Made by a program: the position numbers and the translations under genes
Shown: positions 1 through 59,724 of the stretch, one piece after another
How positions within the stretch are numbered: position 1 is the stretch's first letter
How the letters are laid out: each line of letters opens with the position of its first letter
From: Ectocarpus siliculosus
Lineage: Eukaryota > Sar > Phaeophyceae > Ectocarpales > Ectocarpaceae
Length of the DNA stretch: 59,724 bases
NCBI GenBank assembly: GCA_000310025.1
Contig: FN649733.1
Coordinates: 3,777,542-3,837,265, forward strand
Direction of reading: 5' to 3'
Notes under the pieces: generated by a model
Seen by the model: the letters and a program-made list of their open reading frames with translations, nothing else
Database searches by the model: none
What the model was told of the DNA's origin: nothing

Positions 1-226
1 AGAACGTCGCCGGTCGAAGAGTTTGGCTGGGTTTTAGAGAAAGAACCAGAGAACGACTATACTCTAGCACCAAATGTCGGGGAATCAAGAACATATCTCC
101 AGTATCGCAACAAACCTGAAACCCCTGAGGGTCTGCAGCATTCCGCGGATAGGAATGTTTTGAAACCGCTTGCGTTTGCGTAAGTTGCATCCCATGCGCG
201 TGTCTCACCCGCACATTTTCATGCAG

Positions 227-1108
227 GAGCTATCGGGGCATTTCACCCTTCGTGTCCTGCTTTGCCATGTCGACGTGGACGACAGCGAGACCCCTTTGCT
301 CGAGATCAACAAAATGGCGGTTTTTAACGACTTCACACTCGTCCTGGCGTGGAGCCTCCAGGTGAAGAAACACTGGAATATGTGTCATGGTAGCTTAAAC
401 CTCGTGGGCACACACTTGGAACACACGTGCATAGGCATGTCGAGCACCTTGCGAGGTACTTCAAGCCGTTGTCTTTCGTGCTCTCAAGCTATTACGCTCT
501 TACTTTTGCAACACACGACGTTCATCGAACAGGAAGCAGCCAGATACCTGGAGACCTACAAGGCCTACGAGCACAAGTCGGCAGACAGCATTCAAGAGAA
601 GGTGGGTCGCAGCGGTCACACACAAACCGTCCCATATTTTCACGCCTCGTATACCGGCCACCGTGATATGGACCAATGCAAGAGCTGCAAGTGTTTTTAT
701 GCTTGCAGTTCAGAAACAAGGAATTCATGCTTGGCCGTCCCCGTAGAGAGTAGAAGAAACTCCAAGTGTGATCTCCAAGTGTGATTAGCCCTACGACTCA
801 TGCCGCTTTTATCTCGGCCTGATACTGTACGTTATTACAACACTCGGTGCTATCAGGTTGACGACGACTTCCTTGGGAAACTGCAGGATTGCTTTGGAGT
901 GGTCAGGTCCGTCAACAAGTCCGACGTGCTCACTCTTGCATCCAACTTCGGTTCTCTCAAGGCCGTGTGCGATGCGACTGCCGGCGAACTGTCCTTGTGC
1001 CCAGGCCTCGGGGAGAAGAAAGTTGCTAGAATACATGAGGCCCTGCACGAGCCATTGGTGCGCAAGCACAGCAGTTCCAGACTCAAGCGGAATAGGACAG
1101 AGGGCTGA
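227..1108 (+). CDS. ERCC1: ERCC1 DNA-repair endonuclease subunit, 3' part
   Basis: ERCC1 is the non-catalytic partner of XPF in the nuclease that cuts 5' of DNA lesions in nucleotide-excision and crosslink repair. Three exons join in phase: 227-361 (phase 0, begins after ATGCAG, donor GTGAAG), 533-601 (donor GTGGGT) and 857-1108 (stop at 1106-1108). Exon 1 encodes the central nuclease-like fold (GHFTLRVLLCHVDV, then FTLVLAW). Exon 2 encodes ARYLETYKAYE, the family's signature segment. Exon 3 holds the tandem helix-hairpin-helix (VRSVNKSDVLTLASNFGSL and LCPGLGEKKVARIHEALHEP), the XPF-binding region. The 5' exons are missing or lie left of the window; I see no convincing exon in 1-226. A decayed second copy lies at 11044-12165. 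This copy keeps its frame and splice sites, so it is probably the working gene. Family assignment is firm; the 5' limit is not. Confidence 0.85.
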
Positions 1109-1719
1109 AAGAGACAAATTCAAACGTAAATCTTGTGTGCTTGTAGGACATGTTTTTTTTACCCGACGTTCTTTCTGAAACGCGAAGGGGAGTTATCTGT
1201 GCTCGAATCCCGCGAACCGCTGCGGCTGTGATCGTTGGCGTCGTGAGTTGGAGGCTGATCGCATTCCGAGGAAGCCACGCTGCCGCTGATGGGGAATATG
1301 CTGCTCCAGTGGCAGCTACGGTGTTCGTGGATTCGGCTTCTGCTGGGAAATTGGCTGTCGTTGTTGTGGGTTTGGGTCCGTTGCCGCACCGAGCGGATGC
1401 TGGGAAATTGGCTCCCTTCATCGCGGGGTTGTGAGCTATCTGCAAGCTCAGACTTGGGCGTCCTTGGCGGCATTGCGAACTGTGCGATGGCGGTGATTGG
1501 CACCACGTTTCTTCTCGAGGGGGGTAGCACCTGTGGGGCCGTGACGGTTGTGATTGTCGCCGTTCAGTCCTTTCTTACTGCCCGACAAAGATCATTGTCA
1601 ACGTCTGGTTAGCCCCACGTGGTTCTCGGGGAAGATTCGTTGGAGAGATACCCCCCTCCCACGGTCGGAAGCGGAACCGCCTCGTCCCTGGCGAGCAAGG
1701 TGAAGCTCTCGGGACTTCT
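1109..1719. other. intergenic, no gene recognised
   Basis: Similarity to the ERCC1 pseudogene stops about 25-30 bp after the ERCC1 stop codon. Short open frames on both strands here have no recognisable motif. The part near 1580-1720 may be the eroded C-terminal end of the IS3-like integrase that follows, but I cannot align it with confidence. Confidence 0.5.
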
Positions 1720-2440
1720 GCGATGCTTGGGCCTTTACACGTCTGTTGATTACGTAGGTTGCAGTCCTTCTCCTTCCTCGTGGCGGTCTGAAGATGGTAT
1801 TGTGCGCCGCGCACGTGATATTGTAATCCATCCATCCATTCTACAAGCTCGGTTACGATCAAGTAGCTGGCACCGTGATCAGATAATATTCTGGGTCGGT
1901 GTTGGGCGTTGATCCCAATCAGAGGCTTGTAGGGCCATTTCCAGCTTGTCGGTGGCGTCGCTTAGTTGCATGGTGGTAGAGCTTCCACGCAATGACACAA
2001 CCGCTGTCGTTGTCGAGTTCTTGCGCTAAGATATAGCTGTAGCACCAGCACCAGTCAATAACCTCTACTGTGAGTGCGTGAAGTTTGTCGGCCAAGTCTC
2101 GCTTGGGGTTGTTATTTTGTACTTGAGCCAATTGTCACAGCCTTGATGATAGTGAAGACAGGACTGGTAATCACGTCGTCAGTTTGAGCAGCCTGTGAAG
2201 GCTAGGTGGGATCTGATACGAAATGGCCTTGTGCATCGGGGCACCAATGTCAGTTCTCGCGGCGAGAGATCTGGGTGCTCCCGTGCCAGATCAAGGATTC
2301 GCTCCCTGACGTGACCGGGAATGCGATTCCACACCAGCGCAGGCATTGGTGCTTTAACTTCTAGCGCTGCCTTGAACATGTTCGTCACATCATCGACGAT
2401 GTGCGTGGAACGCCCAATCGATTCAGCGCTTGTTTGGCTG
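1720..2440 (-). pseudogene. decayed bacterial-type IS3-family transposase (integrase core)
   Basis: Read on the minus strand from about 2440 down, successive frames carry the landmarks of an IS3-family OrfB integrase in the right order: NRLGVPRT (about 2420), VWNRIPGHVRERILDLA and then HPDLSPREL (about 2260-2334), DDVITSPVF and IIKA (about 2170), a D in the LADKLHA stretch where the family has WQTDFTY, VIDWCWCY and VIAWKL (about 1980-2060), ALQASDWDQ, QHRPRILSDHGASY (second catalytic D), LVEWMDG, HVRGAQYHLQT and RKEKD where the family has the catalytic Glu (KIERWHQ). At least two frameshifts and internal stops separate the pieces, so it cannot make a protein. IS3 elements are bacterial; a decayed copy between eukaryotic genes suggests an old transfer into the nuclear genome. 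No terminal repeats were recognised. The assignment comes from recalled family motifs, not a database search. Confidence 0.75.
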
Positions 2441-2926
2441 ATTGGGCAACAGAAAGCCGGAAAGTGCAAGCACAGCGTTTGTATAAACTCGGTGGAGAAA
2501 GGCGTTTCTCGTCCCTCCGGAACTGCCCGAAGATACATGTTTCGTGGAATAGCATTGTTAACGTCCCAACAGTTCTTCTACATACCAAAAGAAAAACAGA
2601 ACAAACACTGCCCACATGTCTCACCCCCACCAAACAAAGCAATGCCGCTAATGCACACGACGAGTCTTCAAGCCTCACACACTGTCAGGCCGACCGCTGC
2701 TTTCACCGTCTATTGCATCCAGCACCCCAAGGTCTTTCAACTTGTCATATTATTAATGTACCTGCCCGACCTTCAACAACTCACCACTATACCTATGCAA
2801 GGTACGAAAAGACAGACGGACAGACATGCAGATATAAGATATTCATATGAAAGCAAACGGTCTTTGAAAACAAGCAAAGCAACAAAACTTAACGACAATC
2901 CATAAGCCACATTCATAACGAGCTTT

Positions 2927-4561
2927 TCAGCCGCCTTTAAACTGCAGCGTGTTGTAGCTCAGCAAGTTGCAGGGAGCACTTTGCTCACAAAAGAGACGTC
3001 CATGCTTCTTAAGAATAGCGGAGTAAACCACGGCCAATAGTTCGTAGCCTTGCTCGTTCCAACCACCGCCTCCTCCCAAATCAGCCATTGCAGCGAAGAC
3101 ATCATTTTCACATATTTTTCCACCGGAGCCCCACGAAAACAACGCTTGGCGGAGTTTGTAATTGTCTTCAGGATCGGGCATACTAAACGCGCTACCTGCC
3201 CACTTATGGCCTTGCCAACGAAGCGCTTCATGATATGTAACATTACTGAATATTTTCTGCCAAACACGCTCGTACTTGGTGTTCTTCGTGATCGTTTTCG
3301 CAATTTCCAGGCAGCGTTGCAGTATTTCGTCGTCAGACAAGCTCGCCAGATAGTCGTAGGATTCCTGCCAGCCATACCAAAGCAACAACGTGCACGTCCG
3401 CGCACCATCGCTCTCGACACCATCCTGAACGTACATCTGTACACTTTGATGGTTCACTTCACCAAGAAGCATCTTGGGGAAATCCTCATTGTCGTATTCC
3501 GAGACACCAGTAATGTTGCTCACAGCAAAGAGTTTGCCTGACCTCATGTCGGCGGGTAGGTCCTGTTCCTCTTCATAAATCCTACCAAGAAGTTCAGGGA
3601 GTCCTTCAATCCTGATCATAGAACGCAACATTGTTGTGCAGACGACGATGTCCACGATGAAAGTACTCCCATCAGACGTTGTAACTAAATACTGCTCGTC
3701 TTCTTCTTTGACGGATACTACCGGAGTACTCTTGCGGATATCGACGTCACACCCGGTTGCATGTTCCTCCAGCGCATCTATGAACTCGTCCGGGAAGGCA
3801 TTCCTTAACACACCTCCTTCATGTTTTCCGAGACTGCATTGGTGGTCCTCATACCCGTTCACTATCAAGCGCATCACCGCCAAAACAGATTTTTGGTTGA
3901 TGACTCCAAAGCCACCAGAGCCAACCCCTAAAGTGTCGAATTTATTGAATTCTTCCTCTCCCCAGATGCCGTCGAAAATGGTCCGGATTGCCTCGCCGAA
4001 AGTAACACCGTCAAATACATTGATCCACCCTTGGATAGCGTTAACCGCCACTTGTGAATGGCCCGATCTCAGCGATTCATTTATTGCTGACCACGCTGTA
4101 AGACCACACCAACCATTACTAAGAAACTCCAAGAAGTCTGCTTGAACCTTTTCGAAACCGAGAGGAGCTGCTTGTTCAGTAGGCCACAGCACCGTTTCAC
4201 TATTATAGTGGACAAGTGTCGGCACTACACCGGGGTCAGGGAAGCCTGCCTTCATGACAAAGCCTAGCTCTTCAATAAGGTGGCCAAAAATGGATTCGCC
4301 TTTGCCCCATCTCATCATCCCCATAGGGGCCTTATTGCCGTCCGGGAAAACATGCGTTTTTGCACGACCCTGTAAGTTATCATCTGCTTCCCAGACAATA
4401 ACTTCTGCACCTGAGCAGGAAAGAAGCGAAGCCATTGCCAGGCCTGTTTGCCCCCCGCCAATTACGCCAACTTTTTTGCCGTCCAGGCCATCGCCCTTTG
4501 AAGAGAGCACGCCGCCGTTGCCGGTTATCCAGTCAAAGATGTTCGCTTCAGGAAGATCCAT
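2927..4561 (-). CDS. FAD-dependent amine oxidase-like protein, intronless
   Basis: A single open frame of 544 residues runs from ATG at 4561 to a stop at 2927-2929. Residues about 30-60 form a Rossmann dinucleotide-binding fold: VGVIGGGQTGLAMASLL (GxGxxG type), then VIVWEAD, whose acidic residue would bind the FAD ribose. GRAKTHVFPDG and PMGMMRWGKGE follow, resembling the FAD and substrate segment of L-amino-acid oxidases and tryptophan 2-monooxygenases (family pattern GAMRFP). The C-terminal part is rich in Gly and Trp and could form the second half of the FAD site. The length suits the amine-oxidase superfamily. Its substrate cannot be read from sequence; oxidative deamination or decarboxylation of an amino acid is the family expectation. 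Absence of introns is unusual beside the multi-exon genes here. I see no clear signal peptide. Confidence 0.75.
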   Translation of the reverse strand: MDLPEANIFDWITGNGGVLSSKGDGLDGKKVGVIGGGQTGLAMASLLSCSGAEVIVWEADDNLQGRAKTHVFPDGNKAPMGMMRWGKGESIFGHLIEELGFVMKAGFPDPGVVPTLVHYNSETVLWPTEQAAPLGFEKVQADFLEFLSNGWCGLTAWSAINESLRSGHSQVAVNAIQGWINVFDGVTFGEAIRTIFDGIWGEEEFNKFDTLGVGSGGFGVINQKSVLAVMRLIVNGYEDHQCSLGKHEGGVLRNAFPDEFIDALEEHATGCDVDIRKSTPVVSVKEEDEQYLVTTSDGSTFIVDIVVCTTMLRSMIRIEGLPELLGRIYEEEQDLPADMRSGKLFAVSNITGVSEYDNEDFPKMLLGEVNHQSVQMYVQDGVESDGARTCTLLLWYGWQESYDYLASLSDDEILQRCLEIAKTITKNTKYERVWQKIFSNVTYHEALRWQGHKWAGSAFSMPDPEDNYKLRQALFSWGSGGKICENDVFAAMADLGGGGGWNEQGYELLAVVYSAILKKHGRLFCEQSAPCNLLSYNTLQFKGG

Positions 4562-4661
4562 GGAGTATTCTCTCGAACGGGTGGTCCTTCTTTGACGACT
4601 GCTTTTTTTGTAATGTATTTTCTAGAATGCAGACCTGCTGCCTACCTGCTACCAGAGACAG

Positions 4662-6404
<1,743 letters not shown>

Positions 6405-9400
6405 ATGGACCCCGATACAGATGCGCTGCTGCATGTGAAGGGAACTCTGCCTGCTGAGTACGAGCTCGGAGAACTCGAGGTGCACAGAGGGGCTCCACGA
6501 AAGTACCGCATTGGTCTGAAAGCAAGACACAGCAGCCAGGCCGGCCAGCCGTTACTTCAGTGGCACAGCCGGACGTTCACCACGAAGAGTGCACGTGGCA
6601 GAGACAGAGCCGCCGAGTCTCAAGCATGCAGAACCATCACAGCGCAAACATGGTTAGACCTTGCAGCAAAGACCATCCAGCATGAAGCGATCCAGCAACC
6701 ACCCTCCCGGGTTACAACGGGTGTCAGACTTGCAGCTCCCGCACCTGGTTCTCTTCAAGAACCTGGTGTTGGAGGCGCCGAAAGGTTGCGAGAAGGGTGC
6801 GGCGGCGCCAGAGAGGGCGCCGGGAGGAAGAAAGGAAGCCTAGGAAAGAGGGCCCGGCGAGAAAGAGCTACCATGCTGCGCGAGGAGCTCGTCAAAGCCT
6901 TTCCAGGCGCACTCGAACTTCAAGCTGGGACGCTGGCAGAATTGTTGCGGGCGTGGAAGGCAACTGAGCCTGAGATGGCCGATGAGGCGATGAAGAGGTA
7001 CATGAACAAGGGCACGTACAACACATCGCAGGCTAGAAAAAAGATCAAGCGTGCTCGCGAGGCAGATCTCAGAGCACGGGCGGTTGAGGCGGCGGCGGAT
7101 GAATTTCGCGCGGACAGCATCGAGTATTTTGATACCGTGTTGAGGGATGCGCAGAAGGCCATCAGTGCGGCAGCGGCACTGGAAGATGTGAGTGTTTTTT
7201 TTGAGTGTGTAAAGAACTGCTGTACAGCAGTAATGTACTGCCGCAAACTACTTTCTCCTTTAACCACTGTACTGCTGTGTACAGTGTCACCACTCGAATA
7301 AGTATACTGCTGTAAAACACTGCTGTTAAGTTGCTGCTGCGTCCGCCCAGCACCATGGGCGCCTCTGCTGTGCAGTGCACATCCGAAAGCAATACTGTAA
7401 CGTTCATTTCATCGACAACAGTTGTTTAACCCCCCCGTCCCCACACCCTCGCTCTCTCCCTCCGGCATTCTCCACAGGACGAGGCGAGCGCACCGGGGGC
7501 TGCCCTGTCCAACTACCAGCTGGCCCACGTGGTTCAACAGGCCATGACGTTGCTCCATCTGTACCTTCTCCAGCAAGACGGGGTCAACCGCACCGATGCG
7601 CTAGCAGCTGCCGCACGAGTGGGCAGACGAAGCATTGGAACCGTAAACGACTGGGAGCATGGTTTTCTAGCACGCGGCAAAATCAAGCCGCCAGAAAAAG
7701 GTCGCTTCCAGCGGACCTTTCTCCTGGAGCTCGACGAAGGCATCCAAAAGCTGGTGAAGCAGTGGATGCTGGACAACTGCGGCATACTGAGCGGTGAAGC
7801 CAACAAGACGGCAGAAGATTTCCGCAAGTGGATCAACAAGACCATCATGCCCAAGCTGGAGGCGCTGGAGACGGAGGACTTCGACCCTTTCGACGGCTTG
7901 AGAGTGCGGCGGGAAGAACCAACAGAGAAAGATGGCGAGCCCCCCGTTCCCGGGAAGCGTTTCATCTCCCTGTCTACAGCAACGGCATGGCTGAAGAAGC
8001 TAGGGTGCGAGTACCACGGTGCCAAAAAGGGTCTCTACTTCGACGGCCACGACGACCCGGAGACCCTCAAGTACCGGAACAACGACTTTCTGCCGCAACT
8101 GTTCGACGCTCGCGACCGCATGGACGTGTGGATTCCGGTGCCGAACGAGGAAGCCGAGGCCTGGGGCATTGATGTGAACGAAGTGCCGGAGGCCGACCGC
8201 ATGCAGGAAGGTGACGGTGTCTGGGTGAGTGTCGACGATCTACAATCGGCGTTGGCGGACCTGTCGCCTGACCTGCAAGCTAAAGTACAGAGCAAGAAAA
8301 CGTACCCGGACGGGAAGAAGGCCTTGCTTCTCTACCAGGACGAGAGCATCTTCCGAGGTTAGTGGGAAGTCAAGTCAAAACATAAAAATATTGTAGAGCA
8401 ATGCAAAAATTGTCGTCCACCACGTGAAGTTAAAGTTGCAAAAATACTTCGACAAGGTTGGGTTGTGTGCAGTGGTCTCGCACATACAGCAGTACTGTGT
8501 AGGAGTACTGTACATTACAGCAGAGTACTGAACGTTTTTGTTGCACTCTCTGATTCTTTTTTTTTTGGCCGCCCCTGTTTTCTTCTTCTTTCTTCGGCAG
8601 CCAACGACGACCAGAAGTGGGCGTGGTTCAGGAAAGACCAGCGTGTGGTAATAAAGAAGTCACCCGGCCAGGGCATCATGGTGTCAGGAACGATCATCCA
8701 CAACGTTGGCTTCTTTTCGGCGTCGCCGAGCCAGGTAGCTGAGGCCGAGAGCAACCGGAAGAAACGTTGCCGTGAGTCGGCCGCTGCAGCTAGACGAGGG
8801 GAGAACATCAAACCAGAGAAGTACCGGCCAATCGACATGCTGCATGTCGACGACGACGGCAACTATTGGTCCTTCCATCTCTTCGAGTACGGCAAGAACA
8901 AGGAGGGCTACTGGACCGGTCTGAAAATGCTGGACCACACGAACGACGTCCTGGATGTGGTGGCCGTCCTCTACCCCAACCACAAGCCTGTGTGCCTGTT
9001 CGACTGGTCGTCCTGCCATGACTGCCTAGAGGTCGGCGCGCCAAGGGTGAGCGGGATGAACGTGGGTTTCGGTGGAGTGAGAAAGGGAGAAGAGCTTGCG
9101 GCGATGGATGCCGTGACGATTCTGGAAGATACGCCACTCCTCAAAGCTGGCACGACACAGCACTTGGTTTTCCAAAGGGGGGACGACCCCCCCTTCTACG
9201 CCGAGCACCTCCGACCGTCGGAGTATGTCGGGAAGCTGAAGGGGATGCGGCAGATCTTGTTCGAGAGGGGGTTGCTGAAGAAGGGCATGTCGAAGTTGGG
9301 GGGGACGGGCGAGAAGAAGGACCTCAGCATGAGCATGGAGCATGTTCTGGGAGAGCAGCGAGACTTCAAGGAAGTTGACTCTAGTCTGGTGCTGTTGATG

Positions 9401-9721
9401 CGGCGGCACGGGGGAGTCTGCGTGATGCTCCCCAAGTACCACTGCGAGTGCAACCCCATCAAGCTCGTTTGGGGCCGTGCGAAGGACTGGACGCGCCAGA
9501 ACTGCACATATTCGATGGAATGCTTGCGCAAAAACGTGCCGTTGAGCTTTAGACCGGAGAAGGATAGACAGGCCATTGCGGTAGTCCAGGCTTACTGCAA
9601 GAAGGCTTACACGCATGCCCTCGTGTACCTGAAGGCACGTGCACTTGGACCCACGGGCAAGGAGATCTACAAGAAATTCAAGTCCCACAGGCGCCCGACG
9701 CCGAACACGTGGAGGAAGTAG
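6405..9721 (+). mobile_element. DDE transposase gene, three exons (IS630/Tc1-mariner-like)
   Basis: Exons 6405-7187, 7478-8357 and 8601-9721 join in phase (donors GTGAGT and GTTAGT; acceptors CCACAG and CGGCAG) into about 927 residues. The ATG at 6405 sits in the good context ACCATGG. Near residue 130 is a basic GCGGAREGAGRKKG segment, an AT-hook-like motif seen in transposon proteins. The catalytic region reads LLYQDESIFR (first Asp, crossing the second intron), CLFDWSSCHD (second Asp) and KYHCECNPIKLVWGRAKD. The last normally carries the third acidic residue as NPIE, so this copy has Lys (codon 9461-9463). That predicts loss of catalysis, or another nearby Glu would have to serve. I could not define terminal inverted repeats or a target duplication. 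The frame is otherwise intact, so the insertion is fairly young or the gene is under selection. Calling it a DDE transposase is secure; the exact superfamily is inference. Confidence 0.75.
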
Positions 9722-11043
9722 AGAGGCATGCGTTTGTATTCCTTGTGCTGTCCAGCACTGACTTTTTTCCCCCTGTTTTCGCCACATTTTCTCAGCTTTT
9801 TTACCTGTTTTTTTTTTTTTTTGTGTGAATACACGTATTTTGTGCGGTTGCTCGTTGCCAAAAGTTGCTGTAGGGTGATACAGTACAGTAGGTGAAGGGT
9901 ACCTGCGTTTGTGCGGTGTTTGGGGGTGTTTTACTCGACGTGACGCATGTTTGCAACCAAAAAAAAGAAAAAGAAAAAAAAAAATCGACGCAAAAAAAAA
10001 CAAAAATGGTGCAAAAATGACCCAGGACTAACGTTCGAGCCCCGGCGAAAGGCATAATTTTCCCTTTTTTTTTTTTTTTTTTCCGACTCGCTACTCTTTT
10101 GCGCCTCTTCGCGGGCGTTAATAACATTTTTTTTTTTTTTTTGTTCTCCACTTCAGTCAAAATTTATGGAGGGACAACGAAATTCGGCCTCAGGAAAAAT
10201 ACCACTGTAGAGACGAAACAAAATAACGATCGATCAGGATCAAGAAACGAGACTGTGAGCTACGGTATGCACAGTCTCTCCGCTGTTACGCCGCATGTAT
10301 GCATATATACATACCACATACAACCGTTTGTGAGCGAGAGGATACAGAGAGAGAGAGAGAGAGAGAGAGCAAGAGAGAGTGAGAGTGAGAGAAAGTGCAT
10401 GACTAATGAGTATATCAGCGCTTGCAGAAGCAAGGGCTCCTTCAACGGCACCAACAACAGTACGACTGATTGGGTACACACACACTGTCAGCAAATAAAT
10501 GGTGGTATGATTACATAGCAGCAGTAAGACAGTCTATCGTAGTCGTTCCATACACGACACATACACCTGTACCTCACCGATGCTACGGTGCTAGCTGGAT
10601 CCTGGCGAGGCGAGTGCCAAACCCACGGGTACAACGCCGAAAGAACTGTGGATAGTGACGAGCCCTACTGTACCTCGACAGCAGTACTACTGTGTAGTAG
10701 CATTGTTTCGTCGTCAACTGCGGTTTTTCGCCAGATGCACACACTACAATCGCAGTCCGTTGGGGTCTCCAGAAATCGGGAGCAATGCCTCGGCAGCGGA
10801 ACGATGACGCGGGCAAGCACCACCACCAGCGCCCGGCCTCTCAAACAAAATACAGGAGCGACGTGATCTAAGACACGCGATTCGACATTTCCACAGGTCT
10901 CTCCAACAACATCTCATGTAGAGCTATGCCACCAACGCCATAACCTGTCATTGCCTTGTTCCCGTCGCAAAAATGATTTCCCTCAACCATCAAAAGGTAG
11001 CTTATTTCCTCCGTTCCACAGTCCAAATATACAGGGTATTGTA
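9722..11043. other. intergenic with homopolymer and GA tracts
   Basis: No gene recognised. It contains T and A runs (9810-9822, 9960-9985, 10063-10082, 10126-10142), a GA tract at about 10348-10372, and CAGCAGTACT-type palindromic fragments near 10678. The duplicated ERCC1 segment starts at or before 11044; its left limit cannot be fixed because the other copy runs off the window. Confidence 0.5.
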
Positions 11044-12165
11044 GAGAACGTTGCCGATCGAAGATTTTCACTTCCATGTAGGGAAGAATTAGAGAACGAC
11101 TCTACTCTAGAAGCAAATGTCAGGATATCTTCAACGTGTTTGTTTAAGTCGCCACAGAAACTGGGCAAGTGAGGGGCGGCAGAACCATCGTCACCGTGGA
11201 AAGAAACGCATTCTAATCGTGCGTGTGCGTAAGTTGCATTCCCATGCACGTGTCTACATTTTCGTGCAGGAGTTATCAGGGCATTTCGCCCTTAGTTATC
11301 AGGGCATTTCGCCCTGCTTTGCCACGTCGACGTGTTGCACGGCAGCGAGACACCCCGTTGCTCGAGCAACAGAATGGCGGGCGGTTTTCAACGACTTCGC
11401 ACTCGTCCTGGCGTGGAGCCTTCAGGTGAAGATACACTGTACTTCTAGTGGTAGTGGTTGTACGTATCATGGTAGCTCAAGCCTCGTGGGCACACACTTG
11501 GAACACATTCATAAGCATGTCCACCACATGCGAGGTACTTGAAGCCAGTGGTTTTGTACTCTTCAGCTATTGTTTACGCTCTTACTTTTGCAACACACCA
11601 TGCCCATCGAACAGGAAGCGGCCAGATATCTGGAGACCGACAAGGCTTACGAGACTAACTCGGCAAACAGCATTCAAGGGGTCGCAGCGGTCACACACAC
11701 ACACCGTCCCATATTTTCATGCTTTGTGTACCTGCCACCGTGACATGGACCAATGAACAAGCACCAATCGATACTTCGTACCCGTAGAAAGTAGAAGAAA
11801 CTCCAAATCTGACCACTCCTACGAGTAGATGCCGCTTTTCTCCGGCCTGATACTGTACGTTATTACAACACTCGGTGCAATCAGCTTAACGACGACTTCC
11901 TTGGGAAACTGCAGGATTGCTTTGGAGTGGTCAGGTCCGTCAACGAGTTCGACGTGTTCACTCTTGCATCCAACTTCGGTTCTCTCAAGGGCGTGTGCGA
12001 TGCGACTATTATACCGGCGAACTGTCCTTGTGCCCAGGCCTCGGGTAGAAGAAAGTTGCTAGAATACACGAGGCCTGCACGAGCCATTGGTGCGCACGCA
12101 CAGAAGTTCTAGACTCAAGCGGAATAGGACAGAGGCTGAAAGAGACAAATCCAAACGCAAAGCGT
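11044..12165 (+). pseudogene. ERCC1 pseudogene, direct duplicate of 1-1130
   Basis: Nucleotide similarity to 1-1130 is high and collinear, including introns: AGAACGT at the left end, the exon ELSGHF, the ARYLET exon and the helix-hairpin-helix exon. It is broken in each exon. The first has a tandem repeat of about 21 bp (TTATCAGGGCATTTCGCCC twice, 11267-11310) that shifts the frame. The second has lost its donor (the GAGAAGGTGGG of copy 1 is shortened). The third has an insertion around 12007-12014 and a TAG in place of the Gly codon near 12046. The stop region is still recognisable, and similarity ends about 12165, roughly 105 bp before the RAD51 stop codon on the other strand. Two direct copies about 11 kb apart indicate a segmental duplication, with the amine oxidase and transposase lying between them. 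Confidence 0.85.
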
Positions 12166-12270
12166 GTATGCAAGGTGAAACCGTTACGTACAGTGAGGTT
12201 GGCCAACAACACCTTGGGAAGGGGAGATTCAAAACAAAAATGTACGAACACATGGAACGACCGTAGTCAA

Positions 12271-15269
12271 TCAGTCCTTCGGATCCTCCACCCCGACAGG
12301 GCCGATGGAGAACTGGCATTCGCTCTCCGCCAGCGTTGGAGAGTCGAACACCTGGCAAATTCGGTTGTCGCCTCGCGCTTTTCGCAGTCGCAATCTGGAA
12401 ATGAGATTCAGAAAGATGCAAGGCGACACACCAGACGGTAGTTGGTATGATGGTCGACTTGGTGGTACAAACAAGGCTATCTTGCACTCCCATTCGTGTG
12501 CTTCCTTCTCGACCAAATGCACACGAGTAGAGTTGTGTCGAGACAGTAGCATTGTCGCTAAAAGGCAGAAGCTTTACACATACAATACAGCCGTTTCCAC
12601 TCAAAGTATCTCACCGTGTGGTGGAAGCATGCGCGATGATGTTTCCTCCGATAGGCTTGGTACTGTCTTTGGCGAAGCTCATCCCGTCTGGGTTTGCTAC
12701 TACTTGGTTGGTCAGGACCACAGCGACGCCAAACTCTTCCGCCATCCGTGTGAGCTGCCGCAGGAACCTAGACGGGTCATACGTCCGAGCATGAAGAAAG
12801 GAAGAATCGTCAGAATCGATGGTATTAAGGCCGCCGCCCTTTTTATTCCACCCTCTGTTCTCTAGACTACTGTAGTCTGTTGTGCTCAGGTAGTCGAGGA
12901 GATCCTAGAGCACATTGTTGTCTTGACATAAAAAAACATTACGTTGTGCAATCAAAGCATGTGGTGCTGTTGCTTCGTGCACACCGCAAGAAAAGCTGGC
13001 AGCGCCTGGAAATCAAGAAACTCCAACGTCCTCGTGTGGCTAGGAACGGCCAGCGTTGCAGGCACGTACTAGCTTTCCGCATTAACCCACGTAGATACAT
13101 TTCACGTGCCGTGTACAATGTATAGCCCCCTCTCTTTCCACTCACTGTGCCAGCTGCATCTGTCTCTCTGAAAGCTCTCCTCGGCCACAATAGTCCGTGC
13201 GGTAGAGGGCGGTCGCGCTGTCGATCACCAGCAGAGCGTACCTAGATTGGTCGTTGAAGGTGGAGGCGAAGGATCGTGTCAACTCGTGACGAGCTGTATT
13301 ACCTAGTAGGTTTTGCGGACAACGCGCTGCACGGCTACATTAACGTGATAAACGGTGACATCTAAACAAGGGAGTAATAGTTACCTGTCCTCAGCCATCA
13401 TCGCTGATGCCATCTTCAACAGATCCATTTGCTGCTCAGAGTTGTGCGCCCTAGCGTAGGCAACGTTCTCCAGCACGTCGTCTCCTGTTTCAATCAGCAG
13501 CACCGCACCTTCATCAGCGATTCTGAACCTCTCATTTTACCGAACGTGAAAGCAAAATGCCACGAATCTACGTGCTCTAATCCTTCAGCGGTAGACGCTT
13601 GCTGCAGGTGGCTATTCGAGTGCAACCAAAACGACAAAATGAACGTCGAAACCTGGTGAGCGGGGCGAACATGCCAGGTTCCCAACATCACCCCACCACC
13701 CATGCGTGGTGTGTAAGGGTCAAGAATCTGTGAACTTCGAAGGATCCGAGGTACAAACAAAAGGGCAAACGACCACCACAGGGTCGTCCACAACCAACAC
13801 AGCAGGGGAGAACACGCGGAGGGGCGGCAGCACAAGTACCAGAAACACCCTTCCGATCGTTTCGACATGAAAAACAGAGACAGAGCACGCGAGATTTAAG
13901 TCGCCACTAAATGGCCCTTATTACTCTGAACAAAACGTAGGCGCTCTGCTGTGTTCCGTTTGGATTAGGGTATACTATCTATTGCCATTAACCCAACTCG
14001 TTCCTCGTGAGTCACCAAAGTCTACGTATACCTCTCCCGGATTAGTCTGCAGAATCGCCATTTAATCTGCTCTCTGCAAGGAAATGTCCTGTCGTGGCGT
14101 CTGCTTCATCAGTAACTGACTCACCGTTAAGGCCGAACCGCTCTGCGATCGCTGTTAGTCGCTGGGGTCGGAACGTGCCTTCGGTATCGATGTACATGGC
14201 TTTCCCCTCCCCTCCACCGGCATCAAGAGGCATCTGGCAGGCCACGCAGAGGGTGTGGCACAGCTGGGTCTTGCCTGTACGAAACTCCCCAAACACCTCC
14301 GTCAGCGACCCTGTCTCAATGCCCCCCTCGAGCAGCTTGTCTAGCTCTTTGCTTCCGGTGGTCAGGGTGATTAGGTCTTGGCGCTGGAGCAAATGCTGGG
14401 AAGCTGTTGTGAAGCCGATTGGGACTAGCTTATACACGGTTTCCTTGAGCTTGGCTGCTTTCTGCTCGCTGATCCCTTTCACCTCCACCAGCTTGCGAAT
14501 GGTGCAGTGAGAAATCTGCAACCGGTGTTGGACGCACATGAGGGGCGGCGGGGTTTTGCTTGGAAGGCGAAGGCCCGATAAACGTTATAATTGAATCCGC
14601 CTCACAAAATGATGGAGATGGTGCATCATGAACGGTGTAGAGACACAACTACAACGTCTGTTGTTCGCTTTCCAATCTCCATGCAGGGACAAGTGAATGC
14701 TCAAGTCACCGTTAGCCGTTTCTATGATACTGCTGAACCTTCCATGTTGTCGCAGTTACACACAGCAGTGCACCGCCGCAGTAGCTGTTTGCCACAACTT
14801 GTACTTACAGTCTCTACACGTGTGTACAACACTGAGTAGTGCTAGCTTAGTAAGTCTCACGGACGTTACCCCTGCTAAGAAGTAGCACGCATCCATCGTC
14901 TACCGTCTACACCGCCCTTACCGACTCTACGGTGCAGTAGCCGGCCTCTGATAATCGCTGAACATCGTTCCGATTGATTCCGTGAGCTTCCAGCTCTGTG
15001 ATGTGGTGGAATGAAGCCACTACCTGCCAAAACGTACACATGGAAACGGAGGAGGCATGGGTGTGGGACGTACTGCTGTGTGGCTTCGCGTGGCGTGGAA
15101 GCCGCTGCCTCTGACACGGAGAAGATGTTCTGGCATCCTACAGACTACCAGGTACTGGGTATAGACTTCAGTGTTGTAGGGATGTTGGTTTGAAAACACT
15201 CACCTCTTCCGCGGCTTCGCCAGATTGCTGGACCTCGCCGGATTGCTGCATCTCTTCTTGCGCCGACAT
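12271..15269 (-). CDS. RAD51: RAD51 homologous-recombination recombinase
   Basis: RAD51 forms the nucleoprotein filament that searches for and exchanges strands in double-strand-break repair in the nucleus. Seven exons join exactly: 15269-15204, 14993-14922, 14515-14125, 13484-13385, 13241-13146, 12767-12615 and 12394-12271, giving 333 residues. Exon 1 is a short acidic/Gln-rich leader ([12 protein letters not shown]). Exon 2 and the start of exon 3 form the N-terminal helix-hairpin-helix ([32 protein letters not shown]). Exon 3 carries Walker A (GEFRTGKTQ) and [13 protein letters not shown]. Exon 5 carries Walker B ([17 protein letters not shown]) and [10 protein letters not shown]. Exon 6 has [13 protein letters not shown] and [15 protein letters not shown]. 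Exon 7 ends RICQVFDSP...GVEDPKD. The wording around Walker B and the C-terminus is that of RAD51, not DMC1. Start and stop are clear. It is transcribed away from the ARM-repeat gene. Confidence 0.95.
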
Positions 15270-15735
15270 GTTTACGTACCTCACGAGTGCTTTAGTTCAC
15301 CTGAGGCCTGCCTGTTCTGTCCACTACTGTCCAGTGAGTCTGCAATCAACGATGTGCGCGTTCAAATATCGGAGTGCGCGCGCGTTCAAATATCGGAGTG
15401 TCGCGAATTTGCCGTGGGGGAGACGTGAATCAAAGATGGGGTAGGGATAAACCGCGTCGCTCCTAGGACCTGGTAGGCATTTTTCCTCGACCACGGCGCG
15501 CGCACCGTTACACATGACGACAAATCGATGACGACCCACCGGCGTGCGAGAACGGGGACAGGGGCTGCCCTTGCACAGCATAGCATGCAGCTTCGAGAAA
15601 GAAGCAGTTGCTTCTGCTGTTCCATAGAGGTCATAGAAGACGAAGACCCAACTCTGAGCCTGCTCGGCACGCCGTTTATTCGCTCAACGTTGTCCATTTT
15701 CGTGGTCGAGGTTTGAATGTTCTGACCACGAAACC
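15270..15735. promoter_or_regulatory. divergent promoter region, RAD51 / ARM-repeat gene
   Basis: 466 bp separate the two start codons, so both promoters and 5' UTRs must lie here or overlap the genes. A 21-bp direct repeat (GCGCGTTCAAATATCGGAGTG) occurs at 15356-15376 and 15380-15400, spaced by 3 bp, with GC-rich CGCG flanks. I see no TATA box at a convincing distance. That the repeat is regulatory is inference from position. Confidence 0.55.
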
Positions 15736-18700
15736 ATGGTCATTGGACCTCAACCGAGATGTGCCATCCTGGCTCAGGAGCGCTACGTCAAGTTCCCCAA
15801 AGAAGGTGACAGCAGTACGATGTTTGTTGCGTTATGTAGTGCAACTACGAGGTAAAACGTGCAACGTCGTCCTGTGCATGGCAAACCTTGACTGCGAGGG
15901 ACATCTCAGAAACCAGTCCTGGCTGTAACATCATTCCCTGCTGTGTGTCATTCGATTATTTGCTACGAACCTCCTCGTATATACCCTACAGGAAGGGTGG
16001 AATTTCTCCGTCCCTATCTGGCACGACTAGGGCTGTTCCCTCCTCGTCGCAACCCCGAGAGTGCTCCCATACGCATGGAAGAGCTTCGGGCTCTCGTTCG
16101 CAAATGGAATCTGCACCACAAGAGAAACTTCTGGAGGGAGAACCCCACAAAAGACGACGTCGTTGCTGCCTTGAACCACCATATCAAACACATGAAGCTG
16201 GTACATGACCATATCGAGAACAAAAAAGCGGAGAGAAGGGAAGCTGATAGGAAGCGGCAGGTGCAGAACGCGATTGGCGAGGGTGTCAGCTCTTCGAAGA
16301 TTGCGAGCTGCATGAAGAGAAGGCCGCCGTTGGAGACTTCGTCCGATACATGCTTGTACAACGAGGGGGTAGCTCTTCCTCGACTTGATAGACCAGCAGA
16401 TGCCAGTCTTCGGCCTGACTCTATTGAGTCCGGAATCATATACATGTCTCGCTGGAGGCAGGACAACGGCAAGGGTGACAAGCTTGCAAGCGACAAGGGG
16501 GAAAAGGATGCCCTCCACGAGAAACTCGAACGGATGAGCGTCTCTCCTCAACACGATGAAGCAGAAGACGACGGAGATGTTGATGGCCTACAAGCCTCCA
16601 AGGACGACATGAACAAGATGCAAGCGCAGCGAAAGTGTTGCTTGGCCCTTGTTAACATGACCATGCGAGATCAGGTACTAGTCTAGACGGTACATAGAAC
16701 AGAAACCCCATAGGCCTATTGCACTGGTGGAGGCTGGGCGCCGTTATCTGACGACCATGTTGCATAGCACTGATGAGGACGCACACACAAAGTACTTGCC
16801 GTGTTACGTTTCTGCTCTCTCAGCGTCCTTCCTTACTCCGATCTTTCACTTCTTGCGGCGTGCCCGTTCGTGGTTACCACAACACAAAATCAGATGAGCC
16901 AAGCCTTCTTGGATGAGTACGGCCTGCTCCCGCCGCTTCTAGAGATCACCCATGCCAACCAGACTGTGGACGTGCTACTCATGGGTCTCGCATGTATTTT
17001 GAACATTCTGAGCGAAGAATACAAGATCAATAAACTTGTCGAAGCCGGTCTCATAGGTGTTGCTAGACCTCTCTCAGGCCACGAAGACGAGCGCGTCCAG
17101 CAACACGCCGCGGGAATTTTTCTAGCGATTTCATCATGTTCGGGCCTAGAGGAGTGGCTGGTGAGTGCTAAGCAGTTTCAGGTCATACAACGATGGACTA
17201 AGAATTTCGTTAAAACAGCCTTCTGAAGGTCCTAGGCAGGCCCTCCTCTTGCACTCCGAACTGTGGGATAACCTTTATCTTCTCTTCTTGGCCTTTTCCA
17301 TTGTCAACCAGGTCCAAGATGGTGCAATCCCCGCACTGAATGCGCTTGCGAGGAGTGCAACGGTCCTCACCGCACAGCTCGCTACTGGCGGTCTTGTGAA
17401 CATCGCGATAACGTTGACAGCTGCTCAGGCGGATTCCATGCAGCGGGTGGTGATGCGGACCGTTACCAACCTGTTGTCAGGCTCGTGCGATTCCGATGGC
17501 CTGCACTTTTGCGCGTTGGCAGCAAAAAATCTGACTGTGCTAGACAACGTGCGGGCATACCTGGACGACCAAGTGGCGGGGATAGCCATAGACATTTTGG
17601 CGAGGCTCGGGCCTGACAGCGACGACACGGTCATTCTTTGCACGGCTGCCATTTTCAACTGTGTGGCACAGAAGCAATCGCGTCTTCGAGCTACCGACAA
17701 GAACTTAGTCGCTGAGTGCCAGAGACTTATCAGCGTTTGCGGTTCCGATGCGCAGCACAGCTGTACTGTCCTACTGGCGGAGCTTTCCAAGCACACCGAC
17801 GTCGCAAACCGGTTGTTGGACGGAGGAATCTTGGATATATTCTCGACGAATCTCAGCGCTGCTGATCCGCGATCAGGTAAGGATCAAACTTGGTAGGCAG
17901 TGAGAACTTTCTGCTTGCTCGCTACGTCTACAATGTTTGTCTCGTGTGTAACGGGCTATCTCCCAAATACTGTACCGAATTTATTTCTCTACCCGCGCGC
18001 ACCGAACAACCCTCACTTCGCAGTCGCTATATCTGCGGCTGGTCTAAGTCACCTAGCGGCGGATCCCGACAATCACTGGCGTGTTCTCGAGTCCGGCAAC
18101 ATGCTCACGATGTTGCTTCAGGCACTTGTTCTTGATCACGCCTTGGCACAGCGCCACGTTCTTCGCCTGCTATGCGGCCTCGCGTCAAACGAAGCCACGC
18201 AAGCAGAAGTGGTGTCGGCCGGGGTTGTGCGGGCTGTGCAAGAGATGAGCAACAGAGACATGCATGCGTCTGCGATCAGTCTCATCCTGTTCAACATATC
18301 TTGCAACCCCAGTCTCTCTGGCAGGTACGCAGACTTACAAGTATCGCTCAACGGTTGTGGGGTAGAAGCATTCATGCGCTCCACGCGAATCATTGCGCCG
18401 TTTCGCCATTAGCCAGGGAGCTTTATTCTAGCTGTGTGCCTCTCGACTGCAACATTGTCTATCCTGCCGTGTTTCTTCGGGGAGGGTACGAGTTTGAAAA
18501 CACGTGACGTTCGATCACTTTTTATGGTTGCGAAGAGAAAAAGGTGTGCTGCTTTGACAAGAATCACTCAAAACGCTCCCTATCTCTCTTGTTGGGTCCA
18601 TTCTTCTCAGCTTGCTCGACGAAAGCCTGGCCGTGCCCATGTTGGTGGAATTGGTGAAGAAGCACAATCTATCCGTTCAGGCCGCATGCCTCGGAGCGTT

Positions 18701-21700
18701 GAAAAATTTGTCGTCGGTCACCGCTTTTCACCGACAACTGCTCGAGCGAGGCGTGTTGGAGGCAGTCGATTCGTCTAAGGATGTCGACGGAGGAGCCCTG
18801 AGTGCCCAATGTGCTGCAATTCTCTACAACTTTTCCTTTGAAGAGAAGAGTATTTCCAAAATGATGGAGCTCGGAGGCATCTTCCTGGTGACACATTTGT
18901 CCTACTCAAACATCATTAAGGTCAGCTCGAACTTGTGCATTGCTTCTGTGGCAGACACGTGTTATCCTAGACCATTGCTGCGGCATTGATACCTACATGT
19001 TATCTTCGTGTACTCAGCGACGACATATCTCTCTACCGTCGCCGTCACGTGACCAGCGTTTTATCTCTCCATCCGGGGATTTTGGTGGTGTTCTATGTTC
19101 TGGAGATAACCCGGCGCAGCACATTTTTTCGAGGCGTCTAGAGTTGAAGAACTTTTGGATCATCCATCGGTAGTGAGACTTGACCGCGCTTTTCGATACG
19201 TCGCACTCTCTGCTCGACAGACGAAACAGCTCTGTGCAGCTGCGTTCTGCAACGTGACGATACACAAGGTAATCACCGACGAAAGCTTCTTGGCGGCCCT
19301 ACTGCTTCTATCCACCTCAACGGAGGCCGTTCTAGTTCTGTGCTCTGCTAAGGCCTTGAGCAATTTATCAACGTACCCACGAGGACGATCTTCTCTCGGA
19401 AGCAACAAGAACGTGGTGCCAGCCCTCATTGCCATGATGCGTTCTGGAGTAAAGGACGCTGCCCAGGTCCAGTTCTTGTCCGCCATTGCCCTCTGCAACG
19501 TATTGAGCGTCTTCCTCCAGAAAGAGAGCATTGTCACTTTGGTGAGGGATGGTATGATCCAAGATCTCATCGCCGTAACCGTGCTACGAGTGGAAGAAGT
19601 CAAAACGAAAGAGACGTTGGCGAGGGCGATCTTCAATCTTTTGGCGAGGGAAGACACTCGGAGTCTCGTCGCCGATCAGGACGCTGTATTCGCATTGGTT
19701 CGGTTAACCAGACTCCAGAGCCCGGATCTCAATACCATATGCGTGCGCGCGATCTACAACTTGACGTGTGAGATGTCGCGGTACGAAAGAAAGCTGCTCG
19801 AAATGGAGGCGGAGCGAGTGTTGGTTGTACAGGCGTCGTTTCCAAACGGAGGGGTTCACGTGAAGAAGATGTGCGGGGCCGCCTTGACTATGATGTCCTC
19901 TTCCGGGAAGGTCGCGAGCTGTTCTCTGGCGAAGAAAGGAATCGTCGGTGCCCTTCGAGCCATCATGTGTGTTCGGGATAAGGATACTCTAGAGCACGTG
20001 GCGACAACCGCCTTCAACCTGAGCCGTGAGGATTCCTGTCTACCGACCATGGCCGCCCAGGACATCACGACCGTGTTGGTTTCCCTACATGAGTTTGGGA
20101 ACACCATTGTGAAGAACCTCTGCGTGGCAACCATGTGCAATTTTTCTTCTTCGCTTGAAGCACAGGATAATTTGGCCTCGCCGGCAGCATTTGGAGTGCT
20201 GGCAAACACCGTACGCGCCGGCTCTTTATCGCTTGCAACACGCTTAGACGCGCTTCGGACAGTGGTCAACCTTGTCACGCACTACGCGCCAGGTCGAGAA
20301 AAGGCTGTGGAATCGTCTACAACCTCTGCCCTCTGTGTCATCCTCAAGGTCAGCGAGGAAACTCTGTGTGATTCCGATGCTTGTTTATTAAATGTGTTCC
20401 AAAGATTTCCTTTGGTGACACGAGCGGGTGACTCCGTAAGTTTCAGAAGAGTGGCATAACGTGACCCATCCATGTGACATAGTTCCAAGCAAGTAGGCAG
20501 ACTCTGGTCGTTGGTGATCTCTATTGCTGGTGGTATATGGTTTGGTGGTAGAGAATCGAGTGCGCGGTCTCCAACACTTGGGACGTGCAGGTAGTGGGTA
20601 CGCTTGAAACACCTGTTTGCTGCGAGACAAAAACTGTAGAGTGTGCTACGGCCTCTTCTTGAAACACAGAGCATGTATACATCGTTGCACAGGCCCTGGT
20701 TGATGAGGAGGACAAGCTTCTGGTCAGCAAAGCGCTGCGAGACATGTCGTCCTATGCTCAAGGCCACCCGCAAATGATGAAGGAAGATGTTTTGCCGGCT
20801 TTGGTGCGCCTCGCCAAGGTCGAGAACGCCGAAATTAAGCAAGACGTCGCAACAGCTTTGTGTCGGTTGTCGGCGTCGGTTGAGCTGGCGTTTGACATGG
20901 TTGACGAGGGGCTACCGGAGGCACTATATTGGTTGACTCTGGAAGATCTGTTGGGCCTCAACAAATCTGTGCTTCTGCGTTGTAGTGTGGTGTGTTGCAA
21001 CGTCGTTCTTTCCGACGATGCGCTGAGGAGGGTCTCCGGCGAGAGTGCGCGTTTCTCCAAGGTGTTACAGCGCCTGTCCGATACGAGCGATTCCGAGCTC
21101 CTATTGAACGTCGCGATGGTTTGCCTGAGGATCACCGGCTTGCGCGAGTCAATGCTTGCGTTCCATAAAGGTACGGTTCAATGAACAGAAGTTTCTTTCG
21201 ATTTGGAGGAATTGAATCGACAATCTGTGTGCATTCGGGCTCCATTTGTGTCTTTCGTACATCGGGTCCTCACGTGAAAACAAACCATGTCACTTTTCGT
21301 ACGTTCTCGTTGTTTGTTCAGCACTTTTAATTGCGTAATTGGATTGTTGAATAGGGCATGGAGCTCTGACCGGGGTATCTGCGTGTAAGAGGGAAGCTCA
21401 TCAAGTCAACATGAGAAATGAGCGCATGCATGCGTGCGTCTTGTGCCCGCCGCTATCAATTCAGTTGGAGGTTACACGCACACTCTAACTTAACATCCCG
21501 CACCCCTTTCCATCGTATTTGGCGCCCTATTGTTTTCAAGATGGACTGGTTGCGCATATGCTGGACCTCTCTGGAAGAGGCGACGAAGACGTGAAGCAAA
21601 TTTGTAGTACGGCGTTGAACCAAGTGCCTCCGGACATGGTGCAACTCGACGACAAGATGGTGAAAGTTCTTGTCTCGCTGCTAACGGCGTCCGGGAGCTC

Positions 21701-21896
21701 CATAATTGGAGACAGTGGACATAACGTTTCAGAGCCATCCGTGCATGACCTGAAGCCGTGGAGTTTGCGATCTGCCTCTATCGCTGAAAATCCTGTCGAT
21801 GTTCAATCGTCTTGGGTCAACTATGTCTGCCAAGACTTCGAGGTGGGCACGTTTTCGCGTTGTCTCCGACTACCCATGAAATCATTTATTTCGTAA
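15736..21896 (+). CDS. large armadillo-repeat protein
   Basis: Nine exons chain in phase: 15736-15805 (or to 15851 with another acceptor), 15992-16674, 16894-17160, 17312-17876, 18024-18324, 18611-18920, 19221-20348, 20693-21170 and 21541 to 21842 or 21896. This gives about 1,385 residues if the last exon runs to its own stop. The N-terminal region has a SAP-like helical segment (MEELRALVRKWNLHHK...KDDVVAAL) followed by a charged linker with KMQAQRKCCLALVNM. From exon 3 on there are many three-helix armadillo/HEAT-type repeats, for example GLLPPLLEITHANQ, QHAAGIFLAIS, AACLGALKNLSSV, QCAAILYNFS, LCAAAFCNVTIH, LFALVRLT-type and NLCVATMCNFSSS. Such proteins are binding scaffolds; nothing shows a partner or location. 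The exon 6 and 7 donors are GTCAGC, weaker than usual. An extra terminal exon at 22603 is possible. Confidence 0.8.
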
Positions 21897-22602
21897 GGAA
21901 CCCACAAGCAGCCCCAGAATAAAATCTTTGGCGCTACAACCAACGGTTGTTTCTTAGGTTTACTCAACGGGACGAGGTGAACACATTCAGAAACTAGACT
22001 ATATGCTGTCTGGGAAATCGTAGACATACAGGTACTTTCTGACGCTATGAATTCATTGCTAATATGTCTCAGACTCTTCTCTATGATAGAGATGGATTCG
22101 TTGTGTCATATTAAAAAAAAAAAACAATAGGCGTAAATCCGCTTGACCACGATCTTGCAACGGGATAGCCGCCGTTGACAAACTTCCCCAGTTAAATCAC
22201 AGCTTTCAGACACCGATCATCTTCCTTCTCGAAGTTCTAAGGTTCTCACTCCGCGTGTCATTCATGGGTCCCACTGCTATGTCGACGTTGCCTTGCCACG
22301 TGGACAAAGTTTGTGTTTGTACTGTAGACTATCGTGTTGCTTCCTGTCGGGTATTGACGGGGGGGGGTATGTGCCTTCGATAGTTTTGGCAAGTTCAACG
22401 TGTATCCCCTACAGGTGAAATATGTCGACGTCAGTGAGAGAAACGCACACGTCACATTGTGAAAATGCATACCATGGTAATTCCAAGAGACAAAACCTCA
22501 ACATCGAGAATGTCAAGAACCACACAAAGAAACCAACGAGTATCGCCCCTGCCGGTGGCGCGCGTTACTCAGCTTGCACAAAACACTGGTAAAACCGCAC
22601 AG

Positions 22603-22839
22603 GTATCCCCAGCTCACGTGGAGCAACCACCTCTGTTACCCGGGAACGTGTGCGGAGTAACGTCTGGGCAGGCATCGGCCGGTGGCTTGGACGTACGCCG
22701 GAACAAACCAGAGTCATCTGATGATCACACTTTAGGTGCCTTCGCCAAAATCGTTTTCAAGATCCCCAAGGGCTCGGGGACTCACATGGTCGCCACGCTG
22801 TCGAGAGAAAACAAAACATCGAAGCTTCTTGAAAACTAA
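22603..22839 (+). CDS. candidate terminal exon of the ARM-repeat gene
   Basis: An open frame starts after the acceptor CCGCACAG at 22602 and ends at a stop at 22839. If exon 9 used the donor after 21842 (GAG|GTGGGC), this piece would join in phase 0 and add about 78 residues, giving about 1,446 in total. The segment is basic near its end (IVFKIPKGSG, LSRENKTSKLL) and has no domain I recognise. It could instead be a small separate gene starting at ATG 22465, or chance. Confidence 0.35.
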   Translation, partial: VSPAHVEQPPLLPGNVCGVTSGQASAGGLDVRRNKPESSDDHTLGAFAKIVFKIPKGSGTHMVATLSRENKTSKLLEN

Positions 22840-22891
22840 CGCCACTATGTAACTACCTCTAACCTATTCGTTTAGTACAAACATCTTATGG

Positions 22892-25800
22892 TCACAAGAG
22901 GGAATTTGGGGCGTCCGCATCCAGTCCGCTCGCGTCTACACTGCTCTCTTTGCACGCGACTTCGGCTCCGTTTGGTGTGAAAATCACGCCACACGCTTGC
23001 AGGAACGCCACTCCATCTTCGTCCGTATCGAAGATCAGCTCGCCCAGGACGAACGATAGTGATATTGTAGGTCGGTACGCCTTGATAATTCGACGCAACG
23101 CCTCCACGCGCATTGTTTTGAGGAGTTTCTGCATGATGTGCTGACCAAGGTTGGGAGTGGTCTTGTACAAGGAGAAGAAAAGGTGGTAGTCCGTCATTGC
23201 CACCGCCTTGCGAACACGCAAAGCGTGGTTGATTGCCGGGGCTTGCTCGCCAGCCGGCAGCTCCTGAAGAATTTTCTGAAGCCCCGTAGATCCCCCAGAG
23301 CAGCTTGTTTGAAGGTAGAGATAGTACAGCACGCGGTATGCTGTAAACTCTTCCTGAGATCCCTCAAGCCCGCAGGCGTAAAGCTCCTGCAAAAGCAACG
23401 CCAGGTGCGTCCGAAAAAATCAAGCGTCAGACTGCTGTGTCGGACAAAAAGCATCCGACCCGCAGCGGCCCTTTCCAAGACATGGCCAGGTGACTTATAA
23501 ACATCTGACGGTGATATAACGAAGGCAGAAGCACAAATAGGTGTAACAATACCGCAGCTGCTCTTTCGTCATGCAACTTGCCGCTCCGTCTCCGTCCCAG
23601 ACAGCTCTTACTATACCATACTACACAAGGAGGAGATACGCCCCCTGCACCTGCTCAAACCTGTAATATTTTTTTCAATAAAAAGTCAGTTGGGCTTCAA
23701 GCAATGTGCATGTTTAAGACTACACCGTCTCAGGAAAGTCAAGCCTGTGTGAAGCAACACATTCTCAACAGTACCAGCCCACTTCAGAAGGCGAACACCA
23801 AACTTGCCTGGAGCTGAGTTTGGCACTGGTTGTACTGGTGGTGGGGTGAAGGGGGCCACGGGCGACGAGGTCAGCGGGGGGAGACAGAGCAATCGAAGCA
23901 AAGGCAGCAGGGTGTGGCGGGAGTTGTCGTTCTCAGTGGGGGCACGGGTTGGTCGGGCCCAAGAGACTTGTGTCGTCTACAGAAAAAAGTGCTTCGGCGA
24001 CGAGTGGATTCGACTATCCGCTCGATCACGCTGGTGCGACTGGTAACAGCCTGAGTGGATCTCCACCGAGAATCTCACGGCATGCTTTTACAAGACGCGA
24101 GGGCGACGGGATAGATATCATGGATGGCCTACATTGCAGTATAATTTCGGAGTGAGAATAAGCTTGCGTGCCTGCCTAGTCGTGTGTCGAAAAAGCGCAA
24201 TCCTTCTACCTTCATCTCGTTGATATTGCTACTGAAAAACGTCCTGTCCATCATCTCATTACCTCGTTTAGATCCCCCTGCTGCAGAGCAATCCGAGCAT
24301 GCCCTTCGTAAACCTGTACCGTGAAGGCGTTCTTTATCCGCTGGACAACACAATCCTGACGGATTGCCTTGAGTTGCGAGCAGGCATAGATGTAGTCCAG
24401 TCCTCCTTTCGCCCACTTGGCAGAGATGTTCTCCAAGCTCTTCTCCAGGATAGACTGTGGACGCACGCTCGCTGGGTCTGGAGGCTGTGTGAACGTGCGA
24501 ACCAAGGTGTTGCTGATGGGTCAGGATAGGCCGATTACTCCGGGCCTTTGTGTTGAATAAGTGGACAACACAAAAGTCCAATTCCACGGCCTCTCCCTCT
24601 CGTGACATTGCTTGCATTCTTAAGTAACATTTGCAAGCTTCAGTGTGCTAGATTTCGGTGAAACCCTTCTCGTAGTGCAGGTGGAGGACTACACCTTATC
24701 TCGAGGTGCCACTGGATTATTTAACATGTCGCAAAAACGCGCACGCTCTTGTTTCGATGCGTACCTGGAACTTGAACAATCAAATATTGAGACCTGCTAT
24801 AGACTGATTGTGAACACGCCATCCCGTTCAAGTGGGTGGGGCATGTTGGACTTCTGAACACGACACGGGTAGACACTGCTCTGCTCAGCACGGGCGACTT
24901 CTGTCAACGATCTCCTCCCGTAAAACAGTTGCTACGGTTCATGTGCCGACTGCAGGGTAACCTTAGGGACGAGGGTCGTCCTATCCCATGCGCACAGACC
25001 AAGACCTACAAAGCCGACTCAGCGCAAGAACGGTGCGAGGGCACGCGCAACGCACGTCGAGATACGGTATGTGCAGACCAGGCCCATAGACTGACACATG
25101 CGGTGGCCGAACCTGAGTCAACCTCAGGTAGTCCTTCTCGAGTTTGGTCGATGTCCCCTTGATTGTGATCGCGGCCCAATCCACCATACCGTTGTCGTCT
25201 ACCATCGGCTTGCTCTGGAACGCCAGATCATTCCCCGTGCGCGACGACGAAGACGGCGGTGGGCGCATCCCCAGATCGAACCTCTCCAGGCGGTTAGACA
25301 ACCGTCGCTGGTCCGCCTGAGGCATTCTGGAGAGGGAACCTTTGCCCTTTCGTGGGGTAGCTGCTGCGCGCGCCTCGATCTGACCGTGACTGCAACAACA
25401 AAAAAAGCCAGACCAACCGCCGAGGATGATGAGGAGCGGCACAAACACACACCATGTAACAGAGACAAGTGCGGTTAGACTACCCTGCTGACTGAATACA
25501 TGGAGCTGTGCGTTGCGTGAGGCCTCAGGCCTGCACAGAGAACCGATAGTGCGCGAAAAGCGGCCTTGACTCACTTTCGCTTCTTGTTCTTCTCGCCTTG
25601 GCGATTTCGCCCCGCCCCCCGCAAAGGAGACCGCTCTCTCTTGGAGGCCACCAAGCTGAAACAGAGCAAACATACACGGGCGACAGCATCCGCTCAGATA
25701 GATCTTGCTACAATTCAAAACAGCGCACTCTTCTAGTATCAGGCGATGATTCGGGTTTTCGATGCGGTCAACAGTCTAACCGTATTGTTTTACTGCCTCA

Positions 25801-28054
25801 TTCGACAGCAGATGAACCCCTTCCGTACCTAGGCAGCGGCTCGTTGTCCCAATCTTTTGTGAGCATGGCGTTTTCTGCCATGGCGTCCGTCACCTTGCGG
25901 TGCAAGGCCTTCTCGAGCTGCGCATGTTGCTTCGAACCTTGCTTTTTGTCGCACTTATCGAATGCTCGCTGCAGATAGCGCCTGAGCGAGGATGGCCAAG
26001 CCCCGTCGTCTCCCGGCTCCTCCGTGCGACGCTCAGCTTCCTTTGGGGCAGGTGGCGCACTCCTGTGTTTGGAAAGGACAGGACTGCCCCGGTGGCTACC
26101 ATTCCCGGTTGTTTGTGGCTGCGGAACCTGGGGTAGGAAGAGAATCATGGCGAAGCATTTCGTTTCAACCCTACTTACCATAGCTGTGCACAGCAGAGAT
26201 AACAAAATTCGCAGGGAATCCAGCAACGACGTCAATTCCCAATACACAGCAGTAGCAGGCGTGGATTTTTTTATCGGTTGCACTCGGCCATGTATGGCAA
26301 CTTCGCACTCCTATTCTTTGCTGGCGTTCACCTCTTGGCTAGTGACCAGACCCGCGGGTGCCTCTGATTTGTGGGTAGCAGAAGAACGTTGGTCGAGCGC
26401 ACGCGTCTCCTTTTGTTCACCTGCATCGGGAGGAGGGGGCGGGGGGGGGGGGGGGGGGGGGGGGAACGGGGCCCCCAAAACCGGGGGGTTTGGCCGGAAC
26501 GGGGGCTGCCCCCTTTCCGGGGGCGGGCGAAAATGGTTAACCTTTCGGGGAAGGGGCCCGGGCGGGGGCCCCTTGGGGGCAACCCCGCGGAGGTGGAGGG
26601 AAACAAGTTGCAACCCCCGCCCCCGCGGGGGGAAAACCCGTTGGCCCAAATTGTGGGGGCCCCCCTCTTGGAAAGAACCCCTCAAAATTGGGGGGGGGGG
26701 GGCACCCCCGGAACCGCCAAGAAAGGCCCCTTTTTAATTTAAACCCCGGGGAGGAGCCCCCCCCCCCAAAAAGCCGGGGGGGGAAAAAAACCGAAAGGNN
26801 NNNNNNNNNNNNNNNNNNNNNNNNNNNNNNNNNNNNNNNNNNNNNNNNNNNNNNNNNNNNNNNNNNNNNNNNNNNNNNNNNNNNNNNNNNNNNNNNNNAT
26901 TTAATTAAAAAAATGGGGGGGGGGGGGGGGGGGGGAGGGGGCAACGGTGCCGCAATACCTGGTGCTTGTGCCGGTACTGGCGGCTGCGCTATCTCGGGGG
27001 TCGGCAGATATGGTTGACCTTGCAGGTAAGGGGCCTGGGCTGGGTACGCTTGAGGAGCAACCGGCTGAGGTTGAGGTACAGCAGTTGCATACCCTGCCCA
27101 CTGCTGGGCATAAGCCTGTTGCCCAAATTGCTGCTGCTGCGCATCTTGGACGTACCCCTGATAGCTTGGGGCTGGCGGGTACGCCTGGTACTGCTGAGGA
27201 TGGCCGTTGTTGTAGTTATACCCTGGGTAGTAGCCCGCCCACTGAGAAGCCTGGTCGGTAATAATGCAGTAGGGCGGAGTAGGGGAAATGCTGCATTGTA
27301 GGCAAAATCAGATCGACTTGCCACAAAACTCTTCCGCCAGAATAAAAAGGTCGCAGCACGTGGGCGAACTAGAGGACGGCTTGCAGTTCAACGCAACATG
27401 CGCTCCATATGCTCGAAGATGGCTTCCACTGCGATGTGATCGAGGGAGGGAAAGCTCCATTAGAGCTGAATCTTCAAAAACAACCTCGAAAAGCACAGGT
27501 CACTGCTAGGCTATAGGTATCATATGATGCGTGTCCCGACCTACCGGCCACGGTCAATTTACATGACACACATGCTCGTGTGCCGGCAGGATTAATAATA
27601 CAAACCAACGCTACACATGAGGATGAATTCGCAACCATGCGAGTACTGCTGTACAGCAGTACATATTCCGCACGTGATCGCAACAGAGCGTAGGAAGAGC
27701 ACGAGAGATCGGGCGCGCTTCGAATACCTTCAAGGGATACATACAGCTACCAAGCTCCCAGCTCGTGTTATCTATTCGTACCTGAGGATCTGCATATTGC
27801 TGTGCAGCACCATACTGGGAGAAAGAACTGTACGGATCCTGGTAGAAAGCCGGCGCGCCCGGAGGCATGATGCCATTTGGACCTCCGCCAGTCGGGCCAG
27901 GAGGCGCCGCGGCGTAGCTGATCTGAGCTCCCGCTTGAACAGCAGAGGGCGTGGGAGGGTCGGGTGGGGGCGGCGGAGGAATGGGAGGCGCCGGGGGTTT
28001 AGGAGTCTCTGCATCAAGCTCCATACTCACCTCTGTTATCCACGACTGTGCCAT
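22892..28054 (-). CDS. LENG8: LENG8/Thp3-like SAC3-domain protein
   Basis: LENG8 (yeast Thp3) is a nuclear SAC3/GANP-family protein linked to transcription elongation and splicing. Exons on the minus strand: 28054-27782, 27250 to about 26421 (crosses the gap), 26127-25829, 25655-25575, 25389-25113, 24484-24263, 23834-23808 (27 nt) and 23386-22892. The N-terminus is Pro-rich (APPIPPPPPPDPP), then rich in Gln, Tyr and Pro (YNYNNGHPQQYQAYPP) with a polyproline run. Next come SSLRRYLQRAFDKCD, TKDWDNEPLPR, a basic RS/K-rich exon (KRERSPLRG, KNKKRK), EKDYLRLTQ, the core ACSQLKAIRQDCVVQRIKN and VYEGHARIALQQGD, YNQCQTQLQ, ELYACGLEGSQEEFTAYRVL and FVLGELIFDTDEDGVAFLQ. The 27-nt exon completes the family motif and is followed by a GCAAGT donor. 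In-frame GAG|GTGAGT near the start codon leaves the first residues uncertain. It is divergent from MTG2. Confidence 0.88.
26433..26798. other. misassembled low-quality copy of the LENG8 exon
   Basis: After a G run at about 26441-26464, this stretch follows 26941-27260 base for base in outline but with most positions turned into G or C runs: AACGGGGCCCCC against AACGGTGCCGCA, GGCCCAAATTGTGG against TTGCCCAAATTGCTG, GGTTAACCTTTC against GGTTGACCTTGC. This is what a failing Sanger read gives after a homopolymer. It is not a second exon. Confidence 0.85.
26799..26898. other. assembly gap, 100 N
   Basis: Exactly 100 N, the usual placeholder for a gap of unknown size. It lies inside the Pro/Gln-rich exon of the LENG8-like gene. 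The G runs on either side (about 26441-26464 and 26915-26940) encode polyproline on the minus strand and probably stopped the sequencing reads. Confidence 0.98.
27643..27662. repeat. 20-bp perfect palindrome of a dispersed motif
   Basis: GTACTGCTGTACAGCAGTAC is its own reverse complement. It lies in the first intron of the LENG8-like gene. Partial versions (CAGCAGTA, TACTGCTGTA) occur near 7212, 7300, 8487, 10678, 28712, 29288, 37725, 39058 and 57943, all in introns or between genes. Confidence 0.7.
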
Positions 28055-29002
28055 GCTCTACACTCTCTCTATCTATCTCTCTGTCACCTGACTGAGGTTC
28101 CTGCCTCGTTCCCTTGTCGCCTCTTTAGACGAGGGGCATACGCGAAATCATGGTATTTGGCATACCATCTACATAATCCGCACCCGCGCAGTCTCTTACT
28201 CACAGTCCAGTCCCTCACTCAGTCCCGCTTTAGTTTCTCACTCGCTCGTGCAGCACACTGAACACTGCACACGGGACATCGTGTCCCTGATGTTGGCTCA
28301 TTTTTCATCCCGATGCAGAGTATTGGGAGTGCTACGGGTGTGCCATCTTGGCTTCGGCAGCCCGGGATGCCATGCCGGTGTTAGTTCTGTGTTGGTGTTG
28401 AACAGACAAGCTGGAGGGAGGCCTGGAAAACGACGGAACCACAGGGGTGACTACAAGGCAAGTTCGTTGCTCACCACACAGCCACACAGGCTAGGTTGAA
28501 TATATATGTACAGTAGTGCGAAGTCGTGAACTCTTCCGTTACGCCGCGGCACTCTCACGTGCCTGGTTGTTCTCAATGACGTTGGCATTCCTTACCTCCT
28601 GTCAAAGCAAGAAAATGAACAGCAGTGAATTCTGAATTTTCAAATGTTCAAAACGCTGCCTCACTCTCATGACAAGCGACTTGTGCATGTTTCTATGCTA
28701 TCGTACCACACTGCTGTAGTTACAGCAGCGGTGTTGGGTACCGGGTGCTCTTGTTGGACAATTACGCCTCTTCCCCTGGTACTGGAGGCGTGATCAAAGG
28801 AAAGCCGGTGGCCAGACATGCCGCGTTGTTGGTGCCCTGCATGCGGGCGTACGTGGGCGTATGATATGATCGTCACGCCACCAAGTGGAGCGCACCGCTA
28901 CTACGGTATGCATGTCATATAATACCGCTGTACCTCACCGCTTGTCTCCGTCGCGTCCCGGCGTCCCGGCCCCGTCGTAATGCAACGCCATTGGTTTTTC
29001 AG
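28055..29002. promoter_or_regulatory. divergent intergenic region, LENG8-like / MTG2-like
   Basis: The two genes point away from each other across about 950 bp. It must hold both promoters and the unlocated first exon of the GTPase gene. The ATG at 28980 is in the wrong frame for FVDKLRI unless spliced. It includes CTCT-rich stretches at 28060-28085 and one copy of the CTGCTGTA...TACAGCAG palindrome near 28712. No TATA box is convincing. Confidence 0.45.
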
Positions 29003-32000
29003 TTCGTCGACAAACTTCGCATACTGGCCAGTGGGGGCAAGGGAGGAGACGGATGCATCAGCCTCGAGGGTGAGACAAGATATATCCCGTACCTCAGGAC
29101 CTCAAGATGCAAGCGACAACAGAGTATCAGTCCAGCACAGCGATTAGGAGGTCGCAGTACCAGATCGGGCCTTGTTGCTGTCACGCTGTCGAACACTCAA
29201 CCGTCCCGTTTCACAACTGCAGCCGCGTTTTGCCTTGCGCGAGACCAGGCGTTCTAAGCGCTTGCAATCACCGTCAAGGAGCTACAAGTACAGCAGTAGA
29301 CTATTCTAGACGGGACCCTTAGCTACCGAGCAACCATGAACGCTTGGCCAATCGGTTCTTCCACCCAACTTCATCAAAATCTCGCTCGCAGGAGACAACC
29401 CAACGAGGAAGCGGCCGTCGGGGGGGTCGGGGGGAGCGGGAGGGAACGTCTATGCGATCGCGGACGGCTCCTTGGAAACGCTGGACTCCCAGCTGCATCA
29501 CTTCAATGGCCAACCAGGCAACGCGGGAGGAGGTGCATACACATTCACTACTACTAGTTCTTGTACAAGGGGTGCTTCGCCCGCCCCCCGCCCCGCCCCC
29601 GGGGGGCGGTCTTCGCGTAATAGCCGTAACTAAAAAAATGGAAAATTGACGTTTGTTGACAATAATAGCCCGGGGGTAGCCCTGGCCTCATCTGAAGCCA
29701 TGTCCTTTTATTCATGTGGAAGGTAAGTACTGTGGATGGGTCGAGTATGATAGGAGTTGGTCGCGGTTATGAGAAGGATTAAGTCTGGATAAAAGAAGGA
29801 AACAAACAACGTCTTTTACCGTTTTTGACTTGAAACCCACTCGACGTTCGCATGGAGTACATGTCAACAGCAAAACAAGCATCGGTGCAGGTTCGCACAG
29901 GTTCGCTGTCGGAGATTTGAAAACGGTGCCTCACGGCTGAGGCTTGTGATCATGTCCGGCAAGGTGCTGCAAAGGTTAATTGCAGCGCTGAATCCCGGGG
30001 CACACATCAACACAAGATGGCGACTCTGTGTGTACGTGTGCCAAAAATGTCTGTTCTGTGTGAAACTTTGGCTGATGCTTTTGCTGTGGCGGGGAAACAG
30101 CAGCAGCAACATCAGGCAGTCGTTCGGAGGGAGCCTCGGAACTCGGCAAGCCGCGTTTTCTTCCCCATTTTTTGAAGAGATGTTTTCCCGCTTGCCCGCA
30201 TGGCAGGTGGTGGTGAGGGCGGGGGTCCCCTGCTGGCACATACGTTTTTCCCAGATATCTACTGTACACATCGGATCGACAGAAAGAAAGAACATTCGTC
30301 GTATCTACTCCGTGGGAACGAGGGAAGTGTCCGTGCGGGTAGCTCTCAAGGCACAGCAGTGCACCGCAGGGCGCGCTACGGGCGCGCTACGGGCGCGCTG
30401 CGTCCGTTATTCCCGTCCGGGAGCCGCCAGAAGACCGAAAGAAAACTGAGAGTTGTGGGAGCTATTAGAGACTCCTGCGAGTTGTGAGCGAGGGAGATGC
30501 ATGCTTACGTTGTGGCTTGGTGTGCCTCCATGGTGCGTTATTCTGACCAGCTGATTTTGACGCCAACGTCATACAGAACCCCCCGGACAGAACCTAGCGA
30601 GAACCAAAAATACTTTATATCCGGAACAATATTGCGGCGGTCCAGCGCGGGTAGATCTTCACACAGCGCACCGCATGATGCGATGCACTCGGGACGTGCT
30701 GAGTGCTGAGTACATTCTGCCCATCCGGGAACCAAAAGGACGACAGAAATCGATTTCAACAGCGACCCTCCACAAAAATTGGACGCACCACAGAGGAGCA
30801 CGCGCGAATAGGCAAAAGGAAACCCTACAGATTGATGTTTTACCTTTGAACCGAGCGGGGGGGGGGGGGGGGCTACATAGCGTTTTTTTTTCTTGTACAA
30901 CTGTAGTCCTGAGTGGGGCAGATACATGCTCCAGTTGATAAACAGCGTTGTGATTTAACAGCTATGGTTTGCGTTCACCTTTTTTGGTTATATGGGCCGC
31001 AAAGCATCTGGCGTGTTTCGACACTGCTGTGTGAGGCGTTCTTCTCTGGAGACGAGCCCTTCATGCACGGTGCTACTGCTGCGATGATAGGCCCGCCGGA
31101 AAAAAAGGATTGCGGCATGCCGTCGGCAGTCGAGCATTCCATATCTTTTGCAGCTGGCTGGGCACCCAAGTATGACGTCCTGAGCCTTTTGAGACTTACC
31201 CTCGTCCTTGCGGTGCCGTGTGCACTCGACTTGTGTCATCTTGTGCCATCTTGTGTCATCAGGGTCTGGGAAGAAGGGTAGGACCGGCAAGGACGCCTAT
31301 ATTCGAGTTCCGTGCGGCACGCTCGTTTCGGAGGTGGTGCAGGCAAGTGAATCGCTCGTGCTGCATCGTAGGAGCGGAGTGCGTCGAGTCGTGCTTGCAG
31401 TGAATCATGTATCTCCTCTTTCCTCTTACGGAGCAGCACCCCTTACGCCCGTACACTGTACAGTGAGTATGTGCTTGCTTGGTGGTCGTCCTCTTGTTCT
31501 CTTATGCCTGAGCGCCTCCAGTATCGCAACATGCTCCGCCGGTGGCGGGAATCGAATCGAATGCCAATGCTCAATCCTTTGGGGCATGCGATCGTGATGA
31601 AGGAGCTGTGCGCCAGATCTGGAACACGTATTGAGCAAAGCAGGCTCGGGATGGCTTAATTCCGTTTTATACTCATGTCGCATTCAGTGACGAATCGGCC
31701 TTGTGGGATGTAGATTTTTCAACCGCCGTCGCCGTATCCCTCGAGTACGCGTACTGCAGAGCTTCCTTCATGCCTGAATCTCTCAATACGCTGTCTGCTT
31801 GCGCACCTTTGAATTTCCCTTGCCATATGGATCAGGAAGAAGAACACTACGGGTTCCATCCTTGGGCACTGGCCGGCGGGATCGAATGCGGTGGGGAAAA
31901 GTCAATCGCACAAGGAGCCGAGGGCGAAGAAGGAGGCGAGGAATCTGCTTTCGACGGCGACATTTATTGGGGCGGAGATAACGGCGAGGAGGTAAAACGA

Positions 32001-32613
32001 CCTCCTTCAAGAGTCGGTACATGGCTCTACCGTAGCACCTTGTGACCATACTGATATTTTCTGGCGGGGCAGACGGACTTACCTGAGGTTTTCCAACCCC
32101 CTGGATTTTGCCGCATCCTGAATTGCTGCTGCCGACGCTTGTTACTGTCTCCGAAACTTAGTCCAAGCTTTGGGTATGGATGCTTCTTGTGTTGAGCATG
32201 CATACGATCACCCTCGCGCCCTCGGCGAATCCGCACACCTTGTTGTGTGTGAACCAGGGAGAAGAAGAAGAAGTGCGATATGTGGCCGACTTGGAGAAGG
32301 ATGGCGACAAGGTTCTTTTGGCGTCAGGAGGAAAACCGGGGCTAGGTAACCTGCACGTGGCGTCTCGCAGAGTGGGCACGGTGAGCGAGTGGCGTCCATC
32401 CCGTGTTGTCAGCTATCGAAGGGAGCTTGCCTTCTTCATGCTGATCGTATGTGCAGTGCGCGTGTTGTTTTCCAGGGCCGAGATGAGGCTGAATGATTCA
32501 GCCCGCTGGTGGTGTGAAACCACGGATATTGCTCGTACTTTCGTCGCCTACCGTTGTGTGGACTTGTAACGGCGACGATGTTTGTCTCAGCTCACAGCTA
32601 GCTCACAGGTCTG

Positions 32614-32654
<41 letters not shown>

Positions 32655-35600
32655 CTTCACATTAACAACCGTACCTTCATATCTGTCCGTACTGACAAAA
32701 CACTTGACCGATCATTCCCGTGGTCACAGGCCAAGTTGCCCAAAATGGTATGCTCAAATATAATGGACCCGAAGGGTAACCAAGCCAACTTAACTCAAGG
32801 ACAGGTAGTCTGGGCCCCTTCCCCCCCCTCTACACGCTACATCATCATATGCCAGAGAGAGAGGTACATCCCCTGGATCAACCTTGGTACTGCACACACA
32901 GAGAGAGAAGGCCATCCGGGGAAGCAACGAAAAGGACAAAATAGAAAAAAACAAAGATACACGTGGAAACCTGTTTTCGGGTGTCCCAGTGCAGTACGTA
33001 TGGCCGAAGGCTCAATTTAGTCATTGATGTAAGTCATTGAATATCCGCTGTATCTCTGTGCAGCTCCCCCGTTTCCCCGACCCAACCGCCATTTTGAACA
33101 TGTTCTGTGCTGGTTGATGACCCTTTCCTGTCATGTGCTCTCACGATGCGCGTACCACGTGCGTCGAATTTATTCAGAAAATTCCTGGACAGCGCGGAGA
33201 GAGCCGGCACTACCGCTTCGAGCTGAGAACAATCGCGGACGTGGGTCTTGTGGGGTACCCGAACGCCGGCAAGTCTACCCTGCTCGGGTGCATCACGAGC
33301 GCTAAGCCCAAGGTCGCCATGTACCCGTTCACTACCCTTACGCCCGTCGTGGGACACGTCGAGTACTCGGTGAGAGAGTGAGCGAGCGACGCACGCCAGT
33401 GTAGCCACGTCGTGAGAACGGAAGCCAGGTCGGAGTCGCAGCACGGCTGGCTGAAACAATGAGAAAAACACAACGTACGACTTTACATGTGACTGCTCGC
33501 TGCCTTAAGAGCAGGTATTAAGGGGGTGCACCAGACGAAAATTGATTTCGACGAATTTTGAAAACAAACGCAAGAGCACCAGAAATTGCACAACAGACAC
33601 ACAAGACCAGGCTGAAGGCATCGCGAAACACAGAATTCGTTGATTCTCGCACAGGGCGGCAGTAGAGGCTGCTTAAAACATACATTTCACGCGTCTACCT
33701 CCACACGCCTCCTTTGAAATCAAGATAGAAATTCACACTATTCTAAATTCAAGTCAAAAGAGCCAAAACGGAAGGCCTTCAACCAAGGTCAGTTTTGAGG
33801 GTTAGGTGGCACATTCTATTGTCATCAGTAAAGGACATCATGGAGAGGCATCGTGCGTGCTGGCACGCTCAGGTTTGGTACTGGAACTGAAATATCGAAG
33901 GTCGCAGCAGCCTTTGAAAACAGTCCGAAATCTGCTCCGGAACCAAGCGGCAGCCAACATTTGTCACTGCTGTGCTGACCGCCACGGACCGTAAAACCCT
34001 GAACCGAGGGTTTTCAGCAGCAGCTAGTGGCATCAGCTACTGCCGTAACCCCAGCATGGCTGCGACAAAAGTTGGCTGCCGCTTGGTTCCGGCGCAGATT
34101 TCAAACTTTTTCAGAGGCTGCTGCGACCTTCGACATACGCATGACGCCTCTTGATGGTGTCCTCTACTGATGACAGTAGAATGCACCACCTAACCCTGGC
34201 GGGAAGGTTGTTTTCTTTCTTTGTATAGGAATAAAGTATGGGAATAATAACCAGCGTCGCAACCCCGTTTCTTCACCTCCTTAATAGGTCATGTTTCCTT
34301 GGTCGTCGCGTGGAGTTGTCATGAAGAATAAGGTCGCTGTCGGCGTTCGGCACACCCAAGCCTTCATTTCGCCATCATGGCAGCAGCGGCAGATGTTTGC
34401 CCTTTTCTTTTCCGCACGGGTTGAGTGTTTTTCATCCCTTTGGAGAGGGCGATGTCTAAAAGCCATTACGCCACTACGTCGCCTCCAGTAACATGACAGG
34501 TGGGCGATGCTATTTAACGTCTCTCAGCTCATGTTGCTCCCAAGTCATCCACTGCGTTATGTGGACCCTCCGTTGTGTTCATTCACATAACACACAACGA
34601 CAATCACAACGCCGCCTCTATGTTTCAGGACACAATCCGCCTCCGAGTGGCAGACATCCCCGGTCTCATCGACGGGGCGCACCGAAATCGTGGGCTTGGG
34701 CACGAGTTTTTGCGGCACGTGTCGAGGACTCGGGCGCTCATGTTCGTGGTAGATGCAGCGGGGTCGGAGGGGCGAGACCCGGTGGATGACCTCATGAGCC
34801 TCAAGGAGGAGCTGAGGCTGTACGACGGCGAGCTGGCAGGAAAGCCGGCTTTCGTAGTGGCGAACAAGACTGACTTGCAGGGTAAGTTAACCGTGTCACC
34901 GGTGAGGGAGAGTCGGAGAAAGGTTAAGGCTCCCGCGAGAGCAGGAAGACACAACGCTCGACGTATGTCAACGCACACGAATCATCCTTTGTGTGTTCCA
35001 TGGATTGTTTGGGGATCCCGGTGTTCTGCGTCTTGACGTTTTGGGTGTCAACGGCTTCATCTCAATACGACTCCTTGATGTGTTTGGGTGTAGCTGGTTG
35101 TGTCGCACGGCTAGCACTCAATTTCAAGCGCGAAACATTTTGAGTGGAAACGAAAGTTTGGCAGCTCCGGCACGTTGGCGGGGGTCAGTCGCCACACAAA
35201 CCAACCATGCTAGAGGCATGGCAAGCAGTGTGTTGAATTCCTTAACTACCCCGCTGCGTTTTCTAAATTGGCTGCAACGTTTCGCAAGAATGATGTGATG
35301 ACCACCCTATGCTTTGTGGGTTTCCCTTGTTTCTCTTTCGCGATGGTGGCGCAGAGACCGAAGGGCATCTCGAGAGGCTGCGCAGTGCTGCCGGTCCTCT
35401 ACCAGTCGTCCCTATCAGGTGTGAAGAGGATAACAAGAGGATGAATCATGCCGATGTTTCGGAACGACAATGTTATAGTTACAGTGGCCTTGCGGTTATT
35501 CATGGTCCTTGGGCTTCAATGGTCAATAACTTGGTCCTACACTAGTGATTTTGGTTATTGCACTTTCATTACACACGTCGTTGGTACAAGGTTGAGGTTT

Positions 35601-35955
35601 TGAGAAGTCCTCACCAATTTTTCATGTTAATCTACCCCAAGTAACTCCCTCCCGCATACCCTCTCCCCGTAACCTGCGCATTCTTTGTTGGCACGATGAC
35701 GTTCACAAAACCAGCGCCCTCGAGTCTAGAGGGTTGTTGGAGTTGGTCGTGACGATGCGACAAGTTCTAGAGGAACACTCGCCTGGCAACCGCACTGATA
35801 CGTCGGGCCGTGAAAGCGAAGTAGGGGATCAAGACGGTGCTGCAGATGGAGGTAGACATGTAGAGGAAGCCGGCGGCGGCGGAAATGACATTGAGAAGGG
35901 CCCCGCGGTGCCCGGAACAATGCCAACGGCACGATGGATGCGTGAGGAGATGTAG
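29003..35955 (+). CDS. MTG2: Obg-family GTPase, MTG2/GTPBP5-like
   Basis: MTG2/GTPBP5 assists large-subunit ribosome assembly in mitochondria. Exons: 29003-29069, 29392-29532, 31263-31342, 31644-31991, 32258-32380, 33178-33369, 34629-34881, 35355-35418 and 35715-35955 (about 502 residues plus a missing first exon). The Obg fold shows [54 protein letters not shown] and [13 protein letters not shown]. GTPase motifs are G1 GYPNAGKST, switch/G2 [10 protein letters not shown]3 [17 protein letters not shown]4 NKTD and G5 [23 protein letters not shown] resembles MTG2 more than bacterial Obg. Exon 4 adds about 116 residues, acidic towards its end, inside the Obg fold, between VSEVVQ and the exon starting [16 protein letters not shown]. 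The donor after 31342 is GCAAGT, a GC-AG intron. The start codon and any targeting peptide lie upstream, unresolved. A chloroplast role is also possible. Confidence 0.85.
30369..30401. repeat. three 11-bp GC-rich tandem units
   Basis: GGGCGCGCTAC occurs twice, followed by GGGCGCGCTGC, in the large intron of the GTPase gene. G runs at 30857-30872 and a C/G inverted stretch at 29580-29607 lie in the same intron. Confidence 0.85.
32608..32746 (+). repeat. dispersed intronic repeat, copy A
   Basis: This segment begins CTGATTGTTGTTG, has a (TTG)n run to about 32654, then CTTCACATTAACAACCGTACC, a TGTCCGTACT stretch and CCGTGGTCACAGGCCAA. The same order of blocks recurs at 47785-47940. It lies in an intron of the GTPase gene. 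Confidence 0.7.
33798..34197. repeat. 400-bp imperfect inverted repeat (fold-back/MITE-like)
   Basis: The element begins AGGGTTAGGTGGCACATTCT and ends with its near reverse complement, AGAATGCACCACCTAACCCT. Pairing continues inwards over nearly the whole length: GTCATCAGTAAAGGACATCA against its partner, TCGAAGGTCGCAGCAGCCT, GGAACCAAGCGGCAGCCAAC, down to a central AAAACCCT-GAACCG-AGGGTTTT hairpin at 33993-34014. It sits in the intron between exons 33369 and 34629 of the GTPase gene. No coding frame and no clear target duplication were seen. It could be a MITE or a hairpin-RNA locus. Confidence 0.85.
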
Positions 35956-37319
35956 ACGAAGCTGTGTAAAGCTAGAATAGAACCAATCCATCACGCAGGG
36001 CTCTGTGATGTGCTTCTTGGATTGCCGCAGGTGACATAGTTCGCATTCTATCTCGGTTGGTGTCTTGTCTAGGCTGAGGATACGTCGCCCGATCAAGGAG
36101 CTTGGTCAGCTTGGTCGAGAAAAATCATGGAAGAAGCCCTGGCAATGATGGAGTGAACGCCTTTGAGCTCAGGAAGCACCTAGCAATACTTTTGCACTTG
36201 CCGATTTCGGGACAACGAATGCAAGACGAAGAGGGCAGGAAAAATAAACGTACAACGGAAAACGTGGGGGGCGGGGGCGGATTGCCATTCCCGGGGGCGA
36301 AGATCGCCGGCCAACCCAGCTAATCTTCTTTCTGCTTCTTGGGTACCCTCTGGTAGATGTTTGGGCCCCGACATCGTGGGTTCCAGCGCAAGAGGTGGTC
36401 GGCAAGTAGGTGCTAATGTGTGGGTCGAGGGGATAAGCCCGAAAAAGAACAGACGAACGCCAGCGGGGATTTATCTCCCCCCCCTTTTTTTTCAAGTATT
36501 TTTCGCCCCTCCATTACTGCGTACCTTTGAGAACGCCCCAACGCGTTCTCTGCAGCCAAACTAAAGAACATTCTATCCTTTTGTGCACCCCCGGGGCATT
36601 CACCCAGAATTTATCGGGATACAGCACTACCCAGCGCTACACCCGCTTGGGCATCCGTTCATCGGCGCCAAAGTGCTTACTTGCGCTCACGCATGTTTGA
36701 TCTCGCCTCATCCGCAGATTCTAGTACACGGCAAAAGAACTACAAGGAGAGGAGCTGCACTATCTAGGCCTACAGGGCTGTTGATGAAAGGGTTTGCCGG
36801 GTGCTTCAAGGACCTCGGGGTGGCGAGGATAAATACTCTTGCCAGCACCAACGTCTTGTGGGTCAAGCAAGCTGTTGGAATTCATCCCCGACCTCCATGC
36901 CTATCAAATCTAGGGCAACGCTATGCTTACATGTGCGCAAAGAAACAGGGCTTGACGAACCAATGAGGCATCGCGCCGCTGTGACATGCATCGCCCAAAT
37001 GCTCCATGTGACGGAAGCAAAGCAAGGGTACCTCTCGCACCTCGGTAACCTCGTATGTTTGGCCAGCATTCAACGACCAAAACACTCCCAAACATGCCCA
37101 CGGGCAAGCTACCGACTTACCCTATCGGTTTCGTTTCGCTAAGAGAAACTTCACATTACCACTAACCTTAATCTTTCAAAAGTTCAATCCTACAATTACA
37201 AGATTACAAGAGGAGCATCGTACAGCAGCAGCCGCCCGCACGTACTGAGTTCGCGGAAGCAACACAAGCCGAACTCAGCAAGTCTCTGACACGCTCCTCG
37301 CTCCTCGTTTCCCCGCCCC
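35956..37319. other. intergenic, no gene recognised
   Basis: Stretch between the GTPase stop codon and the putative small membrane-protein gene. Open frames on both strands lack recognisable motifs or plausible splice chains. Some of it will be 3' UTR of the two convergent genes. Confidence 0.5.
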
Positions 37320-38056
37320 TTACTCCTCCTTGAAGCGCATCTCGAGTCGCTTCTTATCGGTCGTGATGCGTAGTAGCCAGTACGAGAAAGCCAGCACATG
37401 AGCGACCACCTTGTTCGTGGACAAGTGATGCGGTAGAAATGAAAAAAAGGTCACGCGGCGGAAAAGGAAAAAGCTTCTGCTGCAAGCTGCAAGTATGAAC
37501 AGAGGCGTCTGACTGGCTGGGGGCAGATAGGGCGCGAACCCTACCCGTACCTTGATTACTCTTGAAACACGTAACCGCTATTGCGAGCTATGGCTGACTT
37601 CATAGCGGTAGTCTACATTGATTGCCGTTTAGACACGCTGCAAGTAGAGTTGCAGCGTTGCAGCGGTAACAAGCGATTTTGGAACCTGTCCCGTAGTCCG
37701 CATCGGCAGATCGGCAGTCCCTACACAGCAGTAGTATCGTAGTATGACCGCTGTATCGAGCTAACGACCGCAGTACCCCCACAAAGGAGATAAACGGCAC
37801 CGTATGGAAGATACCACAGGGTGCTGAACCAACCAAGAATCATCGCGGCTCTCCCTACATCAAATAAGTCCACTATTGCAGAGCCATTGCTTGCTGCACA
37901 CCTGCTGTTGTGAGGGAGCAAAAGTTGAATTTCATCGACCACAGATTTGTAAAATAAACACCTCCACTCCTTTCCCGAGCTCACCAATCCGATCACGGCA
38001 TATTGGATGCCAACCGGTAGATTCCCCAGGCCCAATGCATTAGCGATGGCAGTCAT
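37320..38056 (-). CDS. possible small membrane protein, hypothetical
   Basis: Two pieces look coding. The first is ATG at 38056 to 37985, 24 mostly hydrophobic residues (NLPVGIQYAVIGL), ending at a good GTGAGC donor. The last ends at TAA 37320-37322 and reads KVVAHVLAFSYWLLRITTDK then KRLEMRFKEE, a hydrophobic helix followed by a charged tail typical of small membrane proteins. A hydrophobic stretch between them (AAMILGWFSTLWYLPYGAV, near 37775-37845) may be a middle exon, but I cannot chain all parts in phase. No family recognised. Confidence 0.35.
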
Positions 38057-38369
38057 GCTCCAAGAGAGGGTACCGTTAGTTTGTTGGCTTGGCGGGAGTT
38101 GGCGGGATCGGCGGGCGGGACCAGGCTGGTGGGAACCAAAAGGCTTGATCAAAGAACCGGGGATGGGGGAAGGGAAAGAGTTGTTCCGAGTTCTACTTTT
38201 AACTGGAGTTTTTTGCCGTTACGTCATTGGTTGTCATGTTGCCATGCATGTTCTTTCTCTCATGGTTCGCAACCAGCGAACGGGCGCATGATCTCCCGCC
38301 AAAAAAATGCGGTCTCCGTTCTCCCTCCCAACTCCCCAACCAACCACCACCCCTGCCTAGCACAGCAAG

Positions 38370-41300
38370 ATGGGCTGTGGCAAGAGCCGAGACTTCCCTG
38401 CACAGCCTCCACCCGCTGACAGCCGTCGGCCACGCCCATCTCGAGTATCTCGAGCAAAGCTGGACCTCGATGACAACAAGTCATCGCCCATCCTGCCGTT
38501 GAGCAAGAAAAGCGGGCGCGTACCTAACAACAACAGTGGCGGCTCATGCACCGGTGATGATCATGAAGCAGCTGCCTCTACTTCGCACATCCTTACCCCT
38601 GCAGTAACACCGCATGGTGACGCTGCTGCTGTCGCTGTACGTGTGCACAATCCTTCGGAGCCTCGTGTAGGCCGTTCGCCCAACAAAGGACCTCGGAGGA
38701 AGGGGTTGGATCATGAGCGGGCAAGAGAGGCCGCGTCCTGTTCGATGACTAGCACCAGGGAGCGGTCTGAATCTGGAGGTCTCGGAGACGGGGTTGGAGG
38801 GAAGGAGAATGAGACCCCAAGCCCAGCGACCGATCGTGTCCGAACATCAACGACAGGTTTGTTTGGGGGCAGCCAGAGAAGAACGAGTGCCCCGATGATT
38901 TGCAAGTTCAGGTCCGCCGTGTTGTATCCATGTCATGTGTGCCTGATGCTGTGGGCCTGCTCTATTTGATTGTAGGAGGAAACGTGGGCAACCACAAAAA
39001 AACATCTTCGAGTTGAATTTGACTGGTTGTTCAATATACTCCTCCTGTAGGGTACTACTGCTGTATGTCCGAGGGGTTATCTACCGTCAACCACACACGA
39101 GCCACACTGTAAATATTACATGAGACCATGTAACCATGTAGACCATATCTAAATCTGTGGGGAATTGGACAACAGTAATTTATCCGTTGTTTGCCGCACA
39201 GAGGAGGAGCGGTTCCACTACTACTGTGTACTGTACAACCCCCCCACAAAATTCTCAAACCCAAACAATCTGTCCATATAAAAGTAAACAAAAGTCAAAC
39301 GAAAACTGCCGATACGGTGGGGGTGTTCAGGTCTTTGTATTTACCCTTAAATGATGTGGACATCGTGGAGCAGGAATGTGCGTGCTGGCACGCTGAAATG
39401 TGCCGTTGTTCGGTCTCTCTCTGTGATTCATATCGAAGGCAGCGGCTGAGTGAGGACAGAAAAACGAAAAACCTGCACATAAATCGGCGTCCCGAGCATT
39501 CACCTGCTACTTCTACATGTTGCATGCGTATGTACACACCCCATCACAGACCCGATTTCCTGACCTTCAAGTTCTAAAGCAGTACAAAATGTGGCTCATA
39601 CCTAGCCGCCTTGGACGACCCGCAGTTCAGGAGATTGAGGCTCGTGGCGGCGAGTACAGCAGTGAAGAATGTTTGGTTCGGATCCAGATTCGTTTACGAA
39701 ATGGTTGGCGGCTGCCTTCAGTATCACTGGCGCCTCAGCAGCAGATCTGAGGATGGGTGCCAACGGGCACGTCGCCTCCAAATCACACCTACCTCACTGA
39801 TATACTTCGGAAGTACTTCATGGAAGGCATCCTAAGCCAGCGGCCTTCATCGCCTTGGGTTAAGACTGGTACCGATTTACGCCCTTGTCCCCGACAGACA
39901 GACGCAGACGAAAAAAATTGTCGTTCACCGCGCTCCCCGTGTCTGCATCGAGACATTCGATAAGCATGCTGTCACGTGTGTACCCCGCTCGTTGCTTTGT
40001 TGCTGAAGACAAGTTTGTCTCCGCTAGCACGTCGAACCTTGAGCGTGTGGACTCCTCCTGGTTTTCTACCGGTTGAAGGGGGCAAGGTCATGATGCCAAA
40101 CGCCTGGACAAGAGAACCTTGGTCTTCACGGCCAAACTATGCGCTAGTTGTTCAAAAGATTGCTGGTTCTCTAAGCATGTAGACCCACGTAGTACAAGTG
40201 GTGTCACGCGCAATCGCTCTTGTGCATTTCGATTCCGTTGGAGTTCGGATGCCCCTACGGTCTGTCATTTGCACCGTTTCGTAAACAGTCGTGCCCACCA
40301 TTGTGTGTACCTGCTCAAACCGGTGCCCCAGTAATCGTTCGACTTTTCGTACCCAACGGCGCTTTTCTTCCTGACGAACAGAAGATGCTCAGCCCGCAGG
40401 TCAAGGACACAAGCAGCAGCGGCACACACGGGAGAACAGCACCGCCGTGGGCGCCGCAACGAAAGAGGGAGCGGCCACCTGGCCTCCGCCCCCTCCTATT
40501 CCGCTAATCCTACACCTCTTTCTCGAGAACCACCGTCCTCGAGACGTATCGGCACTGCCTTCTGGCGGGAGCCGTGGCAGCAATGCCGGCGACGGGTCAT
40601 CATCAGTGCATCGTGTGTGGTTCACGGGTGGCTTGGCCTACGAGGGCCAGCTCCTCCGCCGAGAGGGAGGCGAGAAGCGCGTGCCCCATGGCTGGGGCAA
40701 CCTCACGTTCCCGGACAAGGGTTTCTACCAGGGGTGCTGGCACGGAGGCGTGGTGCACGGAAAGGGGGCACTGCACCTTCCCAACGGTAACTCTTACCTC
40801 GGGTCGTGGGCGTACGGGCGAAAACACGGCCTCGGGTCCTTCACTTGGGCGGACGGGTCAAGGCACGAGGGCTACTACTTGGCGGGCGAGAGGAGCGGCG
40901 TGGGGACAATGCACTACGCTTCGGGGGGCGTTTACGAGGGAGACTTCAAGGCCGGTCGTCGACATGGTGTGGGTCGGCTCGAGCTCGCTAGAGGGAGTCA
41001 TACTAGGTCCTACGACGGGGATTGGGAAAACGGTATGTAAGATTTTTTGCAGATTTGGGTACATGTATAAATATTTATGGTTTGTTGAGGTTCGCTGGGC
41101 TCTTTGCGTCGAAACACATAGCCTAAGCTTGGTGAGCTGTTGAGCTCGGGAAGGACACAACTGGCAGCGGGGCAGCCAGCCGTGGGCTGGTCCTGCTACC
41201 TGTTATTACCTTCATCTTGCATCGACCACTTGATGACACTGCTGTGCTCTCATGAGCCCACTCCGATGGATCCCTTGTAATGCATGTACACGTTCGGTCG

Positions 41301-42033
41301 ATCCCATGCTCATCTGTGTTCTTGAAATTCTGAGAAGAACCACAATGGTTAAACAATGGCGTGAGACAATCAATCGTCACTCCAACCGTCAACTTATCAC
41401 CAAGCACAAGACTCTTCTGGTTTAAACTTATCCCAAAACTTGTCCTGTATATGTACTGTCACCGAACCATACTGCTTGTTGGGTTTGATTTCACATAATT
41501 GCTATTATAACACATTCGGTTGACTTTATTTCCCTCACACTGTTCCAAATATTTCACTTGTAGATTTGCCGCACGGCCACGGCGTGTTCGTCGACACGGC
41601 GGAAGGCGAGCGCTTCTGCGGCGCCTGGCGACATGGCATCAGGTCGGGGGCGGGCACGCTGGTGCAGGGGCGGCTGGAAAAAGAAAAACGTCAGAAGGGC
41701 GGGGAAGACACGGGCGAGGAAGCGGAGCGGGAAGACGAAGCGTCGTCGGAACTCGCCTGGTACTCGGGCAACTTCGAGCACGGTTTACCCCACGGCGACG
41801 GTACGATGACATATTGCGGGGCTACGTTTTGCGGTCACGTGGAGCAGGGAGTTCCCCACGGGGGTGGAAAGATTGATTTCGGGGAGAAGAGCGGGTTCTC
41901 TTCTGGAGTTTTTGAGGGGTCATGGATCGACGGAGTTCCATGTGGCAGTGGTAGGTGGTGGTACAAGCAGAGCGGGGTCGCGTTGGACTGTACCTTCGAA
42001 CAGGGTTACTCGCGGAAAATCTGGTCCACTTGA
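38370..42033 (+). CDS. MORN-repeat protein with MGCGKS N-terminus
   Basis: The first exon, 38370-38911, starts MGCGKSRDF: Gly2 and Ser6 fit an N-myristoylation site and Cys3 could be palmitoylated, which would place the protein on membranes. The rest of this exon (about 180 residues) is Ser/Pro/Arg-rich and probably disordered. About 1.5 kb later, exons from about 40393 or 40400 to 41032 and 41564-42033 encode some ten MORN repeats: YEGQL...PHGWGNL, YQGCWHGGVVHGKG, YLGSWAYGRKHGLG, YEGDFKAGRRHGVG, YDGDWENGDLPHGHG, CGAWRHGIRSGAG, YSGNFEHGLPHGDG and FEGSWIDGVPCGSG. MORN repeats bind membranes or act as scaffolds. The junction between the last two exons is exact (AACG|AT). The exons linking 38911 to 40393 were not found, so these could be two genes. 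Confidence 0.65.
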
Positions 42034-44747
42034 CTATAATAGTCGAGGTGAAGCTTTTTCATGCTGATAGCATTCGACTCGGATGGGCTTCTTTGCCCTG
42101 TCGATAAATATTCGTCTCTAAGGGGGCTGGTGTAGTTCTGAGTGTAGATGTTTTGACCTCGAGGTATTATTAGGTGGGCATTGGCGTAGTGTCCAGGAAG
42201 CCTGAAAGTATTTGGCATGGCATGTTCAACCTTTTGGCCTCTCTGGCGTCGAAAAACACGTCGACAGCAGGCCAGCAGGCCAGCACCAGCATGAACGTCG
42301 ATGTGGCGATAGACTACTTAGTGGTTGAGCCATGGCTACATCATTGCAATTGCATCGACGTGCGGCGGGGGTGACCGACTTCCCATGCCATGTATGTACA
42401 AATTTCGGTGCACCGCTGGGGAGCTTCCTCGCAGACTGCACCAAGGAAAGTCGTTCGTGTGAAGTTGTCGACATGATCGCATTATTTTGGTGGAGACGGG
42501 CCTTCAGACGTCGTGTAGAGTAGGATGTCGGATGTCGCACAAGGATGTAAGGCCTTTGTTTGTCCGGCCGACCGGAGCCAATCTATCCCTCTGTCCTGTC
42601 TGTCTCTCTCGTGCGTGTCGCCGGCGATTACTTACCTGTACAAGGGATCCGTGTCGTGTCGTGTCGTGTCGGCCGTGTGGTGTGGTGTGTCTGTCTCTGT
42701 CGATTCGCTGATTGCCTGTGACTCTTGTCTCCTTTGTTATCGAATATTGTAGGGATCATGTGCTGAACGATCTTGGATATTGGTTAAAATATTAGAAGAA
42801 AAAGTCGAGCACCCCCGTAAGATAGATGTGTGTTAGTCGTGCGCTCTATCACGTGTACACAGTTACAGTTTGTAGTTTTGATTGATACCTGTGTGGTGCA
42901 CGGCAGTGCGAGTTTTTTGTGTACGGGTATACCCCCCGTGGCCAGAGGTCAGGCAGGTTGTGGGTAGGTCGGGCACCGGTTACTAACCTGGGGGGGGGAG
43001 GTTGCGCACCCCAAAGCCCCAAAGTGGGCAGGCATTCCGGTATCTCGGAGAGTGGCTAACATGGTGGGCTGGCAGCATAGACAAAAAATGTGTTAAGTAA
43101 GGTTGATCCCGGCCTCTCAACCTCCCCACACTACCCACCAGTGATAATAGGAGTGTGTGTCGGTCAGTTGCGAATGAATGCCAACGCACACAACCTGGCT
43201 AAAATGTGTGGGATCCCCCAAAAACTCTGGATCGGGCGTAGCATATTCAGTTGACATGTACAACCCTCGCTCACATGAAAAATCACCGGGGTGTTGACGG
43301 TAATTATCACTTGTGGAATGTGTGCCGTTACGAAGAAGCGGGATATGCAGTTCGTTGTATTGCCAGGACGAAAATATGTAGACCACACGCCTTGCCTCGC
43401 ATTTTGCGTGTACCGTGTGGCTCGTGGATACACAGCTCAGGAAGAGAGGCTGACGCCGCACGTCGGAAGAGAACAAAGCAGTGAGGAGTGGGGAAGGTTT
43501 TCCACATCTGTGTGTCTCTTCTCCTTACGCGAGACTCGCATACCGGGCAGACAGAGTGCTCTGGAGATGGAAAGATGGAAGATGCAGAGAAGACCAAGAT
43601 GGGACCTTTGCTTTCTGGCGCTCTTTTCGGTGCAGATAGGATAAGCTATCCGTGCCCCAGCCGCCAAGACCACCCGTAGTAGTCAGTCGTGCTTCTCGAG
43701 CGGGCCTCCTCTCAACGACGGCAACCAACACGCACGCTGCTTCATCGAACAGGAGGGGCAAGACGACCCGATGTTCTTTCAATTATTAGGTGCTTCACGC
43801 AGCGCACTGTCCGGCACTCACACTGGACCAACGTGCACCACTCAACAACCGGCATTCTACATTACACACACCGTTACTCTGCGCTGCCGCCACGGGGAGG
43901 GAGATGTGAGATGTGGATGCCTGACGGCGCCAAAACGAGAAGAGGACAGGACAAACGTAAGACAAGACAAAACACGGGAGATATACCAACAAACAGGAAA
44001 ATTCTTGCATGCCATGCTCCTACCGCTGTAGCATACGTACGAATACAATTAGTAGATTCTGAGAGCTCTCCTGGATTAGAAAGCAACAATACAGGCATAG
44101 GCTGCCCGAAGAACGAAAGCAACCTAGGTTGACACTAGATACGCCGGGGTAGTCATAGTCATAGTCATAGCGCGTTGTGCAAGCAAAAAGAAATATCCCC
44201 CTCGTACATGAACCAAGACAAAATCAAAGGGGGCCGGAGCCACAACCACGGTGGAACTGCACAAAAAACACAACAGTAGTATTAATAGTGTCCTTCCGTT
44301 GAATCCTTCCCTTATCACCCTATTACCAGCGTCATGCGACATAGTTCTACACCCACTACAGAACCGCGCTTGCACTACTGTTAAGAGGAATAATACTACG
44401 ACAACGGAGGGCTTGACGCGAATCGCCGCCAAATGTGCCACGCTTAACGACCGACACAAACCACCCCCGCCGGTGCCAAGAGATTGATTGCTATCTACGA
44501 CGCGCCTGCCTATACCACGCATATCCCTACCATCGACTGGAGACGTGCATGCATCGCTTGACCGGGTGCACGTGTCCGTTCGAGCAGGCCTTATTTCCCC
44601 TTCTCCTTCTCCCTCCCTCAACGACGTGCTTTGTTCCGGTAGCCCCCTAGTATAGTAACCATCGTGCCATTGAACTTTTCTGGATCGATCTTTCCTCGTG
44701 CAATCAATCGACCAACATTGTTGAATGGATTTCATCTGTCCCGAGCG
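42034..44747. other. convergent intergenic region, no gene recognised
   Basis: About 2.7 kb between the stop codons of the MORN gene and the myosin gene, which converge. Short frames on both strands, including a 203-codon one at 44124-44735 (-), have no family motif. Low-complexity parts are a GTGTC-rich stretch (42640-42700) and a short GTCATA repeat at 44152-44170. It probably holds both 3' UTRs. Confidence 0.5.
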
Positions 44748-46329
44748 CTAAATATCGCGAATGTTGAGCGGCACCCAGCCTCTTCCCTCGGCCAGCTTGA
44801 TGAACACGACACCTGCATAGACGGAATGACAAAATGGGCGGTAGATTGTGGGAACAACATATTGCAAGAACGTGGTTTACGAAAACAAGGAAATTTCAGA
44901 GAAATCTAAGGTAAAATCAGAAAAACTACCCACATTAATATTACGCCAAGAGAAGTACACAGTAAAGAGGGTATCCCACACATTCTCAAGATGAAAGGTT
45001 GCAGTGACATGACGTGACATGACGTCCCTTGAGCCTTACCGGAGTCTGCTCCCGCAGGAGTAAACTTCTCGACCGCCTGAACACGGTCTCCCGGGTCCAG
45101 CACCTCGCCCTGTCGACAGATAAGGCAGACAAGACGGACAAGGACAAGACACATCAATAAATACCATTGGTTGCAAACAAGATTGGAACCGTTTCATTGA
45201 TCTCGGTCTTGTGGCGGTGGTGGCGGTGGTGGTGGTGGTGGTAGTGGTAGTGGTAGTGGTAGTGGTGGATGTCTTCGGCCAAGCAGCAAGACAGGAGGAG
45301 GAGGGGGTGGAGGGGCACAGGAAACTGGTCTCGCGCACCGTATCAAATGGTATGGTATTTGTTACAGTAGCTTGTGTTCTTTTTTAGGAATGCCGTGCGT
45401 TCAGCGGTGCACGACCCGATCAATTCTAGCGAGACGCAGAGACGGGGGGGGGGCAAATGACACCATAAATACATGCCTCGCCGTCCGCAATCATCACATA
45501 CTGTATTAAATAGGACAGCGACGTCAAGAGTCCGTCCAACGGGTAGGTACGGTCATGTTGGTTCGTTGGTGCACTACTCACCGTGACCTCGGAGGCTGTG
45601 GCGGGACCGCAGAGCACGTGCGTACCCTGTTCTTGGTTCCTCGGCAATTCGTACACGCGCCTGTGTCGCAAGCAAGCCACAACAAGGCACCACAGCATTG
45701 GGGATAAAAACAAACGCAGACAGATTCGGCGGTGGTTTCGCTTGCGTGCAGACAAAAAAAGACATGTCCGTCCAAAAACTAGACAAAAAATAGTGGCACC
45801 AGGGAGAGATACTAGCAACACGGCTAGCAGCTTCTCTGCGACAAAGAAAATACAGACCCAAACAGTTTTTCTGCTACAATGTACAAGCTAAGCTCCGCAT
45901 ACGACGAGACAGCGGTACAAGCGCACGTTCGATCTGGTATACTACGATACAAAAACACGAGTGCCATGTACCATAGAAAACAAACAACGGGAGAGAACTG
46001 GATGGCTCATCGGAGTCAACGTATGCTTGAGTAAGGGCAAGCGTGTGGTACAGTACGTATCGTATCATCGGTGTTGGAAGTGTTCTCAAACCACTCACGT
46101 GTCCTCAACAATGTCCCCGGCCACCTGCTCCAAGCACGGCTCCCCGTCCTTGCTGTGCCTCCCGCAGGTCCACCCTCTTTCATCGGCAAGCCTCAGCCAG
46201 AGGTGGTCTTCTCCCACAGGCAAAAGCTGCACCAACCGCACGATACAGAGAGATCAAATCAAGACACGGAGAGCCTAATCCCAGCCAGCCACAAAGAGAG
46301 CCTAATTCCAGACACACACAGAGAATGAG

Positions 46330-46363
<34 letters not shown>

Positions 46364-48672
46364 GAACAGATCCACACACCTGCACGACCTCGACGACTTC
46401 CATGGGGAAGACGCCTTCTCCGGTGCGAGGCGCCCCTTCCTCCGGGTGTGTGTAGATCCACTGCGATGCGCCATTCTCGGGCATGCCGTAGAAGAAGCGC
46501 CCCTTCGTCCTGACAACACAACAAGCAACGAACAAGAAACAAACAACAAGAAACAAACCAGTGCAAATACAGCATGCGTTTCATGAGAGGAGTTTAGTCA
46601 CGTTATTTGTTGGTCTTGTTCGTTTTTCCGGCCGGACTGGATTGTCCCTGTTGCTCTCTTTCGGTTCTTGAGTGGTTCGGTGATCGAGGTGTTAGTACCG
46701 CTCCGAACAACGGGAAGGCAAGCTGCTTTCTCTCCCGGGGGGCAGGTGTGCCAGAGAGTGTTTCTCTTTCGAAACTTCGAAATAGCCGGTGCAAGAGACA
46801 GCCAACATGCAACATGAGGAGTGGTTCAGGCACAGAGAGAGAGTGAGAGATAGAGCTGCGGCAGCAAGGTGGCACACCAACCAAAAAAACCGGTGGTGTC
46901 ACGTCTTCTTCAACAAAACATAGTATTGTAGTGCAAGGAAAAGATTAGTTGGCTTCTTTCGAGAAGTCACACATGATTGCATTGCATTCATATCTGTTTT
47001 GTTCCTCAGGGTAAAGGCGGCGATGCTACAGGGTATCAGCTTCACCACCGCTACAAACGGCTTCCTCACACGTGAGTGAGCGTACAGGCTGGGTCAGAAT
47101 CACATTGGGGGCCTCCCGTAGCATACGACCAAGTAAGGCACAGGGCTACACAACACGAAGGCATGCACACACACAACAAAAACTCGGTACGACAACGTGA
47201 CTGGTGACGTACCCTTGGCCCCAGTAGTTGTCCGCCGGCGGCGTGAAGTTCTTGAGGAACAGGCTGTAGACCTGTGCGTTGATCGCCGTCATCCACTGCG
47301 TCATCTGGTCGTGGTCCTGGGCAATGAGGAACCATGCGTTCTGCTCGCAATCGCAACGGAGAGAGAGAGAGAGAGAGATTGATTGGTCAAGGCACGACGG
47401 GACAAAAAAAAGATATATTAGCGGGGCACGTAGGCAGAAAACAAGAACATGGCAGGTAGCGGTTGGAATACAAGGTACCACGTATCTGGGGAACGCGTTG
47501 AGTTTGAGTGAGACCGGGAATGTTAATGCTGCGATCTCAAATCTGACCAACGGACTATTTCCACTGCCACCGCCGTACGTACTTCATGGCTTGTCGCGAA
47601 ACCACAGCCAACCGTATGCGTAGCGTGTAACGTTGGCCAAATCCAACACAAAAAACTCAAAACGACAGCATCGAAATCGAGCGGCACGCAGCCGACCTTA
47701 AACCCTGAACCACTACATGCACGTCTTGTCTTCGCACGCGTCTTTTCTTCCATAACATTCACAATACATAGTCCATGCTTCGATGTCATCGCGACTGATG
47801 TTGTTGTTGTTGTCTTCACATTTAAAAAACCGTTCCGGTCTCCGCTCAGTACCTTCTAATGTCCGTACTATACTATAGTATAACAGTCCAACTGACGCGG
47901 AAGCCTTCCGTGGTCACAAGCCAACTGTCCCACCAAACGGGGGGGTACACCTTTCAGAGAAAAAAAAAAAAAATGGACACCAGAAAATATCGCTCCAAGG
48001 CGCGATCGATACCACCAATAAAGACAAAGAAAACGAAAGCCATCACGTCAATGTTTAAGCTCACCTGGCCCGTGCGTACACAGAAGCAGCACTTGGTGTT
48101 GGTGAAGGCCGTAGTAGAGTGAGGCTTCAGCTCAAGCGTCTGCGCGCAAGCGACAGCGGAATGCCGTACGCAGACGTCGTCGAAGCATCAATAATACCCA
48201 TACCCGGAGGGAAGGAAGGGGACAGGTTTGATTCGTTTGATTGGTTTGGTTCAACGTGAGCGATCGACCGTGTACCATGCCGAGACCGGCGATGACACAT
48301 GGAGCCCCCGCAGGGTTATTTTCTGGATACCCTACTAGAAACACAGCAAGAGCAGTCAAGCCTTTTTGGACCTCAAGGTGAGACTTCGTGCCTCTTTTCT
48401 TACTGAAACGTGGTCGGTTCGTACGCATTATCTCCACCGATAGATCCATGTACCTACGCGCCGATCACGCAAGCACAACACCCTACAGCAAGGACGTAAT
48501 CACCTTGCGCTTGCGTGTCCCGACGAGGGACTTCTTGTCGTAGTGGGTCAAGAAACCGTCGTCCAGCTTGAAGTAGTACGTCTGCCATCGTGCCGTGAAC
48601 CTCTTCTGCTTCATCAGGTGGCCCTGTTGTACATAGGAAGGTGAACGGCCCAGTAGCACAGCAGCATCGAGT

Positions 48673-48708
<36 letters not shown>

Positions 48709-51700
48709 GGGGGGGCGCCGTCGCTTGAGTGTAGGTACACAAGTTGGCCGTGACTAGACCTGACGGAGTCGGGATACATACCACCAAGGCTCTAGAAATA
48801 GAAATACATTAAAAACTACCTCCGTTCCAGGGAGAAGCGACAGCTTGGCTGTATTGTAAGAAGAACGCGAGGATGGGGATTGGAGGATTGATCAATAGTG
48901 TTCCTTGCCTGTTCCCTGAGAGAGGCGGTGCCACGAAATGCGCACGCACAAGAACAACCCCCCCAAAACCACGAATCCACACCCAAGCACAGCAGCAGTG
49001 GGTCTGCTTGTAATACAATACATACCTCCATCATGCCCCCTTCCATTGCTTCTTGGAACACGGTCTCGAAGTGGTTCCGGCCAGCCGCAGACTTGGGTCC
49101 AAGCCTCGTCGAAACCATCTTCGAAGAGGTGGCATCGTTCTCCGAGCTCTGCTTGGGAGGGGGGCTGCGAAGGGCGCCACACGGATAGGAAAACAGTTTG
49201 GGTGCTGTTCAGCTCGAATCTGAGTCCCTCCCGGCAGAACGGGGTGGGCAAGGCAATCTGCATGCCTTCGGTTCACTAAAGTTTGCAAGTCTTCCTGGTG
49301 TCGGGTGACCTACCGGGCTATCCATGGGTGGATGTTGACCGCACGCTGGTAGTTTACAAACTTGAAGAACATGTCATTGACGATCGATCGTGCGGTTATG
49401 GTTGACTGCCTTGGTGGTGTGGGTGTTTCGAACGCCGTAGCCGCAAGCCTCAGCCAGTCCCGCGGTGCTCGTCCTTAGGACATGCAATGGTTATGGTTGC
49501 CAGACACTCAAAAAGTCTGATCCATGTAAGGAGTACCAACCCTGAATAGTAGTCCGTGGTACAAAACTGCGACCTGACCACATGATCTCCAATGAGCCCC
49601 GAGATTAACATGTATCAAAACCATCAAACCACACCCGACCACGCGATCGATCCATGGTGTTTACCTGGGTTCCGGGGTCCTGATCATCTGCGAGCCGAGG
49701 AGATCCTTAACCGACGCCGTGCGCCTGCGCGACAAGCCGCGAGTCTGCGGGGCCTTCGATACGAGGTCGCCGTGACCATCCTGCTCCCGGCAGAAAGACA
49801 GGCAGAAAGACAAGACAGCGAGTAGAACAACAAGACAACAAGCGTCGCATTCAAAAGTTGCCAACGGCAACATACATTTCCTCCGTTTCATCCAGCCTCA
49901 GCCTCGACGGCAGTACCTTCCTTCGCTTGGAAAAAACAAGTCAAGGCCTCGCCCGGCGGCCAACAAAGAGCCATCCTCTGGCTTGGCCTGTTACCCATGG
50001 TGTCGACGTCTGGCTGTGCTAACAATTACCTCGTCGACGTTTTTGTCCGTGATGTCCATGACCGATAGTTTCTCCGAAGCACTGGCGGCGGCTGCGGCGG
50101 CGGCCTGTTGTTTTTCTGTCTCTGCCGCAGCAGCGGCGGCAGCGGCGGCCTCCTGCTTTTGCTTCTCTACGGAGGCAGCGGCGGCAGCGGCGGCGGCAGC
50201 GGCCGCTTCCTTCTCCCTGGCCTTCGCCTTCTCTTCCTCCGCCATCTTGGCCTCCTTTGCCTTCTCCTCCTCGTCATTCGCCGCCTTCACCAGCACCTTG
50301 AACGCGCTGCATCAACCAGCCGCACGAAAGACAAGAAAAAAAAAACGCGATATGCATACGCACACACCGAAAAGAACAGACACAAGACAAGCAACAGCGG
50401 ACGTCAGTTTCCTTCGTTCCTCGTGTGCTAAGAATTTGTTTTGTTGCTCATGGCACACGTTGACGAGGCAACCTTTCCCTCTTCCGCCCGATTACTGTAA
50501 GCTTGCAGCTATTACCCTTGGTCGTGTCCCCGAGGATAACTTGATAAGTTTTTTACCCGTGCCTTTAATTGTCCCAAACACTTAAAAGCCGTGGGACGCC
50601 ATGGACCGCGCTTCTTTGGAGGAAAGAGCCTCGTTACACAACTCCAACTCTTCCCTTGCTACAGTACTCCTTCGAAGCCATCGATCGCAGCGACAACATC
50701 ATTGGGTACTGCCTGCGGCTTCCGCTGAGGTTGGCATCGTGCCCACGACCCAGCCAAAAACCGGGGGGAACCAGGACAGACTTTCCCACACAACCACCAC
50801 GCACCTTTTCCCCCACGGCACCTCTCGCCCTCACGGGGTCCCAGATCATGGCCATTTTCGTGTTTTCAACCGCACTGAGACTGACGTCTTTTCGTTGGTC
50901 AGTCGGTTAGCGCGGTCGATGTTAACAACAAAAAAAACACGCAAAGACAGCGCACACCTGAATGAAGCCGCCGCCTTCTGCCCAGCGGCCGCCACGCTCC
51001 CCACCGCGGCCTTCGCCTTCTCGAACGACTGCTTCTGCAACTGGGAGGCCTGCGCCGCCGTCTTGGCCCCGATCAACACCACGCGAGCCTGTCCGTCGAA
51101 CACCGCGGCCTTTGCGGTGGCGGCCGAAGCCATCTCCTCCGTCTTCTGCACTTGGCACTTGTCGGCGGCCTCCTGGGCGCCCTGGGCCAGCGCCTTCACC
51201 TCCTTGAAGGAGGCCTTGAGCCTGTTGAGGCCGTCCTCGAGCCTGCGCAGCGCGGTCGCTTCGTCGCCTCCCTTGACCGTCTTGATGTCCGCTTCCAACT
51301 CGGAGGCCCTGGCCGCGTGTGTGTGGGCAGCCGGGAGGCGAGACAGCGCGTTAGCCAGCGAGGTTTGGAGTTCATTCAGCCAACGGCGCAACAAACGGTG
51401 TTGTCGACGCTGGTTGGGTTTTCGCTGCTCCCACACCAGTGACCCTAGTCTATAAAAGTCTACAGGACCCAAACCACGACTGGGTAGGGCATGGCACGGC
51501 ATGGCTTTGGAACAAGATCGGCGACAACGATCGGGGTCGGTCAGGACTACCGGCGGGAGCACAGCTTGGCAAGGCAAAACGCCGGCTGGCGGCCAAAGTT
51601 CTTCGGCCGTCGCCAGCCGATACGATGTCCGCTTCACATGATTTTTATCCGTATCATGCACTCTGCCACCCAAAGAATATAGATGCATACTTTGCAAGGA

Positions 51701-54700
51701 CGCTACTCGAGGCGACTCGGCAGCCTAGTTAACAGCACAGCACAGCGCAGCAAGGAGGTTGGTCAGTCAACCACGTCAGCCATGGTTCTCTGTATGCCTG
51801 TCAGTCTTGTCTGTCTCACTTGGTAGCGGCGTCGTCGATGTCCGCAAGCGTCGTCTCGGAGGCGGCAACAACACGCTCCTTTACCCCGATGGCGTAAGTG
51901 CCAATCTTGTCTTCGTCTACCGCACCCAGGAGTTGTTGTACCTACAACCGCCACGCCGCATGTACACCGCGGAACACATCAGGTTCAGACACATGAGGGT
52001 AGACAAGACAAATACCGTGGGGAGAGGAAGGAGGAGGGGAGCAGAGGAAGGTTGGTGTTGAGGGCGAGCGGGGATAGCATAGAACAGCGAGCATCCTCTG
52101 TTTAGTCACGGCAAACACCCCAACGCATCCAACGAGCTACTGTATCGCCATCGTCCCTCACATCGTGGTCCCAATACAGAGACGCTCCCCACGAGCACTA
52201 CAGCCATGCACCTTTTCACCAGATGGCGCCTGTGGCCGACTATTATTCACAAGTTGATAGCTACTGCGCGGTGTCTACGAACAGGCCGGTCGTCACACCA
52301 CATGCATGTTTGTTCACCAGATACCAGATACCTACCGTAGGTGACATAAGATAACACACCCCCCGGACCGATTCCCAAAGCTCAAATACTCCACGACAAA
52401 GTGGACGTCTAAGTCTAACCATATACTTTTTTCGGAAAGCTCTCGACGACATCGTTCCAACGCCGCTGTACTTGGCACCACCACCCTTTGTGCTATGGAG
52501 CAACAGAGCTTCGAAAATCGATCTGGGGTGTGTGGTATCTTGTGTCACCTACGGTAACACATCTCATTTCCACACCTGAGGGGCGGTGCTGCCGGCCGCG
52601 CGAGCCTTCTTCGCCGCCAACACGAGTGGGGCCAGGTCCTCCTCGCTGACGGCGGCAGGAGCACCGATCATGCTCGACCGTCTCGAAACGTCCGGGCCGT
52701 CTTCGTCGTCCGAGTCGGGCTCCAGCATGCCGCTAGTAGCGGCTCTAGCCTCCGCCATGGACTTCTCGACCTTTTCGAGAGCCGCCTGGAGCAAGCAAGA
52801 GGTATTGGGTGGGTGAATCGGTTGGCACAATCGGGCGGGCGTTGTGAGAGGGGGGCGCTATGATGCTGCGGTGGAAAAGCGGTCCGTTTCTCTGTGGTTG
52901 ACCCCTATATGGTCGGTCGGCGTGACGAATTTTGTCATTAGTGGTGTCTCCACCTCTAGATGCGTTCTTGGTCGTGTTGATACATTTTAGCAGTTGAGTT
53001 GCATTTTATCACCGCACATGGCAAAAAAACGCCCAGATCCACTGCTGGTACCAAGAGCTATCGTCGTGTTACGCTAGCGCTTCGGAAGCAATAGCAACAG
53101 CAAAACAACCGATCGAGAGGACGGGGTCGGTGAAGCAGAGAGATGCGCGCGATGGTTTCAATCGATTCGTGCAAAGCTTGGCAAGTCATGGGCGATACCC
53201 ACGCGAGAGTGGGTGCCCCTTTCCCTTCCCCTCCCCTCCCCTCCCCTCTCCTCCCATTACCTTTACCTTTACCAAGGACAAACCTTGCCGCACACCACAC
53301 CACACACCTCACAACGCCAACGCATACACAAAACCAACCAACCTTCGTGCACGTCAAAAACTCAAGCTCCCGAAGTTTCGCCTAACCACTGCTGCAGACC
53401 GCATGCCACCTTACGAACCCCGACCGACCTTGGCTTCCCTTGCAGAAGCCTTGGCCTTCTGCCTGTTGGCCAGAGCCTCCTGCAGCCTCTCGAAGATCCA
53501 GGGCCCCTTTTCGGGCGGCGTTTCGTTGAGGATCTTCTGAAGGGTGGAGATCTGACCCGCGCGGAAGAAGACGCGGGTCTTGCCCAGCCGGAACGCCTCT
53601 GAAGGGACCTGCCATCCCAACGACAAAATCACAACAAAATGGTGTTAATCTATGACGGGACAAATGGAGTACAACACGCACATGCATATGTACCCGTCGA
53701 GCGACGAATCGAATTCAACGAACCACCTTCCTTGTTCATAAGAAGCTTGCAGTACATACCTCAAACGCCCAGAGGATGGATGCAATGAGAGATGTTTCCG
53801 GCTCTCCAGCGAAGAGCTTCTCCGCCTCCGCCGCGTTGCTTCCCAGAACCTATACCACACCACACCCCACAGCAGTCACAGCAGTCAGTCCCACAGTATC
53901 CCACAACAGTCCCAAAGCGAAACGTCAGAAGAGAGGTCGAGGCACGACCAAACGTGACGACAACGCGACAAGAGACATAAAACGAAAACGTCACCACCAT
54001 GATCACACCCGTAAGCTATCCACACGGAAAAGACGAGCGGAGGCGGTCACGACAACCAGCGGCATTCCAAGTGGTCGCCGGTAGCGTTAACGAAAATCGA
54101 TCACAGTTTTAGCACAGGCAGGAACGCGGTTCTCATTGATGGGACCTACCAACCAGCTTGACCTGTACCGTGAACTCCCTGCGAACGACCTTTCCCACAT
54201 AACTTGTTGTCAGCTGCCGGTGCTGTACAGCAAACTTGCAAGCGACAAGTCAAACACTTCACATTTGGAGTGGAGAATACCCTCACCTCTTTAAGATCGG
54301 TGTAGGTGACGCGGGTGGGCATGCCGACCTTGAGCACTTCGCACGTCTGCAGGATGCCCAGGCACTGAAGCTGCTCCACGACATACCTGGCGTTGGTTTC
54401 AGAAACGAAAAAAAGAATAAACGCAAAAGCACAGCGAAAAAGCATTGGCTCAAGCACGCCGCTATGACAAATCGCGGGCAACCCGAATAATCGTTCTACA
54501 AAAACCAGGATGGATACCAAAACTAGCAGCCGTTCACATACTCCGAACTCGCCCGTAAGTAAAACCGATGAGCTCGACAGTCCAACAGACCTCCTGAGCA
54601 TAACTCCTTCCACCCCTCCTTTCCCTTCCCTCTCACTTGTTATCGTAGACACCGCACTTCATGGCAGCGTTGGGCTTGATGCACCGCGCGAAGTTGCACG

Positions 54701-55187
54701 TCGTTCCCAGAAGAGTCTCGTTGAGGTTCCGCATGGACGCCAAGAAGCTCTTGGCCACAGTCGGCTTCTTAAGGCTCTGAGAAAAAGGCAGAGGCAGCCC
54801 CGAAACGCAGAATGGCGATCAGATTCGCCGCAAACACTAGACTGCGTGTGAAGAGCCACGCAAACACTCGCCAATGAAACAGAGGCTTCCAGGCGCTGCG
54901 GCAGACGAACGCCCCGAGCATGTGGGAGAATGTACTGACTGGCAGACTAGACACCAGAAAAGGTCCTGTGGTGTGACACGATGCAGATACTACTGTAGAT
55001 ACTGTAGGGGGAGAGGAGAGGCAAGCAAAGACAAGGAGCGACAGACTACACCACAACATACAACATGATATCGCGCGGGCAAGAAAGCGGCACGCCACGT
55101 GAGTCTGGGTAGGTAGTTATCACACATTTTGGCACGTTCGACAACAACAACAACTAAAACAACTAAAACAACCGAAGGAGCAAAGGG

Positions 55188-55219
<32 letters not shown>

Positions 55220-58200
55220 CCTTGCATCTTGTGTCTTATGTCTTACTTACCGAGCCTCGGCGACCACTGCTTGCTGGGGCAGGAGACACCTGGCCATAAG
55301 AGGCGACCGACTCTTGGACCACCTGTCCAAAAGGCCCGACAAAGCACAAAATACGACGTTTGTTCTCCGCAACGCACACACCGTAGAATCATGTTTGCGT
55401 AAACGAAAAGCAGTAGAGTCGTCAATCTTTGCATTCAGAAAGGAGATAAACAATTTTACACGAAAGGGCTATATACGAGGAGCTGGTGCTCCGTGCGACT
55501 TCAGCATGCCCAAGAAACAGCTGCCCATCAACCAAATCTCTGCCGAAACACATACTACACACACGCCCCGAACGCAACCCTCCTTCCGATGGATACACTT
55601 GGAAGGCAGTGCGCAAGCAAGCACACCTTCCAACACCAAATAAAACGACATGCACGGCGTGAGAGCCAAGACCATGAACTGGAGGCTCGGCCTTTGCGAC
55701 ACAGAACACTATCCGGAGAGAGAAAATTCCCGGCTTCCTTCGTCCCTTCTTTCGTTATTTCCCCCACACGTTTACCTTTAGGGTGCTAGTCGCCAGGGTG
55801 TCGTTGAAGGACTGCGGGATGCTGTCCATATTTCGCTCCACCCAGCCTCCGATGGTGTACTTCACCTTGCCGGCGTAGTGCTTCACCCAGAAGCAATCGC
55901 GCTGAATGGCATCCATTTTCCAAGTGCACGAGGAGGGGCATGGAAACGTTTGTGTGTGAGGACCATGCCGCCGCAAAGACATCAAAATCGGGATTCAACT
56001 CCGCCGAATTCAACTAAGACTTCGCGTGAGAGGACGTAAAAGCACCCGGAACGGGCAAGCAACAGGCATGGTCATTGGACGTGTAGCACTGAACAAGGAG
56101 AGCTTGAGCTTCACCTATGATAGACGAGACATGAATGAATCAATCAATCAATCCGCGTACCCTTTGAGGAAGTTCACAAGAAAGACTCCACAAGCCCATC
56201 ACTCCCTGCCGGAGAGAGAAAAAAAAATACTTTACACAGCCTCATGTCATTGAGTGCTAGCTCCGACAACCTCTCCTCTCTTATCCTTGCCGCACCGTAC
56301 CACCTTCACCGGTAAAAAGAAAGCAAAGAGGAAAGGGGGAAAGGAAGAAAGGAAGCAAGCGCACCATGTCCTTGGGCTGCGTGCGAGGGAAGTCCATGTG
56401 ACGAGCGTAGGTCTTGTGCAGCCCGTCCAGGTAGCGGGCATCGCTGGGATTGGGCTCCGCGCACACGTTGTCCAAGCTGCTCGGGCACGGCACAACGCAA
56501 GACAACATCCCGTACGTTTGAGAAGCACGAACAACGTTGGACAAGCGCAGACCGGTCAACAAAGCAACAGACACTCATGCATCCATACCCACACGTTGGT
56601 ATCGAGGGGAGGCGTTAGGGTATCGAGTATCGAGAAAACCAACAGAAGGACAGCACAGGGATAGCACAAAAGAACGAGCCATCTGATATCGGGGAGAAGA
56701 ACGAGTTAGGCAAAGAAGGGAGCGGCGGCGGCGCCAAACGGCACGGGTTCCACCGAATCTCCATCACAACGAAACGCCCACCGTTACCCTTACAGGACCA
56801 CGTTTACCTTCAATGCCGATTCCATCAAGTACACATAACGGGGTGCCAGGGACAAAAGCTGTTTAAAAAAAAGGAGCAGCAATCCTCGAGTCTTGTCGAT
56901 ACCACCTCATGCAACCAACCGCCGCCGTTGCCGCTACCGTACCGCGCACCTGGGGATGATGCCCTTGGGCTTGTCCGACAGCATGACGAGACAAGCGGTG
57001 TTGTCGGGGCAGCTGGAGACCACGACGTCGATCCCTTCCTCCTCGTACAGCTTGAGCTCGTTGTTGAACACCTGCTTGTTGAAGGTGTCCTGGAGGCTCT
57101 CGTTGGTGAAGTTGATGAGCAGCTGCTCGAACTCGTTCTTCGTGTCAAAGTTCTCGAAACCTGTCAAGTCATCAATTAAGAGGATAAAAAGCAGAAGCAG
57201 TGAGAGGCGAAGAGAAAGAGTGTCGAACCGCCAGGAGAGACAGCCAGCCAGCCAGCCAGCCAGACAAGACAGACACCCATCAACTCACGCACAACCCTCG
57301 TGGTGATGACTGTCTTGGCAACTAGTGCTTCTGATGCGTGTACTCACGCAGCCTGGTGGAATTTGCGTATGAACCAGCAAAATTCCCTCCTGGGTGTGTC
57401 CACACGAGTCAGCCAAGCGCTTGATTACAACAGCAACAAACTGCACGCATCCCCTCTCCCTCCCCTACACGCGCCCGACACCATGTACTCCAAGAGTAAC
57501 GCCCGGCTTCGGTCTTCGGTGAGCCCGCCGCGAAACGTTGTTTCGTTTGTGCATGCGCTCGCCACAACACTCAAGGGTTACAGCACACAGCACACAGCAC
57601 ACAGCACACAGCACACCACCACACAGCACACAGCACACAGCACACAGCACACAGCACCACACACCACACACCACACAGCACCACACCACACAGCACCACA
57701 CCACACACCACCACACCACCACACCACACACCACACACCACACACCACACAGCACCACACACCACACCCACCGAAAATGTCGAGGACGCCGATGAACGGC
57801 AGGCTCTCCTCGCCCTTGCCCAAAGAGGTGTTGATGAGCTGCACGATCCACAGGAACAAGGCCTGCAGTCGCCCGCACATCCAAACAAGAGAGGGGCCGG
57901 CACCCAACAAAGACGATGGTCGGGCGTTACGGCACGCAATGTACAGCAGTAGCTATCTCGACAAGGTCTCGTCTGTCAAGACCCTTTTCGAAGATGCGTT
58001 GCAATCGTGTCACAGGTTCTTGCAACTCACCACCTGTGGGCTTTTCTATGCTCACCAACCTGGCTCAACGCAACAAAACAAACTTTCGTAGCTCTCACCC
58101 ACGTGTACGGAGAGCAGTGCGAGCACGGCGGCAGCGGCAAAATTATAAAATTATTTTTCGGTATCGTACACAAGATGTGTGATACTGAACCAATAACAAA

Positions 58201-58907
58201 AAACATTTCTGTGTTTCGCATTGATGGTGTTGTGCCCTGTCCCCATTGTTGCACCTTTCTAACCATAGCCCCCCCCTTTCCATCCCTCCGGGGTACCAAT
58301 GCAGCCCATCTTCACCATTGATTCTTGCATCTGCTGTTCTCACTAGAGTTGTTGAACTACCACCGCCACCCCCCCCTTCGCGGCAGCCGTGTAGCCCACC
58401 TCATAGAGCGACTTGACGATGGCGTCGCGGGTGAGATTGGCGTCGTTCTCCTCTAGCTGCTTCACGAAAACCTCCACCCTCGTTTGCACCACCCTCTGAG
58501 TCAGCATCTTCTCAAGGACAGCCTCTTCCACCCCGAGCAGAGAAGCCAGCGTCGCCAGGGCCTGCACGAACGGCACAGCGGCGGTAACGGCAACGGTAAC
58601 GGTAACGGTAACACCATCGGCAACAATTGAGAGGAGAGGAGACACGCCACGTGCTTGGCCGCGAGGTGCGCGAAAAGACGGGCGGAATCGCCAAACAGGC
58701 AGGTGGGAACAAAGCTACCCTACACCATATCTCGATCCTATTCACAACCAACCAGCAGCGTACGTAAAAAACCATCGCGGCTGGCTCAGCCTCTGGCGTG
58801 GCACTCACCCCACGGTCGGAGATGGCCGCGATCTCGCCCTGCTCGCTGTCTGCCTTGTCGAAGCGAAGGTTGGACATGTGCAGCACTGCTGCCAACGCTT
58901 TCCAGAC
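44748..58907 (-). CDS. unconventional myosin with coiled-coil, PH and SH3-like tail; 5' end outside window
   Basis: Twenty-five exons chain in phase (1,123 residues): 58907-58809, 58561-58400, 57862-57772, 57160-56950, 56476-56365, 55901-55776, 55322-55251, 54776-54637, 54386-54287, 53849-53760, 53608-53429, 52785-52576, 51941-51820, 51308-50958, 50306-50030, 49780-49665, 49164-49026, 48623-48504, 48139-48065, 47340-47213, 46509-46380, 46226-46099, 45639-45582, 45109-45040 and 44812-44748. Motor: WKALAAVLHMSNLRF, relay VLDIFGFENFDTKNEFEQLL, FWVKHYAGKVKY, actin-binding NFARCIKPN, YVVEQLQCLGIL, converter LGKTRVFFRAG. The neck has no IQ motif. The tail has an acidic linker (EPDSDDEDG), two coiled-coil exons, one Ala-rich, a PH domain (GHLMKQKRFTARWQTYYFKL to WMTAINAQVY) and SH3-like modules (LADERGWT, AEGRGWVPL). 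It is an actin motor probably targeted to phosphoinositide membranes. The N-terminal motor, with the P-loop, lies outside; the exon just before 58907 was not found. Confidence 0.9.
45211..45268. repeat. (GGT/GGTAGT)n tract
   Basis: GTGGCGGTGGTGGC followed by GGT and GTAGTG units, in the myosin intron between exons 45582 and 45109. Confidence 0.9.
47785..47940 (+). repeat. dispersed intronic repeat, copy B
   Basis: It shares with 32608-32746 the blocks CTGATGTTGTTG, TTGTTGTCTTCACATT, AACCGT, AGTACCTTC and TGTCCGTACT, and CCGTGGTCACAAGCCAA, in the same order and orientation relative to the window, with small insertions (TATAGTATA). It lies in the myosin intron upstream of exon 47340. The unit was seen in no known gene. 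Confidence 0.7.
48673..48708. repeat. (AGC)12 trinucleotide repeat
   Basis: Twelve AGC units immediately upstream, in gene orientation, of the first PH-domain exon of the myosin gene, in the intron. The Leu-run open frame across it is not coding in the exon model. Confidence 0.95.
50075..50215 (-). repeat. GCN-rich coding repeat (Ala-rich coiled coil)
   Basis: Within myosin exon 50306-50030, three blocks of 8-12 Ala codons, mostly GCC and GCT, alternate with charged stretches (KAREKE, SVEKQKQE, ETEKQQ). The frame is kept through all blocks. Confidence 0.85.
55185..55219. repeat. (GACA)n microsatellite
   Basis: Nearly nine GACA units in the myosin intron between exons 55322-55251 and 54776-54637, ending about 30 bp past the donor of the former in gene orientation. 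Confidence 0.95.
57582..57770. repeat. (CA)-rich minisatellite, CAGCACA / CCACACA units
   Basis: About 190 bp of AGCACAC and ACCACAC units. It abuts the donor site at 57771, in gene orientation directly after the relay exon 57862-57772, so it fills the start of that intron. His/Thr-rich frames through it are not coding. Confidence 0.95.
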
Positions 58908-59327
58908 CTTCAAACGGGTGCGGAATGAGTAAGCGAGAGCTATGGTGAAAAGGGTTTCCGTTACAGCACGCGTTCGTTTAGAGGGCAACACAAGACAAGA
59001 CGAACCACGTCTGTCTCTCCTCATCATCGATCGATCCACGTTATTTACGCTTTCTTCTGCCTAGCCCATGACAAACACCGCATATCGCCGTTTATGCCAT
59101 AACACGTCCAATGCTTTTCTCCAGGCAAAGAGAGACCGACACCATGGTTGGGTACATCGCCGCCTGCGAAGGTTTGGATGGGACACCGCCACCTACGAAG
59201 AGTTGCGTGTCAACCCTGACACCCCTGACACGGTGCGTGCAACACAACGTCAAATTTGGCGCTCCTCTCGATCCGGCCCCGTGCCGCCGACAGCACCACC
59301 GGGAGAACTGCACACATCTGCCTCTGG

Positions 59328-59560
59328 AACACATGCACTTCGCGCAGCGCACGGCAAATCCACTTCTGCTTCATCAATAAAACCACCAATGCCGACAACC
59401 GATGCTTCCATCGGCTCTCGCCTAGGTACTGCCACTAACACGGGGATAAATGCGAACGTCTACCACAGGCACACACGCACTTCGCGCAGCACACGCCTAT
59501 CACGCCTCTGCTCCGTCAATACCCCGACCGTCGACGACAACCGGTGTTTCTACCGGCTCA
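59328..59560. repeat. imperfect tandem duplication, about 138-bp unit
   Basis: Two adjacent segments match: CACTTCGCGCAGCGCACG (about 59337) with CACTTCGCGCAGCACACG (about 59477), then CTTCATCAAT with CTCCGTCAAT and CGACAACCGATGCTTCCATC with CGACAACCGGTGTTTCTACC. They lie upstream of the visible myosin exons, presumably in an intron. Confidence 0.6.
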
Positions 59561-59724
59561 GAGAGGCAGAGAAGAGAGAGGGAAGAGAGAGAGAGATCCC
59601 AGATGTTCCAGCTCAGTTGCGGCGTGAATTACTCCTCTCCCGGAATTACCCAGACATCACCCCGCAAGGGTGTTGGCGACCTCATATATCCGAGGTTTTG
59701 GAGGTTGCTGACTACGATTGTGCT

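Follow-up and report, generated by a model that had tools for sequence, protein, structure and literature searches.

A decayed IS3-family transposase remnant, very probably bacterial in origin, in a nuclear chromosome of the alga Ectocarpus siliculosus

How did a stretch that reads like a bacterial transposase, in pieces and in several frames, come to lie in the genome of an alga, and could it still do anything there? The window (the whole stretch of DNA analysed, 59,724 bases) covers positions 3,777,542-3,837,265 of a sequence 4,529,048 bases long; the genome to which that sequence belongs totals 189,456,909 bases in 492 contigs. A sequence-only reading of the window had placed a fossil IS3 integrase at 1720..2440 on the basis of ordered OrfB peptides. 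Every one of these landmarks is present; all lie on the minus strand, spread over several frames, and follow one another as in an IS3 OrfB. The location given for OrfB was correct, but its limits differ slightly, as the similarity runs from about 2459 to 1767. The features of the fossil are as follows.

About 2459-1767, minus strand: decayed piece of an IS3-family OrfB transposase, spanning columns 13 to about 248 of the 326 in the profile, with 8-10 frameshifts and 0-1 stops
2251..2334, minus strand: best-preserved block of the OrfB fossil, VWNRIPGHVRERILDLAREHPDLSPREL, based on the sequence and plasmid TBLASTN
2265-2251, minus strand: SPREL, OrfB landmark
2171-2154, minus strand: ITSPVF, OrfB landmark
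2094-2074, minus strand: first catalytic position, WPTNFTH (WQTDFTY in relatives), Asp replaced by Asn
1996-1979, minus strand: VIAWKL, OrfB landmark
1901-1872, minus strand: block of the second catalytic Asp, HRPRILSDHG, Asp kept
1817-1794, minus strand: HVRGAQYH, OrfB landmark
1784-1767, minus strand: third catalytic block, ATRKEK, its Glu aligned with the Glu of GKIER; the counted similarity stops here

We used TBLASTN to align two pieces of the fossil, separately, against 72,556 plasmids; the piece at 2182-2400 matched 208 plasmid records (best E 8e-8) and the piece at 1755-1961 matched 186 (best E 2e-6), with matches to alphaproteobacterial records in both cases. Where annotation was present beneath the matches listed, it read IS3 family transposase. 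A purpose-written, frameshift-aware local alignment against the OrfB proteins read from six bacterial plasmid-match loci yielded scores of 363-394; 217-219 residues aligned, 101-107 of them identical, with 8-10 frameshifts and 0-1 stops. Fifteen equally long stretches drawn at random from elsewhere in the window, aligned to one of the six OrfB, scored 35-72. A profile built from 52 distinct OrfB scored 535, with the consensus residue at 120 of 210 places, 9 frameshifts and 1 stop, compared with a mean of 39.8 (sd 5.4, maximum 54.2) for 20 control stretches, which were 1.7 kb of plus strand as opposed to the 2.2 kb of the tested stretch. The IS3 similarity claimed from the letters alone thus holds in a frameshift-tolerant search against bacterial IS3, with scores far over those of the controls. 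Identity to intact bacterial OrfB was 44-49%, rising to as much as 59% when codons near breaks were set aside. Read through with X at the breaks, the fossil scored 25.8 bits (E 5.8e-6) on NCBIfam NF033516, below the cut-off of 160 bits, and Pfam identified nothing decisive in the separate pieces (HTH_32, E 0.017; read-through, E 0.0097). These comparisons confirm that the stretch 2459-1767 is a remnant of an IS3-family OrfB transposase.

The remnant is incomplete at both ends. Similarity begins at OrfB column 13 (window 2459), and the N-terminal 60 columns scored 61.0, versus a mean of 29.5 and a maximum of 44.9 in 60 controls. The last 79 OrfB columns were not detected (score 32.6; 60 controls, mean 27.9, maximum 37.7); a weak co-linear C-terminal match at 1744-1700, with this same score, lies within the control range and was left uncounted. 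An OrfA profile scored 31.4 on the minus strand of 2400-3400 and 38.2 on that of 2400-6000, compared with a mean of 32.5 and a maximum of 47.1 in 60 controls of 1 kb. In three sets, multi-copy bacterial relatives are sharply bounded by TGT... and ...GACA at a distance of about 1.5 kb, with the right end missing in 1 of 17 copies and a fourth set, of two copies, too small to tell. In the window, the left terminal end of one relative had no matches at up to 3 mismatches, and the right terminal end had 4 matches versus 5.8 expected, none of them near the fossil. By arithmetic from the multi-copy relatives, the end on the OrfA side is expected near 2957, within a neighboring amine oxidase frame, so the remnant is truncated or that part has been lost.

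The fossil also lacks an intact DDE triad. The Asp of HRPRILSDHG is retained, as is the Glu at the third position named in the earlier reading, but the first Asp is Asn; with WPTNFTH instead of WQTDFT, a substitution disrupts the triad in addition to the frame breaks. Here we take the Asp of WQTDFT in the relatives to be the first catalytic Asp and the Glu of GKIER to be the catalytic Glu, and the other residue roles in the triad are likewise assumed. Judged from its sequence, the remnant cannot encode a transposase any longer, because its frames are broken, the first Asp is lost and the C-terminal segment is absent. It also has no apparent present function; terminal repeats, which serve for moving by a transposase, are not recognizable.

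To which IS3 elements does the remnant belong? In a collection with one genome per bacterial or archaeal species, we identified at least 566 relatives among at least 599 pattern matches and kept the best 80 loci, in some cases several from the same genome. The top relative among these was Roseibium sediminis, at 48%. The titles of 77 of the 80 loci carry alphaproteobacterial names, a class that we assigned from the genus names; two titles give Proteobacteria only, and one gives Gammaproteobacteria, although its scaffold_8347 is identical to that of an alphaproteobacterial bin. Marine genera are numerous among the names. The OrfB of one bacterial relative (L002) had relatives in 249 plasmid records at E<=1e-20, with identities of 60-80% in 231, and annotations of the plasmid relatives include IS3-like element ISSsp2 and ISPko4. 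On NCBIfam models, the L002 OrfB scored 192.1 bits for IS3 (over 160) and 204.1 for IS481 (under 224). The fossil is nearer to this ISSsp2/ISPko4-like group (up to 59% identity) than to three other IS3 proteins (29-32 of 182-183 columns), and its membership in the group appears clear. A phage vector was considered and rejected: all 94 phage records that match IS3 had <60% identity (23-27% in the best 20 of 94). A scan of IMG/VR yielded 8 relatives among 28 pattern matches, some of which were placed in the tree described next.

In a tree of the fossil and 55 bacterial OrfB, the fossil formed a long branch (1.25 substitutions per site). In a further tree its partner was the R. sediminis copy (L028), with support of 43; that tree was not properly rooted, as its outgroup, L117, itself belongs to this IS group and is decayed. 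With three distant phage-record IS3 as outgroups, whose long branches weaken the rooting, and with L142 left out, the partner was again the R. sediminis copy, and a topology with the fossil outside all sampled bacterial copies was not rejected (AU p 0.449 versus 0.551). In the phylogeny with alphaproteobacterial IS3 copies that the earlier reading had proposed, the fossil thus paired with R. sediminis at a support of 43, beside an outside placement with AU p 0.45. Since the outside placement is not rejected and support for R. sediminis is low, the donor taxon is only probable; judging from the nearest relatives, it was probably an alphaproteobacterium. Columns chosen by the aligner underlie both the tree and the codon counts given below, and such a choice favors matches.

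Two genes flank the fossil within one stretch free of N.

170..1108, plus strand: ERCC1 exons (Rad10 domain, E 3.4e-14, then helix-hairpin-helix, HHH_5, E 1.6e-8)
2927..4561, minus strand: open, intronless flavin amine oxidase frame of 544 amino acids (PF01593, E 9.4e-25), with a single match in the genome

The ERCC1 exons end about 0.66 kb from the fossil. Chlorophyll-binding light-harvesting proteins have 87 matches in the host genome; when one of the matching proteins was compared with solved structures, the closest was FCP17 (9ygv, E 7.4e-114), followed mostly by other fucoxanthin chlorophyll a/c proteins (best 60 of 164), which identifies the host as a fucoxanthin-type alga. The claim of eukaryotic surroundings is therefore borne out, given the adjacent ERCC1 exons, a genome of 189 Mb in which antenna genes of the fucoxanthin type occur, and a position about 3.78 Mb into a 4.53-Mb sequence. 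Elsewhere in the window, further eukaryotic-type genes include an ARMC5-like open frame at 19110-20459 (under the family cut-off) and MORN repeats at 40375-41040. An imperfect 34-base direct repeat (76%; 1341-1374 and 1398-1431) lies between ERCC1 and the fossil, and an (AG)n microsatellite of about 135 bases (about 4665-4799) lies upstream of the amine oxidase start. Light-harvesting genes occur in clusters at C92, C232, C488 and C16; those at C92, C232 and C488 mostly share one common score, suggesting recent duplication.

An assembly chimera or contamination would account for the locus if an IS copy had decayed beforehand in a bacterium and a piece of that bacterial DNA had been joined into algal sequence. 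Bacterial copies of the same IS do decay: an unannotated copy with 4 frameshifts is present at 1200-2400 of the Thioclava plasmid locus L117, showing that the group fossilizes in bacteria too, and OrfB frames are short or oddly ended at several other relatives' loci, in some cases merely since the locus stops there. Part of a neighboring stretch reads N, the intronless amine oxidase frame may be counted in the same direction, and the GC content of the fossil also lies inside the bacterial range. With the decayed bacterial copies and the neighboring N counted in its favor, we consider such a join very unlikely. The fossil shares its N-free stretch with ERCC1 and the amine oxidase; its flanks (1109-1766 and 2460-2926) had no match in plasmid DNA, and 8 open frames from these flanks matched no Pfam family at E<=0.1. 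The decay of the fossil also exceeds that of L117, and its codon positions are relaxed. The assertion that the fossil is not fresh contamination has good support. The open 544-codon amine oxidase frame makes a general base-calling problem unlikely.

The sequence-only reading had also suggested, as self-declared speculation, that the IS and the amine oxidase arrived together on one bacterial segment. The two are neighbors with about 470 bases between them, the amine oxidase indeed lacks introns, as the reading had stated (544 codons, 2927-4561), and it has one match in the genome. Its best solved relative is named tryptophan 2-monooxygenase (4iv9, E 8.9e-32), which we take to be from a bacterial source; tryptophan 2-monooxygenase is an enzyme type of the auxin pathway. 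Bacterial homologues are remote, however: identity was <60% in 159/159 plasmid records (25-28% in the best 15 of 159), 1 of 398 Pseudomonadota genomes had a match at E<=1e-20 (27% identity; no more than 3 candidates were scored in each genome), and, among 8 bacteria that carry relatives of the fossil, 3 had marginal matches (E 1e-4 to 1e-3) and 5 had none. The IMG/VR scan yielded no match to the amine oxidase. An intact amine oxidase beside a thoroughly decayed IS fits unrelated histories, though selection could also explain the contrast. A common bacterial origin is thus unsupported, and we regard joint entry as highly improbable.

By DNA, the fossil stretch matches one place in the host genome. 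When a bacterial OrfB was used as query against that genome, 73 rows resulted; the top two (E 1.4e-12 and 3.0e-6) are the fossil itself, and the other 71 are weak, with E values of 2.6e-4 to 0.92. These data bear on whether the fossil could instead derive from a resident eukaryotic IS3-like transposon (IS3EU/GingerRoot) or from the integrase of a host retrotransposon. IS3EU is described in PMC10045372 as a eukaryotic superfamily related to IS3, and the tree also allows the fossil a position outside every bacterial copy sampled; the host loci compared nonetheless offered no plausible source. We scored against the fossil every host frame beneath IS3-query matches at 30 loci (21 places, 9 fetched twice), and these scored 32-57, whereas three bacterial OrfB scored 392-459. 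The IS3 model hit 76 host places, none over its cut-off, and rve_3 was not detected in the host genome at E<=0.001. The higher identity to ISSsp2-like OrfB than to the three other IS3 proteins also argues against a resident element, and we see only a slim chance that the fossil is one. Host integrases were rejected as the source of the fossil, as scores of 32-57 are at the level of random stretches. The rve family is present at 150 host places, and host proteins at L013, L019, L127 and L128 look like Copia or Gypsy polyproteins.

How the remnant decayed can be read in part from its codons. Over 186 codons away from breaks, the fossil differed from the Roseibium copy at 29.6, 19.9 and 53.8% of codon positions 1, 2 and 3; mean differences from 55 copies were 35.2, 25.5 and 59.0%, compared with 22.7, 15.4 and 51.5% among 655 bacterial pairs with 70-75% equal residues. 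On a fixed topology, change at positions 1:2:3 was 0.93:0.42:0.75 on the fossil branch versus 5.0:2.9:29.1 on the rest of the tree. This excess of change at positions 1 and 2 indicates relaxed constraint, as expected with constraint lost; our rough estimate of neutral change since that loss is 0.13-0.24 per site. As the L117 copy shows that bacterial copies decay too, part of this decay could predate the transfer. Base composition does not discriminate, since the fossil (GC 0.522, CpG 0.94) fits both the window (0.528 and 0.93) and bacterial OrfB (GC 0.481-0.669, n 90; mean CpG 0.97).

Stop codons are in weak tension with purely neutral decay. In simulations of neutral decay from three relatives at 0.15-0.2 substitutions per site, 3.0-4.0 stops were expected versus the 0-1 observed, and the probability of at most 1 stop was about 0.09-0.21. 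Few stops despite heavy divergence would point to some constraint if an intact alphaproteobacterial ISSsp2-like IS3 had entered the nucleus and persisted for a time as a mobile element or an expressed protein, with its last remnant here and copies in sister algae; we think such a history improbable. Neither the single copy nor the missing ends suggest that the element transposed within the nucleus, though both are also compatible with an insertion by transposition whose ends were lost later.

Very probably, then, the locus is a dead remnant of one bacterial IS3-family insertion sequence (ISSsp2/ISPko4-like, Alphaproteobacteria) that lies within an algal nuclear chromosome and has decayed mostly neutrally. 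Capture of a fragment appears a better account of its entry than transposition. Most likely, repair in the nucleus of the alga took up a stretch of DNA from an alphaproteobacterium, perhaps one living on the algal surface, and the IS fragment would then have decayed, for the most part neutrally; the copy is presumably fixed in the species.

Bacterial insertion sequences are seldom documented in nuclear genomes. A 2012 review lists a single known transfer of a transposable element from prokaryote to eukaryote, that of an IS5-like element of a bdelloid rotifer (PMC3899998). As in the alga, this is a single bacterial IS that has not multiplied in a eukaryotic genome; it belongs to a different IS family, however, and the review describes its transfer as apparently recent, whereas the algal fossil is broken and old. 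IS3EU/GingerRoot share with the type of element from which the fossil derives an IS3-related DDE transposase, here in eukaryotes, but comprise, according to PMC10045372, many families with TA..TA termini and usually a 6-bp TSD; the fossil, as one copy near bacterial IS3 and with no termini, is set apart by that description. Fanzor elements of eukaryotes (PMC10711439) derive from IS607/TnpB and are likewise prokaryotic IS genes that moved into eukaryotes, but they are different genes that spread and diversified, whereas the algal fossil did not multiply. In the open-licence PMC literature, mostly among top-ranked matches, we found no paper that describes an algal IS3 fossil of the ISSsp2-like kind; within the main text of PMC12477816, on Ectocarpus transposable elements, neither "IS3" nor "insertion sequence" occurs (0 occurrences each). 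The best reading of the algal fragment is as an addition to a known, small kind of bacterium-to-eukaryote IS transfer, unusual but with precedents.

An algal IS3 copy that is decayed and dateable would extend the short list of direct transfers by another DDE-type IS family, and it would mark past contact with Alphaproteobacteria. It would also bear on the origin of eukaryotic IS3-like superfamilies, as bacterial IS3 DNA can apparently reach a nucleus, though here without spread.

The bacterial elements provide the closest comparison. ISSsp2/ISPko4-like IS3 elements of Alphaproteobacteria have the same OrfB residues in the same order as the fossil over about 215 codons. These elements consist of OrfA and OrfB between TG...CA ends and are about 1.5 kb long, whereas the fossil is without OrfA, the ends of OrfB and recognizable termini; compared with their OrfB, it is frameshifted and has Asn in place of the first Asp. 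Two alphaproteobacterial MAGs carry ISSsp2-like elements in multiple copies: A_MB309 has 7 loci with identical OrfB (L030, L033-L036, L038 and L039), and A_MB180 has 7 loci (L088, L089, L091-L094 and L098), 6 of them with identical OrfB. These are apparently recent bursts.
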